Shown here: piece after piece, positions 1-64,000 of the stretch
Layout: each line of letters starts with the position of its first letter
Position numbering within the stretch: position 1 is the first letter of the stretch
NCBI GenBank assembly: GCA_015064205.1
Contig: SVSR01000001.1
Location: 155,143-219,142, forward strand
Direction: 5' to 3'
Source: Oscillospiraceae bacterium
GTDB lineage: Bacteria > Bacillota > Clostridia > Oscillospirales > CAG-272
Length of the DNA stretch: 64,000 bases
Position numbers and translations under genes: made by a program
The notes under the pieces: generated by a model
Database searches by the model: none
What the model saw: the letters and a program-made list of their open reading frames with translations, nothing else
What the model was told of the DNA's origin: nothing

Positions 1-85
1 AAAACAAAGGATAAATATGGTATAATACTATTGTATAGATATGCATGGTATTTATATTATCCAAATTTGATCCGGGAGGAAAAAC

Positions 86-2383
86 ATGAAAAGAATTTTA
101 TCAACATTACTTGCTGTTTTGATGATAGCATCATCATTAACAGTATTTACATCCGTGGGTGCTCTGAGTACTGCACCTGAGTATAGCGAAGCTTTTAATG
201 CTATAGTTGTAGCGTCGGGCGCGACAATCGACAGTGCGGCAAAGATTACTGCACTTGCAGACCAGAATAAGGTTGACACTCTTTTAGTTATTGCAGAGGG
301 AAAGACAAGCCTTTCTTTAAAATTATCGGGCAAGGCTGCGGCTGCACTTGGCGCAAAGGGGATGAACGTAAAGGCAACACTTGTTGGCGGAAGCCTTGTA
401 CTTAATTCAAATTGCTTGAAGGAAATAGGAAGCAAGGCAAGCGTTGATTTTGAGCTTCTTATTGATGCTGCAGACGGCTTTAAAGTATCTTACAAATGCG
501 ACGGCGCTCCGATGGTATTTGAAAGCGTACCGATGGCTTACGGTATATCAAGCGATCCGGTATACAACATTGTCAGCTCTGACAAGGGCAATATAGGCTT
601 TTCGTATATTGAAGCACTTACATGGGGATATGCGGTTAAGGAGGATCTCACAGCTAAGCTTGCAACTGCTCCTGTTCCTGAATTTACGGATGTAAGCGCT
701 GATTTCTGGGGACGTGCGAATATTGAATATGCAACTTCAAAGGGTTACTTCAACGGAACGGGTAACGGAACATTTACACCTAACGGCGAAATGACCAGAG
801 GCATGGTAGTTACCGTTCTTTCACGTATAGACAGCGCTCCTGACAAGGAGATTACATATACATACACAGACGTAAACAAGAGCGCATGGTTTGCAAAGGG
901 TGTAAACTGGGCATATGAAAATGATATCGTAGACGGCGGAGATAAGTTCAGACCCGACGACTCGATAACAAGACTTGAACTTATGGATATGCTTTACAGA
1001 TATGCGCTTAAAATGGGTATTGCAGGCGATCTTGAAGGTAAGTATCTCAACTTCATGGATGCAGATATGATAACCGACGAGGGCGATAAAAAGGCGGCAC
1101 TTTACTGCACGAGCACCGGTATCGTTACAGGCTACGGTTCGGGCGTAACAGTAAGACTCAGACCTGAGCGTGGTGCAACCAGAACTGAAGTTGCAACTAT
1201 GATACAGAGATTCATGAAAAACGCAGTGCTTGGAGGCACAGTTATGGGTACAAGCGGAAAGTATGCTGACTTTATTACAGTCAGAAGCGATCTTAACAAT
1301 CTTTACAACAAGATGAAGGAAAACTCGGCGGTAAGAGTAACGTATCTCGGCGGTTCTGTAACCGTTGGCGCAGGCTCTACAAATGCTGAGCTGAATTCGT
1401 GGAGAGGCATTACTTATCAGTGGCTTCTTGATGCTTCACCCAAAGCAGCGGTTATACAGAATAATGTGGCTATGGGAGGCACAGGCTCACACCTTGGCGC
1501 TTTCAGAACACAGGTGGACGTAGTTGACCAAAAGCCTGATCTGTTATTCATCGAATTTGCGGTTAACGATTCTTATTGCGGCACACATTCTGCAGGAAAT
1601 GCCACACTTTACTATGAGCAGATAGTAAGACAGGTAAGAGAAGCGCTTCCCGAGTGCGAAATAATTGCAATCTACGTTACAGATACTTATGCATCGTCAC
1701 TTGCAGACGCGGCACTTGGCAGTGTAGCTAAGGCACATGAGGTTGTATGTGAAAAGTACGGTATCACATCTATCAACGTTGGCGGAGCACTCTGGCGTGA
1801 AATAAGAGAGACGGGCAAACAGTGGGGAGACTATGTTTCAGATGTAGTACATCCCGAAGATGCAGGTTACAGAATTTATGCAGACTGTATCATTGAATAC
1901 TTAGAAGAATATCTTACAGGAGCGCCTACGTATACATACTCCAATACAGAGGCTTACGGACTTCCTGCAGATTATGCAGACAAGAGAAATGAGACTATGA
2001 AGCTTGAGGTTATACAGTTAACAGATGAGTCTGTATTTGATAGCATTAAGGGCTTTGAGTTTAGCGATGGCATATCTACGTCAACAAAGCTTGAAGGTAC
2101 GATATATCCGGTTGAAGCGGACAACGAGTTTACTATAACCTTTGAGGGAACAGGACTTGACTTCTTTGGCTCTGTAAGTGCGGAATACACTTTTGAGTAT
2201 TCTATCGACGGCGGTGAATTCAAGGAAAAGAAGATGCTTAAGCATGATGCACCGTTTGCTTTTATAGACGGACTTGAGCCCGGAAAGCATACATTTACTT
2301 TCAGAAATAAGGGTAAAACCGGTAATGGTGACGTAAATTCCGGCATGACACTCAAAGCAATATTTGTTCATGGCCTGAAGTAA
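86..2383 (+). CDS. Secreted surface protein: signal peptide, three SLH repeats, C-terminal SGNH/GDSL hydrolase
   Basis: Signal peptide MKRILSTLLAVLMIASSLTVFTSVGA; SLH-like repeats (FTDVSADFWGRANIEYATSKGYFNG.., YTDVNKSAWFAKGVNWAYENDIV.., third copy ..RLRPERGATRTEVATMIQRF); SGNH motifs GGSVTVGAG, FAVNDSY, HPEDAGY; RBS gggagg. Confidence 0.85.
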   Translation: MKRILSTLLAVLMIASSLTVFTSVGALSTAPEYSEAFNAIVVASGATIDSAAKITALADQNKVDTLLVIAEGKTSLSLKLSGKAAAALGAKGMNVKATLVGGSLVLNSNCLKEIGSKASVDFELLIDAADGFKVSYKCDGAPMVFESVPMAYGISSDPVYNIVSSDKGNIGFSYIEALTWGYAVKEDLTAKLATAPVPEFTDVSADFWGRANIEYATSKGYFNGTGNGTFTPNGEMTRGMVVTVLSRIDSAPDKEITYTYTDVNKSAWFAKGVNWAYENDIVDGGDKFRPDDSITRLELMDMLYRYALKMGIAGDLEGKYLNFMDADMITDEGDKKAALYCTSTGIVTGYGSGVTVRLRPERGATRTEVATMIQRFMKNAVLGGTVMGTSGKYADFITVRSDLNNLYNKMKENSAVRVTYLGGSVTVGAGSTNAELNSWRGITYQWLLDASPKAAVIQNNVAMGGTGSHLGAFRTQVDVVDQKPDLLFIEFAVNDSYCGTHSAGNATLYYEQIVRQVREALPECEIIAIYVTDTYASSLADAALGSVAKAHEVVCEKYGITSINVGGALWREIRETGKQWGDYVSDVVHPEDAGYRIYADCIIEYLEEYLTGAPTYTYSNTEAYGLPADYADKRNETMKLEVIQLTDESVFDSIKGFEFSDGISTSTKLEGTIYPVEADNEFTITFEGTGLDFFGSVSAEYTFEYSIDGGEFKEKKMLKHDAPFAFIDGLEPGKHTFTFRNKGKTGNGDVNSGMTLKAIFVHGLK

Positions 2384-2397
2384 TGTTCAGACTATAT

Positions 2398-2436
2398 AAC
2401 AGGCGCACATAAGTGCGCCTGTTTGTTTATTTTTTA
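2398..2436 (+). terminator. Rho-independent terminator
   Basis: aacaggcgcac-ataa-gtgcgcctgtt followed by a T-rich tract. Confidence 0.85.
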
Positions 2437-2563
2437 CAATGTATATTGAATTTTTTCGTAAACTTTCACATGTAAAATATGGTTGAATAAATTCTATGTT
2501 TATGATATAATATATCTACATTTCGCAATATCGAAAATATAAAATATATTAGGAGAAATAACT

Positions 2564-3997
2564 ATGAAAAAAGTATTGGCATTATTCCTTGCAGTGCTTT
2601 TTGTTATGGCGCCCTTGGCTGTATCCGCAGAAAGCGTATACGGCGACGTAGATGAAAACGGCGCTGTAAATTCTGTTGACGTTATAAAGCTTGCAAGACA
2701 TCTCGCAGGATGGGGAGGTTATGAAAGTGTTAATGAAACTTTCGCCGATGTAAACGGTGACAGTGCGCTCACACCTTTAGACAACATTGTTCTTTCGAGA
2801 CACTGGGCAGGCTGGAGCGCTTATGGAATACTTCCTTTTACAGGAGAAATTGTACAGAAAGAAATCATTGATGAAAATATCACAGTAAGAAGTGATCTGA
2901 GCAACGTTTATAACAAGCTTACTTCAGACGAAGAAGTTGTTGTAACATATCTCGGCGGTTCTGTAACGTACGGTTTCGGAACAAACACACCCGAACAGAC
3001 ATCTTGGAGAGCACTTACATACAAGTGGCTTACAGATAACTTCCCGGATGCAAACCTCAAGCAGAACAACGTAGCTATCGGAGGTACAGGCTCGCACCTC
3101 GGTGCTTTCAGAACACAGCTTGACGTTATTGATAAGAACACAGACCTTCTTTTCGTTGAATTCTGTGTAAACGACAGCTATTGCGGTACTGCCAAGGCAG
3201 GCCTTGCAACTCTCTTCTACGAGCAGATAATCCGTCAGGTAAGAGAAGAGCTTCCCGACTGCCAGGTAATCGCAGTATTTACAAGAGATATTTACAGTGT
3301 TGCTACTCACGGCAAGACCTCTATCGCCAGAATGCACGATGCAGTATGCGAAAGATACGGTATAACATCCATTGACGTTGGACATGAGCTTTCTCAGGCG
3401 TTGAATTACAGCAGCGCTGACTGGGATCTGTATTTTGATAACGATGACGTTGTGCATCCTGCTGACGGTGGATACAAGGTATATGCAGACCTTATCATCA
3501 AGTATCTTGACAAGTACCTTGCAGATGATGATGTTGTTGCAGAATACACAAGCGAAATTGTAGAATACGCAATGCCTGAAGGTTACTCAGATGCCAGAAA
3601 TGCAACTACAAAGCTTGAAACAGTACAGCTTGATTCAACAAGCGTACTTTACAGCTCAAAGGGAATTGGCGTAAATTCTACCGCTAAGTATCAGGCGTCT
3701 AATCTTACCGGTTATATTTATCCGACTGCGGCTGATAATGAAGTAGTATTCAAGTTTACGGGAACTGCAGTTGATATACTTGCAAGTTCACAGTATATTG
3801 AGTATTCAATCGACGGCGGCAAGCCTGTTACAAAGAAGTTCAATGCAGACGTTGACCCGAACCCGCCGTTCTATCTTGTTGACGGTCTTGAACCTACAGA
3901 ACACACTCTTAAGATCAAGTTCTTAGGTTCAAACGGAACAGGCGACGTATCGAGCAGTAATATGATCAGAGCATTCTTTGTAAGAGGAATTAAGTAA
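2564..3997 (+). CDS. Secreted SGNH/GDSL hydrolase with N-terminal type I dockerin-like domain
   Basis: Signal peptide, then GDVDENGAVNSVDVIKLARHLAGW...FADVNGDSALTPLDNIVLSRHWAGW (two Ca-binding dockerin-type repeats), then SGNH domain paralogous to the upstream gene (GGSVTYGFG, FCVNDSY, HPADGGY). Confidence 0.85.
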   Translation: MKKVLALFLAVLFVMAPLAVSAESVYGDVDENGAVNSVDVIKLARHLAGWGGYESVNETFADVNGDSALTPLDNIVLSRHWAGWSAYGILPFTGEIVQKEIIDENITVRSDLSNVYNKLTSDEEVVVTYLGGSVTYGFGTNTPEQTSWRALTYKWLTDNFPDANLKQNNVAIGGTGSHLGAFRTQLDVIDKNTDLLFVEFCVNDSYCGTAKAGLATLFYEQIIRQVREELPDCQVIAVFTRDIYSVATHGKTSIARMHDAVCERYGITSIDVGHELSQALNYSSADWDLYFDNDDVVHPADGGYKVYADLIIKYLDKYLADDDVVAEYTSEIVEYAMPEGYSDARNATTKLETVQLDSTSVLYSSKGIGVNSTAKYQASNLTGYIYPTAADNEVVFKFTGTAVDILASSQYIEYSIDGGKPVTKKFNADVDPNPPFYLVDGLEPTEHTLKIKFLGSNGTGDVSSSNMIRAFFVRGIK

Positions 3998-4009
3998 TAA
4001 CTTATCACT

Positions 4010-4040
4010 AAAAGGCACTCCGAAAGGAGTGCCTTTTGTC
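4010..4040 (+). terminator. Rho-independent terminator
   Basis: aaaaggcactcc-gaaa-ggagtgcctttt. Confidence 0.85.
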
Positions 4041-4095
4041 ATAGCCTTGATCATTTACTCATAAAGATTAAGTAAAGGATTAAGGGTGTGGTAAA

Positions 4096-5640
4096 ATGAA
4101 AACAAGTGCAAGAGAGATATTCACGGGCGGAATAATACTGAGTTTGACGGCGCTTATTATGAGAAGCGTATCGGTTGCGTTCAATGTTTACGTATCGGGT
4201 AAGATCGGTGCGGCGGGAATGGGACTTCTTACGCTGATAATGAGCGTGTATTCCTTAGCAGTGACTTTTGCCGTATCGGGTATTTCCCTTGCCAGTACAA
4301 GATTGACCGCAGAAGCGATCGGCTCAGGAAGAAAAGAGGACGTGCGATCGGCTATGAGACGCTGCCTTATATATTCGTTTATTTTCGGCAGCGCTACGTT
4401 TATCGCTTTGTTTTTTGCGTCAGACTTTATCGCTGCATGCTGGCTTGACGATATGCGATGCAGCCGACCTATAAAGCTTTTTGCAATAAGTATGCCGTTT
4501 ATATCGATGTCGTCTGCTATGCAAGGGTATTTTACGGCATTAAGGAGAGTTAACAAAAGTGCGTCAGCGCAGTTCTTTGAGCAACTTATAAGGATTTTCG
4601 CAACAACGACTCTGCTTACTTTGATAGCGCCCAAAGGTATTGAATACGCGTGTATTGCCGTCATATGCGGCGGCACGGTTTCGGAAATAATGTCATTTAT
4701 TTATACCTTTGTTATGTATAAATACGATTTGTCGAAAAACTTCAGAAAGGTAAGTGGGGTATCTGCAGGACTTACAAAAAAGATGTGCCGTATAGCAATG
4801 CCGGTTGCCTTTTCAGCTTATATTCGTACCGGACTTGTGACTCTTGAGCATATGCTAATACCTTACGGACTGAAAAAATACGGGGCAACGTCTGATAGAA
4901 GCCTTGAAACATACGGTGTTCTGCAGGGAATGGTACTTCCGATAATACTGTTTCCGACAGCGTTTCTCTCTTCGTTCAATCTTTTGCTCGTCCCGGAGCT
5001 TGCCGCGGCGTCGGCAAAAGGTGAGAAGCGGCATATAAACTATATCGGCGAGCGATTTTTGCGCTTTACTATGATGTTTGCCGTTGGGGTTGCAGGTATT
5101 ATGATGTGTTTTTCGCATGAGATAGGATACGTCATATATAAAAACCATGAGGCCTGCGATTTTATTAAAACGGTAGCGCCTCTTATACCTATAATGTATC
5201 TTGACAGCGCTGTGGATACCATGCTTAAAGGACTTGACGAGCAGCTGTTTAACATGAGGATCAACATTATCGACGCCGCAGTAAGCGCCGCGCTCGTTTA
5301 CTTTCTATGTCCCAAAATCGGTATAATGGGATATATTATCACGATATTTGCAAGCGAGATATTTAATCTCTCATGCAGCATGGTCAGGCTTATGAACGTG
5401 ACGGGATTAAATATCAGGGTAATGTCGTTTGTTATAAAACCTCTTGCATGCGTTTTTGCATCGTGTACTTTTGTAAAGTTCATGCTTGACGCGGCGCGTG
5501 CCATTGCTTGTTCATATCTGTCTTTGTTTGTACACCTCTTTCTTGCTCTTTTGTTCTACGTTTTGTTCCTTTTGCTTACATATACTCTTGACAGCGACGA
5601 CAGAGCATTCATAAAACGGCTTTTTAAATCGGGAAAATAA
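4096..5640 (+). CDS. Polysaccharide biosynthesis/MATE-like multi-pass membrane protein (SpoVB/MurJ superfamily)
   Basis: About 14 hydrophobic segments; N-terminus typical of PST/SpoVB flippases. Confidence 0.7.
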   Translation: MKTSAREIFTGGIILSLTALIMRSVSVAFNVYVSGKIGAAGMGLLTLIMSVYSLAVTFAVSGISLASTRLTAEAIGSGRKEDVRSAMRRCLIYSFIFGSATFIALFFASDFIAACWLDDMRCSRPIKLFAISMPFISMSSAMQGYFTALRRVNKSASAQFFEQLIRIFATTTLLTLIAPKGIEYACIAVICGGTVSEIMSFIYTFVMYKYDLSKNFRKVSGVSAGLTKKMCRIAMPVAFSAYIRTGLVTLEHMLIPYGLKKYGATSDRSLETYGVLQGMVLPIILFPTAFLSSFNLLLVPELAAASAKGEKRHINYIGERFLRFTMMFAVGVAGIMMCFSHEIGYVIYKNHEACDFIKTVAPLIPIMYLDSAVDTMLKGLDEQLFNMRINIIDAAVSAALVYFLCPKIGIMGYIITIFASEIFNLSCSMVRLMNVTGLNIRVMSFVIKPLACVFASCTFVKFMLDAARAIACSYLSLFVHLFLALLFYVLFLLLTYTLDSDDRAFIKRLFKSGK

Positions 5641-5708
5641 AGAAAACTGTTTACAAAGATTATCTTTGGATATATAATATTAAAAGATAGTATCGGAGGT
5701 TTAATTAT

Positions 5709-6932
5709 ATGAAGAAAACAAAACTCAGAGAATACGCAAAGCTTATAGCAAGAGTCGGCGGCGGTATTGTACGCGGTGACGATGTTATAATCCGTGCTGA
5801 GCTTGACCAGCCTGAATTTGTCGTAATGCTTTGTGAAGAGTGCTATAAGGCGGGAGCAAAAAAGGTTGAAATAGATTGGATGCATCAGCCGCTTACAAAA
5901 CTTCACGTGCGACACAGAAGTGTGAAGGTGTTGTCAACCGTTGAAAAATGGGAGACCGAAAAGCTTGAATACCGTGTTCAGACTCTGCCCGTTATGATTT
6001 ATCTTTTGAGTGAAGATCCCGACGGACTTCGCGGTATAAACAGAGAAAAGCAGGCTAAGGGCGAGCAGGCTAGATACAAAGTCATAAAGCCGTACCGTGA
6101 CCGTATGGAAAACAGATATAAGTGGTGTATTGCGGCAGTCCCCGGTAAAAAGTGGGCAAAAAAGGTGTTTCCTGAGCTTACTGTCAGCCGTGCTGTTGAA
6201 AAGCTTTGGGAAGCTATACTTTACACATCCCGTGCAGATACAGATCCAACAGAAGCTTGGCGCGAACATAATGCTGACCTTGCAAAGAGATGCGAATATC
6301 TTAACTCGAAAAAACTCCGCACACTCGTTTATAAATCGTCAAACGGTACGGACTTAAGAGTCGGACTTATACCCGAGGCCAAGTTTATGGGCGGTGGTGA
6401 ATATACGCTGTCGGGCGAATTTTTTAATGCGAATATCCCCAGCGAGGAAGTGTTTGTAACGCCGAAGCGCGGCGAGGCAGAAGGAATAGTGTATTCAACA
6501 AAGCCGCTTTCCTATAAGGGTGAGCTTATAGAGGACTTTTACGTAAAGTTTGAGGGCGGCAAGGCCGTTGAAGTAAAGGCTGAAAAAAACGAGGAACTTT
6601 TAAAGAAGCTTATAGGCATGGACGAGGGAGCGGCGTATCTCGGCGAGTGCGCACTCGTGCCGTACGATTCACCTATAAGAAACTCGGGCATACTTTTCTA
6701 TAACACGCTCTTTGATGAAAATGCTGCGTGCCACCTTGCTTTGGGCGAAGGCTTTTCAAACTGCATTGTTGACTATGACAAGTACACACTTGAAGAATGC
6801 AGAAAGCTCGGTGTAAACGACTCCATGATACACGAGGACTTCATGATAGGAAGCGAAGATCTCGATATTGTCGGCATTTGCGAAGACGGCAGCGAAATAC
6901 AAGTATTTAAAAACGGAAACTGGGCGTTTTAA
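5709..6932 (+). CDS. M29 family aminopeptidase
   Basis: Family-like sequence (YAKLIARVGGGIVRGDDVIIRAEL.., GEFFNANIPSEEVFVTPKRGEAEGIVYSTKPL, HLALGEGF). Confidence 0.85.
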   Translation: MKKTKLREYAKLIARVGGGIVRGDDVIIRAELDQPEFVVMLCEECYKAGAKKVEIDWMHQPLTKLHVRHRSVKVLSTVEKWETEKLEYRVQTLPVMIYLLSEDPDGLRGINREKQAKGEQARYKVIKPYRDRMENRYKWCIAAVPGKKWAKKVFPELTVSRAVEKLWEAILYTSRADTDPTEAWREHNADLAKRCEYLNSKKLRTLVYKSSNGTDLRVGLIPEAKFMGGGEYTLSGEFFNANIPSEEVFVTPKRGEAEGIVYSTKPLSYKGELIEDFYVKFEGGKAVEVKAEKNEELLKKLIGMDEGAAYLGECALVPYDSPIRNSGILFYNTLFDENAACHLALGEGFSNCIVDYDKYTLEECRKLGVNDSMIHEDFMIGSEDLDIVGICEDGSEIQVFKNGNWAF

Positions 6933-6939
6933 TGAAATA

Positions 6940-6974
6940 AACCCGGGTCACTGTATGTGACCCGGGATTTTTTT
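6940..6974. terminator. Bidirectional terminator between convergent genes
   Basis: aacccgggtcac-tgta-tgtgacccggg with flanking A/T runs. Confidence 0.85.
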
Positions 6975-6976
6975 AT

Positions 6977-8014
6977 TTATACAAGTTTTCTTATATCTTC
7001 AAGCAGAGCGTCAACACTGTCTTCTTTTGTTGCCCAGCTTGTACAGATTCGCACTGCGCTGTGAGTGTCATCTACACGACACCAGTAGCAGAATGAATAT
7101 TTCTCTGAAAGCTTTTGCAAAACTTCATCCTTGAATATCGGGAACTGCTGATTTGTGGGGGAGTCGAAAAGGACGTTTACACCCATGTCTTTGAGCGCAT
7201 ACTTGATTTTCAGCGCAAGGCGCATTGCGTGCTCTGATATTTCAAAATAAAGTCCGTCTTCAAAAAGAGTTTCAAACTGTATTCCGAGAAGTCTGCCCTT
7301 GGCAAGCATGCCGCCGTGGCGCTTTATCATGTATCTGAAGTTTTCGCAAAGCTTCTTGTTTGAAAACACCACCGCTTCACCGAAAAGCGCGCCGACCTTA
7401 GTACCGCCGATATAAAATACGTCAGATAGTCTTGCAAGGTCAGGAAGAAAAACGTCATTGTTTTCCGCTTTCAGACCGTAGCCGCAACGTGCGCCGTCGA
7501 TAAACAGACGAAGCTTGCAATTGTCGCAAGCCTCTCTTATCGCTTCAAGCTCACTTTTTGAATATAGTGTTCCGTTTTCGGTAGGCTGTGATATGTATAC
7601 CAGAGCCGGTTTTACCATATGCTCAAAAGAGGAGTCGTTTATGTGCGCGCTATATGCATTTTCTATCTGGCTTGCCGTAATCTTGCCGTCTTCGCTTGCA
7701 AGCGGCAGTACCTTATGTCCTGTGGCCTCAATTGCACCTGTTTCGTGCACGTTTATGTGCCCGCTGACGGCAGAAAGCACGCCCTCGTAAGGCCTGAGCA
7801 GAGATGCGATAACCGTTGCATTTGTCTGTGTTCCTCCAACGAGAAACTGAACGTAAGCGTCAGGCGCTCCGCAAGCTTTTTTTATAAGCTCACGTGCTCT
7901 TTCGCAGTGATCGTCCACGCCATACCCTGCAGTCTGTTCAAAATTAGTTTCAATAAGCTTTTCGAGAATTTTCGGGTGGGCACCCTCGAGATAATCCGAT
8001 TCAAAACGCAGCAT
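6977..8014 (-). CDS. Low-specificity threonine aldolase / beta-eliminating lyase family PLP enzyme
   Basis: Fold-type I PLP enzyme; RLFIDGARCGYGL, DVFYIGGTKVGALFGEAVVF with catalytic Lys. Confidence 0.85.
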   Translation of the reverse strand: MLRFESDYLEGAHPKILEKLIETNFEQTAGYGVDDHCERARELIKKACGAPDAYVQFLVGGTQTNATVIASLLRPYEGVLSAVSGHINVHETGAIEATGHKVLPLASEDGKITASQIENAYSAHINDSSFEHMVKPALVYISQPTENGTLYSKSELEAIREACDNCKLRLFIDGARCGYGLKAENNDVFLPDLARLSDVFYIGGTKVGALFGEAVVFSNKKLCENFRYMIKRHGGMLAKGRLLGIQFETLFEDGLYFEISEHAMRLALKIKYALKDMGVNVLFDSPTNQQFPIFKDEVLQKLSEKYSFCYWCRVDDTHSAVRICTSWATKEDSVDALLEDIRKLV

Positions 8015-8020
8015 ATCCGT

Positions 8021-9655
8021 TTATCCTTTTATCTGTGTTGCAACAAGACTTTCGCCGCAATAGATCTTTCTGAGCTTCGGCTTTTCTATCTTACCTGTTG
8101 GATTACGTGGTATGTCGGCAAAGATTATCTTGTGCGGTCTCTTGTATCTGGGAAGGGCCTTGCAGAATTCGGCAATCTCTTCTTCTGTTGCGCTCATACC
8201 CGGCTTTATCTCTATAATAGCTGCCGCTATTTCGCCGAGTCTCGGATCGGGAAGACCTATAACCGCAACGTCCTTTATCTTGTCATTTGCTCTAAGGAAG
8301 TCTTCGATCTGTACGGGGTAAAGGTTTTCACCGCCGCTTATGATAACGTCTTTCTTACGGTCAACAAGATAAATAAATCCGTCTTCGTCACGCATAGCCA
8401 TGTCACCGGTATAAAGCCAGCCGTTATCAAGTACTTCCTTTGTTGCCTTTTCATCTTTGTAGTAGCAGGTCATAACGCCTGGGCCGAATACTGCAAGCTC
8501 ACCAACGTCGCCGTCAGCAACCTCGTTTTTTTTCTCGTCAACTATCTTGACCTGCCAGCCGTAGCCGGGAACGCCGATAGCGCCGACCTTGTGTGTGTTT
8601 TCTATACCGAGATGTACGCAACCCGGTCCGATAGATTCGCTGAGACCGTAGTTGGTATCATAGTCGTGGTGAGGGAAAATAGCCTTCCAGCGCTTTATAA
8701 GGCTCGGGGGAACGGGTTGCGCACCGATATGCATAAGTCTCCACTGTGAAAGCTGGTACTCGGATACGTTAATCTCACCGCGGTCGATAGCGTCAAGAAT
8801 ATCCTGCGCCCACGGCACTAACAGCCATACGATAGAGCACTTTTCCTGCGATACTGTTTCAATTATCGAGTGAGGCTTAACGCCCTTTAAAAGTATTGCC
8901 TTACTGCCTGATACGAGACTGCCGAACCAGTGCATTTTTGCACCTGTATGATAGAGAGGGGGAATACACAAAAATACGTCGTCGTGTGTCTGACCATGAT
9001 GCTTCTGCTCGGTTATTGCGGCATGCATAAGGCTTTCATGATTATGTAAAATAGCCTTGGGGAAACCTGTTGTACCTGATGAGAAGTATATAGCTGCATC
9101 GTCTTTGTCTGAAATCTCAACGTTAGGCTTTGCGCTTGAGAAGTTAGCCGAAAGGTGGAGATAATTTTCAGCAAAGGACGGGCAGGAGTCGCCGACGAAG
9201 AAGAGAAGCTTTACGTTCTCGATTCTGTCGCATATCTCCTCAACACGGCCGATGAATTCGTTGCCGAAAATAAGAGCGTCTGCATCTGCAAGTTCTACGC
9301 AGTACTTGATCTCATCAGAAGTGTATCTGTAATTAAGCGGTACTGCAAGCGCGCCTGATTTGAGTATACCGAAGTATATGGGAAGCCATTCAAGGCTGTT
9401 CATTAAAAGTATAGCCACCTTGTCGCCTTTTTTGATACCGCGGCTCATGAGAAGGTTGGCGCATCTGTTAGCCTTTTCTTCAAAAACGCTCCAGGTTATC
9501 TCTCTGCGGTATGACTCTGCGTGGCCTGATTCGATAAGCTCGTATTCCTTCCAGGTAACGCGTCTTTTTTCCTTAATCTCGGGATTGATTTCAATAAGCG
9601 CAGTTTCATTTGGATAGTTGTGCGCATTCTGTTCAAGATAATTTGTAATAGGCAT
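8021..9655 (-). CDS. Acyl-CoA synthetase (AMP-forming)
   Basis: AMP-binding signature YFSSGTTGFPKAILHNH; GWLYTGDMAMRDEDGFIYLVDRKKDVIISGGENLYP. Confidence 0.9.
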   Translation of the reverse strand: MPITNYLEQNAHNYPNETALIEINPEIKEKRRVTWKEYELIESGHAESYRREITWSVFEEKANRCANLLMSRGIKKGDKVAILLMNSLEWLPIYFGILKSGALAVPLNYRYTSDEIKYCVELADADALIFGNEFIGRVEEICDRIENVKLLFFVGDSCPSFAENYLHLSANFSSAKPNVEISDKDDAAIYFSSGTTGFPKAILHNHESLMHAAITEQKHHGQTHDDVFLCIPPLYHTGAKMHWFGSLVSGSKAILLKGVKPHSIIETVSQEKCSIVWLLVPWAQDILDAIDRGEINVSEYQLSQWRLMHIGAQPVPPSLIKRWKAIFPHHDYDTNYGLSESIGPGCVHLGIENTHKVGAIGVPGYGWQVKIVDEKKNEVADGDVGELAVFGPGVMTCYYKDEKATKEVLDNGWLYTGDMAMRDEDGFIYLVDRKKDVIISGGENLYPVQIEDFLRANDKIKDVAVIGLPDPRLGEIAAAIIEIKPGMSATEEEIAEFCKALPRYKRPHKIIFADIPRNPTGKIEKPKLRKIYCGESLVATQIKG

Positions 9656-9746
9656 TTTTATAATCCTTACTTAATAAATAATACTTAATAATTATACAAC
9701 AGTATATAAATGATGTCAACACCAAAAAGCAAAAGGTGACAAAAAC

Positions 9747-10232
9747 TTACAAAATATCAAGTTTTTTGCCGTCAAGCACCGCGCTTATAAGACTGTCACC
9801 CTCATAGCATAGCTTTAGCGAGAAAAACTTATTTTGTGAGCCAAGAAGATCTAAAAACACGCGGTCGCCTTCCCACATAGGAAGATTATCAAGCTTGTTT
9901 TTGTCTATCCACTCGAGTCTGCCCTCGCTGCACGTGCTGATCTCACCGTCAAACTTGTCGGCTGTGAAAAGATGCATATACTCGGTGCCGTATTTGTCGC
10001 TTACAAACGTGACAATACCACGGTAATCGTATGATACAAGAGTTAGACCGGTTTCTTCAAGTACCTCGCGGCAAACGCAGTCCTCGGGACTTTCGCCATC
10101 TTCAAATTTTCCGCCGATACCTATCCACTTGCCGGCATTTTCATCGTTCTTTTTTGCATTTCTGTAAAGCATAAGATATTTGCCGGCATTTTCAATATAG
10201 CATAGCGATGAGATTTTCATATGTAAGATCAA
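9747..10232 (-). CDS. NUDIX hydrolase (8-oxo-dGTP diphosphatase-like)
   Basis: Nudix box GGKFEDGESPEDCVCREVLEETGL. Confidence 0.9.
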   Translation of the reverse strand: MILHMKISSLCYIENAGKYLMLYRNAKKNDENAGKWIGIGGKFEDGESPEDCVCREVLEETGLTLVSYDYRGIVTFVSDKYGTEYMHLFTADKFDGEISTCSEGRLEWIDKNKLDNLPMWEGDRVFLDLLGSQNKFFSLKLCYEGDSLISAVLDGKKLDIL

Positions 10233-10398
10233 GCCTTTCTGAGATTTATACGTGTTTTATACTCATATTTTAGCATAATCGGGCTAAATTATCAATATCG
10301 GGCCAAAAAAGCACTTGATATTTTTGCATTTTTCATGTTACAATATAAGTGTTGAATGAGATCTGATTTCATCAAATAGAATAAAAGGAGATGATACT

Positions 10399-10821
10399 TT
10401 GTCAAATATAGTATGGCTCATAATTGCCGTAATCTTTGCTGTTCTGGAAGGCGCGACTGTAGGTCTTGTGTGCATATGGTTTTCAGGCGGCGCGCTTGCG
10501 GCATGGATCTGTGCGGCCCTTGGTCTTGGCATATGGTGGCAGATCGGCGTATTTATAGCTATAACGTCGCTGCTTCTCATCTTTACAAGACCTGTGGTTA
10601 AAAAGCTTCTTTCAAAAAATGGAAGCAAAACAAATCTTGACCGTATTATCGGCAAAAGCGTTGTTATCAGCGAAAAGGTTGATAATCTTAAACAAACGGG
10701 AAGATGCGTTATTAACGGAGTTTCCTGGAGTGTTCGCTCTGATGACGGAGGAGTCCTTGAAGCAGGAGAAACTGTAACTGTAAAGGATATTGAAGGAGTT
10801 CATCTTGTAGTTAAAAAATAA
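10399..10821 (+). CDS. NfeD family membrane protein
   Basis: N-terminal TM segments plus C-terminal OB-fold (GKSVVISEKVDNLKQTGRCVINGVSWSVRSDDG..AGETVTVKDIEGVHLVVKK), next to an SPFH gene. Confidence 0.85.
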   Translation: MSNIVWLIIAVIFAVLEGATVGLVCIWFSGGALAAWICAALGLGIWWQIGVFIAITSLLLIFTRPVVKKLLSKNGSKTNLDRIIGKSVVISEKVDNLKQTGRCVINGVSWSVRSDDGGVLEAGETVTVKDIEGVHLVVKK

Positions 10822-10857
10822 ATACATACAGTGCTGACAAGGCAGAAAGGAAATTTT

Positions 10858-11748
10858 ATGGAAATAATCGCATTATTCGTACTGATTCTTATCGTTGTTG
10901 CGGCTAACATCAAGGTTGTTCCGCAGGCACATGCTTTTATCGTTGAACGTTTCGGCGCATATAACGCGACCTGGAACGTTGGTATCCATGTAAAGATACC
11001 CTTTATAGACAAAATTGCAAGCAAGGTAAATTTAAAGGAACACGTTGTTGACTTTGCTCCCCAGCCCGTTATCACAAAGGATAACGTAACTATGCATATC
11101 GACACCGTCGTATACTATCAGATAACAGACCCCAAGCTCTTCTGCTACGGTGTTGAAAGACCTATGATGGCGATCGAAAATCTTACGGCAACAACGCTTC
11201 GTAATATCATCGGTGACCTTGAGCTTGACGAAACGCTCACTTCCCGTGATACTGTAAACACCAAAATGAGAGCGATACTTGACGAGGCAACAGACCCGTG
11301 GGGTATCAAGATAAACCGCGTTGAGCTTAAGAATATCATTCCTCCGTCCGAAATACAGGACGCGATGGAAAAGCAGATGAAGGCAGAGCGTGAAAGGCGT
11401 GAAGCGATCCTTAAGGCCGAGGGTGAAAAGAAATCTGCTATCCTTATTGCCGAGGGTGAAAAGGAAGCGGCAATACTCAGAGCAGACGCTAAAAAAGAAG
11501 CGGCTATCAGAGAGGCTGAAGGCCAGGCGCAGGGTATTCTTGCAGTGCAGACGGCTATCGCCGAAGGTATCAAGCGCATCAACGATTCCGCACCCGGAGA
11601 GGGATATCTCACGATAAAAGCTCTTGAAAGCTTTGAAAAGGCGGCTGACGGCAAGGCAACAAAAATAATAATACCCTCGGAAATTCAGGGTATAGCAGGT
11701 CTTGTTTCAAGCTTAAAGGAAGTTTGTGAGGACAAAAACACAAAATAA
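10858..11748 (+). CDS. SPFH/band 7 (stomatin/QmcA-like) membrane protein
   Basis: VPQAHAFIVERFGAYNATWNVGIHVKIPFID; coiled-coil EKKSAILIAEGEKEAAILRAD. Start placed at MEIIALF (10858). Confidence 0.9.
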   Translation: MEIIALFVLILIVVAANIKVVPQAHAFIVERFGAYNATWNVGIHVKIPFIDKIASKVNLKEHVVDFAPQPVITKDNVTMHIDTVVYYQITDPKLFCYGVERPMMAIENLTATTLRNIIGDLELDETLTSRDTVNTKMRAILDEATDPWGIKINRVELKNIIPPSEIQDAMEKQMKAERERREAILKAEGEKKSAILIAEGEKEAAILRADAKKEAAIREAEGQAQGILAVQTAIAEGIKRINDSAPGEGYLTIKALESFEKAADGKATKIIIPSEIQGIAGLVSSLKEVCEDKNTK

Positions 11749-11760
11749 GCTAAGACTTAT

Positions 11761-11790
11761 GGCGCAGGGTAAAAGCCCTGCGCTGTTTTG
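11761..11790 (+). terminator. Rho-independent terminator
   Basis: gcgcaggg-taaaag-ccctgcgc then tgtttt. Confidence 0.75.
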
Positions 11791-11945
11791 TTCATAAATT
11801 ATATTATTTTCGTTCACAAATTTTCTCTATGAATTATTGTTCGTATTTGGTAAAATCTATATGTTAGAGTGCCATAATACGTGGTGACGTTTTAAATACC
11901 TTCGCAAAGAGCAGAGAAGCTTTTTGCAAAGTAAGGATGGAATTT

Positions 11946-13340
11946 ATGAAAAGAGATCTTGTAAAAAGTATTTATTCCGGCAGCGCGGCATTTGCCGGCA
12001 AAGAGGTAGTGCTAGGCGGTTGGGCAAGAAGCGTGCGCGACAGTAAGGCGTTTGGCTTTATCGACCTTTATGACGGAAGCTGCTTCAAGTGCGTTCAGGT
12101 AGTTTTTGAAAGAGAAAAAATTGATAATTATGACGAGATCGCAAAGCTCAACGTTGGCTCTGCGGTTGTTGTAACGGGTATAGTTGAGCTTACGCCCGAA
12201 ATGAAGCAGCCCTTTGAAATAAAGGCAACGAAGGTTGAGATCGAGGGCGCATCTACGCCCGATTATCCGCTTCAGAAGAAGCGCCATACTGTTGAATATC
12301 TTCGTGAGCAGGCATATCTCAGACCAAGAACAAATCTGTTTTCCGCAGTGTTCAGAGTACGCAGCGAGGTAGCGTACGCTATCCACAGCTTCTTTAATGA
12401 ACGTGGATTTGTTTACGTTCACACTCCGCTTATCACGGGCTCAGACTGTGAGGGCGCAGGAGAAATGTTCAGAGTAACAACGCTTGATCTTGAAAATCCT
12501 CCGAGAACTGAAGACGGCAAGATAGATTTTTCCAAGGATTTCTTCGGTAAGAGCGCAAACCTTACGGTATCAGGTCAGCTTGAGGGCGAAACCTACGCTA
12601 TGGCGTTTGGTAATATCTACACGTTTGGTCCGACATTCAGAGCTGAAAACTCGAATACCGCAAGACACGCGGCAGAGTTCTGGATGATAGAGCCCGAGAT
12701 CGCATTTGCAGACTTAAATGACAATATGCAGCTTGCGTGGGATATGATAAAGTATATCATAAACCACGTGCTTGAAAAGTGCGCGCAGGAGCTTGAATTC
12801 TTCAACAGCTTCGTTGATAAAACACTTCTTGAAAGACTCAACGCGCTTGCACAGAGCGATTATGAAAAGGTAACGTATACCGATGCAATCGAGCTTCTCA
12901 AAAAGAGCGGCGCAGACTTCAAGTATCCTGTTGAATGGGGATGCGATCTTCAGACAGAGCACGAAAGATACCTCACAGAGCAGATATTCAAAAAGCCTGT
13001 GTTTGTTATTGACTATCCGAAGGAGATAAAGTCCTTCTATATGCGACTTAACGACGACAACAAGACAGTTGCCGCTATGGACCTGCTCGTACCGGGAGTT
13101 GGTGAGATAATCGGCGGAAGCCAGAGAGAAGAGCGCCTTGAAATACTTCAGGCAAGAATGGCAGAGCTTGGCCTAAGCGAAGAGGACTATTGGTGGTATC
13201 TCAATTTACGCAAGTACGGAGGAACAAAGCACGCAGGATACGGCCTCGGCTTTGAGCGTATCATTATGTACCTCACGGGTGTATCCAACATCCGCGACGT
13301 AATTCCTTACCCCAGAACAGTAGGGAATGCTGAATATTAA
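11946..13340 (+). CDS. asnS: Asparaginyl-tRNA synthetase
   Basis: Class II aa[94 protein letters not shown]. Start placed at 11946 behind aaggatgg. Confidence 0.95.
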
Positions 13341-13341
13341 T

Positions 13342-13380
13342 AATAAAAAAGAAACACCCTCGGGTGTTTCTTTTTTATTA
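13342..13380. terminator. Bidirectional terminator
   Basis: aataaaaaagaaacaccctcgggtgtttcttttttatt. Confidence 0.85.
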
Positions 13381-14529
13381 TATAGAACAAGCAATTGCGA
13401 CTATTCTTTTTGCAGACTCGGCAAGAGATGAGAGCAGGGAATGTTCATTTATTGAATGAGAACCACTGCCGTCAGTACCCAATGAGTCCATACACGGAAT
13501 ACCGGCGGCAGTTACCTCAGCCGCGTCAGAGCCGCCTCTTAATGCTTTTCCCTCAAGCGTCTGGATCCCGTTTTCGGCAAAAATCTCGTTAACACGCTTT
13601 AAAAGCTGTAAGTTTCTTTCATTTTTCTCCATCGAAAGACGGGAGCTTATCATTGTAACCGTGCAGCTTGTTCCTATAACATCTTCACGGTCAGCGAGCT
13701 CTTGCACGTAGTTTATTATCCACTGTCTTTGTTCCTGTGTAGCAAATCTGAAATTAACAGAGAAGGAGCAATCGCACGGAATAGTATTAACGGCGCTTCC
13801 GCCTTTGATTATACCGCAACTGCACGTTATTCCATCGTCGTCCTTTAATTTTTCAAGTTCGATTATCTTGTGTGCCGCTGCTGCAATGGCACTTGCGCCT
13901 TCGTTTGCACATCTTGATGCGTGTCCTGCCTTGCCCGTGACGTCAAATCTGAAAGACAAGATACCCTTGCGAACAAGCACCGCTCTGCCAGGCTTATATC
14001 CCTCAAGGTTGAGGAACGCAACTGCATTTTTTGCTTTTTCGCATATGTAATTGATGGTGGCTTTGTTACTTTGCATACTGCCGCATTCCTCGTCGGTCTG
14101 GAGCAAAAGCATAACCGGACGCTTTGTGAAGCCGCATTCTTTGAGTGCATGCATTGCAAAAAATCCTGCAACAACTCCGCCCTTGCAATCGTTAACTCCG
14201 GGGCCGTATATCTTTTCAGAGTCAAGGTGCACGGCAGGTGTACCAAACATTCCAACGGGATGAACTGTATCAATGTGGCCTGAAATGCAAAGAGGTGCAA
14301 GGCTTGAATCAGGATTCATTGTTATACAAACAACGTCGCCTGATACCTCTTGCCTGAAAACTTCGACTTTAAAGCCAAGCTTTTCTGCCTTAGCTATAAA
14401 ATATGCGCCTACTGCGTCAACTCCTTCTTTGAAGTTTGTAGGGCTTTCAATGTTTCCAACATCTTCCCAAACTTTAATATATGTATCGTTGAGCTTGTCA
14501 ACAGTTTCAAATACTTCGTTGCAAACCAT
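13378..14529 (-). CDS. M20 family metallopeptidase (carboxypeptidase G2/ArgE-DapE like)
   Basis: CISGHIDTVHPVG, VNDCKGGVVAGFFA, TDEECGS, GGSDAAEVTAAGIPCMDSLGTDGSGSHS. Confidence 0.85.
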   Translation of the reverse strand: MVCNEVFETVDKLNDTYIKVWEDVGNIESPTNFKEGVDAVGAYFIAKAEKLGFKVEVFRQEVSGDVVCITMNPDSSLAPLCISGHIDTVHPVGMFGTPAVHLDSEKIYGPGVNDCKGGVVAGFFAMHALKECGFTKRPVMLLLQTDEECGSMQSNKATINYICEKAKNAVAFLNLEGYKPGRAVLVRKGILSFRFDVTGKAGHASRCANEGASAIAAAAHKIIELEKLKDDDGITCSCGIIKGGSAVNTIPCDCSFSVNFRFATQEQRQWIINYVQELADREDVIGTSCTVTMISSRLSMEKNERNLQLLKRVNEIFAENGIQTLEGKALRGGSDAAEVTAAGIPCMDSLGTDGSGSHSINEHSLLSSLAESAKRIVAIACSI

Positions 14530-14540
14530 AATAAATCTCC

Positions 14541-15662
14541 TTATCTGAAGCTTTCAATAACGTAATTTACAAGTTCTTTGTCGGCAAGCTTCCATAAACG
14601 GAAAAACGCAAGTATTCTGCCTGCCATAGTGTGCCTTCCGGCAACCTTTTTCATTTTATCAAGATCGTATTTGAAAAACCAGTCCCATTTTGTGTAGGAG
14701 CCGAATTTTTCTTTTTTCAGAAAGACACGCTTCTTTCTTTCGTTTAAGCATAAACCCTTTGCAGCAAGCGGCCACAAAAGCGCATACTGAAGTGGCGACA
14801 AATTTCTGAATATTGCAGGAGATTCGCCCTCTTGTACAGTGTTATTTTCACGGTTTATATGAACAGGCAGATTTTCCCACGACATAGTGGTTTCGGTAAA
14901 CTCAAGCTTTATGAGCATACCTGTATCAGTAAACTTCTGTATCCTCTGAAAATCGGTATCGAAAATGAAATTGCCGAGAGAGTAGAAAATTATCTTGTCA
15001 CAGACCTTTTCATAGCCCTGCACAACGTGCGGATGATGCGAAATAACAGCATCGGCGCCGTATTTTATGTAGTTTCTGTATCTTTTTCTTACAAAAGGCA
15101 GAGGCACGTGGGAAAACTCAGCGCCTGCATGGCATATAACGATGCACCAGCGGTATTTGGATTTCAGCTCTTCTATCTCTGCCTTGATTCTGTCATCATA
15201 ATTCCACATAAGGCATCCGGGAGTTTTCTCGTCAGACACAGCGTGAGTTGAGTTTGTAACTGAGATTATTGCTATGCCGCCGTCTTTATCTATTATCACA
15301 GGCTTTGCCGCCTCGTTTATGTTTTCACCAACACCGATGGTTTGAACATTGTTTTCACGTGCGATATCAAGAGTGCTTCGCATACCCTCATCGCCGCAGT
15401 CCATTATGTGATTGTTGGCAAGATTCCATATGTTGCCGTTCATTTTTTTTATCGGGTGAACACAGTCCGCAGGATTTGCGTGTATTATCGACTTATCGCT
15501 TCTGCCCTCTGCCGTGCTGATTGCGCCTTCTACGTTAACGACGGTATAGTCGGCATCAGATAGAAAGTTTTCAACTTTTTTATCAAGCAGATCTTCTTTG
15601 AAACAGGAGTCTGAAAAGTGTCTTGTGAAAGCAATGTCTCCTGTAAAAGCTATTTTTGTCAT
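14541..15662 (-). CDS. CapA family protein (poly-gamma-glutamate biosynthesis-like metallophosphatase)
   Basis: AFTGDIAFTRHF, NVEGAIS, NLANNHIMDCGDEGM, GADAVISHHPHVVQGYE..YSLGNFIFD. Internal ATG at 15662 chosen. Confidence 0.85.
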   Translation of the reverse strand: MTKIAFTGDIAFTRHFSDSCFKEDLLDKKVENFLSDADYTVVNVEGAISTAEGRSDKSIIHANPADCVHPIKKMNGNIWNLANNHIMDCGDEGMRSTLDIARENNVQTIGVGENINEAAKPVIIDKDGGIAIISVTNSTHAVSDEKTPGCLMWNYDDRIKAEIEELKSKYRWCIVICHAGAEFSHVPLPFVRKRYRNYIKYGADAVISHHPHVVQGYEKVCDKIIFYSLGNFIFDTDFQRIQKFTDTGMLIKLEFTETTMSWENLPVHINRENNTVQEGESPAIFRNLSPLQYALLWPLAAKGLCLNERKKRVFLKKEKFGSYTKWDWFFKYDLDKMKKVAGRHTMAGRILAFFRLWKLADKELVNYVIESFR

Positions 15663-15757
15663 TGAAACAATAACTCCTTGTTGTGAAAGATGTAACTTAT
15701 TAACTGTATTATAAAATGAAAATATACGTTTGTAAATAACATTTCGATCTAATAAAG

Positions 15758-15796
15758 CAAAAAAAGCACCATCCGCAAGGATGATGCCATTTTTGT
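15758..15796 (-). terminator. Terminator downstream of the PFL-family gene
   Basis: Minus strand ggcatcatcc-ttgc-ggatggtgc followed by TTTTTTT. Confidence 0.7.
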
Positions 15797-15803
15797 ACAT
15801 AAA

Positions 15804-17162
15804 TTAGTTTTTGAGGCTGTGTATGGGTGCGGGAATACGTCCGCCTCGTGCGATGAATTTCGCAGGCGAGTAGTTGTTGACCTTGATAACGGGCGCGTGA
15901 CCTAAAAGTCCACCGTAATCAACAACATCACCAACATTCATACCGTATGCCGGTATTACTCTTACCGCAGTTGTTTTGGTATTTGCTACGCCGATAGATA
16001 TTTCATCAGCGATAATACCGCTTATAACATCCTCGCTTGTGTCGCCGGGTATTACGATCATGTCAAGACCGACCGAGCATACGGCCGTCATAGCTTCAAG
16101 CTTTTCGATTGAAAGCGAGCCGCATGTTACTGCGTCTATCATGCCCTGGTCCTCGGATACGGGAATAAATGCGCCCGAAAGTCCGCCAACGCTTGATGAA
16201 GCCATAACGCCGCCTTTTTTTACTGCGTCATTTAAAAGTGCAAGCGCCGCTGTCGTTCCGCAAGCACCGCAGGACTCAAGCCCCATTTCCTCAAGAATAT
16301 GCGCAACAGAGTCACCGATTGCGGGAGTAGGAGCAAGAGAGAGGTCGACTATACCAAAGGGCACTCCGAGTCTCTTGGAAGCTTCAAGAGCAACGAGCTG
16401 ACCCACACGTGTTATCTTGAATGCGGTCTTCTTTATAGTTTCTGCAAGTGTCTGGAAATCGCAGTTGCCTGCACGCTTGATAGCGCTTGATACAACGCCC
16501 GGGCCGGATACTCCAACGCTGAGCACGACATCTCCTTCGCCAACACCGTGGAAAGCTCCCGCCATAAAGGGGTTGTCCTCAGGTGCATTAGCGAATACCA
16601 CGAATTTTGCGCAACCGATAGAGCCGTTATCACGCGTGAGATAAGCGGCACGTTTTACTATCTTTCCCATTCTTGCAACGGCGTCCATGTTAATGCCGGC
16701 TTTTGTTGTTGCAACGTTTACAGACGAGCAAACGAGCTTTGTTTCTGCAAGCGCTTCGGGTATGACAGAGAGAAGAGTGTCGTCAGCCTTGGTCATACCT
16801 TTGTGTACAAGTGCACCGAAACCGCCGATGAAGTTTATGCCGAGAGTATCAGCCGCGCGGTCGAGCGTTTTTGCAACGTTTATAAATCCGTCGGGTGAAA
16901 GGTGTCCGCCTATAAGAGAAATAGGCGTTACGGCAACTCTTTTGTTGATTATCGGAATACCGTATTCCTTTTCAATATTCTCGCCTGTTTTAACGAGGTT
17001 GCGTGCGCATGTTGTTATTTTATTATAAATATTCTCGCAAAGGCGCTTTTCATCGGAATCAGCGCAGTCGAGAAGGGAGATGCCCATCGTTGTCGTTCTG
17101 ATATCGAGGTTTTCCTCGTGTATCATATTTATAGTTTCAAGAATATCTGCTGTATTTAACAT
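15804..17162 (-). CDS. PFL/DUF711 (UPF0210) family protein
   Basis: [37 protein letters not shown]; paired with a downstream-type ACT protein as is usual for this family. Confidence 0.85.
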
Positions 17163-17184
17163 ATATGTATCTCCACTAATATAA

Positions 17185-17454
17185 TCAGATGCGGTGCATC
17201 GAGTTGAAAATATCTTCGTGCATAGTCTGAATTACAAGTCCCTTGGCCGTACCGTGTTCTTTCATTTTATCAACAAATTCCGTAAAGGGCATGTTAAGAG
17301 ATGTAATATCAACGAGCATGATCATTGCAAAATAATCACGCATAACGCTTTGAGATATATCAACTATGTTTGCTCCGAACTTAGAGCAGATCGCCGATAC
17401 GTCTGCGATGATACCGAGCGTGTCTTTACCTGTTACCGTTATAACTGCTTTCAT
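17185..17454 (-). CDS. ACT domain protein (UPF0237)
   Basis: [49 protein letters not shown]. Start placed at 17454. Confidence 0.9.
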
Positions 17455-17620
17455 GATTCTATCCTTCCTTTTCGCCAAAATACACAGTAATTATACTATA
17501 TATGTTCAGATATTTCAAGGCTATTGTGAAAATAATAACGGCTTTTTGAGAAAAAGTATTAAAAAACTTGTAATAATGATTATTGTATGATACAATGTAT
17601 AATATATGAAATAAAAAACG

Positions 17621-18172
17621 GTGGTTGGTATGAACGAGTATTCAAACTATTTTGAGTATTGTGTAGAAGTAAAAAACGAAGGTGCGCTCAGACTTAAAAG
17701 ATTTCTGCTTGTTTTGGCGTATATTCTTTTTCCCGTTGTGCTTTTTTCGCTTCTTTGTATGCTGAGGCTGTACGTGCTCGGATGCTTCACGGTGCTATTG
17801 ACTGCTATACTCTGCTTTTTCACCTGGCGATACGTTCAGATAGAATACGAGTATATCGTAGTGAAAGGCGAGATGAGCTTTTCTAAAATATTCGGCAGGC
17901 GTTCAAGACGCGAATTCTTGAAGGTGAGAATACATGATATGTCGATGCTGGCACCTTATAAAGATGCATATAAATCACGTGCGGACTCGATCGACAAGAA
18001 GTATTATGCAGTTTCTTCAATTAAATCACCCGATATCTACGCGGCAATATTCAAAGAGGGAAAGAAGAATGAGCAGGCAGTGGTGCTTTTTGAAGCAACC
18101 TCAAAATTTGTGCGCCTCGCTAAATTTTATAATTCCGCGATAGTGGTTGAGAATCCCGAGCTAAGATACTGA
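17621..18172 (+). CDS. Hypothetical membrane protein with two TM helices
   Basis: MNEYSNYFEYCVEVKNEGALRLKRFLLVLAYILFPVVLFSLLCMLRLYVLGCFTVLL; ATG with ggtggt RBS. Confidence 0.7.
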   Translation: MVGMNEYSNYFEYCVEVKNEGALRLKRFLLVLAYILFPVVLFSLLCMLRLYVLGCFTVLLTAILCFFTWRYVQIEYEYIVVKGEMSFSKIFGRRSRREFLKVRIHDMSMLAPYKDAYKSRADSIDKKYYAVSSIKSPDIYAAIFKEGKKNEQAVVLFEATSKFVRLAKFYNSAIVVENPELRY

Positions 18173-18236
18173 TTTGTCATAATGAGAGAGTACTTCAAAT
18201 AAAATTATATAAGTGTAATTTTATCTGGAGGAAGGC

Positions 18237-18782
18237 ATGAAAAAATCTGTATTTTGCTTTTTTATAATAAACTTTCTTATAGTCATGATGCTTGTTTCCT
18301 GCCGTGCGCCCTTGCAGGCTGATAAGATGCTTGTTTACCAAAACGAAAGCGAGCATGACATTGTCCTCACGCTTGGCGAATATAAATACCCTATGCATTT
18401 AAGCTTTAGTGCAGGCCGTGAGAATGTACCGAGAGACGGCAGAGCCACTATGGCGGGCGGAGTTTTAGAGGGTGTTGAATTTGAAATGCAGTCGGGTGCA
18501 CTTAAAATGCAGGTTGGCGAGCTTGAATACATGCTTGATAAAAGCGACTGCGATTCGCTTTATGCTCTCTTTTCATCTTTTGCGATAAAAGAGGATGAGT
18601 TCAAAGGGGTTACCTCAGAAGAGGGAAGCGGTATTCTTGAAGCAAGATTTGACGGCTTGTATGAGTATACGTTGTTTTTGAACGAAAGCGATTATACTCC
18701 TGTAAAAATAATGGCAGAAACAGACGCAGGCTTATGTACTGTGGAGTTTGAAAATAAAGAATCAAGTCAGAAGGCTGAGTAA
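18237..18782 (+). CDS. Putative lipoprotein
   Basis: Lipoprotein signal peptide ..FLIVMMLVSCRAPLQ; RBS ggagg. Confidence 0.75.
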   Translation: MKKSVFCFFIINFLIVMMLVSCRAPLQADKMLVYQNESEHDIVLTLGEYKYPMHLSFSAGRENVPRDGRATMAGGVLEGVEFEMQSGALKMQVGELEYMLDKSDCDSLYALFSSFAIKEDEFKGVTSEEGSGILEARFDGLYEYTLFLNESDYTPVKIMAETDAGLCTVEFENKESSQKAE

Positions 18783-18783
18783 A

Positions 18784-19941
18784 ATGGAAAATATAATTGA
18801 CGTATTAAACGGCGAGCTTGCCGGCAGAAGCCATAAGGTTTGGACAGAGATAAACCTTGCGGCTCTTGCGCGCAATTACAAAAGAATAGAAAAGCAAGTC
18901 TGCGCAAAAAACGCAGGCTGTGCCGTTATTCCCGTTATCAAGGCTGATGCATACGGGCACGGAGCGGCAAAAGCAATAGAAACTCTTACGCTTTGCGGTG
19001 CAAAGCTTTTTGCAGTATCTGCAGTTTCTGAAGCGTTAGAGCTAGCCAAAGTATGCCCTGAAGCCGATATATTGATACTCGGATATACCGACGCGCGCGA
19101 TGTTGATCTTCTTCTTAAGTATGATCTGATACAGACGGTATATTCTCCCGATTATGCAAGAGCATTAAACGAGGCTTGTAGCAGACTTGGCGGCGATCTT
19201 CGTGTACATATCAAGCTTGACTCGGGTATGAACAGACTCGGATTTGATACAAGGGATGCGGAAAAAACTGTGTCTGAGATAACACTCGTATCAAAGTATG
19301 AACACTTAAAATGCGAGGGTATATTTACTCACTTTGCGTGTGCTGACGAAAAAGAAAACGACATGACGTCACGCCAGATTTCTCTTTTTGAAAAAGTTGT
19401 CGGCATGCTTGAAGAAAGAGGCGTTTACTTCAATATAAAGCACGTATGCAACAGCGCTGGTATTCTCAGGGACGATGTACCCGTATACGATGCGGTCAGA
19501 GCAGGTATAATTCTATATGGGCTCGCACCTTCGTACGATTTTGAAGATCCGTGTCTTGAAACGGTAATGACTTTAAAAGCGAGAGTAGCGCACGTTCATG
19601 AAGTGGAACCCGGAGAGAGCATCAGCTATGGGGCAAAATTTGTTGCTGATAAGAAGATGAAGATAGCAACGCTTCCGATAGGATATGCCGACGGATTTAT
19701 AAGAGCGTATGCGGCGGCCAGAGTGATGATAGGCGGCAAAAGCTGCCCTGTGGTCGGGCGCATATGCATGGATCAGTGCATGGTGGACGTAAGCGGTGTT
19801 GACGTGGGCCTTGGCGATGAAGCGGTGATCTTTGAAGATAGCAGGCAGATAGAAGAGCTTGCAAGGCTTGCTGATACGATAGGCTATGAGGTATTGTGCC
19901 TTATAGGCAAGCGCGTACCGCGAGTTTATATTAATAAATGA
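18784..19941 (+). CDS. alr: Alanine racemase
   Basis: VIPVIKADAYGHGAAKA (PLP Lys), KLDSGMNRLGF, YGAKFVADKKMKIATLPIGYADGFIRAY, GRICMDQCMVDVSG. Start placed at 18784. Confidence 0.95.
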   Translation: MENIIDVLNGELAGRSHKVWTEINLAALARNYKRIEKQVCAKNAGCAVIPVIKADAYGHGAAKAIETLTLCGAKLFAVSAVSEALELAKVCPEADILILGYTDARDVDLLLKYDLIQTVYSPDYARALNEACSRLGGDLRVHIKLDSGMNRLGFDTRDAEKTVSEITLVSKYEHLKCEGIFTHFACADEKENDMTSRQISLFEKVVGMLEERGVYFNIKHVCNSAGILRDDVPVYDAVRAGIILYGLAPSYDFEDPCLETVMTLKARVAHVHEVEPGESISYGAKFVADKKMKIATLPIGYADGFIRAYAAARVMIGGKSCPVVGRICMDQCMVDVSGVDVGLGDEAVIFEDSRQIEELARLADTIGYEVLCLIGKRVPRVYINK

Positions 19942-19942
19942 G

Positions 19943-19999
19943 CAAGGGCAGGAAATACTTCTGCCTTTGCAAATAAAGGCAGGAGTATTCTCTTGCCTT
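19943..19999 (+). terminator. Long imperfect hairpin terminator
   Basis: gggcaggaaatacttctgccttt / aaaggcaggagtattctcttgcctt followed by tttatttgt. Confidence 0.6.
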
Positions 20000-20083
20000 T
20001 ATTTGTAAAATGCGCTTGATTTTAGTGCTTGTATATGGTATACTCTAACATGGATATAAAAAGTGAAAACGAAAGGGAAAATA

Positions 20084-21295
20084 ATGAAAGTTCTTGTTGT
20101 TAACGCAGGCAGCTCGTCGCTCAAATATCAGCTTTTTGATACTTCAAACGGCGACGTTCTTGCAAAGGGTATATGCGAAAGAATAGGTATCGGCGGCGCT
20201 ATTACGCATAAGGTACCGGGACGTGAAAATTACAGCGCTGAGATAGAAATGAAAAATCATACTGTTGCAACACGTATTCTCGTTGAAACGCTCTGCTCGC
20301 CCACTCTCGGTGTTATAAAATCTATGGACGAAATTGAAGCGGTAGGTCACAGAATCGTCCACGGCGGCGCTTACCTCAAGGAAAGCGTGCTTGTTGACGA
20401 TGATGTTCTTGAAAAGCTCAAGGGTTGCCTTGATATAGCGCCTCTTCATACGGCGGCGCATCTTATGGGTATTCACGGCTGTATTGAAGCTATGCCCGGC
20501 AAGCCTCAGGTGCTTGTTATCGACACGGCGTTCCATTCAACTATGCCGCCTGAAGCGTATACGTATCCGCTTCCTAAGGATATGTGCGAAAAGTATCATA
20601 TCCGCCGCTACGGCTTCCACGGTACGTCTCACAGATATGTGTCAGGTGAGATGATAAAAATCCTCGGAAAGCCCGCGGAGGCAACAAAGATAATTACCTG
20701 CCATCTTGGTAACGGCTCGTCTATATCGGCTGTAAAGGGCGGTGAGGTTATCGACACAAGCATGGGATTTACACCCCTTGACGGCTTTATTATGGGTTCA
20801 CGCTGCGGTTCGATCGACCCTGCCATTGTTCCGTTTATAATGGAAAAAGAGGGGATGACACCCGATGAGATGAATAACTTTATGAATAAAAACTGCGGAT
20901 TTTTGGGCGTATCGGGCGGACTTTCGAGCGACTGCCGCAATCTCGGCGAGGCCATAGCGGAAGGAAACAGTGACGCAAAGCTTGCAATAGATATTCTCAC
21001 CTATCAGATAAGAAAGTATATCGGTGCGTACTCTGCGGCTATGAACGGACTGGACGCGCTCGTGTTTACTGCAGGAATCGGTGAAAACCGTACAGAGATC
21101 AGACGTGACGCTTGTCAGAATATGGACTTCTTCGGAATCGTACTTGACGAAGAAAAGAACGAGGCAACCAAGCTTCAGGGCGATAACGTATGTATTTCTA
21201 AGCCTGAGTCAAAGGTTAAGGTATACGTTATACCCACAAACGAGGAGCTTATGATCGCTCAGGATACAGAAAGAATAGTACAGGGACTTAAATAA
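20084..21295 (+). CDS. ackA: Acetate kinase
   Basis: MKVLVVNAGSSSLKYQLFD, RRYGFHGTSHRYVS, HLGNGSSISAVKGG, DTSMGFTPLDG. Confidence 0.97.
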   Translation: MKVLVVNAGSSSLKYQLFDTSNGDVLAKGICERIGIGGAITHKVPGRENYSAEIEMKNHTVATRILVETLCSPTLGVIKSMDEIEAVGHRIVHGGAYLKESVLVDDDVLEKLKGCLDIAPLHTAAHLMGIHGCIEAMPGKPQVLVIDTAFHSTMPPEAYTYPLPKDMCEKYHIRRYGFHGTSHRYVSGEMIKILGKPAEATKIITCHLGNGSSISAVKGGEVIDTSMGFTPLDGFIMGSRCGSIDPAIVPFIMEKEGMTPDEMNNFMNKNCGFLGVSGGLSSDCRNLGEAIAEGNSDAKLAIDILTYQIRKYIGAYSAAMNGLDALVFTAGIGENRTEIRRDACQNMDFFGIVLDEEKNEATKLQGDNVCISKPESKVKVYVIPTNEELMIAQDTERIVQGLK

Positions 21296-21299
21296 CATT

Positions 21300-21330
21300 A
21301 AAAGCGAAGCGGTTACGCTTCGCTTTTTTG
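21300..21330 (+). terminator. Rho-independent terminator
   Basis: aaaagcgaagc-ggtta-cgcttcgcttttttg. Confidence 0.85.
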
Positions 21331-21400
21331 TACGGTGCTTGAAATATTAACAAATAACGCGGTATAATATAGTCAAGTAAATATATTTAAGGATATACAA

Positions 21401-22219
21401 ATGAAAAAAATCGGAAGAATAAATATAATAATGCTCGTCCTGTCGGCGTTTGTGCTGATATGCTATCTGCCGTATTTTTGTCTTGTTGTTTTTAACGGCG
21501 AAGCGTTTACCTCTTGTTTGATTCCGTTTACGGTAGTGGTGGCGGCAAGTCTGCCCGCTCTGCTTTTTATAAAATACAGAGACAGGCTTAACCGCTTTTT
21601 CAAATCACTGCGCATCGTTTATATTTCGGGCATGTGCTTCTATTTTGTAACCTTCCTCATCTTTGGTACGTATATCGGTATATGCGCAAGCGTTGATGCC
21701 GATACTGCCGCAGAACAGTTTATTAAAACTGACGGAAGCGGTGAAGGGGATATAGTTCTCGTGTTCGGTTGCCGAACTTACGGCTATACGCCGAGCTGGC
21801 AGCTTAAGAGCAGACTCGATACGGCATATGAGCTTCTTGAGGCTTTACCCGACTCGGTATGCATTGTGTCGGGCGGAGAGGGTGTAAACGAGGGCGTTGC
21901 CGAGGCTTATTCTATGTGTGAGTATCTTGTCGCCCGCGGTATTGACCGAGAGCGCATATACACAGAGCCTGATTCAACAAATACCTATGAAAATATAGAG
22001 TTTTCAATGGCGCTTGCCGAAAAGAAGAACCTCAGGTATGAGAGGGTAATAGGTGTGTCGTCAGATTTCCATTTACCAAGAGTCAAGTATTTGTTTGATT
22101 ATTATGATGTATGGGCTGACGTTGTATCAGCGCCCTCACGTGATTTCTGGCAGTTCTTTATGAGTATTGTCAGAGAGTATATGGCTTACGTTAAACTTTT
22201 TCTTGTCACAAGCTTTTAA
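21401..22219 (+). CDS. YdcF/DUF218 family membrane protein
   Basis: DIVLVFGCRTYGYTPSWQLKSRLDTAYELL, VSGGEGVNEGVAEA, REYMAYVK. Confidence 0.85.
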   Translation: MKKIGRINIIMLVLSAFVLICYLPYFCLVVFNGEAFTSCLIPFTVVVAASLPALLFIKYRDRLNRFFKSLRIVYISGMCFYFVTFLIFGTYIGICASVDADTAAEQFIKTDGSGEGDIVLVFGCRTYGYTPSWQLKSRLDTAYELLEALPDSVCIVSGGEGVNEGVAEAYSMCEYLVARGIDRERIYTEPDSTNTYENIEFSMALAEKKNLRYERVIGVSSDFHLPRVKYLFDYYDVWADVVSAPSRDFWQFFMSIVREYMAYVKLFLVTSF

Positions 22220-22261
22220 GAAAACTAATATACTGTAAGAAAATATATCGGGGGGATATTT

Positions 22262-22978
22262 ATAAAAAAGCCGCTGATAATTCTTACACCGTCGCATGAT
22301 GATGGCGAAGAGAAAACCTATTTGCGCTTTGCATACACCGATGCGATAATATCCGCAGGGGGGGTGCCGCTTGCAATCGGACTTTGCGAAAACGATGCGT
22401 ACATATATGACACGTTAAGTGTTGCAGACGGACTGTTTCTGACGGGCGGTGACGATATTGCAACAGAGCTGTATGGTGAGAAGCGCACAGAAAAATGCGG
22501 TCCTGTTTCGCTTCTGCGCGACCGTTTTGAGATAAGAGCACTTCATATTGCTATAAAGCTTGGTTTGCCCGTGCTTGGAGTATGCCGTGGCGCACAGGTT
22601 ATGAATGTTGCGCTTGGCGGAACGCTTTATGAGGACATGAGCGGGCACAGACAGACCTTGCCGCGTCATCTGCCAAGCCACACGGTAACGGTATCGGGCG
22701 CGCTTGGCGGTATTTATCCGCAAACGGCAAAGGTCAACAGCTTTCATCATCAGGCAATAAATAACGTATCACCGAAGCTTGAAATATGCGCTGTAAGTGA
22801 CGATGGATACACCGAGGCAGTATATATGCCGCACCATCCGTTTTTTGTGGGGGTACAATGGCATCCCGAGCATATGATAAAAAGTGATATAAGCGCGAAA
22901 AGACTGTTTCGCGAATTTATAAATGAATGTGTAAAGTATAAAGGAGAAAAACAAAATGATCAAGGAGCTAGTACTTAA
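22262..22978 (+). CDS. Class I glutamine amidotransferase (gamma-glutamyl-gamma-aminobutyrate hydrolase-like, peptidase C26)
   Basis: KKPLIILTPSHDDGEEKTYLRFAYTDAIISAGGVPLAIGL, LTGGDDI, LGVCRGAQVMNVALGGTLYED, FHHQAIN, GVQWHPEHM. The N-terminal family motif extends upstream of the TTG at 22322, to an in-frame AUA at 22262 behind gggggg; exact start uncertain. Confidence 0.75.
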   Translation: MKKPLIILTPSHDDGEEKTYLRFAYTDAIISAGGVPLAIGLCENDAYIYDTLSVADGLFLTGGDDIATELYGEKRTEKCGPVSLLRDRFEIRALHIAIKLGLPVLGVCRGAQVMNVALGGTLYEDMSGHRQTLPRHLPSHTVTVSGALGGIYPQTAKVNSFHHQAINNVSPKLEICAVSDDGYTEAVYMPHHPFFVGVQWHPEHMIKSDISAKRLFREFINECVKYKGEKQNDQGAST

Positions 22979-23537
22979 AAACAGAAGCTATCGAAGCTAT
23001 GAAAGAAGCGTTAAAATTAAAAAAGACACGCTTGTTGAACTTATCGATATTGCAAGAGTAACGCCTTCGGCGATGAATCTTCAGCCGCTTTTGTACGTGC
23101 CGCTGACAGAATCTTATGCAGACAAAATACTTCCTTATACAAACTGGGCAAAGGCGCTCAAGAATATGACTCTTCCGCCTGATGGTAAGGGGCCCGGTGC
23201 ATTTATACTTTTGTGTATTGATAAAGAGCGTACGCCTAATCCTGCGCCCGTTATGCGCGATGTTGGAATAGTTGCTCAGACGATGCTTTTAGCGGCAACG
23301 GAAAAAGAACTTGGCGGTCTGATGATAGGAAGCTTTGACGGGGAAAAGATAAAAGAAACGCTTGCACTTGATGATAATATTCAGGTACTTTTATGTGTTG
23401 CACTCGGAAAGCCTGATGAAAAGGTAGTGCTTGAAGAAATGGATAAGGACGGCAACATTAATTATTACAGAGATGAAAACAACACCCACCACGTACCCAA
23501 GCGCAGACTTGAAGATATTATAATTGAAGTGAAATGA
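22956..23537 (+). CDS. Nitroreductase family protein
   Basis: LVLKNRSYRSYERSVKIKKDTLVELIDIARVTPSAMNLQPLLYV; overlaps the upstream gene by 23 nt. Confidence 0.85.
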   Translation: MIKELVLKNRSYRSYERSVKIKKDTLVELIDIARVTPSAMNLQPLLYVPLTESYADKILPYTNWAKALKNMTLPPDGKGPGAFILLCIDKERTPNPAPVMRDVGIVAQTMLLAATEKELGGLMIGSFDGEKIKETLALDDNIQVLLCVALGKPDEKVVLEEMDKDGNINYYRDENNTHHVPKRRLEDIIIEVK

Positions 23538-23572
23538 AAAAAAGTGCAGTTCAAACGAACTGCGCTTTTTAC
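23537..23572 (+). terminator. Rho-independent terminator
   Basis: aaaaagtgcagttc-aaac-gaactgcgctttttac. Confidence 0.8.
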
Positions 23573-23616
23573 TATCAATTTGCAAATGTGTTTATTTAAT
23601 AAAATTCAACGTGCCC

Positions 23617-23692
23617 GTAGGGCGGGGGTTTACTCCCACCGATTGTTACGGATTTTGTTTATAAATGCGGCAGGAGCAAGCCCCTGCCCTAC
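23617..23692. repeat. REP/MITE-like imperfect palindrome
   Basis: gtagggcgggggtttactcccacc (23617-23640) versus ggcaggagcaagcccctgccctac (23669-23692); arms match as inverted repeats except for 5 mismatches, all transitions. Confidence 0.6.
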
Positions 23693-23698
23693 AAAAAT

Positions 23699-24310
23699 TT
23701 AATAATATCTTAAGCACGCAATGACTTTTCCAAGTACTATAACCTCGTTTACAATGATAGGTTCCATCGTGCTGTTTTCGGGCTGAAGTCGAAAGTGACC
23801 GTTTTCTTTGTAGAATGTCTTAACTGTTGCTTCGTTATTGACGAGCGCCGCGATTATCTGTCCGTTTTCGGCATACTCGCACTTTTGAATAACGATTATA
23901 TCACCGTCAAGTATACCTGCCTCAATCATACTTTCTCCTTTAACACGGAGAGCAAACAGGGAAGTGGGATCTGCGTGAATATTTGGTGAAACAAAATCAA
24001 TGTACCCCTCTAAATTTTCTTCTGCAAGAATAGGCGAGCCTGCCGCTATCTGACCGAGAAGAGGAACCTTACCCTTGGGCATAGAAGCTTTATCGGAAGT
24101 ATCGTTTTCAACCTTCAGCGCACGGCTTTTGTTTGATTCACGGCGAATAAGCCCCTTTTCTTCAAGGCGCTCGAGATATGCGTGAACGGTGGACGTGCTT
24201 TTCCAGCCTAGAGCCGCAGAAATATCGCGTACGCTTGGGGCAAATCCTTCTGATTTGATTTTTTTGCTTATGAATTCATACAGCGCGCGTTCCTTATCAG
24301 TAAGCTTCAT
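23699..24310 (-). CDS. lexA: LexA repressor
   Basis: wHTH KIKSEGFAPSVRDISAALGWKSTSTVHAYLERLEEKGLIRR; S24 protease VPLLGQIAAGSPILAEEN, ALRVKGESMIEAGILDGD. Confidence 0.97.
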   Translation of the reverse strand: MKLTDKERALYEFISKKIKSEGFAPSVRDISAALGWKSTSTVHAYLERLEEKGLIRRESNKSRALKVENDTSDKASMPKGKVPLLGQIAAGSPILAEENLEGYIDFVSPNIHADPTSLFALRVKGESMIEAGILDGDIIVIQKCEYAENGQIIAALVNNEATVKTFYKENGHFRLQPENSTMEPIIVNEVIVLGKVIACLRYY

Positions 24311-24337
24311 ATAAAACCTCCGCTAAAACAAACGTGG

Positions 24338-24351
24338 CGAACAAATGTTCG
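24338..24351 (-). promoter_or_regulatory. LexA (SOS) box upstream of lexA
   Basis: CGAACAAATGTTCG, perfect CGAACNNNNGTTCG. Upstream minus-strand promoter TTTACA (24386-24391) - 17 nt - TATACT (24363-24368). Confidence 0.9.
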
Positions 24352-24437
24352 TATCCGTTTATAGTATAACACCCGAGATGCCGTTTGTAAAGAGGCAACA
24401 CACGTTTTTACATTTTGTTAACATTTACAAAGAGAAA

Positions 24438-24468
24438 AACAAAGCCGCACTTATGCGGCTTTGTGCTA
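24438..24468 (-). terminator. Terminator downstream of the GNAT gene
   Basis: Minus strand cacaaagccgcataagtgcggctttgtttttc. Confidence 0.8.
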
Positions 24469-25068
24469 TCAGTCAGAAAAGAGCGAGAGTGTATATTCTC
24501 CCTTTAGTATCGCACATTTTCCGATGTCACGGTATTCTCCCTTTATCTTCATTGAACCTTTAGCTATGCCTTCAAATTTCATGTTGCATTTTTCCATAAC
24601 TCGGCGGCTTGCTTCGTTTCCAACGATATATTTAGCCTCGATTCGGTGAAGCTCAATCTCGTTAAATCCAAAATCAAGTATGCGGCCAACCGCCTCGCAA
24701 GCGTAACCGTTGCCGGCGTATGCGGGATTTATAACGTATCCTATCTCGGCAGAGTTATTTTCTGTATCAATAGTAGTAAAACCGCAGGTGCCTATCATTT
24801 TGTTTTCAGCTTTTAAGATAATTGCCCAGTCGTAAAAGTCACCGTCACGGTAACGCGTTTGTACGTAGTTTAAATACTGCTCTGTATAAGCAAGGCTTTC
24901 GTGAGGCGACCAAAGCAGGTATCTTGTAACTTCTTCAAGGCAGGAGTATTCATACATGTCACGCGCATCACTTTTGAGCATGCGCCTGAGTATGAGTCTG
25001 TCGCACTCCAAAGTGGGCATAGAAGAAAATATATTAAAAAGCTTATCGCGCTTTGTAAAAAATCTCAT
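24469..25068 (-). CDS. GNAT family N-acetyltransferase (RimJ-like)
   Basis: LECDRLILRRMLKSDARDMYEYS, AEIGYVINPAYAGNGYACEAVGRILDFGF, EASRRVMEKCNMKFEG. Start placed at MRFFTKRD. Confidence 0.85.
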   Translation of the reverse strand: MRFFTKRDKLFNIFSSMPTLECDRLILRRMLKSDARDMYEYSCLEEVTRYLLWSPHESLAYTEQYLNYVQTRYRDGDFYDWAIILKAENKMIGTCGFTTIDTENNSAEIGYVINPAYAGNGYACEAVGRILDFGFNEIELHRIEAKYIVGNEASRRVMEKCNMKFEGIAKGSMKIKGEYRDIGKCAILKGEYTLSLFSD

Positions 25069-25247
25069 ATTATGCCTCCTTTGTAAAGTTTTCAAACAAT
25101 TATATTATACATATATTAAATAAAAATATCAATAGCAAAGTGAAAATAATTAAAAACGTTAAAAAAACACAATTTCTCATGAATTTTTCAAAAAAACTAT
25201 TGCATTTTCCATAGAATTATGTTACAATAAAATCCGCACGAATAAAA

Positions 25248-25322
25248 GGCCCGTTGGTCAAGCGGCTAAGACACCGCCCTCTCAAGGCGGAAACGGGGGT
25301 TCGATTCCCCCACGGGTCACCA
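25248..25322 (+). tRNA. tRNA-Glu (anticodon CTC), 3' CCA encoded
   Basis: Acceptor GGCCCGT/ACGGGTC, D-stem GTC/GAC, anticodon arm CCGCC-CTCTCAA-GGCGG, T-arm GGGGG-TTCGATT-CCCCC, then ACCA. Confidence 0.95.
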
Positions 25323-25360
25323 AAACAAAAATCCTGTCGAAAGACGGGATTTTTGTTTTG
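25323..25360 (+). terminator. Terminator after the tRNA
   Basis: aaaacaaaaatcctgtc-gaaa-gacgggatttttgttttg. Confidence 0.85.
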
Positions 25361-25612
25361 TATTATTCAATATTCATTTTTTCGGCAGGATTTTTAATGA
25401 ATAATGAATCATGAAGTCGCTTCGCTGATGAATAATTAATAATTGATATATCTGTATGGCTCTGCCTTTATTATTGTTGTGAAATCCTATGAATTCTCCC
25501 TTATTTTGCAAGTGAAAAAAAGATTCCTTCATTATTGAAAAATGTATTTACAACCCCTTTTGGTTATGCTATAATTACCACGGTTTTAAATATAGCCGAA
25601 AGAGGTAGGAAG

Positions 25613-26452
25613 ATGAAAGACTTCAAAAACTTTCTTATTATGAATTTAGGCTGTGTGGCACTTGCCATGGGCGTATACTTTTTTAAAATTCCAAACGGCT
25701 TTGCAACGGGCGGTGTTACCGGTATCGGTACTCTGCTTGCAAAGATAACTCCTCTTAGCGCCGGTATATGGATCTGGGGGCTCAATATTCTATTTTTGTT
25801 ACTCGGATTTATATTCCTTGGCAAAAAGACGGGGATCAAGACTGTTTACTGCAGTATGTTTTATTCTGCGCTGACCTATCTTTTTGAAATTATCGTTCCT
25901 CTATCAAAGCCTTTGTCCGATCAGCCTTTTTTAGAGCTTGTTTACGCTATGCTTTTAACATCGATCGGTGCGGCGATGATATTTAACACGAATGGATCGT
26001 CGGGCGGCACTGATATCATTGCGCTGATCCTTAAAAAATTTACCAACATAAACATTGGCAGAGCGTTGCTTGGCGTAGATTTTGTTGTTGCGGCAACTTC
26101 ATTTATAATTTTTGACGTAAAGACCGGCCTGTTTTCGCTCCTCGGACTTTTCATGAAAGCTTTCCTGGTAGACGGCGTTATTGAAAGCCTTAATTCCTGC
26201 AAATATTTTGTTGTCATAACCACAGAAAGAGAGAAAATTTCAGATTTTATAATACAGACACTGCATCACGGAGTAACGGTAAGCAATGTTATCGGCGAAT
26301 ACACAAAAGAAGAAAAAACGATGATACATACCGTATGCAAAAGAATAGAGGCTGTAAAGCTTCGTAATAAAATAAGGCAGATAGACCCTCATGCGTTCAT
26401 TATCATCACAACGAGCAGTGAGATAATCGGGCGCGGTTTCAGAAGCGTATGA
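25613..26452 (+). CDS. YitT family membrane protein (C-terminal DUF2179)
   Basis: MNLGCVALAMGVYFFKIPNGFATGGVTGIG, GSSGGTDIIALILKKFTNINIG, HHGVTVSNVIGEYTKEEKTMIHTVCKRIEAVKLRNKIRQIDPHAFI. Start placed at 25613. Confidence 0.9.
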   Translation: MKDFKNFLIMNLGCVALAMGVYFFKIPNGFATGGVTGIGTLLAKITPLSAGIWIWGLNILFLLLGFIFLGKKTGIKTVYCSMFYSALTYLFEIIVPLSKPLSDQPFLELVYAMLLTSIGAAMIFNTNGSSGGTDIIALILKKFTNINIGRALLGVDFVVAATSFIIFDVKTGLFSLLGLFMKAFLVDGVIESLNSCKYFVVITTEREKISDFIIQTLHHGVTVSNVIGEYTKEEKTMIHTVCKRIEAVKLRNKIRQIDPHAFIIITTSSEIIGRGFRSV

Positions 26453-26453
26453 T

Positions 26454-26492
26454 AAAAGCCTTAAGCACTAATGTTGTGCTTAAGGCTTTTCT
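26454..26492. terminator. Bidirectional terminator
   Basis: aaaagccttaagcacta-atgt-tgtgcttaaggctttt. Confidence 0.85.
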
Positions 26493-27169
26493 TACAATAT
26501 ATTTTTTATCTCATCAAGCGAGTTTACAATATAGTCGGCGCATACGTCTTTTGGTATGCCGATCTTATCGTGATTGTACCAGCATGTTTTGATGCCGCAT
26601 GCATGAGCACCGTTGATATCGGCTGTAAGCGAGTCGCCTATCATTATGATCTCGCTCTTATCAATCGGAGCAAGGTAATCAAAGCAAGCTTCAAAAAACT
26701 TTTTTGAGGGCTTTGGTTCGCCTATCTCCTCGGATATAAACAGATGCTTGAAATACCCTATAAAACCGGCTTTTGTGAGTCGGTTTTTCTGTTGATACGC
26801 CGATGCGTTGCTTGCCGTGCAGAGAATGTATTTATCTTTGAGATGATCAAGTAGATCCTTTGCTCCGTTTACGTGAACCGCGCTATGCTTGACGTGCTCT
26901 ACAAACTTTTTTTCAAACTCCACGCCGTCAGCGTTAACGTTTGCTTTTTCAAATACTTTTATAAAGCGTATTCTGTGTAATTCTTCACGCGTGAGTACTC
27001 CTTTTTCAATGTCGTGCCAGAGCTCGGTATTAACTTCAAAAAACGCGCTTATTATATTGTCGGGAAGCGGTATTTTCATGTCCTGTGCCGATTTGTATAT
27101 TGATTCTGTGGCGCACAGATTGAAATCAAGTAAGGTGTTGTCAACGTCAAGAAGAACAGCTTTTATCAT
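26492..27169 (-). CDS. HAD superfamily hydrolase (YjjG-like)
   Basis: VLLDVDNTLLDF, LCTASNAS, GEPKPSKKFFEAC, MIGDSLTADINGAHACGIKTCWYN. Confidence 0.9.
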   Translation of the reverse strand: MIKAVLLDVDNTLLDFNLCATESIYKSAQDMKIPLPDNIISAFFEVNTELWHDIEKGVLTREELHRIRFIKVFEKANVNADGVEFEKKFVEHVKHSAVHVNGAKDLLDHLKDKYILCTASNASAYQQKNRLTKAGFIGYFKHLFISEEIGEPKPSKKFFEACFDYLAPIDKSEIIMIGDSLTADINGAHACGIKTCWYNHDKIGIPKDVCADYIVNSLDEIKNIL

Positions 27170-27175
27170 AGTAAA

Positions 27176-27595
27176 TTATACCATTTGAGGGGTGATCTTA
27201 TCAACCCACTCAAAAGCCGCAGCTTTTTCTTCGGGCTTTACACTCTTTAAGAAGGGAAGTCCGCCCTTTATGAATAAAACGTCGTCAATTACGTTAGCTC
27301 CTGCTTTGGCAACTGTCTTTTTAAGTACTTCTGCTCCTTCTGCAGGTCCGTCTACGATGAAAGCAACGTTATTTGCACGTTCTTTTGTAAGCTCCTTTAA
27401 GAAGCGTTCAAGAGTAGTATCGATGCTCTTTGATACGCTTGCAACGATTATAACGAGTCTTTCCTTGTTGCATGAATATGCAGGGGGGATCTTGTCGTAG
27501 CTGTTTGCAACGTCGCTTGCATATTTTGCAACGATGTCGCCTGCAAGAGTGTGAAGCTTACCCTTTGATGAATAAACGAGTGCACGAAGTTTCAT
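27176..27595 (-). CDS. Small flavodoxin-like hypothetical protein
   Basis: Start MKLRALVYSSKGKLHTLAGDIVAKY resembles a flavodoxin phosphate loop; in a run of co-directional genes. Confidence 0.6.
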   Translation of the reverse strand: MKLRALVYSSKGKLHTLAGDIVAKYASDVANSYDKIPPAYSCNKERLVIIVASVSKSIDTTLERFLKELTKERANNVAFIVDGPAEGAEVLKKTVAKAGANVIDDVLFIKGGLPFLKSVKPEEKAAAFEWVDKITPQMV

Positions 27596-27600
27596 AATAA

Positions 27601-28809
27601 TTACCTCTCTGTATTAAAATTATTTTTTGTTGAAATAAGATTGTTTACACCTTCAAGAAGTGTATTCAAAAATATATCTGCTTCTTCTTTTGTGTTCTCA
27701 CGGCCCAGGCTTACGCGTATAGTTGAGTCTGCCTCACGCTCTGTAAGACCGAAGGATAAAAGCGTGTTTGAAATATGCCCTGAATTTGACGAGCATGCTG
27801 AGCCGCTTGATACGTATATACCGCGCGCTGAAAGGAAATGAAGCATGGTTTCGCTCTTTATGCCGCCAAGGTTTATGCTTACGATATGAGGTGCGAATAC
27901 GCCTTCGGGAATATTTAATTTAACGCTTTTATAGTCGGAATTTGTTTCTATTGTATTTCGGATGTGACTCTGTATGTCCGAAATGTTCTTTATGTCAGCA
28001 ATGAGGCTTTTTGAGCACTCTGCTGCCGCCGCGCCAAAGCCTGCAATACCTACCGTGTTTTCAGTTCCCGACCGAAGGCCCTTTTCCTGACCGCCGCCGT
28101 ATATTATCGGAACTAGCTTTCTGGCCTTTAAAACTGCAGGGTCAACGTAAAGCGCGCCCACACCTTTAGGACCGTGTATCTTGTGCGAGGACAGCGTGAT
28201 CAAGTCCGCACCGAGCGACATCGGTGTAAACTTTATTTTCATAAAACCCTGAACGGCATCGGTATGAACGAGTGCTTCGGGGTTCTTGCTTTTGACTATA
28301 CGCGATATTCTTTTTATATCGTTTACAGCTCCCGTTTCGTTATTTACTAGCATGACGCTGACAATGACCGTGTTTTTATCAAGTGCCGCTTCAAGAGAAT
28401 CATAGTCAAAAACGCCGTTTTTAGTGGATATTTTTGTAACCTTAATCCCGTCCTCTTCAAGCTTTTTTGCACATTCAAGAACTGCAGGATGCTCGCTGTC
28501 GGAGATAACGATATTTTTACCCGGTGTGAACTTCTTTGCATGGCACGTGCCGAAAAGCGCAAGATTATCCGCCTCTGTTCCGGATGAGGTGAAGATCAGT
28601 CTGTTATCGCCAAGCGTTGAAATGTTCTTAACTCCGAGTGAATCAAGTATTTCGCCTCTTGCGCGTGTTATTACCTTTTCTGCGTCGACACCCTTGGAGT
28701 GCATTGACGAGGGGTTGCCGTAAAGGCTGTCCATTACCTCGCACATTTTTTTCCGTGCGCTCTGACACAGTGGGGTTGTTGCGCTGTTATCAAAATATAT
28801 TTCAGCCAT
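27601..28809 (-). CDS. Cysteine desulfurase (NifS/IscS family)
   Basis: IYFDNSATTPLCQSARKKM, HTDAVQGFMKI, LITLSSHKIHGPKGVGALYV (PLP Lys), SSGSACSSN. Confidence 0.93.
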   Translation of the reverse strand: MAEIYFDNSATTPLCQSARKKMCEVMDSLYGNPSSMHSKGVDAEKVITRARGEILDSLGVKNISTLGDNRLIFTSSGTEADNLALFGTCHAKKFTPGKNIVISDSEHPAVLECAKKLEEDGIKVTKISTKNGVFDYDSLEAALDKNTVIVSVMLVNNETGAVNDIKRISRIVKSKNPEALVHTDAVQGFMKIKFTPMSLGADLITLSSHKIHGPKGVGALYVDPAVLKARKLVPIIYGGGQEKGLRSGTENTVGIAGFGAAAAECSKSLIADIKNISDIQSHIRNTIETNSDYKSVKLNIPEGVFAPHIVSINLGGIKSETMLHFLSARGIYVSSGSACSSNSGHISNTLLSFGLTEREADSTIRVSLGRENTKEEADIFLNTLLEGVNNLISTKNNFNTER

Positions 28810-29366
28810 TATTCTTCAAATACGATGTTGTCGACCATGTAGATAACGTCTTCGATATGCTCGTCATACTTCTCTGGACTTGCCGTGTAGGTGAACACGT
28901 AAACCTCGGGTTGGGAAGTGAACAGATTTGCATTGGTAACATAGCAGACTATCTGCATGAACTTGTATTCTTTGCCTGCAATACTTGCGTTGTAAATGTA
29001 TTTTTTAGCATTCTTGCCGCCAAGCGTTGTATCTTCGCCTTCGCTTTCATACACCATTTCGCCGAAAACGGCATTGAATTCTTCTGAAAACTGTGTCCAA
29101 TATTCTTCAGCAGACAAAGCTTGTCCTGCATCAAAGCCCATCATAGACACGTTTGATGTGTCAAAATCGCTGACCATTGCCGAGGTCATTCCGCTTTGTT
29201 CGCCAATCTGCCACGTGTCTACCATATAGAAGTTATAGCCAACACCGTCGGCTGATATTTCAATGCAGCCGGAGGGCACTGTGAGATCGTCCTCTGAGCA
29301 TGAAACAAGCGAGAGTGTGAGCATGAGTATTGCAAAAACAAGTATAAGTACACGGTTATTTCTCAT
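28809..29366 (-). CDS. Putative lipoprotein
   Basis: MRNNRVLILVFAILMLTLSLVSCSEDD lipobox; stop overlaps the desulfurase start by 1 nt. Confidence 0.75.
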   Translation of the reverse strand: MRNNRVLILVFAILMLTLSLVSCSEDDLTVPSGCIEISADGVGYNFYMVDTWQIGEQSGMTSAMVSDFDTSNVSMMGFDAGQALSAEEYWTQFSEEFNAVFGEMVYESEGEDTTLGGKNAKKYIYNASIAGKEYKFMQIVCYVTNANLFTSQPEVYVFTYTASPEKYDEHIEDVIYMVDNIVFEE

Positions 29367-29469
29367 ATCAAATCTTCCTTTTTTACCGCATAATACGGGG
29401 ATTATACATATTATACCTGTTATTTTCTCCTGTGTCAACGGAGTAATTGTTAATTTAAGTAATTTTGCA

Positions 29470-29498
29470 AAAAATAAAACGGCCAAAAAGCCGTTTTG
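29470..29498 (-). terminator. Terminator downstream of spoVAE
   Basis: Minus strand aaaacggc-tttttg-gccgttttattttttg. Confidence 0.75.
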
Positions 29499-29500
29499 TA

Positions 29501-29857
29501 TTATTTCGGTTTACCCTTGAAGATAAGCGAAGCAATAAGACCGAATGTCATAGCCGCGCATATTCCGGCGCTTGTTGCACTAAGTCCGCCTTTTAAAACT
29601 CCGTAAAGTCCCTCTCTTGCAACGCTTTCCTTAACGCCGCAGGCGAGCGCGTAGCCAAATCCCGTAAGCGGTACTGTTGCCCCGCTTCCTGCAAAGTCAA
29701 CCAGCGGTTCGTAAAGTCCTATTGCTGTGAGGATAACACCGGCAACAACGTAGGAAACGAGTATTCTTGCAGGTGTCAGCATGGTCCTGTCTATAAGAAC
29801 CTGAGCGATAACGCAAAACAGCCCGCCTATAACAAAAGCCCATATATAGTCCATCAT
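29501..29857 (-). CDS. spoVAE: Stage V sporulation protein AE
   Basis: MDYIWAFVIGGLFCVIAQVLIDRTMLTPARILVSYVVAGVILTAIGLYEPLVDFAGSGATVPLTGFGYALACGVKE; SpoVA gene context. Confidence 0.93.
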   Translation of the reverse strand: MMDYIWAFVIGGLFCVIAQVLIDRTMLTPARILVSYVVAGVILTAIGLYEPLVDFAGSGATVPLTGFGYALACGVKESVAREGLYGVLKGGLSATSAGICAAMTFGLIASLIFKGKPK

Positions 29858-29877
29858 GGTTATATCACCTCACTTGT

Positions 29878-30879
29878 TTATTTTGAAAGCATTTCTATTT
29901 TTAAAAGATGTCCGATACCCGGTATAGACAGACCCTGAAGCAAGCTTGACGGTGACATCATTGCGCCCGTTGCCATAAATAAAATACGCTTGACATCAAG
30001 ATTTTTAAGCTTTTCAAGATAGTGAGAAGCAAGAACAATACCGCTGCATCCGCAGCCCGATCCGCCTGCGTGCATGTCCTGCCTTTCGCGGTCGTATATT
30101 ATAAGTCCGCAGTCATAGTGGTTTCTCGAAATGTCGTATCCGTTGTTTTTCATAAAATCAACAAGGATCTTTGACCCCTCATAGCCGAGATCCCCCGTTA
30201 TAATAGCGTCAAAATCTTCGGGCTCTTCGCCGCTTTCATTAAAATACTGTGTCAGCGTATTAACTGCCGCAGGCGCCATAGCCGCGCCCATGTTGCTTAT
30301 ATCGGTGATGCCCTTATCAACAACTGTACCCGGTAAAACTGCGGTGATTCTCGGGTGAAAACCGCTTTTTTTGCCAACGATGAATGCCGCCGCGCCCGTT
30401 ACCGTCCATTGAGCGGTTGGCGTGCGCTGACCGCCGTATTCGAGAGGGAATCTGAACTGCCTTTCTGCGCTGCAGTTGTGCGATGAGCAGACCGCCGCCG
30501 CACGCGGCAGTTTATCCGAGTCAACCATGAGTGAGGAAAGAATAAGGGATTCCGCACACGTGGAGCAAGCGCCGTAAAGGCCGAAGTAGGGCGCGTCAAA
30601 GCCGGCAAGACCGTATGCCGAGCCCGTGCATTGATTTAAAAGGTCGCCTGCAAATATTGCTCCGATATCGCTTATATTGTATCCCGATCTTGTCAGTACG
30701 CCGTCGAAAGCGATTCTTTGCATTTCACTTTCAGCCTTTTCCCAGGTGTCCATTTTGAACTTATCACTTTTATCAACAAAGTCAAATTTTTTGCCTATCG
30801 GGCCCTCGCTCTCGCGTTTTCCGACAACTGAGTATGCATATTCAATAGCCGGTGCGCTTTTCAGTTCTATAATCGACAT
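29878..30879 (-). CDS. spoVAD: Stage V sporulation protein AD
   Basis: Thiolase-like fold; FGLYGACSTCAESLILSSLMVD, AAVCSSHNCSAERQFRFPLEYGGQRTPTAQWTVTGAAAF, GLIIYDRERQDMHAGGSGCGCS. Confidence 0.95.
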   Translation of the reverse strand: MSIIELKSAPAIEYAYSVVGKRESEGPIGKKFDFVDKSDKFKMDTWEKAESEMQRIAFDGVLTRSGYNISDIGAIFAGDLLNQCTGSAYGLAGFDAPYFGLYGACSTCAESLILSSLMVDSDKLPRAAAVCSSHNCSAERQFRFPLEYGGQRTPTAQWTVTGAAAFIVGKKSGFHPRITAVLPGTVVDKGITDISNMGAAMAPAAVNTLTQYFNESGEEPEDFDAIITGDLGYEGSKILVDFMKNNGYDISRNHYDCGLIIYDRERQDMHAGGSGCGCSGIVLASHYLEKLKNLDVKRILFMATGAMMSPSSLLQGLSIPGIGHLLKIEMLSK

Positions 30880-30889
30880 GTTTTCCCCC

Positions 30890-31345
30890 TTAAAGTACAG
30901 GTGTAAAAAGATTAACTATATAAAGAACTAATCCGTATATAACGCTTGCAACAGTGCCGTACAGTATTACCGGCCCTGCAATAGTGAATATCTTTGCTCC
31001 AACACCGAGAACAAAGCCTTCTGCCTTTGTATCAATGGCAGGAGAAGCAACTGCATTTGCAAAGCCTGTTATCGGAACGAGTGTTCCTGCTCCGGCGAAT
31101 TTTGCAATGTTGTCGAAAACATTAAGTCCGGTCAAAAGAACTGCAAGGAAGATAAGCGTGACCGAAACGAGTCCCGACGTATTTTTTACCCCAAGCCCGA
31201 GAGGAGTATAAAGCTTGTTTAATACCTCACCGATAAGGCATATGGTTCCGCCCGTCCAGAACGCGTTAACACAGTCAACCGCGAGATTTGATTTTGTAGC
31301 CTTGTTTTGTACGTATTTTTTGTATTCTTTATTATTCATACCCAT
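30890..31345 (-). CDS. spoVAC: Stage V sporulation protein AC
   Basis: YKKYVQNKATKSNLAVDCVNAFWTGGTICLIGEVL, NVFDNIAKFAGAGTLVPITGFANAVASPAIDTKAEGFVLGVGAKIFTIAGPVILYG. Start at 31345 or 31339. Confidence 0.93.
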   Translation of the reverse strand: MGMNNKEYKKYVQNKATKSNLAVDCVNAFWTGGTICLIGEVLNKLYTPLGLGVKNTSGLVSVTLIFLAVLLTGLNVFDNIAKFAGAGTLVPITGFANAVASPAIDTKAEGFVLGVGAKIFTIAGPVILYGTVASVIYGLVLYIVNLFTPVL

Positions 31346-31544
31346 ATATCCTTTTTGATATTTCTGTAAGTAGTTTATCCCAATTGTATTCACATATACC
31401 TGAAATAGCCGTTTTGAAACATTAAGTGTAAAAAAATATTTTTGGATACTACTGTAAAATCGTTGTAATGCTCTTGCAATTTTTCTAAAATGTGGTATAA
31501 TTACGGTGATAATAAATTAATATATTTTCTGAAAGGCAAAAATT

Positions 31545-32534
31545 ATGGCAGAATTACGTTGGAATCCTATGATAAAAGACTGGGTGATGATAGCTTCTCA
31601 CCGCCAGAACCGTCCTCAAATGCCTAAGGACTGGTGCCCCTTCTGTCCCGGATCGGGAAAGGTTCCGGACAGCTATGAGGTATACAAATATGATAACGAT
31701 TTTCCGGCACTTTCTCAGAATCCCCCCAAGCCTGACGACGTTGCAACCGATTTTTATAAGGTCGCACCTTCTCACGGCAAATGTGAGGTAATACTTTTCT
31801 CTCCCGAGCATAACGGAAATATCCGCGATCTGTCCGATGAGCATATGAACAAGCTCGTTGACCTCTGGTGCGAGCGCTTCAATGCTATGCGCGAGGACGA
31901 AAAGATAAAGTACGTTTTCATTTTTGAAAACCGCGGTGACGTTGTTGGCGTTACAATGCCTCACCCTCACGGTCAGATGTACGGCTACTCCGTTCTTCCC
32001 AAGAAGATGGAGCTTGAGCTTGACGCAGGTCTTGAACATTATGAAAACAACTGCGAATGTATTTTCTGCCGTATGAATAAGGAAGAGGTTGCATTCAAAG
32101 AGAGGGTTATCTGCGAAAACGAAGATTTTATCGCATACATTCCTTTCTTTGCAGACTATGCATACGGTGTTTACATAACAGCAAAGAAACATAAGCAGTA
32201 TATTACCGACTTTAATGAAAGCGAGAGGAGAAATCTCGGTATCATTATGCGAAACGTTGTCGGTATGTACGACAATATATTTGACTTCAACTTCCCCTAC
32301 ATGATGTGTATGCATAACGCTCCCGTTAACGTAGAGGATGAACAGTACAAGGATTATGAGAAGTATACTCATTTCCATATCGAATACTATCCGCCGCTTC
32401 GAGACTCTAACAAGCAGCAGTTCCAGGCTTCAAGCGAAACAGGCGTGTGGGCGCACTGCAACCCCACAGCTCCCGAAGCAAAGGCATCTGAAATGAGAGA
32501 AGCCCTCAAGCGTTATCTTGATAAAATAAACTAA
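31545..32534 (+). CDS. galT: Galactose-1-phosphate uridylyltransferase
   Basis: ELRWNPMIKDWVMIASHRQNRPQ, WCPFCPGS, NRGDVVGVTMPHPHGQMYGY (HPHGQ), CIFC. Confidence 0.92.
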   Translation: MAELRWNPMIKDWVMIASHRQNRPQMPKDWCPFCPGSGKVPDSYEVYKYDNDFPALSQNPPKPDDVATDFYKVAPSHGKCEVILFSPEHNGNIRDLSDEHMNKLVDLWCERFNAMREDEKIKYVFIFENRGDVVGVTMPHPHGQMYGYSVLPKKMELELDAGLEHYENNCECIFCRMNKEEVAFKERVICENEDFIAYIPFFADYAYGVYITAKKHKQYITDFNESERRNLGIIMRNVVGMYDNIFDFNFPYMMCMHNAPVNVEDEQYKDYEKYTHFHIEYYPPLRDSNKQQFQASSETGVWAHCNPTAPEAKASEMREALKRYLDKIN

Positions 32535-32558
32535 CAAGGGCTTGTACAGGAGGATATT

Positions 32559-33371
32559 ATGGCTATAAGATTTCTTCTTAAAGAAGGACTTTTAAAAGTT
32601 CTTACAATGAGCTATGATGACGGAAATTTTGATGGGGATAAACGCCTTATTGAAATTTTCAACAAGTACGGTATCAAGGGTACTTTCCATCTTAACGGAA
32701 TAAAGTACGTTGAAGGGCCGCACGGCAGATATGCGGATAGAGTAGAAGAAGTAAAAGAAATGTATAAAGGCCATGAAATATCTCTTCACGGATATTCTCA
32801 TCCGTCTCTTGCACGTCTGCCGAAGTCCGAGATAATGCGTGAGATAGTACGCGACCGCGAGGTTCTCGAAGGCCTTGCAGGATATCCCGTCAGAGGTATG
32901 TCATATCCGTTTGGAAGCTATAATGATGAGGTTATAGAGGTTCTCAGAATTCTTGACGTGAAGTATTCAAGAGCCGTTTTGCCTTCCAATGATTTTTCCT
33001 TCCCCAAGGACTTTTTAGACTGGCATCCTACGGGTCACCACGGCGAGCTGCAGGATCAGAGGCTTGAAAAGTTTGCAAAAGCATCGCCCGACAGTCCCAT
33101 TCTGTTCTATGTATGGGGACATTCGTATGAGTTTAACGAGGAAAACACCGAATATACGTGGGATAAGATGGAAGCCTTCTGTGAAAAGGCAAGCAGAATA
33201 GACGGAGTGTGGTATGCGACCAATATTGAGATATATGATTATATCACGGCAACCAAGCGAATTGAAATTTCAAATGACAGAAAGATGTTCTTTAATCCGA
33301 GTGCAATTTCAGTATGGGCAAGCGTTGACGGCGCTGTCGTTGAGCTGAAGCCTGGTGTGACTAAGATATAA
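32559..33371 (+). CDS. Polysaccharide deacetylase family protein
   Basis: LTMSYDDGNFDGDKRLIEIFNKYGIKGTFHLNG, EISLHGYSHPSLARL, GMSYPFGSYNDEV. Confidence 0.85.
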   Translation: MAIRFLLKEGLLKVLTMSYDDGNFDGDKRLIEIFNKYGIKGTFHLNGIKYVEGPHGRYADRVEEVKEMYKGHEISLHGYSHPSLARLPKSEIMREIVRDREVLEGLAGYPVRGMSYPFGSYNDEVIEVLRILDVKYSRAVLPSNDFSFPKDFLDWHPTGHHGELQDQRLEKFAKASPDSPILFYVWGHSYEFNEENTEYTWDKMEAFCEKASRIDGVWYATNIEIYDYITATKRIEISNDRKMFFNPSAISVWASVDGAVVELKPGVTKI

Positions 33372-33408
33372 AATAAAAAAGCTTTCCGCAAGGAAAGCTT
33401 TTTTATTT
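33371..33408. terminator. Bidirectional terminator
   Basis: aaataaaaaagctttcc-gcaa-ggaaagcttttttattt. Confidence 0.85.
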
Positions 33409-34497
33409 CCACTGAAACAGTCTGTCAAACTCAAACAGCCTTTTTACAAGCACTGAGAGATTGTCTTTTGTTTTCTTATCAACGTTGGTGAGAGATTTCA
33501 TTATAATTCCTATGTTTTTAAGTTTGGCCGCGTTAATATCAGAGAGCGTTTTTGCTCCCGTGGACTCAAGGATACTAAAAAGCACGTCAGTTGCGTGACG
33601 TCTTTCGTCGGGAGAGAGCGAGCCTATCCAATCGCTGATCGCTCGGTCTGTATGCTTGCTGAAGTTTGAAAGAGAAGCGGCTTTTATAAATTCGCTGCCC
33701 TTTATTTCCCATGAAAACGGATCGTGCTGCCATAGCGCTGTCTGCGAGCTTTTTACGATCTGATATGCTTCCGTATGCTCAAGCAGGAGACCGACTACCG
33801 AGGACTCGGGAATAAAGGTGAAAAGTCTATCTGCTATCTCCCTGTATTCGGGCAGATCGGTTATGCGCTTTTCAAATCCCGGCCCATCGTTGTTATATGC
33901 CGCAATTATTCGCCTTTGAAGCCTTGAGGGCGCGTTGACTGCCGCCCATATAGCGAGATTGCCGCCTTTTGAGTGACCGCCGAGCCGTATTTTTCCGCGC
34001 TTTGCATAAGCAATATCAATAAGGTAGTCAAGCGCTGATACTTGCGCCGGTACGGGGGAGGCAAAGCTCATATTGAAGTTTTCCTTCCAGCCGACAAGTG
34101 TGTCGTCTGTGCCCCTGTATGAGATAAACAGAGTCTTATCGGGAAGACTGAATGTTATTGCGGAAAACTGTATGCCGATGTCCGCATCTATCTTGTCAAC
34201 GTATGAGTAGAGAAGCACGTTTGAAAAGCGCTTTGTGCGTGCCGCTTGCTTAACGAAGTCAGACGTCTGGTCGGGAATTATAAGTCCGAGATCCTGACGG
34301 TCGCGGTCAAGCTCGGCAAGACGTCTTTCGGCCTCGGCAAGCGTTATACCACCGCACATCGGCTCGGGCGGTATAACGTTACTGAAATCCATATAGGATA
34401 TGATTGAGAGGATAAGGTTATCAACCTCGCTAAAGCCGTCAAGGTCAAAGCCTATATCGCCTCTCCAATCAAGATAATCGAAAACATTATTATTCAT
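33403..34497 (-). CDS. DUF2974 (Mbeg1-like) alpha/beta hydrolase family protein
   Basis: FISYRGTDDTLVGWKENFNMSFASPVPAQVSALDYL, LGGHSKGGNLAIWAA (GHSKG nucleophile elbow), NDGPGF. Confidence 0.85.
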   Translation of the reverse strand: MNNNVFDYLDWRGDIGFDLDGFSEVDNLILSIISYMDFSNVIPPEPMCGGITLAEAERRLAELDRDRQDLGLIIPDQTSDFVKQAARTKRFSNVLLYSYVDKIDADIGIQFSAITFSLPDKTLFISYRGTDDTLVGWKENFNMSFASPVPAQVSALDYLIDIAYAKRGKIRLGGHSKGGNLAIWAAVNAPSRLQRRIIAAYNNDGPGFEKRITDLPEYREIADRLFTFIPESSVVGLLLEHTEAYQIVKSSQTALWQHDPFSWEIKGSEFIKAASLSNFSKHTDRAISDWIGSLSPDERRHATDVLFSILESTGAKTLSDINAAKLKNIGIIMKSLTNVDKKTKDNLSVLVKRLFEFDRLFQWK

Positions 34498-34558
34498 ACA
34501 AATACCACATTAACAAAAAGTTTATTACAGTATATGCAAAAGTCTGTACTCAGTTCTG

Positions 34559-36526
34559 TTACTTTATCTCTTCAAGCACAACGGCGCTTCTTGGGGGAAG
34601 GGCAAAGGTGCCGGTGTTTACAAAACGGCTCGGCATGTCGTGCTTGCCTTCAAATTCACTTGAAGCGGAGTTGAGCAGCACCTTATATTTTGAGCCCTTT
34701 GAGTCAAGCGGGATATCGTGGGTTATCCATGTGTGAAGGTTGAATAAGAAGACAAGTCCGCCGCGCCTGAAAGCGATGATCTTATTATCGTTGTGTATCA
34801 TAAGAAGCTCGGACACACCCGATAAAACGGGGTATTTTGTCAGCAGATTTATCATTTTGTTATCAAACTTGTTTAGATATTGATATTTGAGATCGGGCGA
34901 ATCAACAAGGCTCCACTGGCGTCTTGCGTACTTGCCCGAATCACCGTTACCCTCTCTCGGAAAATCTATCCATTCGGGATGCCCGAATTCGTTACCCATG
35001 AAATTAAGATATCCCTCGCCTGCAAGAGATGACGTTAAAAGCCTGAATACTTTATGATAGTCCATCGCGCGTTCAATTATCGGACTATCATTATCCTTGT
35101 TCATGCAGGTGTACATTTCCGCATCAGCAAGGTGGAAGATTATAGTCTTATCACCCACAAGCGCCTGATCGTGGGATTCACAGTATCCGATATTCTTTTC
35201 CATAGGACGGCGCGTGGTAAGCTCATACCAGAGTGCATCCATGTTCCAGTCCTCGTCGCGCTGCTTTGTGAGCATTTTTATAAAGTGGTCGGGAACGCCC
35301 ATTGAAAGACGGTAGTCAAAGCCGATACCGCCGTCCTTTACAGGTATGCACATACCCGGCATTCCGCTCATATCCTCGGCTATGGTAATAGCCATAGGAT
35401 TTACTTCGTGGATCAGCTCGTTTGCAAGCTGAAGATAGGTTACCGATTCGGTGTCGGTGTTCATGCTGAAATACTTTTCGTATCTGTCAAACACACCGCC
35501 GAGCCCGTGGTCATGATATAGCATAGACGTAACTCCGTCAAAGCGGAAGCCGTCAAAATGGAATTCTTCTATCCAGTATTTGATATTTGAAAGCAGGAAG
35601 TGAAGAACTTCGTTCTTGTCGTAGTTGAAAAGCCTTGTTCCCCATGCACTGTGATAACCGCGCTCGCCCTCGTGGAAATACTGATAATTCGTTCCGTCAA
35701 ATTCCGAGAGTCCTTCAACGCTGTTGATAGCCGCATGCGAATGTATGATATCAAGAAGCACGGAAATACCGCTTTTGTGTGCGGTGTTTATGAGATTTTT
35801 CAGCTCCTCGGGAGTGCCGAAGCGTGAAGACGGGGCAAAAAAGTTTGCAACCTGATAGCCGAATGATGCATAGTAGGGATGCTCCATAACAGCCATTATC
35901 TGAATGCAGTTATAACCGTTTGCTTTGATGCGGGGAAGTACCTTTTCGCAGAATTCGTTGTACGTTCCGATATTCTCCTCTTCGTTTGCCATACCTATGT
36001 GACACTCGTATATAAGAGGATTTTCAGGCTTTTTCTTTTTGAAAAAGCGCGAGTCTGTCCACTTGAATTTTGTGTCGGGGTCCCATACCTGACCGCAGAA
36101 GCTGCCGTCGGTCCAGCTTTGAACAACTCTGTTCATGTATGCAGGTATTCTGTCGATAACTCTGCCGTGTGATACGAATTTTACACGTATGTTCTGACCG
36201 TGCTTGAGGCTGTCAAGCGGCAGTCTTATCTCAAAATTGCCGTTGCCGAGATTTTCCATCATCCCGTAATGCTCGTCCCAGTTATTGAAGTCGCCAACAA
36301 GCGCAGCTTCGCTTGCCGCAGGAGCCCATTCTCTGTATATCCATTCGTTTTTTGTTTTATGAAGCCCGTAATACATATAACCGTTTGCAAAATCGGAGAG
36401 GGTGGGAGCCGCTTTTAAAAGCTGCTTCTTTTTGCGCTCAAAGCTTTGCATTCTTAGCCTGAGATCTCCTTCGAACGGAGCAAGACCTTTATCTATATTT
36501 AAAAGGGCGATTTTCTTTCTTGCCAT
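34559..36526 (-). CDS. glgB: 1,4-alpha-glucan branching enzyme, eukaryote-type (GH13_8-like)
   Basis: IYREWAPAASEAALVGDFNNWD, RIKANGYNCIQIMAVMEHPYYASFGYQVANFFAPSSRFGTPEEL, DGFRFDGVTSMLYHDHG, NFMGNEFGHPEWIDFPREGN. Confidence 0.95.
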   Translation of the reverse strand: MARKKIALLNIDKGLAPFEGDLRLRMQSFERKKKQLLKAAPTLSDFANGYMYYGLHKTKNEWIYREWAPAASEAALVGDFNNWDEHYGMMENLGNGNFEIRLPLDSLKHGQNIRVKFVSHGRVIDRIPAYMNRVVQSWTDGSFCGQVWDPDTKFKWTDSRFFKKKKPENPLIYECHIGMANEEENIGTYNEFCEKVLPRIKANGYNCIQIMAVMEHPYYASFGYQVANFFAPSSRFGTPEELKNLINTAHKSGISVLLDIIHSHAAINSVEGLSEFDGTNYQYFHEGERGYHSAWGTRLFNYDKNEVLHFLLSNIKYWIEEFHFDGFRFDGVTSMLYHDHGLGGVFDRYEKYFSMNTDTESVTYLQLANELIHEVNPMAITIAEDMSGMPGMCIPVKDGGIGFDYRLSMGVPDHFIKMLTKQRDEDWNMDALWYELTTRRPMEKNIGYCESHDQALVGDKTIIFHLADAEMYTCMNKDNDSPIIERAMDYHKVFRLLTSSLAGEGYLNFMGNEFGHPEWIDFPREGNGDSGKYARRQWSLVDSPDLKYQYLNKFDNKMINLLTKYPVLSGVSELLMIHNDNKIIAFRRGGLVFLFNLHTWITHDIPLDSKGSKYKVLLNSASSEFEGKHDMPSRFVNTGTFALPPRSAVVLEEIK

Positions 36527-36717
36527 AATATGCCTTTCCTTTTCTTTAAACTATCTGTATTAGTATACTTCAATATAACGGCGAAAAATACATAATATTG
36601 TCACTTTTCTTTCCTGTATAAATTTTATCACAAATGTTTTTATAAATCAAGTGCTTGAAAATGACCTTGAAACTGTGATATAATAAAAACATTATAGTAA
36701 TAAGGATAGACAAGACA

Positions 36718-38478
36718 ATGAACAATAGTGAAGCAAAGCCGAAAAACACTAGACTTTTAAAAAGATTTGTTCCGTATTATAAAAAGTATTCAAAAACGCT
36801 GATACTTGATTTGTTGTGTGCGGCGCTGACGACCGTTTGTGAGCTCGTTTTACCACAGATAGTAAAAAGCATAACGGGTGCTGCAACAACGGATCTTGCG
36901 TCTCTTACCGTGTCGTTTATAATAAAATGCACACTCGTGTATCTTGTTTTGCGTATAATAGACGCTCTTGCATATAACTATATGGCAACGGTCGGTCATG
37001 TTATGGGAACAAGGATCGAAACTGATATGAGACGCGACTTTTTTGACCATCTTCAAAAGCTTTCCTTTTCATATTTTGACAATACCAAGGTAGGCTCACT
37101 TATGTCAAGACTGACAAGCGATCTTTTTGACGTTACCGAGTTTGCACACCATTGTCCCGAAGAATTTTTTATAGCCGGTATAAAGATCATAGGCTCGTTT
37201 ATTATACTTTGTATGACCAATATACCGCTGACGCTTATAACATTTTCAATAATACCGGTAATGATAGTCGTGCTCGTTCCTGTAAACCACAAAATGCGCG
37301 CAGGCTTCAAGGAGTCGAGAAAGACGATAGCCATACTTAATTCTCAGATCGAGGACAGCCTTTTGGGTATCCATGAGGTAAAATCGTATGCGAATGAAAA
37401 TATCGAAAAGGGAAAATTCGAAGAGGGTAATTTAAGCTTTCTGAGCATAAAAAAGCAGGTATACAGATATATGGGAACGTTCCAGTCGTCAACGCGCTTT
37501 TTTGACGGACTCTCCTATATCGTTGTAGTTTGCGCAGGCGCGCTATTTATGAAAAGCGGTGCTATAACCCCCGCTGATTTTGTTGCTTATCTCTTGTACG
37601 TTACAACGCTTCTTACAAGCGTACGCAGGATAGTTGAGTTTGCCGAGCAGTTCCAGAGAGGAATGACGGGCATTGAAAGATTTTGTGAGATAATGGATAT
37701 CGAGCCTGATATCAAGGATATAAAGGGCGCAAAGGTGCTTGAAAACGTTCGCGGCGAGATCGTTATGGACGATATTACCTTCGGTTACGGTGACGATGAC
37801 ACAAAGGTCATATCAAACCTCACGCTTAATATAAAAGCGGGCGAGAATATAGCGCTTGTAGGCCCGTCCGGCGGCGGAAAAACAACGCTTTGCTCGCTTC
37901 TGCCGCGCTTTTACGATCTTGACTCAGGCAGGATAACAATTGACGGCGAGGATATAACGAAGCTTACGCTTGAATCCCTGAGGCGCAATATCGGCGTTGT
38001 AAACCAGAACGTATACCTTTTCTCTTCAACTGTAAGAGAAAATATCGCATACGGCAAACCGGGTGCAACAGATGAAGAGATACGCGCGGCGGCAAAGCTT
38101 GCAGGAGCAGACGAGTTTATAGAAAAGCTTCCCGAGGGCTATGATACGTACGTTGGTGAGCGAGGAGTCAAGCTGTCGGGCGGTCAGAAGCAGAGAATAT
38201 CTATCGCAAGAGTATTTCTGAAAAATCCGCCGATACTCATTCTTGACGAAGCAACGAGTGCGCTTGATAACGAAAGCGAGCGCCTGGTTCAGAGCTCTCT
38301 TGAAAAGCTTGCACGCGGCAGAACGGTTATCACAATAGCACACAGACTTACCACTATAAAGAACGCAGACCGCATAATCGTGCTTGACGAAAGCGGAATC
38401 GTTGAAGAAGGAGCCCATGATGAGCTTGTAGCCGACGGCGGCATGTACAGCGAGCTTTATAAGCTTTATTCTTGCTAA
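36718..38478 (+). CDS. ABC transporter, fused permease/ATP-binding protein (MsbA-like exporter)
   Basis: TM domain plus ALVGPSGGGKTTLCSLLPRFYD, VKLSGGQKQRISIARVFLKNPPILILDEATSALD. Confidence 0.95.
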   Translation: MNNSEAKPKNTRLLKRFVPYYKKYSKTLILDLLCAALTTVCELVLPQIVKSITGAATTDLASLTVSFIIKCTLVYLVLRIIDALAYNYMATVGHVMGTRIETDMRRDFFDHLQKLSFSYFDNTKVGSLMSRLTSDLFDVTEFAHHCPEEFFIAGIKIIGSFIILCMTNIPLTLITFSIIPVMIVVLVPVNHKMRAGFKESRKTIAILNSQIEDSLLGIHEVKSYANENIEKGKFEEGNLSFLSIKKQVYRYMGTFQSSTRFFDGLSYIVVVCAGALFMKSGAITPADFVAYLLYVTTLLTSVRRIVEFAEQFQRGMTGIERFCEIMDIEPDIKDIKGAKVLENVRGEIVMDDITFGYGDDDTKVISNLTLNIKAGENIALVGPSGGGKTTLCSLLPRFYDLDSGRITIDGEDITKLTLESLRRNIGVVNQNVYLFSSTVRENIAYGKPGATDEEIRAAAKLAGADEFIEKLPEGYDTYVGERGVKLSGGQKQRISIARVFLKNPPILILDEATSALDNESERLVQSSLEKLARGRTVITIAHRLTTIKNADRIIVLDESGIVEEGAHDELVADGGMYSELYKLYSC

Positions 38479-38575
38479 AACAAGTCAAAGTATTTTTTAC
38501 ACAAGTTATTGAAATTATTACACATATTCAGTATAATTAAAACAATAAGTATTTATGGAAAGGAAGGTATTACTT

Positions 38576-40189
38576 ATGAAAAAAACTGTTAAACTTATCT
38601 GTATCGTTCTTGCTGTTATTATGACAGTGTTGCCGCTGACGGGTTGTTCAGAGGCTGAACTCGGCCTCTTGGATATGATGGGGAAGCTTGTGTGTAACGG
38701 CGGAAGTGTGGATATTAAAGAAGAGTTTGTTATAGACTTAAGCGATATAGTAAGCGCCGGAGTGTATGCTTCTGTTTTCGACGATGAGCTTGCGCCTGAA
38801 AACTATCCTGATAAGCTGACTGTTACAATGACGGGAAAACAGGATATTGACAATATGGCTATAGACAGTATCATTGAAATTAAGCTTGGCGAGCTTTTTA
38901 AATTAAGCTTTAAATACATAGTTGTTGATCAGACAATGTACTGGGGTGATTTTGCTTTTGAATATGATGAAGAAGCATTAAGTCCTGCGCTTTTTGACAA
39001 AACTGCAAACGAGGATAACTTTTTGTTTTTAAGCATGCTTGAGAAGCTTGACGGTGTGGATTATTTTACATTTAATCCCGTGGAAATGTTAGAAAGTCTT
39101 TACTCAAGTTATGACATGTATGAAACAGAAGCAGGGACAAATGAAGAGCTTGCTGAAATAGATGCGCTTATTGGACTGTATGATCAGCTTATGCAGTTAA
39201 TATATGATAACATGAGCGAGGTGTATCCTATAAGTATAGACTTTATTAAAAATGCATTCTCAGGATATACTACGGGCGCTGTAACTAAGATAGAAAATGG
39301 CTATAAAATCAGCGCTGATGTAGAAGATATAGTTAATATGTTATTTAACTATGTAGAGTACTTTTTTGAAAACTTAGATGTAGTTATTGAGTCTTATGTA
39401 CGCTACTATGAAGAATTAGCAGAGATTGCCGGTGAAAATGGTATGGAAGAGCTTGAAGAACTGATGGTTCTTCTCGGCGATGAAATGAGAGCTTCAATAG
39501 ACCAAATTCCTGCAGAAGCAGAAGAATTTTCTCTTGATGAAATAGTTGATACTGAATCTGTTGAAGAATTCTGCCGCATGCTTGAAGGTACTGAAGCTGA
39601 GCTTGAGTATACTGAAGTTGATGGCGTGTTAACACAAATAATGAATATGAACATAGTTGTGGAAGATATAATCGTTGCAAAGGTTGAGATGTTAAGCGAA
39701 GCGAAGCCTTGCGATGATTTTGAAGTAGTAGTGCCGTCTGATGCAACCACGATGACTTTATTTGAATCGGTTGCTTATTTAGCTTCTGCAAGCCAGATAG
39801 CTGAGTATTCTTATATTGAAGAAATGAGCATTACCTGGAACGGAACTGAAGGCACAGCGCAGGTTTACGGTACGCTCCTTGGCGACGAGAGCGGAGATAA
39901 ATACGCACTTGGCCTTTACGATTTCCACAATATTGACGGAAGTATGTATCTGCCCATGCGCCGTATTTGCGAGCGCTTCGGCGAAGTAGTAGATTGGGAT
40001 GCTGTAAACGGCAAGGCGTACGTTGTGCGGGGAGAAGAAAAGATAGATATGACAGGTGTTATTATTGGTGATAAGACCTTTATCAAGATCCGCGATTTTG
40101 AAAAGCTCGGATACCTCGTTGATTATCAAGTTGATGAAAACGGAGCTCCATGGGCGCTGATAAACGTAAATATAGATATGATGTTCTGA
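38576..40189 (+). CDS. Lipoprotein with C-terminal stalk domain resembling copper amine oxidase N-domain
   Basis: MKKTVKLICIVLAVIMTVLPLTGCSEAE lipobox; C-terminal MYLPMRRICERFGEVVDWDAVNGKAYVVRGEEKIDMTGVIIGDKTFIKIRDFEKLGY. Start placed at 38576. Confidence 0.7.
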   Translation: MKKTVKLICIVLAVIMTVLPLTGCSEAELGLLDMMGKLVCNGGSVDIKEEFVIDLSDIVSAGVYASVFDDELAPENYPDKLTVTMTGKQDIDNMAIDSIIEIKLGELFKLSFKYIVVDQTMYWGDFAFEYDEEALSPALFDKTANEDNFLFLSMLEKLDGVDYFTFNPVEMLESLYSSYDMYETEAGTNEELAEIDALIGLYDQLMQLIYDNMSEVYPISIDFIKNAFSGYTTGAVTKIENGYKISADVEDIVNMLFNYVEYFFENLDVVIESYVRYYEELAEIAGENGMEELEELMVLLGDEMRASIDQIPAEAEEFSLDEIVDTESVEEFCRMLEGTEAELEYTEVDGVLTQIMNMNIVVEDIIVAKVEMLSEAKPCDDFEVVVPSDATTMTLFESVAYLASASQIAEYSYIEEMSITWNGTEGTAQVYGTLLGDESGDKYALGLYDFHNIDGSMYLPMRRICERFGEVVDWDAVNGKAYVVRGEEKIDMTGVIIGDKTFIKIRDFEKLGYLVDYQVDENGAPWALINVNIDMMF

Positions 40190-40233
40190 TAAAAAATGGG
40201 CTGCAGTTTTCTGCAGCCCTTATTTTTTTAGTT
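40190..40233. terminator. Bidirectional terminator
   Basis: aaaaaatgggctgcag-tttt-ctgcagcccttatttttt. Confidence 0.85.
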
Positions 40234-40234
40234 T

Positions 40235-40966
40235 TTATAAAACGCAGCTCAGGAAATCCTTTGTACGCTGATTTTTGGGATTGTTGAATATCTCTTCCGG
40301 CGTGCCCTCTTCGGCGATAACACCGTCTGCGATAAATACAACTCTGTCGGCAACGTCGCGCGCAAATCCCATTTCGTGAGTAACAACAACCATCGTCATT
40401 CCGGCATTTGCAAGCTCTCTCATAACAACCAGCACCTCGCCTACCATTTCAGGGTCAAGTGCACTTGTGGGCTCGTCAAAGAGCATGATATCGGGGTTCA
40501 TTGCAAGCGCACGTGCTATGGCAACACGCTGTTGCTGACCTCCGGACAGCTGATGCGGATACGCGTCAGCCTTATCTTCAAGACCAACACGCTTAAGCAG
40601 TTCCATCGCTTTCTTTTCTGCTTCATCGTTTGACATGATCTTCAGATCGGTTGGTGCAAGCATAATGTTTTTCTTGACCGTGAGGTGAGCGAAAAGATTG
40701 AAATTCTGGAACACCATGCCTATATTGCGGCGTACTTTATTAATGTCAACTTTTTTGTCTGTTATTTTAGTGCCGTCAATGTAGATTTCCCCGCCTGTCG
40801 GCTCCTCAAGACGGTTAAGACAACGCAAAAAAGTGGATTTTCCGCCGCCGGACGGACCGATCACACAAACAACCTCGCCCTCTTTTATCTCAATGTCGAT
40901 TCCTTTTAAAACTTCGAGGTGCTTGAAATTTTTTACTAAGTTTTTAACTGTTATTTTTGCGTTCAT
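40235..40966 (-). CDS. Polar amino acid ABC transporter, ATP-binding protein
   Basis: [71 protein letters not shown]. Confidence 0.95.
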
Positions 40967-41642
40967 AATTAAGTCTCTTTTCCACAAAGTTTGAGAGGAG
41001 CATAAGTATTGACGTTACGATAAGATAGAATATCGCAACAGTGAAGTAAGTGGCGAAAAACTCGTATGATGAGCCAACGTATACCTTGGCTTTGTTAACT
41101 ATTTCCGCCATACCTATTGCGGAAAGGATAGAAGTATCCTTAACTGTTATAATAAATTGGTTAACCATAGAGGGAATGGCAACCTTGAGCGCCTGAGGCA
41201 GTACCACCTTGAACATCGTGTGAACAGGTGTCATACCAAGGCTTCTTGCGGCTTCTGTCTGACCCTTGCTCACGGCACTAAGCCCGCCTCTGAATATTTC
41301 GGAAAGGTATGCGCCTGCATTAAGGCTGAGCGTTATGATACCTGCGGTTGTTGCTGTAAGCCTGAAGCCTGGATCGAAAAACTCCTGTATAAGCTGAGGC
41401 ATACCGAAATAAACGATAAATGCCTGAACTATCATAGGCGTGCCGCGTATTATCCATATGTAAAAGCCCGATATAAATCTGAATATCCAGAATTTCGATC
41501 TGCTGAGTAAACAGGATATAAATCCGATAACTACACCAAGCACGAGCGAAACTAGCGATATTACCACGGTAAGCCTGATTCCCTCAAATAAAAGAGGGAG
41601 CGCTTCACTTAAAACTCTTTCAAAATTCATATTACTTTCCAT
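40944..41642 (-). CDS. Polar amino acid ABC transporter, permease
   Basis: [55 protein letters not shown] (EAA motif). Confidence 0.93.
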
Positions 41643-41677
41643 TCCGCTTATGCGGATACACTTATTTGTAAAAATCG

Positions 41678-41717
41678 TTCAGCATGGGTATTTTCCCATG
41701 CTGAATACTGTTTTTTT
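41678..41717 (-). terminator. Intercistronic hairpin between substrate-binding protein and permease genes
   Basis: Minus strand ttcagcatggg-aaaata-cccatgctgaa. Confidence 0.7.
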
Positions 41718-41725
41718 AGCTTTTA

Positions 41726-42487
41726 TCAATAGCCGTACTTAGCAAGTATTTCATCGTACTTGCCGTTTGCCTTGATGCTTGCAAGCCCTGCATTGAACTT
41801 TTCAATAAGTTCGGGATTTGTGCCCTTCTTAACTGCAAAACCGTAGTAACCGGGGTTGATAACTTCACCGATAGTGGTAAGCTCAAGGCTTTCTTCCTTG
41901 ATAGCCCAGCCTACAACAGAACGGTCTTCGATGCAGGCATCGTTTGTGCCGTTAATAACTGCTGTGTACATTGTGGGTGAATCTTCGTAGAATACAACAG
42001 TAAATCCGTATTCATTTGCCATGGACTGCGCATATTCAGCACCCTGTGTGCTTGTTTTTGCGGCAACAGTTTTGCCTGCGAGGTCTTCAAAAGAAGCGAT
42101 GTCGGAACCTGCTTTAACAACGAGGATCTGACCGTCTGCAAAATAGCCTTCTGAGAAATCGAATGTTTCTGCTCTCTTTTCTGTTATAGTCATACCTGCA
42201 ATCATTCCGTCAGCCTGACCTGACTGAACCGCACCCATAGAAGCGTCGAAGCCTTCGTTCTTAACTTCATAAGTGAAGCCCTGATCTGCGGCAACAGCAG
42301 CAAGGATATCCATATCAACGCCGATATATGCCTTTGTTTCTTCATCATAAAACTCGAAAGGCGGGAATGAGTTATCCGAGTAGATTATGTAGTCCACAGC
42401 GTCGCCGTCTTTTGAACAAGCGATCATGCAGGAAAATGCGCAAACAAGAACGAGCGCAAGTGCAAGGATTCTGAATGTTGTTTTCAT
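41726..42487 (-). CDS. Amino acid ABC transporter substrate-binding lipoprotein
   Basis: Lipobox CAFSCMIACSKDGD; FEFYDEETKAYIGVDMDILAAVAADQGFTYEVKNEGFDASMGAVQSGQADGMIAGMTITEKRAETFDFSEGYF. Start placed at 42487. Confidence 0.93.
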   Translation of the reverse strand: MKTTFRILALALVLVCAFSCMIACSKDGDAVDYIIYSDNSFPPFEFYDEETKAYIGVDMDILAAVAADQGFTYEVKNEGFDASMGAVQSGQADGMIAGMTITEKRAETFDFSEGYFADGQILVVKAGSDIASFEDLAGKTVAAKTSTQGAEYAQSMANEYGFTVVFYEDSPTMYTAVINGTNDACIEDRSVVGWAIKEESLELTTIGEVINPGYYGFAVKKGTNPELIEKFNAGLASIKANGKYDEILAKYGY

Positions 42488-42573
42488 TGTTATTTCCTCC
42501 GAATGAATAATTTTTATAAATACTTTCATAGTATATCATAAAAACACCCCTATGTCAACCGCCTTTATATCAA

Positions 42574-42612
42574 AAAATGCAGGATTTACCATAAATCCTG
42601 CATTTTTATTCC
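42574..42612 (-). terminator. Terminator downstream of the RluA-family gene
   Basis: Minus strand aaaaatgcaggattta-tggt-aaatcctgcattttttg. Confidence 0.8.
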
Positions 42613-42613
42613 T

Positions 42614-43264
42614 CTAAAACATATCCCATACACCTTTCGGTGGGCTTTTTTCAAAAAGCATCAGCTCATTTGTCTGCGGATGAGTAAAAGCGAGGCGATA
42701 TGACCAAAGTGCGATTGAGTTCCCTGCTTTCGCTCCGTATTTTCTGTCGCCGTAAAGCGGAGTTTTGCGGGAGGAGAACTGAACGCGTATCTGATGCGAT
42801 CTTCCGGTATGAAGACGGATTCTTACAAGAGAAAGAGTCAGAGTGTCTTTTTCTGCCGTTTTTATAACCTCATAATCTAAAGAAGCTTCGCGAACCCCCG
42901 AGCGCTTTCTTTGTACAACAAAAGATTTATTTTTCTTTGAGTCCTTAAACAAAAGATCCCTGTAAGTGCCAAAGTTTTTTTCAGGCTTTCCGATAACAAC
43001 GGCTAAGTAATGCTTGTCAAGTTTGCCTTTTTGTATCAGCTCTGACATTTTTGCGGCGGCATCCCTGCTTTTAGCGAATACCATAACGCCGCCAACGCCG
43101 AAATCAAGCCTGTGAAGAGGATAAGCTGTTGCATTTTGCCTGCTTTCCGCATAGTATTTGTCAAGGTGCGAGAGGATATCGTTTCCGTCGGGGCTTTTTT
43201 CTGAGAGCATAAGAGGTTCTTTTACGCAAACGGTTATATAATTATCGTCATAAAGTATTTCCAT
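42614..43264 (-). CDS. RluA family pseudouridine synthase
   Basis: YPLHRLDFGVGGVMVFAKSRDAA (catalytic HRLD), HTGRSHQIRVQFSSRKTPLYGDRKYG. Confidence 0.93.
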   Translation of the reverse strand: MEILYDDNYITVCVKEPLMLSEKSPDGNDILSHLDKYYAESRQNATAYPLHRLDFGVGGVMVFAKSRDAAAKMSELIQKGKLDKHYLAVVIGKPEKNFGTYRDLLFKDSKKNKSFVVQRKRSGVREASLDYEVIKTAEKDTLTLSLVRIRLHTGRSHQIRVQFSSRKTPLYGDRKYGAKAGNSIALWSYRLAFTHPQTNELMLFEKSPPKGVWDMF

Positions 43265-43299
43265 AATTTTTCCTGAAATTATATTTACATTCTGTGTGC

Positions 43300-43328
43300 T
43301 TGACTTATTTTCTGTTTTGTGTTAATAT
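43300..43328 (+). promoter_or_regulatory. Sigma-A-type promoter for the PqqD-like gene
   Basis: TTGACT (43300-43305) - 17 nt - TAATAT (43323-43328). Confidence 0.65.
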
Positions 43329-43360
43329 AACTTTGTTATATAACATGGAGGTGAACTCTT

Positions 43361-43624
43361 GTGAAAATAAAAAACGTATTTGTAAAACGCGAGGTTGCAG
43401 GCAACAATGTTGTTGTTGCAATAGGCGAGGCGGCCGAAAAATTCAACGGTATGATGAAGCTTAACGATACGGGAAGCTTTATCTGGTCAAAGCTTGAAGA
43501 GGGCCTCGACAGAGATGATGTTGTCAAAAGCGTTGTTGAAGCTTACGACGTTGATGAAGCAACCGCCTCAAAGGGTGTAGATTCTTTTATTGCCGAGCTT
43601 GAAAAAATCGGCTGCATCGAATAA
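43361..43624 (+). CDS. PqqD family protein (stand-alone, GTG start)
   Basis: MMKLNDTGSFIWSKLEEGLDRDDVVKSVVEAYDVDEATASKGVDSFIAELEKIGCIE is typical PqqD fold sequence; RBS tggaggtga. Confidence 0.85.
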   Translation: MKIKNVFVKREVAGNNVVVAIGEAAEKFNGMMKLNDTGSFIWSKLEEGLDRDDVVKSVVEAYDVDEATASKGVDSFIAELEKIGCIE

Positions 43625-43635
43625 TATAATTAAAA

Positions 43636-43674
43636 AGTATGCCGCGCTCTATGGCGCGGCATACGCTTTTTTCA
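43636..43674. terminator. Bidirectional terminator
   Basis: aagtatgccgcgc-tctatg-gcgcggcatacgcttttttc. Confidence 0.8.
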
Positions 43675-44580
43675 GAGCGAATCAATATATCTGCAGGCAT
43701 TAACGGCGGCAATGGCACCGTCGCCCGTTGCAGTGGTTATCTGGCGGACCGCCTTTGTACGGCAGTCTCCGGCAACGAATATGCCCGGAGTTTTCAATTT
43801 TAGGCTTTCATCGGAAACGATATATCCGTATTTGTCAAGCTCACATATATTTTCAAACGGCTTGTTTTCGGGAGCCTGACCGATTGCAACGAAAACCGTG
43901 TCGGCAACAATCTCGGTCTTTTTGTCTGTTACTGTATTCTTTATTATGAGTGACTCAAGCTTGTCTTTTCCGACAAGCTCGCAAACTGTATGATTTAAGA
44001 TGATTTTTACGTTATCTTTTTTCTCGAGAATATCTGCAAGGCGCTTTTCGCCTGTGAGTGTGCTGAGATTTTGTATGATAGTTACGCTTTCGCAAATGTC
44101 GGAGAGCATTACGGCTTCCTGAAGCGCCGTGTTTCCGCCTCCGACAACGGCAACCTTCTGACCCTTGCAGAATGCGCCGTCGCAGACTGCGCAGTATGAT
44201 ACACCGTTGCCCACAAGCTCGTTTTCGCCCTCAAGTCCAAGCTGCCTGTGCTTGCTTCCTGCGGCGATTATAACTGCCTTAGACTCAAACTCCTTGCCGC
44301 TTTTGCACTTCACCTTTATATTATCACCGGGAGTAACTGATACTACCTTTTCAAGCTCTATTTCACCGCCAAGCGAAATTGTCTGATCAATGAGCTTATC
44401 TGCAAATTCAGTTCCGCTCATTTCCTTGAATCCGGGATAGTTTTCAACCTTTGGCGAATGTGTTATCTGACCGCCGAAGGTCTCTTTTTCTATAATGAGA
44501 ACGCTCTTGCCGAAGCGGAGCGCGTATATTGCCGCAGTCAGTCCCGCCGGGCCTGCGCCGATTACGATTATATCATGCAT
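43672..44580 (-). CDS. trxB: Thioredoxin-disulfide reductase
   Basis: VIGAGPAGLTAAIYALRFGKSVLIIEKE, SYCAVCDGAFCKGQKVAVVGGGNTALQEA (CAVC), GIFVAGDCRTKAVRQITTATGDGAIAA. Confidence 0.93.
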   Translation of the reverse strand: MHDIIVIGAGPAGLTAAIYALRFGKSVLIIEKETFGGQITHSPKVENYPGFKEMSGTEFADKLIDQTISLGGEIELEKVVSVTPGDNIKVKCKSGKEFESKAVIIAAGSKHRQLGLEGENELVGNGVSYCAVCDGAFCKGQKVAVVGGGNTALQEAVMLSDICESVTIIQNLSTLTGEKRLADILEKKDNVKIILNHTVCELVGKDKLESLIIKNTVTDKKTEIVADTVFVAIGQAPENKPFENICELDKYGYIVSDESLKLKTPGIFVAGDCRTKAVRQITTATGDGAIAAVNACRYIDSL

Positions 44581-44605
44581 GGGTCTTTTCCTTTCATATA
44601 CCTAA

Positions 44606-44640
44606 ATAAAAGCGGGACGGCTTAAGTCCCGCTTTTATCA
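44606..44640 (-). terminator. Hairpin between nrdD and trxB
   Basis: Minus strand aaaagcgggact-taagcc-gtcccgctttta. Confidence 0.75.
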
Positions 44641-44656
44641 TTTTGTATTAAAGCAA

Positions 44657-47041
44657 TTAAGCGTTGAATTCTTCAGCAAACTTGATTATGTTTGAAAGAT
44701 TTACGATCTTTTCTGCATCGTTGCCCTGTACTAAAACGAGAGTGGGGGCGGTGCGGATACCGTACTTTTCGGTGCTTGCTATATCTTCATCTGCATATAC
44801 GGTAGTATAGGGAACGCCTGCTTTGTCGAGATAAGTTTTAGCTACCTTGCAGTTGGGGCATACCTTGTTGGCAAAGAGGATGATGGAATCTGCTTTTGCA
44901 TTTGCAGAAACAACCGTTTCGGGAATCTCTTTTCCTGCTATGATGTTTTCACCCTTCTTAGCCATAGAGCTTGCCGCATTGTAAACAACTCTGTGCTTGA
45001 ATTCCTGGCTCTTACCGTCGTTCCAGTTCTGAACGGGGCGGTAGTAACCTGTGATACGGCTGTAAACTTCTGTTTTTGAACCGCACTCGGGGCACTCGTA
45101 TACTTCGCCGCTGATATATCCGTGATTCTTACATACGGAATATGTGGGCGAGAGTGTGTAATAAGGAAGCTTGTAGTTTTCAGCTATCTTCTTAACGAGA
45201 GCCGCTGCGCTCTTCCAGTCGGGAAGCTTTTCACCGAGGAATGCGTGGAATACTGTACCTGATGTGTAAAGTGTCTGGATCTCGTCTTGAATATCAAGAG
45301 CTGCGAAGATATCGTCGGTATAGCCAACGGGGAGATGAGATGAGTTTGTGTAGTAAGGTGTTTCGTCTGCGCTCTTTGCAGCAGTCTTGAGTCCCGGGAA
45401 TCTCTTTACGTCGTGCTTTGCAAGACGGAAGGAAGTTGATTCAGCAGGAGTTGCTTCAAGGTTGTAAAGGTCGCCGTACTGCTCCTGATAGTCGGAAAGT
45501 CTCTCGCGCATGTGGTTGAGAACTTCCTTTGTAAATTCCTGAGTTTCGGGGTCTGTCATATCCTTGCCGAGCCACTTTGCGTTAAGACCAACCTCGTTCA
45601 TACCGACAAGGCCGATAGTTGAGAAGTGGTTAGCAAACGTGCCGAGGTATCTCTTTGTGTACGGATAAAGACCTTCGTCAAGAAGCTTTGAGATAACGTT
45701 TCTCTTTATCTTGAGCGAACGGGCTGAAATATCCATCATGTGGTCAAGGCGCTTATAGAAGTCTGCCTTGTCTTCGGCAAGATATGCGATACGCGGCATG
45801 TTTATCGTTACAACGCCAACGGAACCTGTGCTCTCGCCGCTTCCGAAGAAGCCGCCCGACTTCTTACGAAGCTCTCTGAGGTCGAGGCGCAGACGGCAGC
45901 ACATACTGCGGATGTCGCTGGGCTCCATGTCGCTGTTGATGTAGTTTGAGAAATAAGGAGTACCGTACTTTGAGGTCATTTCAAAGAGAAGCTTGTTGTT
46001 CTCGGTTTCAGACCAGTCGAAATCACGTGTAATAGAATATGTGGGGATAGGATACTGGAAGCCGCGGCCGTTAGCGTCACCCTCGATCATCGTTTCGATG
46101 AACGCGCGGTTTACAAGGTCCATTTCGGCCTTACAATCCTTGTATTTGAAGTCCATTTCCTTGCCGCCTACGATTGCAGGAAGCTCAGCTAAGTCATTAG
46201 GTACCGTCCAGTCGAGCGTGATGTTCGAGAAGGGAGCCTGAGTACCCCATCTTGACGGAGTGTTAACGCCGTAAATGAAGGATTCTATGCACTTCTTAAC
46301 CTGATCGTAGCTTAAATTGTCAACCTTAACGAAAGGAGCAAGATAAGTATCGAATGAAGAGAACGCCTGAGCGCCAGCCCATTCATTCTGCATGATACCT
46401 AAAAAGTTTACCATCTGGTTGCAGAGCGTTGCAAGATGCTTTGCAGGAGCAGAGGTGATCTTGCCTGTAACGCCGCCAAGACCTTCCTTGATAAGCTGCT
46501 TGAGCGACCAGCCTGCGCAGTAACCTGTAAGCATGGAGAGGTCGTGCAGGTGGATGTCAGCATTTCTGTGAGCATTAGCTATCTCGTCGTCATATATCTC
46601 GGAGAGCCAGTAGTTAGCTGTGATGGCGCCCGAGTTTGAAAGAATAAGACCGCCGACAGAGTAGGTAACTGTGGAGTTTTCCTTAACTCTCCAGTCGTTG
46701 TCCTTAACGTAGTCGTCAACTATCTTCTTATAGTCAAGGATAGTGGACTTCATGTTACGGAGTTTTTCGCGCTGCTTTCTGTAAAGGATGTAGGCCTTTG
46801 CAACTTCTGCATATCCTGCCTTTACAAGAACAGATTCAACGCTGTCCTGAATATCCTCAACGGCAACGAGACCTTCCTTTACCTTGGGGGCAAATTCAGC
46901 GGTAACCTTGAGTGCGAGAAAATCTATTATGCTGGGATGGAATTCGACTTCCTGTGCTTCAAAAGCGTGGGTAATTGCATCGGAAATTTTCGAAAGGTTG
47001 AAGTCGATAACCTTTCCGTCTCTTTTTAATACCTGATACAT
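44657..47041 (-). CDS. nrdD: Anaerobic ribonucleoside-triphosphate reductase with C-terminal redoxin domain
   Basis: ATP-cone MYQVLKRDGKVIDFNLSKI; NADIHLHDLSMLTGYCAGWSLKQLI; SMCCRLRLDLREL; Zn-site CKNHGYISGEVYECPECGSKTEVYSRITGYYRPVQNWNDGK; C-terminal DSIILFANKVCPNCKVAKTYLDKAGVPYTTVYADED..RTAPTLVLVQ. Confidence 0.95.
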   Translation of the reverse strand: MYQVLKRDGKVIDFNLSKISDAITHAFEAQEVEFHPSIIDFLALKVTAEFAPKVKEGLVAVEDIQDSVESVLVKAGYAEVAKAYILYRKQREKLRNMKSTILDYKKIVDDYVKDNDWRVKENSTVTYSVGGLILSNSGAITANYWLSEIYDDEIANAHRNADIHLHDLSMLTGYCAGWSLKQLIKEGLGGVTGKITSAPAKHLATLCNQMVNFLGIMQNEWAGAQAFSSFDTYLAPFVKVDNLSYDQVKKCIESFIYGVNTPSRWGTQAPFSNITLDWTVPNDLAELPAIVGGKEMDFKYKDCKAEMDLVNRAFIETMIEGDANGRGFQYPIPTYSITRDFDWSETENNKLLFEMTSKYGTPYFSNYINSDMEPSDIRSMCCRLRLDLRELRKKSGGFFGSGESTGSVGVVTINMPRIAYLAEDKADFYKRLDHMMDISARSLKIKRNVISKLLDEGLYPYTKRYLGTFANHFSTIGLVGMNEVGLNAKWLGKDMTDPETQEFTKEVLNHMRERLSDYQEQYGDLYNLEATPAESTSFRLAKHDVKRFPGLKTAAKSADETPYYTNSSHLPVGYTDDIFAALDIQDEIQTLYTSGTVFHAFLGEKLPDWKSAAALVKKIAENYKLPYYTLSPTYSVCKNHGYISGEVYECPECGSKTEVYSRITGYYRPVQNWNDGKSQEFKHRVVYNAASSMAKKGENIIAGKEIPETVVSANAKADSIILFANKVCPNCKVAKTYLDKAGVPYTTVYADEDIASTEKYGIRTAPTLVLVQGNDAEKIVNLSNIIKFAEEFNA

Positions 47042-47069
47042 TTTATATCTCCTTAAAATAATTTACTTT

Positions 47070-47759
47070 TTATGTGTCTATATCGCGAAGCCTTGCGTCG
47101 GGGATATACTTTTTAACAATAGAAAGAAACCTCTTCATATCTCCCTCTGTTGCGGCTGAATTTCCGGTACTTAAAATGTCGCCCGAATCCTTGAAGGACT
47201 GCAGATAATATTTCTTCGCACCCGAGATCCAATTTCCTATCTCGTGAAAATCTTTGTCTGTGTGAAGCTCTGCAGTAACCGTTGTGCGAAACTCAAAGTC
47301 GATATTACCTTGCATGAGAATATCAACGCTTTTGCGCACCCGGTCAAGCATATCACTGCAACCGCACGTGAGCGCGTATTTATCAGGCGAATTTTTTATA
47401 TCCATAGCAACGTAGTCAATAAGCCCGTCGTCTATAAGACTTTTCAGTACTTCAGGATTTGAGCCGTTTGTGTCAAGCTTGACACAAAGGCCAAGCTCCT
47501 TTATTCTTTTGATAAATTCTCTTATGTCAGAATTTATCGTTGGCTCGCCGCCCGATACGCAAACGCCGTCGAGTATTTTGCGTCTTGAATTCAGAAATTC
47601 AAAGAAGTCTTCCTCGCTCATAAGCTCATCGCCCTCAATAACGAGAGAGGCGTTATGGCAAAAAGGACATCTGAAATTGCAGTGCGGTGTGAACACCGTG
47701 CAGGCAACCTTGGTGGGATAGTCAAGAAGCGTGAGCTTCATGAGACCGCCTATCTTCAT
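47070..47759 (-). CDS. nrdG: Anaerobic RNR activating protein (radical SAM)
   Basis: CTVFTPHCNFRCPFCHNASLV (CxxxCxxC), VCVSGGEPTINSDIREFIKRIKELGLCVKLDTNGSNPE. Confidence 0.92.
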   Translation of the reverse strand: MKIGGLMKLTLLDYPTKVACTVFTPHCNFRCPFCHNASLVIEGDELMSEEDFFEFLNSRRKILDGVCVSGGEPTINSDIREFIKRIKELGLCVKLDTNGSNPEVLKSLIDDGLIDYVAMDIKNSPDKYALTCGCSDMLDRVRKSVDILMQGNIDFEFRTTVTAELHTDKDFHEIGNWISGAKKYYLQSFKDSGDILSTGNSAATEGDMKRFLSIVKKYIPDARLRDIDT

Positions 47760-47796
47760 AAATGTGTCTCCGTATTTGTATTGTGCTTTTTCAAAG

Positions 47797-47812
47797 ACAC
47801 GATATTTTGTGT
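47797..47812 (-). promoter_or_regulatory. NrdR box 1 (nrdG-nrdD)
   Basis: acacgatattttgtgt, close match to acaCwAtATaTwGtgt, 31 nt start-to-start from box 2. Confidence 0.8.
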
Positions 47813-47822
47813 CTGCGAGACT

Positions 47823-47851
47823 ATTTTACACTATATCTTGTGTTTTGTCAA
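47823..47851 (-). promoter_or_regulatory. nrdG-nrdD promoter
   Basis: Minus strand TTGACA (47846-47851) - 17 nt - TAAAAT (47823-47828). Confidence 0.85.
47828..47843 (-). promoter_or_regulatory. NrdR box 2, inside the promoter spacer
   Basis: acactatatcttgtgt, full match to ACACWATATNTWGTGT. Confidence 0.88.
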
Positions 47852-48037
47852 TAGAATTTTTCTATTTTGACACAATTTGTTAGATATGCATAAACGCAGA
47901 TTTTGAGACTTTGGAAAAGCCTTGTAAAATGGGGATTTCTGCTTTTATAAGAAAAAATCATTTGTATATTTTTCATAATAAAGTGCCCGTTAAGGTAAAT
48001 TATGGGGCAGAAGGATCTGTTAAAAAACAAAGCCTGA

Positions 48038-48053
48038 ACACAACATATAGTGT
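48038..48053. promoter_or_regulatory. Third NrdR-like box, upstream of the divergent gene
   Basis: acacaacatatagtgt; reverse complement acactatatgttgtgt matches ACACWATATNTWGTGT at every specified position. Confidence 0.65.
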
Positions 48054-48080
48054 GTTTATTCTGTTTTTTATTATCTGCTA

Positions 48081-48109
48081 TTGAAAAGAAACAATGCTTG
48101 TGCTATTAT
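48081..48109 (+). promoter_or_regulatory. Promoter for the C_GCAxxG_C_C gene
   Basis: TTGAAA (48081-48086) - 17 nt - TATTAT (48104-48109). Confidence 0.65.
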
Positions 48110-48144
48110 AAATATATAAATGTAAAAAAGAGAGGGAAACTATA

Positions 48145-48600
48145 ATGATAAATCACACAGAGAGAGCACGCGAGCTGTTTGAGAGCGGATACAACTGTGC
48201 TCAGGCAGTCTTTGGCGCATATACTGACCTTACAGGCCTTGATATAGACACAGCCGCAAAAATAGCATCATCTTTTGGCGGAGGTATGGGCAGAATGAGG
48301 GAAGTCTGCGGAGCTGTCAGCGGAATGTTTTTAGTGCTCGGATACGTGTACGGTTACAATGATCCATGTAACAGTGAAGTCAAAATGGAACACTATAAAA
48401 GGGTGCAAAAGCTTGCAGAGGACTTTAAGGCGATACATACAAGCATCATATGCCGTGAGCTTTTAGATGAAAAAAAGGGAGAGGCAGGTTATGTTCCTGC
48501 AGACAGAACTCCCGAGTATTATGCGTCTCGTCCTTGTACGAGAATATGTATGGATGCTGCAGCGGTGCTTGATAAGTTTATTGAAGAAAATCCCGTGTGA
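48145..48600 (+). CDS. C_GCAxxG_C_C family putative redox protein
   Basis: ESGYNCAQAVFGAYTDLTGLD..SFGGGMGRMREVCGAVSGMFLVLGYVYGY..CRELL..CTRICMDAAAVLDKFI. Confidence 0.88.
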   Translation: MINHTERARELFESGYNCAQAVFGAYTDLTGLDIDTAAKIASSFGGGMGRMREVCGAVSGMFLVLGYVYGYNDPCNSEVKMEHYKRVQKLAEDFKAIHTSIICRELLDEKKGEAGYVPADRTPEYYASRPCTRICMDAAAVLDKFIEENPV

Positions 48601-48602
48601 AT

Positions 48603-48640
48603 AAAAAGCCCGAAACTTTCGGGCTTTTTATTTTTTTGCT
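48603..48640 (+). terminator. Rho-independent terminator
   Basis: aaaaagcccgaaa-ctttcgggctttttattttttt. Confidence 0.8.
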
Positions 48641-48700
48641 GAATTTTCACCTTTAGCAGAAGAAATACTAAAAAGGATAATAATTCACAAGGGGATTTGT

Positions 48701-50146
48701 ATGGAGATAAACAAGCTTTCAATGATTTCGGATTTCTATGAGTTTCTGATGTGCCGCGGTTATTTTAAAAGCGGCAAAAGCATGAGATACGCTTATTTCG
48801 ACCTGTTTTTCAGGCGCGTACCCGATAAGGGCGGCTTTGCCGTTGCGGCAGGGCTTGAACAGATCTGCGAGTATATAGATAATCTTCATTTTGAAAGTGA
48901 TGATATTGATTTTTTGCGTGAGCGCGGTATCGACGACGAGGATTTTTTAAACTATCTTTCGAATTTCAGATTTTCGGGAGATATTTTTGCCGTGCCTGAG
49001 GGAACGGTTGTTTTTCCAAACGAGCCGATTCTCACCGTAAGAGCCCCCATTATAGAAGCACAGCTTATAGAAACGGCTCTGCTTCTTATTATCAATCACC
49101 AGTCGCTTATAGCAACTAAGGCAAGCCGTATGTCGTACGCGGCAGGCACAAAGCCCGTGCTTGAGATGGGCGCAAGACGCGCACATTCCCCCGACGCCGC
49201 TGTTTACGGCGCGCGTGCGGCATATATCGGCGGAAGCCATGCTACGTCATGTACACTTGCGGTAAAAAAGTATAACATACCGCACGTCGGAACTATGGCA
49301 CATTCGTGGGTGCAGATGTTTGACTGCGAATATGAGGCTTTTTGCGCTTATCTTAGGCAGAATCCCTATAATGCAACGCTGCTTGTTGATACCTACGACA
49401 CACTTGGCAGCGGGATCCCCGCGGCAAGTGAAGCTATACGTGATATACTGTTACCCCGCGGTATAACCAAAGCAGGGGTGAGGCTTGATTCGGGAGATAT
49501 TGAGTATCTTTCAAAGAAATCGCGTGCGATGCTTGATATGTCCGGACTCAGGGAATGTACAATTACCGTTTCAAATTCTCTTGACGAATACAAGATAAAG
49601 AGCCTTCGCGCATCAGGGGCACCGATAGACTCATACGGTGTTGGGGAGAGCCTTATATGCGCCAAAAGCGAGCCCGTTTTCGGCGGCGTATATAAGCTTG
49701 CGGCAGTAGAAGAGGGCGGAGTGTGCGTGCCTAAAATCAAATTGAGCGAAAGCGTCAGCAAGATATCCGTACCGGGCGCAAAAAAGGTGCTCAGGTATTA
49801 TGACACAGACGGCAAAGCGCTGGCGGACGAAATATTGCTTTCAGACGAAACAGTTCCGTACGGCGCGCATACGATATTTGATCCGGAGGCGACCTGGAAG
49901 ACCAAAACCCTTATAAACTATAACGTGCGAGAGCTTCTTGTACCTATATATATAAATGGGGAAAGAATATACGAGCTTCCCGACATTTCAAGTATAAAAA
50001 GCTATTGCGAGAAAGAAAAATCGAGCCTGTGGAGCGAGATAAGACGGCTTGACTCTCCGCATATATATTACGTTGATCTGTCCGAGAGGCTCTGGACGCT
50101 CAAAAGAAGAATGACGGGCCAGCGCAGAAGCGAGTTCTTTATATGA
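48701..50146 (+). CDS. pncB: Nicotinate phosphoribosyltransferase
   Basis: MISDFYEFLMCRGYFKSG, YAYFDLFFRRVPDKGGFAVAAGLEQ, GTMAHSWVQMF, GVRLDSGDIEYLSKKSRAMLD. Confidence 0.93.
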   Translation: MEINKLSMISDFYEFLMCRGYFKSGKSMRYAYFDLFFRRVPDKGGFAVAAGLEQICEYIDNLHFESDDIDFLRERGIDDEDFLNYLSNFRFSGDIFAVPEGTVVFPNEPILTVRAPIIEAQLIETALLLIINHQSLIATKASRMSYAAGTKPVLEMGARRAHSPDAAVYGARAAYIGGSHATSCTLAVKKYNIPHVGTMAHSWVQMFDCEYEAFCAYLRQNPYNATLLVDTYDTLGSGIPAASEAIRDILLPRGITKAGVRLDSGDIEYLSKKSRAMLDMSGLRECTITVSNSLDEYKIKSLRASGAPIDSYGVGESLICAKSEPVFGGVYKLAAVEEGGVCVPKIKLSESVSKISVPGAKKVLRYYDTDGKALADEILLSDETVPYGAHTIFDPEATWKTKTLINYNVRELLVPIYINGERIYELPDISSIKSYCEKEKSSLWSEIRRLDSPHIYYVDLSERLWTLKRRMTGQRRSEFFI

Positions 50147-50174
50147 CAAAAGCCTTACAAGTCGGGCAAAGCTA

Positions 50175-50203
50175 TTGACAATCGGGTAGGCTTTTGGTAT
50201 AAT
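50175..50203 (+). promoter_or_regulatory. uvrBA promoter
   Basis: TTGACA (50175-50180) - 17 nt - TATAAT (50198-50203), consensus sigma-A. Confidence 0.9.
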
Positions 50204-50209
50204 ATAACT

Positions 50210-50223
50210 CGAACATTTGTTCG
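50210..50223 (+). promoter_or_regulatory. LexA (SOS) box upstream of uvrBA
   Basis: CGAACATTTGTTCG at the expected transcription start region. Confidence 0.92.
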
Positions 50224-50248
50224 AAACTCACGAAAAAGAGGGATTGTT

Positions 50249-52285
50249 GTGGATAAATTCAAGCTTGTATCATCCTATGAGCCGACGGGAGACCAGCCCG
50301 AGGCGATAGAAAAGATCTGCGACGGTATTAACAGCGGTATGAAGGCGCAAACGCTTCTTGGCGTAACGGGTTCGGGTAAGACCTTTACGATGGCAAACAT
50401 TATTGCGAAATGTAACAGACCCACCCTTGTGCTTGCTCACAATAAAACCCTCGCCGCTCAGCTTTGCTCTGAGTTCCGTGAGTTCTTTCCCGAAAATGCG
50501 GTTGAATTTTTCGTCTCATATTACGATTACTATCAGCCTGAGGCATACGTGCCGGGCAAGGATATGTATATTGAAAAGGATAGCTCTATAAATGATGAAA
50601 TAGATATGCTAAGGCATAGCGCGACGAGCTCTCTTTTTGAAAGACGCGACGTGATAATCGTTTCGAGCGTATCGTGTATATATTCGCTTGGTGACCCGTC
50701 AGAATACAGTAAAATGGTAATTTCGCTTCGCCCGGGTATGCTTATGGACAGAAACGAGTTTATAAGACAGCTTATCTCGATGAGCTATGAGCGCAACGAC
50801 CTTAATTTTGTCAGAGATAAGTTCAGAGTACGCGGCGACGTTGTTGAGGTATTCCCGGCGTCAAGCTCACAGAAGGCTATAAGGGTTGAGTTTTTCGGCG
50901 ATGAGATAGAGAGAGTAAGTGAGATAAACACCCTTACGGGAGAGCTTATCCGTGTGCTTTCCTTTGCGATGCTTTTCCCTGCAACGCACTATGCTGTAAC
51001 CGACGAGAGAAGAGAAGCCGCGATCAAGGAGATAGAAGCAGAGCTTGAGGAGCGAATAGCATTCTTTAAAAATAACGGCAAATTTCTTGAAGCGCAGAGA
51101 ATAGAAGAGCGAACGAGATACGATATAGAGATGCTTCGCGAGATAGGCTTTTGCTCGGGAGTTGAAAATTATTCAAGAGTAATGTCGGGAAGAGCGCCCG
51201 GCTCAACGCCGTATACACTTCTTGACTTTTTCCCGAAGGATTTTCTTTTGTTTGTTGACGAGTCTCACGTTACGCTTCCTCAGGTCAAGGGTATGAGCAG
51301 AGGCGACCGCGCAAGAAAGGAAAATCTCGTAGAATACGGCTTCAGACTTGAATCTGCATACGATAACAGACCTCTTTTCTTTGATGAGTTTGAATCAAAA
51401 ATAGGGCAGACTGTGTTTGTAAGCGCAACACCTCAGGATTATGAAAAAGAGCACTCCACTCAGATAGCAGAGCAGATAATAAGACCGACGGGACTCGTTG
51501 ACCCTGAGGTTGAAGTGCGCCCTGTAAAGGGTCAGATAGACGATCTTATAGGCGAGATACATCAGCGGGAGGCGAGAGGAGAGAGAGTACTCGTTACAAC
51601 GCTGACCAAAAAGATGGCAGAGGACCTGACCGAGTATCTTGAAGATAATCAGATAAAGGTAAAGTATATTCACCATAATATAGATACGATGGAGCGAATG
51701 GAGATAATCCGCGACCTCAGACTTGGTAAATTCGACGTGCTTGTCGGAATCAACCTGCTTCGAGAGGGACTTGACATACCCGAGGTGTCGCTCGTTGCGA
51801 TAATAGACGCAGATAAAGAGGGCTTTTTAAGGAGCGAAACCTCGCTTGTGCAAACTATAGGACGAGCGGCTCGTAATGCCGAAGGCAAGGTTATAATGTA
51901 TGCCGATACAATAACCGGCTCTATGCAAAGGGCGATAGACGAAACGAACCGCCGCCGCAAGATACAGATAGCATATAATGAGGCTCACGGAATAACGCCG
52001 CAGACTATAAAGAAGAGCGTGCGCGATCTTATAGAAATAGGAATTTCGCAGGAAAAGGATTCTGTTAACGAAAAGATACGAGAAATCGGCAGATCAAAGA
52101 AAAAGCTTTCTCGTGCCGAGTGCGAGAAGCTTATTGCGGCGCTGACAGGCGAGATGAAGCTTGCGGCCAAAACTCTTGATTTTGAGCGTGCCGCAGTTCT
52201 CAGAGATAAGATCGCATACTTAAAAGGCGATAAAAGAGAGGAGGATGAAAAATGGCAGAGCTTAGCCTCAGAGGAGTCAGAGTAA
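50249..52285 (+). CDS. uvrB: Excinuclease ABC subunit B
   Basis: [83 protein letters not shown]. Confidence 0.98.
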
Positions 52286-55089
52286 ATAATTTAAAGAATA
52301 TCGACATAAAGATACCGAGAGACAAGCTTGTCGTATTCACGGGTCTTTCGGGCTCGGGAAAATCCTCGCTTGCTTTTGATACAATATACGCCGAGGGCCA
52401 CAGGCGATTCGTTGAATCCCTCTCGTCGTATGCAAGAATGTTTATAGGCCAGCTTGACAAGCCGGATATTGATTCTGTTGAGGGGCTTTCCCCCGCAATC
52501 TCTATAGATCAGAAGACTACGTCTAAAAACCCCCGTTCAACCGTTGGAACGGTTACCGAAATATACGATTATCTCAGGCTTTTGTACGCGCGTATTGGTA
52601 TACCTCACTGTCCTATATGCCGCAGAGAGATAAAGATGCAGACGACGGACGAGATAATCGAGCGCATACTTAAAATCGAAGAGGGAAGCCGTTTTTTAGT
52701 GCTTGCTCCAGTTGTCAAGGCTCAGAAGGGACGTCACGAAAAGGTTTTTGCAGATGCCAAAAAGAAGGGTTACGTGCGCGTTCGTGTTGACTCTAACATG
52801 TATGAGCTTGAGGAAGAAATAATCCTTGATAAAAACAAAAAGCATAATATAGAAATTGTTGTTGACCGTCTTGTTATGCGCGATGACATGCGCTCGCGCC
52901 TTGCCGACTCTGTTGAGGCAGCTCTGTCTATTGCAGACGGAAACGTACTTATATCAGTTCTTGCACGTGACGGCGGCGAGGGCGAGGAGCTTTCATTCTC
53001 GCAAAGCTATGCCTGCCCAGAGCACGGAATAAGTCTCGGCGAGCTTTCTCCACGTATGTTTTCCTTCAACAATCCGCAGGGAGCATGCCCCGACTGTGCG
53101 GGACTTGGCGAAATGAGCGTTATTTCTCCGTATAAGATAATACCCGATAAGAATCTCACGCTTCGAGAGGGAGCGATACAGGTAAACGGCTTTAAAACGA
53201 TAGACGAGTTTACGTGGAACGGACCTGTTATAATTGCGGCAGGCAAAAAGCACGGCTTTGATATTGATACGCCAATAAAGGAGCTTGCAGACGAAGCCTA
53301 TAACAAGCTTTTGTACGGCACGGGCAGTGAAACATATTTTGTCACGAGATATTTTGACGGTGTAGCGCATGAAAAAAGCGTTACTTATGACGGTATTGTC
53401 AACATAATACAACAACGCTTTAACGCCTCCGGTCAAGAATACTATCAAGATTTCGTGGAGTTTGTGGAGTGCCCCAGATGTAAAGGAAGCAGACTTAACG
53501 ATAATTCCTTATCGGTTACGGTGGGTTCAAAGAATATAGATGAATTCTGCCGCCAGTCTGTCAGCACGGCGCTTGATTTTGTGGAAAATCTTACGCTCAC
53601 GCCAACAGAAGAGATAATAGCAAAAGAGATAATAAAGGAAATAAAATCAAGACTCGGATTTTTAAAGAGCGTCGGACTTGAATATCTCACTCTTTCAAGA
53701 AAGGCGGGTACGCTTTCGGGCGGAGAGGCGCAGAGGATCAGGCTTGCAACGCAGATAGGCTCGGCACTTATGGGTGTGTTGTATATACTTGACGAGCCGA
53801 GCATAGGACTTCACCAGAGGGATAACAGCAAGCTTATTGCGACTCTCAAAAGGCTCAGAGATATAGGGAACAGTCTTATCGTAGTTGAGCATGACGAGGA
53901 GACTATTGAGGCGTCAGACTATGTTGTTGATATAGGTCCCGGCGCCGGTATACACGGCGGCGAGGTGATAGCTGCAGGAACGCCTGATGAGATCAAAAAC
54001 AACCCGGCATCAATAACGGGCGCATTTCTTTCAGGGCGCGACAGCATTTCTGTACCCAAGGAGCGCCGTGCGGGTAACGGTAACAAGCTTAAAATTGTCG
54101 GAGCCGCGCAGAATAACCTTAAAAACATAAACGTGGAAATACCGCTTGGCATGTTCGTATGTGTAACGGGTGTATCGGGCTCGGGCAAGTCATCGCTTAT
54201 AAATTCAATACTTTTAAACAAGCTTGCACATGATTTAAACCGTGCGGTAACATACCCCGGCAAGCACGAGAGCATAGAGGGCATCGAGCATCTCGATAAG
54301 GTCATAGCAATAGACCAGAGCCCTATCGGACGCACACCGCGTTCAAATCCGGCAACGTATACCGGACTTTTTACAGATATACGTGAGCTTTTCGCAAAAA
54401 CGGCAGATGCAAAAATGCGCGGATACACATCGGGAAGATTCTCCTTTAACGTAAAGGGCGGAAGGTGCGAGGCGTGCGAGGGCGATGGTGTTAAGAGGAT
54501 AGAAATGCACTTCTTGCCAGATGTTTTCGTAACGTGTGACGTATGTAAGGGAAAGAGATACAATCACGACACGCTTGAGGTAAAGTATAAGGGCAAGAGT
54601 ATATTTGACGTTCTCGATATGACTGTGGACGAGGGAGTAGACTTTTTCTCAAGTCTGCCGAGAATATCAAGAAAACTTAAAACGCTTCAGGACGTAGGGC
54701 TTGGCTATATCAAGATAGGTCAGTCGTCAACAACTTTGTCGGGCGGAGAAGCGCAGAGAGTAAAGCTTTCAACAGAGCTTTCAAAACGCTCAACGGGCAA
54801 GACGGTATATATTCTTGACGAGCCTACAACAGGACTGCATATGGCAGATGTAAAGAAGCTTCTTGAGGTTCTTCAGCGACTTGTCGATGCAGGAAACAGC
54901 ATTATAGTCATCGAGCATAATCTTGACGTTATCAAGAGCGCCGACTATATAATAGACCTCGGACCCGAGGGCGGAGATGGGGGCGGGACGCTTGTGGCAT
55001 CGGGAACACCCGAAGAGGTAGCCAAGTGTAAAAAATCATATACGGGCCAATATATCAAGACCTGCCTTGAAAAGGGTAAAAAGAAATAA
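52252..55089 (+). CDS. uvrA: Excinuclease ABC subunit A
   Basis: [42 protein letters not shown] zinc finger, [38 protein letters not shown]; overlaps uvrB by 34 nt. Confidence 0.98.
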
Positions 55090-55125
55090 AGAAAAGCACC
55101 ACAAACGTGGTGCTTTTTGTATGAT
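55090..55125. terminator. Bidirectional terminator
   Basis: aaagaaaagcaccac-aaac-gtggtgctttttg. Confidence 0.8.
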
Positions 55126-55127
55126 GC

Positions 55128-56531
55128 TTACGCATTAAATAGAGCGAGAATAGCCTTATGAGCCATATAAACGTCGAGCTTTGCAATAACTTCAGCAGGC
55201 GCGTGCATTGAAAGTACTGGTACACCAAGGTCGATAACGTCAATATTGAGGTTGGCAATATATGCTGCAACAGTTCCGCCCCCGCCCTGGTCTATTTTGC
55301 CAAGCTCGGCTATCTGCCAGCATACGCCCCTGTCTTCAAATATGCTTCTTATATAGCCGAGGAATTCAGCCGAAGCATCGGAAGTGCCGCTTTTACCGCG
55401 TGCGCCCGTGTACTTTGATATTACAACGCCGTGGTTTATAAACGCAGAGTTTCTCTTTTCAAATACTTCGGGGTAATTTGGGTCAAAAGCAACGTTAACG
55501 TCTGCAGAAAGGCACTTGGAATTTGCTCTGACAACAACGGGATCTCCGCCGAGCTCCTTTGCGATGCTTTCTATAAGATCGCGCAAAATTGCCGATTTCA
55601 TACCCGTGTTACCGTCGCTGCCCGTTTCTTCTTTATCGGCAAGTATTGTCATTACGGTATGCTTGCCTGTGCAGCTATCATCAAAAATAGCCGTAAGAGC
55701 AGGATATGCGCAAACTCTGTCGTCGTGTCCGTATGCGGCGATCATGGATCTGTCAAGTCCGCAGTCGCGTGCCTTTAAGGCAGGAACAGCCGAAAGCTCT
55801 GCCGAGATAAGATCGGCTTCGCAAATGCCGTATTTTTCATTGAGTATCGAAAGAATATTAAGCTTTATTTTGTCTGCAACCTCTTTGTCGGGGTAGGGCT
55901 TGCTTCCTGCAAGCAGATTGAGGGATTCGCCCTCAACACCGAGAGCAAGCGTTTTCTGATTCTGAGTTTGTGCAAGGTGAGGCGGAAGATCGTTTATATA
56001 GAAAACGGGATCGTTCTCATCTTCGCCTATTGTGATATCAACAACGCTGTTATCGCGAAGAATAACGCTTCCGTGAAGAGCAAGAGGCGTTGCCGTCCAC
56101 TGATACTTTTTGATACCGCCGTAATAGTGTGTCTTTAAAAAGCCCATCTCAGCGTCCTCGTAAACTGGGCGCGGCTTTAGATCAAGTCTTGGAGAATCTA
56201 TATGCGCCGCGGCGATACGGATACCGTTTTCAATATCCTCGCTTCCTACTTTGAAGAGAAAAAGGCTCTTTCCTCGGTTGTTATAATAGTATTTACCGCC
56301 AACCTCAAGCTTTGTTTTGTGAGTGTATTCAACAAAGCCGTTATCTTTTGCCATTGATACTGCAAGTGTTACTGCCTTGCGCTCTGTCTTTGCTTTGTCA
56401 AGAAAGCTCTTGTAGCCCTCAGAATAAGAATGGGCCTTGTCTTCTTCGCTTTTCTCAATTTTGTCAAAGGTGTTTTCCGATTTGTAGGTAAGCTTTTCAG
56501 CAAGCAGCTGTCCCTTTGTTTTTTCGCTCAT
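55128..56531 (-). CDS. M18 family aminopeptidase
   Basis: IAAAHIDSPRLDLKPRPVYED, AYGHDDRVCAYPALTAIFD, ADKEETGSDGNTGMKS, NHGVVISKYTGARGKSGTSDASAEF. Confidence 0.92.
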   Translation of the reverse strand: MSEKTKGQLLAEKLTYKSENTFDKIEKSEEDKAHSYSEGYKSFLDKAKTERKAVTLAVSMAKDNGFVEYTHKTKLEVGGKYYYNNRGKSLFLFKVGSEDIENGIRIAAAHIDSPRLDLKPRPVYEDAEMGFLKTHYYGGIKKYQWTATPLALHGSVILRDNSVVDITIGEDENDPVFYINDLPPHLAQTQNQKTLALGVEGESLNLLAGSKPYPDKEVADKIKLNILSILNEKYGICEADLISAELSAVPALKARDCGLDRSMIAAYGHDDRVCAYPALTAIFDDSCTGKHTVMTILADKEETGSDGNTGMKSAILRDLIESIAKELGGDPVVVRANSKCLSADVNVAFDPNYPEVFEKRNSAFINHGVVISKYTGARGKSGTSDASAEFLGYIRSIFEDRGVCWQIAELGKIDQGGGGTVAAYIANLNIDVIDLGVPVLSMHAPAEVIAKLDVYMAHKAILALFNA

Positions 56532-56536
56532 TTTTG

Positions 56537-57118
56537 TTACTCCTCGTTGTATATTTGTTTATATTTGATTATAGTGTTTCCAACTTTATCTACGTAATTT
56601 CTCGTTTCCGAAAAAGGAATATACGTAAGCGTTATACCGTCTGAATACGCCGGGTCTTCAAGCCAACCCGAAACGCGGTTCATTCCTGCGTTGTATGCGG
56701 CAAATACAGTATCCCAGTTTCCGAATTTTTTATAAAGGTAAGATAGAAAATACGTTCCGAAATCAATGTTTGTTCTAATATCGTCAAGTTCACGCGTTTT
56801 TTCTTCGCCGCGCAGATATAAAAGCCAATCGTACGTGTCGGGAGTTATCTGCATAAGGCCGATGGCACCTGCAGAAGACCTGGCTTGAGGGTCAAATCCG
56901 CTTTCGGTGTGTATGACCGAATAAATTATATTACAATCTATGCCGTATTTTTCCGAATACATTTCAACGTACTGTTCGTATTTTTTAGGATACATAAGCT
57001 TGCTTTGCCGCTCTATAAGCTCCCCCGCAATAAAGTATATTGCCGCAGAAATAATTATAAACAGTATGAGCGTGACGATAAACGGACGCTTATTTTTCGA
57101 TTTTTTTGATTTAGCCAT
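56537..57118 (-). CDS. Lytic transglycosylase (SLT domain), membrane-anchored
   Basis: N-terminal TM; YSVIHTESGFDPQARSSAGAIGLMQITPDTYDWL, VFAAYNAGMNRVSGWL. Confidence 0.93.
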   Translation of the reverse strand: MAKSKKSKNKRPFIVTLILFIIISAAIYFIAGELIERQSKLMYPKKYEQYVEMYSEKYGIDCNIIYSVIHTESGFDPQARSSAGAIGLMQITPDTYDWLLYLRGEEKTRELDDIRTNIDFGTYFLSYLYKKFGNWDTVFAAYNAGMNRVSGWLEDPAYSDGITLTYIPFSETRNYVDKVGNTIIKYKQIYNEE

Positions 57119-57134
57119 ATACTATGCCTTTATA

Positions 57135-57755
57135 TCATGACGTTGGAATGATGCCTTCTGCAAGAGCTTTTATACAGTCAAGGGAGAGTTCTTCAAGAGC
57201 TTGCCTGTCACCGTTGTTCGAAAAAACAACAGAGCAGTGCTTTTTTAAATACTCATCGTCCTTCTGAAGCCCTGCGCGCTTTTTTGCAAGCTCTGTGTCT
57301 ATATTATCGCGCTGTATTATGCGCCTGATACGAAGCTCTTTGTCTGCGGTCACGCCGATTATATAGTCGCATTTCTTATCATATCCCGATTCAAATAAAA
57401 CGGGCGCGTCTATAACGGCGGCTTTTGCGCCTGATGCACGCTGATCTTCAAGCCACTTATCCGCATATGCAAGTATATATTTGTGCGTTATAGCATTAAG
57501 CTTTTCAAGCAAAGCATCGTTTTTTTCTATACTAAACACTTTTTTGGCAAGAGCCTTGCGGTCAAGCGAGCCGTCCTTAAGAAGTATATCCTCGCCGAAC
57601 TCTTTTGCAAGCTCGAGAGTACACGGCATGCCCGGCTTGCACACGAGGCGCGATACGAGATCGGTATCAAGACAGTGTATGCCATATTTTTCAAATATTT
57701 CGCAAAGTGCGCCTTTGCCTGCGCCGGTTGCTCCCGTTAATCCTACCGTTAACAT
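57135..57755 (-). CDS. coaE: Dephospho-CoA kinase
   Basis: VGLTGATGAGKGALCEIFEKYGIHCLDTDLVSRLV, VIDAPVLFESGYDKKCDYIIGVTAD. Confidence 0.92.
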   Translation of the reverse strand: MLTVGLTGATGAGKGALCEIFEKYGIHCLDTDLVSRLVCKPGMPCTLELAKEFGEDILLKDGSLDRKALAKKVFSIEKNDALLEKLNAITHKYILAYADKWLEDQRASGAKAAVIDAPVLFESGYDKKCDYIIGVTADKELRIRRIIQRDNIDTELAKKRAGLQKDDEYLKKHCSVVFSNNGDRQALEELSLDCIKALAEGIIPTS

Positions 57756-57769
57756 AGATCTGTACTGCC

Positions 57770-58894
57770 TTATATGCTGACGGGGTGCTTCACTCTGTCA
57801 GACTCATAGGCAGCCTCCATAACTTTCTGTATGTGATATGCGTCCCACATATTCGGGTGAGCGCACGTGTCGTTTTTATAAACCGCGTCAAGAAATGCGT
57901 ACATGCTTCCGAGATGCCCTCTGAGCCAGCCTGACGGTGCTGATACTCCCGGAAAGATCCCTGCGGGGCATGGGTATCTGCCAACACATTCTATCTTTTT
58001 AAAGCCTCTCTCTGCGCCAAGCTCACCGGGTGATAGTGTGTTATCGTAAAAATAAAGGAAATTCGGGTCCATAAGTGAAAACTTAATGCTGCCCTTTGTT
58101 CCGTACACTTCAAGAGTGAAATCATCGTTTGAGCCTGCGGCTATTTTGCTGACTTCGATCGTGCCGACAGCACCGCATTCAAGCTCGGCTATCATATAAA
58201 AAGCTTCGTCTGCATTCGTTTTCCATGGCTTTAAGTCAGGCCCGAGTCTTGTTTCAAATGCTATCTGCGATTTGCCGCTTACTTCCTTGAATCTTCCGCA
58301 TATGTGATATACAAGGTCAATAGCGTGAGATCCGAGATCAAATAAAACACCGCCTCCGCAGATATCGCGGTTCTGCTTCCATTTTGAAGGCTTGCTTATA
58401 TCGGTTGCGCTGGAATGAAGAAACGAGGATCTGAAGCTGAGTATTCTGCCAAGCTTTCCTTCGTCAGCAAGCTGCTTTGCGCGAAGCATCGGAGCCAAAT
58501 AGCGAGTATTGAATACTATCTTGCCAACAACGCCCTTCTTTTCTGCAAGTTCTGCGATCTCAAGCGCCTGCGCTTCTGTTACGCACAGCGGCTTTTCACA
58601 GTACACGTGCTTACCTGCACATATCGCTTTTTTCAAGGTTTCATAATGGCTTATGTTCGGCGTGCATATATCGATAACGTCAATATCGTCATTGTAAATG
58701 AGCTCATCTTCGCTTTTTGCCGCTATAGGAAAACAAAAGGCGGCTGAAGCCGACTTTGCCGTTTCGAAGGTGCGCGTATACACCCCTTCAATTCCGGCAT
58801 CAAAGGGCAGATCTTTGTAAAAGTATTTCAAATTGTCGACAGCCCATGCGTGTGTGCGCCCCATTGAGCCGAAGCCGAGAAGACCTATTTTCAT
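57770..58894 (-). CDS. Gfo/Idh/MocA family oxidoreductase
   Basis: MKIGLLGFGSMGRTHAWAV, DVIDICTPNISHYETLKKAICAGKHVYCEKPLCVTEAQA, GGGVLFDLGSHAIDLVYHI. Confidence 0.92.
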   Translation of the reverse strand: MKIGLLGFGSMGRTHAWAVDNLKYFYKDLPFDAGIEGVYTRTFETAKSASAAFCFPIAAKSEDELIYNDDIDVIDICTPNISHYETLKKAICAGKHVYCEKPLCVTEAQALEIAELAEKKGVVGKIVFNTRYLAPMLRAKQLADEGKLGRILSFRSSFLHSSATDISKPSKWKQNRDICGGGVLFDLGSHAIDLVYHICGRFKEVSGKSQIAFETRLGPDLKPWKTNADEAFYMIAELECGAVGTIEVSKIAAGSNDDFTLEVYGTKGSIKFSLMDPNFLYFYDNTLSPGELGAERGFKKIECVGRYPCPAGIFPGVSAPSGWLRGHLGSMYAFLDAVYKNDTCAHPNMWDAYHIQKVMEAAYESDRVKHPVSI

Positions 58895-58971
58895 AAAGCC
58901 ATTTCCTTTCAAGCGTGTTTCTACTTTATATTATACTTACAATTTGAGAAAAAAACAATACTTTAATAAAA

Positions 58972-59238
58972 TTATATTTTATCTTTGTTTTTAACTATAA
59001 GATCGAAAGCCAAAGCTCCGGCGATTATAATAATAAGCGTAATCAGCGTGTGCTCAAGCATCAGGCGTGCAAGCGGCGCGGCTTCAAAAAATCTCATGCT
59101 TTCTTCGCTAGCCGAAGATATAGTAAGATCGTATTTGAGCCATGTTGCTCCGAGCATCGAGAGTATAAGAAACAGCCCACACTTTAATATGTAAAAAGAG
59201 TGCCTGCAAACAGCAGGCACGGTAAAGTTATTCTTCAT
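58972..59238 (-). CDS. Small hypothetical membrane protein
   Basis: 88 aa, two hydrophobic segments (LFLILSMLGATWL; LMLEHTLITLIIIIAGALAFDLIV). Confidence 0.5.
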   Translation of the reverse strand: MKNNFTVPAVCRHSFYILKCGLFLILSMLGATWLKYDLTISSASEESMRFFEAAPLARLMLEHTLITLIIIIAGALAFDLIVKNKDKI

Positions 59239-59307
59239 TTTAAGACCTCCGTGTTTACATTATAATTTTAACATAAACCGTGAAAGATGTCATCTATAAA
59301 AAAATAC

Positions 59308-59700
59308 AAAAGCAGGAATAAAACGGACCGGACCTGTAAGCCGGGTTTTGTTATAGACAATCATCTATCTTGACTGCACGTTGCCGTGCAGCTCCGAACA
59401 ATGTTCGTGCCACCAGAGATATTACGTCGGGCAAACGTTACTGAAAGTAAATCTCAGGTGTTGCTTCGGATAGGGTTTACAGCGAACCTATGTTACCATA
59501 GATTCGGGTGAGCTCTTACCTCGCCTTTCCATCCTTACCGCAAAATGCGGCGGTCTATTTCTGTTGCACTTTCCCGGGAGTCGCCTCCGGCGGACGTTAT
59601 CCGTTATCCTGCCCTGTGAAGCCCGGACTTTCCTCACGGTAATACCTTTCGGCAACATACCGCGCGATTGTCCGGTCCGGTCCGTTTTATTCCTGCTTTT
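59308..59700 (-). ncRNA. rnpB: RNase P RNA, bacterial class A (canonical part about 59324-59685)
   Basis: Minus strand gaggaaagtccgggcttcacagggcagg..., gggaaagtgcaacagaaa..., 3' end acccggcttacaggtccggtccg; P1 pairing cggaccgg/ccggtccg. Confidence 0.95.
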
Positions 59701-59706
59701 TAGCAT

Positions 59707-59735
59707 ATCGTAACACAAAGAAATAGTTTTGTCAA
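59707..59735 (-). promoter_or_regulatory. rnpB promoter
   Basis: Minus strand TTGACA (59730-59735) - 17 nt - TACGAT (59707-59712); predicted +1 near 59700. Confidence 0.75.
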
Positions 59736-59840
59736 GAACACAACATCTTAAACGGTAAAAAATTCCGTCTATAAACGGGCAAAGTGACGGAAAAACTACC
59801 ATTGTATAAAAAATAAAATAAAACAGATTGGAAAAATATT

Positions 59841-60041
59841 ATGGATAACCGGAGAATGCCCGATGAGATCCCGATGGGATTTGCTATGAGCCTTGCTCAA
59901 AACAAGACAGCACTTGAAAAATACGCGCGCTTAGAAGAAGCTGAAAGACAGAGTTATAACGAGCGTGCCGCACACGCGCAGTCGAAAAGCGAAATGCGCG
60001 GACTTGTCAGCGAGATAGCGTCTAAAAACGACATAGGATAA
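59841..60041 (+). CDS. Small conserved clostridial-type protein of unknown function
   Basis: MDNRRMPDEIPMGFAMSLAQNKTALEKYARLEEAERQSYNERAAHAQSKSEMRGLVSEIA; the IPMGxxMxLAQN..SKxEM pattern is familiar from small clostridial proteins (from memory). Confidence 0.65.
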   Translation: MDNRRMPDEIPMGFAMSLAQNKTALEKYARLEEAERQSYNERAAHAQSKSEMRGLVSEIASKNDIG

Positions 60042-60086
60042 AATAGGACCCGTAAGGGGCATACTGTGCCGCTTCCGGGTCAGGTT

Positions 60087-60662
60087 TTATTTGTTGAGAT
60101 TTATAATTTCGCATCCTAAAAGTTTTACGTCGTCCGGATTGTGGGTTATAAGTATAAGCGTTCTGCCATCAAGCTTATCAAGAATGTATTCAGCCGCAGC
60201 CTGACGTGTTTCTGAGTCAAGACCGTTAAAAGGCTCGTCGAGTACCAGCGTATCAAACTCGGCAAGCATTGCGCGGATAATAGAGGCACGTCGCTTCATA
60301 CCGCCGCTGAGCAAACTTACGGGCTTGTTTTCAAATCCGCCGAGTCCGAGCGCTTGAATATCGCTTATTATCTGAGCCTTGCCTACACTCTTTGAAACTA
60401 CAAGCTTTATGTTTGCATAAAGCGAAAGATTTTCGCAAAGCCTGTCGTCCTGAAAAACGGCAGAGAAGCGCATATCTTCTGAGCGTACTATTTCTCCAAA
60501 GTCGGGAGAGATAAGCCCTGCGACGAGCAGAAAAAGCGTTGTTTTACCGCATCCCGAGGGACCCATTATCGCAGTACGGCTGCCTTTCTCAAATGAGAGG
60601 CTCAGATTTTCAAGAACGTTATGCTCCCCAAAGCTCTTTGTTACATTTTCAAGCTTTATCAT
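60087..60662 (-). CDS. ABC transporter ATP-binding protein (nitrate/sulfonate/taurine type)
   Basis: MGPSGCGKTTLFLLVAGLISPDFGEI, LLSGGMKRRASIIRAMLAEFDTLVLDEPFNGLD. Confidence 0.9.
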   Translation of the reverse strand: MIKLENVTKSFGEHNVLENLSLSFEKGSRTAIMGPSGCGKTTLFLLVAGLISPDFGEIVRSEDMRFSAVFQDDRLCENLSLYANIKLVVSKSVGKAQIISDIQALGLGGFENKPVSLLSGGMKRRASIIRAMLAEFDTLVLDEPFNGLDSETRQAAAEYILDKLDGRTLILITHNPDDVKLLGCEIINLNK

Positions 60663-60677
60663 ATCAAGATCCTTAAT

Positions 60678-61454
60678 TTAAAATTTTTGAATAAGCCGCC
60701 AGGAAAGATCTGTCAGCTTTCTGAAAGCAAGCTCAGTCAAGTACGACATAAGAATTAGGACTAAAGTCCATGCGAAAAGGTCCACCATTTCAAAGCTTAC
60801 CTTAGCTTCATAAAGCCTTTCTCCAATAGAGCCTGCGGCTATAACGATAAGCTCGGCCGCAATTCCGGATTTCCAGCTAAGCCCCGAAGCCGTGGCCGAA
60901 GCAGCCTTGAAGTAGGGAAGAACCTGAGAAAAATATACGTAAACAGTTTTCTTTAAGGGTGTAACACCGAAAAGCCTTGCCGCTTCAAGAAGCTTCTTGT
61001 CTGCAGAATCAATGCCCGTGAGTATGTTCGAATAAACGATAGGCAGAGCGATAAGAAAGGTAACAAGAACAGAAAGATTCTTTGATGATATAAGAAAGAG
61101 CGCAAGAATCGTGAACGATGCAACGGGAACAGCCTTTATCGCCGCCATAAACGGCGAAAGGAAATCGCGGATCATATTGAATCTCGCTGAAAGAACGGCA
61201 AGCATAGTTCCTATGCTCATGCCAAGAAGATATCCGCACAGAATGCGCAGAGCTGAAACGAGAACGCTACTGTAAAAATAAGCGTTTGGCAAAAGGCTGA
61301 ATAATCTGACTATAACCCGAAAGGGCGAAACAAGTATGAGAGGTTCGTTTATTATCATCGCAAGCGCCTGCCAGATAGCGATCCATGCAATTGCGATGAC
61401 CATATTCTTGACGGCTTTGTTTTTTTTCATCTTCATAACCTTCATATAAAACAT
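60678..61454 (-). CDS. ABC transporter permease (nitrate/sulfonate/taurine type)
   Basis: BPD_transp_1-like; AVPVASFTILALFLISSKNLSVLVTFLIALPIVYSNILTGIDSADKKLLEAARLFGVT. Exact start uncertain. Confidence 0.88.
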   Translation of the reverse strand: MFYMKVMKMKKNKAVKNMVIAIAWIAIWQALAMIINEPLILVSPFRVIVRLFSLLPNAYFYSSVLVSALRILCGYLLGMSIGTMLAVLSARFNMIRDFLSPFMAAIKAVPVASFTILALFLISSKNLSVLVTFLIALPIVYSNILTGIDSADKKLLEAARLFGVTPLKKTVYVYFSQVLPYFKAASATASGLSWKSGIAAELIVIAAGSIGERLYEAKVSFEMVDLFAWTLVLILMSYLTELAFRKLTDLSWRLIQKF

Positions 61455-61674
61455 TTCATATAAATCATAGCATAAAAAAGCAATTTTTGCAATACGGACG
61501 TTACTGTTTGCGTCAAAATAAACAGAATTAGCACCTAAATTTTTGCGATAAATGTATTATCAGAAAAAAATTTGATTTTTTTGGTCGAAATAGAAAAAAT
61601 ACTATTGAAAAAATGATAAAAAAGTGATATAATATATGTCGTTAAAAAATCAATGATAAGAAGAGGGAATATTT

Positions 61675-62874
61675 ATGTCTGATAAAGAAAGAAGAGTGGG
61701 TACGGTATCAAGAGGTATCCGCTGCCCTATCATAAGAGAGGGAGACGACCTTGCGGCAATTGTAAGCGAGAGCGTTCTCGAAGCGGCAGAAGCTGAGGAC
61801 TTTGAGCTTCGCGACCGTGACGTTATCTCGATAACAGAATCTATCGTGGCACGCGCACAGGGCAACTACGCATCTGTTGACGACATTGCTGCAGACGTTA
61901 GGGCTAAGCTTGGCGGCGGCACGGTAGGCGTCATTTTCCCCATACTTTCCCGTAACCGCTTTGCTATATGCCTTCGCGGTATAGCAAAGGGCGCAAAGAA
62001 GATAGTGCTTATGTTAAGCTATCCGTCCGACGAGGTGGGTAACGAGCTTGTAAGCCTTGATAAGATCGACGCGGCGGGAATCAATCCCTACTCCGACGTT
62101 CTTTCGCTTGAAGATTACAGACGTCATTTCGGCGTAAATAAGCACGAGTTCACAGGCGTTGATTACGTTGAGTATTACGGCAATCTCGTTCGTGAGTCGG
62201 GAGCAGAGGTAGAGATAATCTTCGCAAATCAGGCAAAGGCTATTCTTGACTATACAGACTGTGTTATCAACTGCGATATCCATACCCGTGCGCGTACAAA
62301 GAGAATACTCAAGGCGGCAGGTGCTAAGGTAGTTTGCGGACTTGATGAAATACTCACAGCCCCTGTAAACGGAAGCGGCTGTAACGAAAAGTACGGACTT
62401 CTCGGATCTAATAAATCAACAGAGGATAAGATAAAGCTCTTCCCAAGAGAGTGCAAGGACCTTGTTCTCGACATTCAGACGCGTATCTTCAAGGCATGCG
62501 GTAAGCACGTAGAAGTAATGGTATACGGCGACGGCGCGTTCAAGGATCCCCAGGGTAAAATATGGGAGCTTGCAGACCCGGTAGTTTCGCCTGCATTCAC
62601 AGACGGACTCATCGGTACACCCAACGAGCTCAAGCTCAAGTACCTCGCGGATAACGACTTCAAGGATCTTTCGGGCGATGCACTCAAGGCGGCAATTTCC
62701 GAAAGTATCCGTACAAAGGATAATAACCTCGTTGGTAATATGGCTTCGCAGGGAACAACCCCCCGCCAGCTTACCGACCTTATCGGCTCGCTCTGCGACC
62801 TTACAAGCGGCTCGGGCGACAAGGGTACTCCCGTAGTTTTGGTACAGGGCTATTTCGATAACTATACAAACTGA
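61675..62874 (+). CDS. Coenzyme F420-0:L-glutamate ligase-like protein (CofE superfamily)
   Basis: DRDVISITESIVARAQGNYASVDDIAADVRAKLGGG, GYGDGAFKDPQGKIWELADPVVSPAFTDGL-like region; promoter TTGAAA-17-TATAAT upstream. Confidence 0.8.
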   Translation: MSDKERRVGTVSRGIRCPIIREGDDLAAIVSESVLEAAEAEDFELRDRDVISITESIVARAQGNYASVDDIAADVRAKLGGGTVGVIFPILSRNRFAICLRGIAKGAKKIVLMLSYPSDEVGNELVSLDKIDAAGINPYSDVLSLEDYRRHFGVNKHEFTGVDYVEYYGNLVRESGAEVEIIFANQAKAILDYTDCVINCDIHTRARTKRILKAAGAKVVCGLDEILTAPVNGSGCNEKYGLLGSNKSTEDKIKLFPRECKDLVLDIQTRIFKACGKHVEVMVYGDGAFKDPQGKIWELADPVVSPAFTDGLIGTPNELKLKYLADNDFKDLSGDALKAAISESIRTKDNNLVGNMASQGTTPRQLTDLIGSLCDLTSGSGDKGTPVVLVQGYFDNYTN

Positions 62875-62907
62875 TTTCGTTTTTCAAACTGAAAGGAGCG
62901 CTAATAT

Positions 62908-63888
62908 ATGCTCAGTAATAAAAGACCTGATAATATGGAAAGAATTACAACACAAGCTTTAGCTGATGCTTTTATCGAAGAACAGGTAAAAGAGGTACGC
63001 GCTCAGGTAGGAGATAAAAAGGTACTGCTTGCTCTCTCGGGCGGCGTTGACTCCTCTGTTGTTGCCGCACTTCTTATAAAGGCGATCGGTAAGCAGCTTG
63101 TTTGCGTGCACGTAAATCACGGACTTATGCGTAAGGGCGAAAGCGAGCAGGTTATAGAAGTATTCCGCAATCAGCTTGATGCTAACCTGATATATATAGA
63201 CGCAACAGACCGCTTCCTTGATAAGCTTGCAGGAGTTGCAGAGCCTGAAAAGAAGCGTAAAATAATCGGCGGCGAGTTTATCGAAGTATTCAATGAAGAA
63301 GCTCGTAAGCTTGAAAATATCGAATTTCTCGCACAGGGAACAATATATCCCGATATCCTTGAAAGCGACGGCGTAAAAGCGCACCATAACGTAGGCGGAC
63401 TTCCTGAAGATATGCACTTCGAGCTCGTTGAGCCCGTACGTCTGCTATATAAGGACGAAGTAAGAGTAGTAGGTAAAGCTCTCGGACTTCCTGCATCAAT
63501 GGTAGACCGTCAGCCCTTCCCGGGACCCGGACTCGGCGTGCGTTGCCTTGGCGCGATCACACGCGACAGACTCCACGCGCTCAGAGAAGCAGATGCAATA
63601 CTCAGAGAAGAATTCGATAATTGCGGACTTGCAACGAAGGTATGGCAGTATTTCATCGCAGTACCGGATATGAAGAGTGTCGGCGTAAAGGATAATAAAA
63701 GATACGAAGGTTGGCCTGCAATTATCCGCGCGGTAAATACAACTGACGCAATGACGGCAACGATCGAAGAGATCCCGTATACAGTACTCCATAAGATCAC
63801 AGACCGTATAACACACGAAGTAGAGGGCATCAACAGAGTGCTCTTCGACCTCACACCCAAGCCTATCGGCACGATAGAGTGGGAATAA
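62908..63888 (+). CDS. guaA: GMP synthase, stand-alone ATP-pyrophosphatase subunit
   Basis: VLLALSGGVDSSVVAALLIKAIG, HHNVGGLPEDM, RQPFPGPGLGVRCLG, terminal LTPKPIGTIEWE; no GATase domain in the ORF or immediately upstream. Confidence 0.92.
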   Translation: MLSNKRPDNMERITTQALADAFIEEQVKEVRAQVGDKKVLLALSGGVDSSVVAALLIKAIGKQLVCVHVNHGLMRKGESEQVIEVFRNQLDANLIYIDATDRFLDKLAGVAEPEKKRKIIGGEFIEVFNEEARKLENIEFLAQGTIYPDILESDGVKAHHNVGGLPEDMHFELVEPVRLLYKDEVRVVGKALGLPASMVDRQPFPGPGLGVRCLGAITRDRLHALREADAILREEFDNCGLATKVWQYFIAVPDMKSVGVKDNKRYEGWPAIIRAVNTTDAMTATIEEIPYTVLHKITDRITHEVEGINRVLFDLTPKPIGTIEWE

Positions 63889-63893
63889 GAACC

Positions 63894-63945
63894 AAAAAGC
63901 CGTAACCCCTTGAAAATAAAGGGATTACGGCTTTATTTTTTTACC
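63894..63945 (+). terminator. Rho-independent terminator
   Basis: aaaaagccgtaacccctt-gaaaata-aagggattacggctttatttttt. Confidence 0.8.
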
Positions 63946-64000
63946 CAGCGTACCAAAAACGTAACACTTTACTGCAAGTCCTCGATTTTTTTCTCGAACT

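Follow-up and report, generated by a model that had tools for sequence, protein, structure and literature searches.

What is the significance of a P1 helix that runs far beyond its canonical length, out to the ends of the predicted transcript? RNase P RNA is present almost universally, and its P1 is generally regarded as a simple closing helix. The question is raised by rnpB of an Oscillospiraceae bacterium (contig SVSR01000001.1, assembly GCA_015064205.1), which is enclosed by a perfect inverted repeat. We analyzed this gene in a stretch of 64,000 nt of the contig (referred to here as "the window"; positions are numbered from its first base), together with rnpB loci of related bacteria.

Results

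The covariance model for class A RNase P RNA (RNaseP_bact_a, Rfam RF00010) matches rnpB over model positions 1–367 with a score above the gathering score of 100, and the 5ʹ and 3ʹ ends of the RNA pair as P1, as expected of a class A member. By this match, the product is a class A RNase P RNA, which would be expected to process the 5ʹ ends of tRNAs. An inverted-repeat search identified two 27-nt arms, 59308–59334 and 59674–59700, that are 100% complementary and 339 nt apart. No second perfect inverted repeat that reaches 24 nt, with arms up to 500 nt apart, occurs anywhere in the 64-kb window, and simple arithmetic puts the chance expectation for such a repeat in the window at ~1e-9; together, these observations rule out a chance origin. 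In the Rfam model, P1 is 11 bp long, and its outermost pair corresponds here to 59683–59325. Beyond that pair the repeat adds 17 further pairs without a change of register, up to 59700–59308. Since Rfam's own P1 is 11 bp, we assign ~10–11 bp of the repeat to canonical P1 and 17 bp to an extension (Table 1). The original prediction for this DNA described the two arms as exact reverse complements and gave the sequence that follows the 3ʹ arm; all of its coordinates and letters are correct.

Table 1. Features of the rnpB locus, in the direction of transcription.
Feature	Position	Strand	Basis or detail
rnpB promoter	59707–59735	−	TTGACA, 17-nt spacer, TACGAT, upstream TG
5ʹ arm of P1 extension, 17 nt, AAAAGCAGGAATAAAAC	59684–59700	−	Repeat and pairing comparison
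Canonical P1 core, 5ʹ strand	59674–59683	−	Rfam match and repeat
rnpB, class A RNase P RNA per RF00010	59321–59683	−	257.6 bits, full model length
Canonical P1 core, 3ʹ strand	59325–59334	−	Rfam match and repeat
3ʹ arm of P1 extension, 17 nt, GTTTTATTCCTGCTTTT	59308–59324	−	Repeat and pairing comparison
U-tract GTATTTTTTT, putative terminator tract, directly 3ʹ of helix	59298–59307	−	7 T in 8
Promoter of downstream ORF, 14 nt past helix	59265–59293	−	Promoter prediction, ATGACA-17-TAAAAT
Downstream 88-aa putative membrane protein ORF, outside the RNA	58973–59239	−	L002 1152–1418; restricts the room for a terminator

The rnpB gene of this genus was also recovered from two other species, RGIG4639 (L003) and UBA4717 (L004). 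The 88-aa ORF downstream of rnpB has no Pfam match above the cut-off; L003 has a related ORF in this position, as does L004 when inspected by eye. A 66-aa ORF with no Pfam match (59841–60041, plus strand) is divergent from rnpB. The upstream neighbors of rnpB are not the same in the window and in RGIG4639.

To place this P1 among others, we measured the closing helix at 251 rnpB loci from the class: 3 from the genus, 119 from the rest of the family, 39 from the rest of the order and 90 from the rest of the class, the last two groups being enriched for high-scoring matches, such that the sample is biased towards the family and towards top scores. Helices were parsed automatically without gaps (i.e., without bulges), and the thresholds for U-tracts and terminators were of our own choosing. 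The median gapless closing helix is 11 bp in the family and order, and 12 bp in the rest of the class. The two longest of the 251 are both from this genus: 27 bp in the window and, with one mismatch, 26 bp in RGIG4639. When the 5ʹ flank of each locus was paired with the 3ʹ flank of every other locus, both genus extensions outscored all of the mismatched pairs. The arm sequence is present in 3 of 395 family genomes, all three from this genus, and when 84,980 species genomes were scanned, a set to which the window's own genome may not belong, only UBA4717 and RGIG4639 were returned; neither set contains the arm in any genus member beyond the same three species. A fourth genome of the genus, 51% complete, has no rnpB match. 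In the open-access literature that we searched, neither a lengthened P1 nor the use of P1 as a terminator turned up for bacterial rnpB; one apparent match to "extended P1" (PMC8172020) in fact refers to an "extended P15".

Comparison of the window with RGIG4639 suggests that the extension has been maintained as a helix. The 5ʹ and 3ʹ extension arms are identical at 15/17 and 16/17 positions, respectively, whereas identity in the adjoining flanks is 20/34 upstream and 19/35 downstream. Twenty-three of the 27 pairs are unchanged, two are changed on both sides and still paired, and two are broken (a core pair and the pair at the outer end), such that RGIG4639 retains 25/27. The compensatory changes, from the window to RGIG4639, are G-C to U-A in the distal arm and G-C to A-U in the core, and slid registers give zero pairs changed on both sides. 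Because both arms are readable in only two species, covariation is limited to this one distal and one core pair. The proposal that the 5ʹ leader and 3ʹ trailer form a P1 helix of about 27 bp is therefore supported, by arms conserved above their flanks and by one distal compensatory change. Covariance of the distal arms in relatives, which had been proposed as a check, was found in part: one distal pair compensates in RGIG4639, but the shuffle control (120/500), in which two sequences cannot discriminate, was not exceeded. Folding of the full transcript gave nearly all 27 pairs a probability close to 1, with a duplex ΔG of −48.9 kcal/mol. Swapping arms between the two species reduced the number of pairs from 27 and 25 to 25 and 24, a difference too small to serve as evidence.

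The third species, UBA4717, has a 3ʹ extension arm that is identical to that of the window at 14/17 positions, but the 5ʹ end of its rnpB is unrelated. The two parts of this rnpB are closest to different genera, the 5ʹ part to another genus and the 3ʹ part to the one studied here; moreover, the ComM encoded upstream is ~57% identical to the genus copies, compared with 73–76% for the other ComM of the same bin. These mismatched affinities indicate a chimeric contig whose two parts meet within rnpB, and UBA4717 therefore neither supports nor refutes pairing. We dropped it as a counterexample (a 3ʹ arm without a 5ʹ partner) and left it out of the pairing counts. The chimera is a public metagenome contig (L004/L164; G001:C188, DHJP01000184.1, UBA4717_contig_7576) with its junction in the conserved rnpB core, and its upstream 1.4 kb, encoding an acetyltransferase and ComM, is foreign to the genus. 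We predict that the true 5ʹ leader of UBA4717 will pair with the 3ʹ arm of that species (ATTCATGCGCTTCC or most of it).

The original prediction placed a TTGACA-17-TACGAT promoter on the minus strand with +1 near 59700; our analysis agrees, with a predicted +1 at ~59700–59701. Among the 222 loci whose promoter could be recognized, the P1 helix starts a median of 6 nt downstream of the −10 box, where transcription is expected to start; 6 nt is also the most frequent spacing. It starts at 6 nt in the window and at 8 nt in RGIG4639. Provided that the promoter is predicted correctly, this spacing therefore places the extension within the primary transcript. Measured from the −10 box to the conserved GAGGAAAGUC, the distance is 71–72 nt in these two species and 55–58 nt in most of the short-P1 relatives shown, i.e., ~14–16 nt further in the two. 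The promoter has shifted outward along with the helix, keeping the rule that the transcript begins at the base of P1, and the helix is predicted to extend to both termini of the transcript.

How does transcription of rnpB end? Judged on sequence, the 27-bp stem is followed by a U-tract with 7 T in 8 positions. There is no local terminator hairpin within 120 nt downstream of the helix, the last 85 nt of the transcript fold no better than shuffled sequences (z = −0.31), with no significant hairpin of their own, and the 3ʹ end of rnpB lacks the compact-loop hairpin of an intrinsic terminator. Because of this absence, we describe the helix as one that may work like a terminator rather than as an ordinary member of that class. 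The promoter of the downstream ORF, only 14 nt from the helix, leaves little room for a separate terminator. As read from the alignment, a downstream promoter (TGACT-17-TATAAT) is found in the same place in RGIG4639 and UBA4717.

A local terminator hairpin is present in 199 of 250 relatives (about four fifths). For the genus, family and order, it is absent from 19/31 loci with a U-tract right after P1 and from 20/129 loci without one (p = 8e-7), these being counts of phylogenetically non-independent loci with no correction for relatedness. With the class-wide parser and all 250 loci, kinship again being ignored, the figures are 20/45 and 31/205 (p = 5e-5); the association is not seen at the class level alone (0/8). 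In three loci (L040, L059 and L051), a U-tract follows right after an ordinary 11-bp P1, with no downstream hairpin. These examples suggest that use of P1 as a terminator is a recurring option in the order, of which the window would be an extreme form. A P1 of ordinary or slightly greater length, followed by a U-tract and without a hairpin, was also observed in L022, L023, L028, L012 and L163. Within the genus, the distal tract varies: the window has a strong one, that of UBA4717 is shifted by a few bases, and that of RGIG4639 (TTTTACATTTATTG) is weak. The proximal segment just past canonical P1 (GUUUUAUUC/GTTTTATTC) is identical in all three members and could itself be the terminator tract. 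The suggestion that the helix could double as a terminator whose 5ʹ arm lies ~340 nt upstream is supported only indirectly, by the missing local hairpin, the lack of room and the U-tract association, and the weak U-tract of RGIG4639 speaks against it.

A lengthened P1 was also found in a second genus from this family (g22, with six species: L013, L017, L269, L270, L271 and L272), where P1 is ~10 bp longer and its arms covary: there are 13–14 pairs within species and 8–10 in nearly all combinations across the two subclades. The sequence differs from that of the genus studied here, and the origin is apparently separate. In g22, rnpB lies close behind an upstream gene on the same strand (encoding 301 aa in L013), with no promoter at the helix, and a hairpin terminator follows in several members. 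These features indicate that P1 lengthening is not always about termination.

Discussion

We are highly confident that the P1 of 26–27 bp is real and specific to one small genus of uncultured gut bacteria. This RNA is not a new kind of RNA; rather, it is a variant of a known RNA in which P1 has grown from ~11 bp to 26–27 bp. As in other class A RNAs, P1 pairs the two ends of the molecule and its core aligns readily to the model, and as in relatives, P1 begins at the predicted transcription start; in contrast to the usual class A P1, the helix is 27 rather than ~11 bp long.

What is the function of the additional 17 bp? From the repeat, its conservation, the limited covariation, the position of the promoter and the absence of another terminator, we infer that transcription may terminate at the distal U-tract and that the ends of the RNA may be protected. 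Transcription would start at the 5ʹ base of the helix, as the promoter suggests, and the ~340-nt ribozyme would be made first. The 3ʹ arm would then emerge and zip up with the 5ʹ leader, beginning at the GC-rich P1 core, continuing through the A:U stretch and finishing at a GCAGG/CCUGC clamp next to the U-rich tract. The completed helix would act as the stem of an intrinsic terminator with the whole ribozyme as its "loop", and would keep both primary ends paired and shielded from 5ʹ and 3ʹ exonucleases. On balance, we favor this dual role for the extended P1, as a clamp on both primary ends and as a long-range intrinsic terminator, albeit with moderate confidence. A further suggestion is more speculative, and we consider it doubtful: if termination needs the first and last bases to pair, release would be efficient only once the ~340-nt ribozyme is complete with its 5ʹ end intact, a form of completeness check.

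The proposed terminator resembles conventional intrinsic terminators in having a stem directly followed by a U-rich tract, with GC-rich sequence close to the stem base. It differs in that the 5ʹ arm is ~340 nt upstream, the "loop" is a folded ribozyme and the stem includes a long A:U stretch. A functional RNA fold is also nested in a terminator stem in the HMP-PP riboswitch, an unusually small, terminator-embedded aptamer that binds a ligand and regulates a gene (PMC6478431). In the case of rnpB, by contrast, a whole constitutive ribozyme would be nested, and no regulation is implied.

An alternative explanation, which we judge unlikely, is that the long P1 is a processing stalk: RNA polymerase would read on, and the mature ends would be set by RNase III or Mini-III cutting a duplex of >20 bp, or by the duplex stopping RNase J and 3ʹ exonucleases. 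RNase III requires a duplex of roughly 20–22 bp. The 27-bp helix exceeds this length, and each of the three genus members encodes a pair of proteins with a Ribonuclease_3 domain that match RNase III and Mini-III in size, respectively; RNase J is encoded in two of them. The lengthened P1 of g22, which lacks its own promoter and is followed by hairpin terminators in several members, also suggests that lengthening can serve something other than termination. Furthermore, in Staphylococcus aureus, another low-GC Gram-positive bacterium, RNase J trims the 5ʹ end of a read-through RnpB transcript, and P1 is proposed as the protective barrier (PMC3937233), although the sections of that report considered here describe neither a lengthened helix nor P1 as a terminator. 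With genes for RNase III-type nucleases and RNase J in the genus, and given the S. aureus case, we regard end protection as a natural second benefit, and cutting by RNase III as a real alternative. However, the predicted +1 in the window is the first base of the helix, leaving no 5ʹ leader to remove, and read-through is unneeded for a downstream gene with its own promoter 14 nt away.

It is also rather improbable that the extension merely stabilizes P1, or arose by drift, with a functionless distal arm and with termination occurring at the proximal U-rich GUUUUAUU after canonical P1, or being undefined. The constancy of the proximal GTTTTATTC in the three genus members, where the distal U-tract is variable, is consistent with such an explanation, as are the relatives L040, L059 and L051 with their immediate U-tracts. 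Nonetheless, 25–27 pairs and a compensatory change beyond the proximal tract are unlike drift, and the arms are conserved above their flanks. Lastly, although transposon ends are typically perfect inverted repeats that flank a gene, as this repeat does, there is a negligible likelihood that it is a DNA-level feature, and mobile-element ends are ruled out: the arm occurs at a single locus, with no further genome copies at up to 2 mismatches, its inner 10 bp are the ribozyme's own P1, the arms are kept in place in the sister species, and the flanking sequence has no target-site duplication at the repeat ends.

If the structural part of our proposal alone holds, the extended P1 is a neat but minor variation. 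With P1 reaching both predicted transcript ends, a shifted promoter and no separate terminator, this genus offers a natural setting in which to test intrinsic termination at long range, with a large folded domain between the arms. The U-tract comparison suggests that, in the order, the structural helix of an essential RNA has repeatedly been recruited as its own stop signal. If termination does depend on pairing of the first and last bases, a completeness check would be built into the transcription of an essential catalytic RNA.
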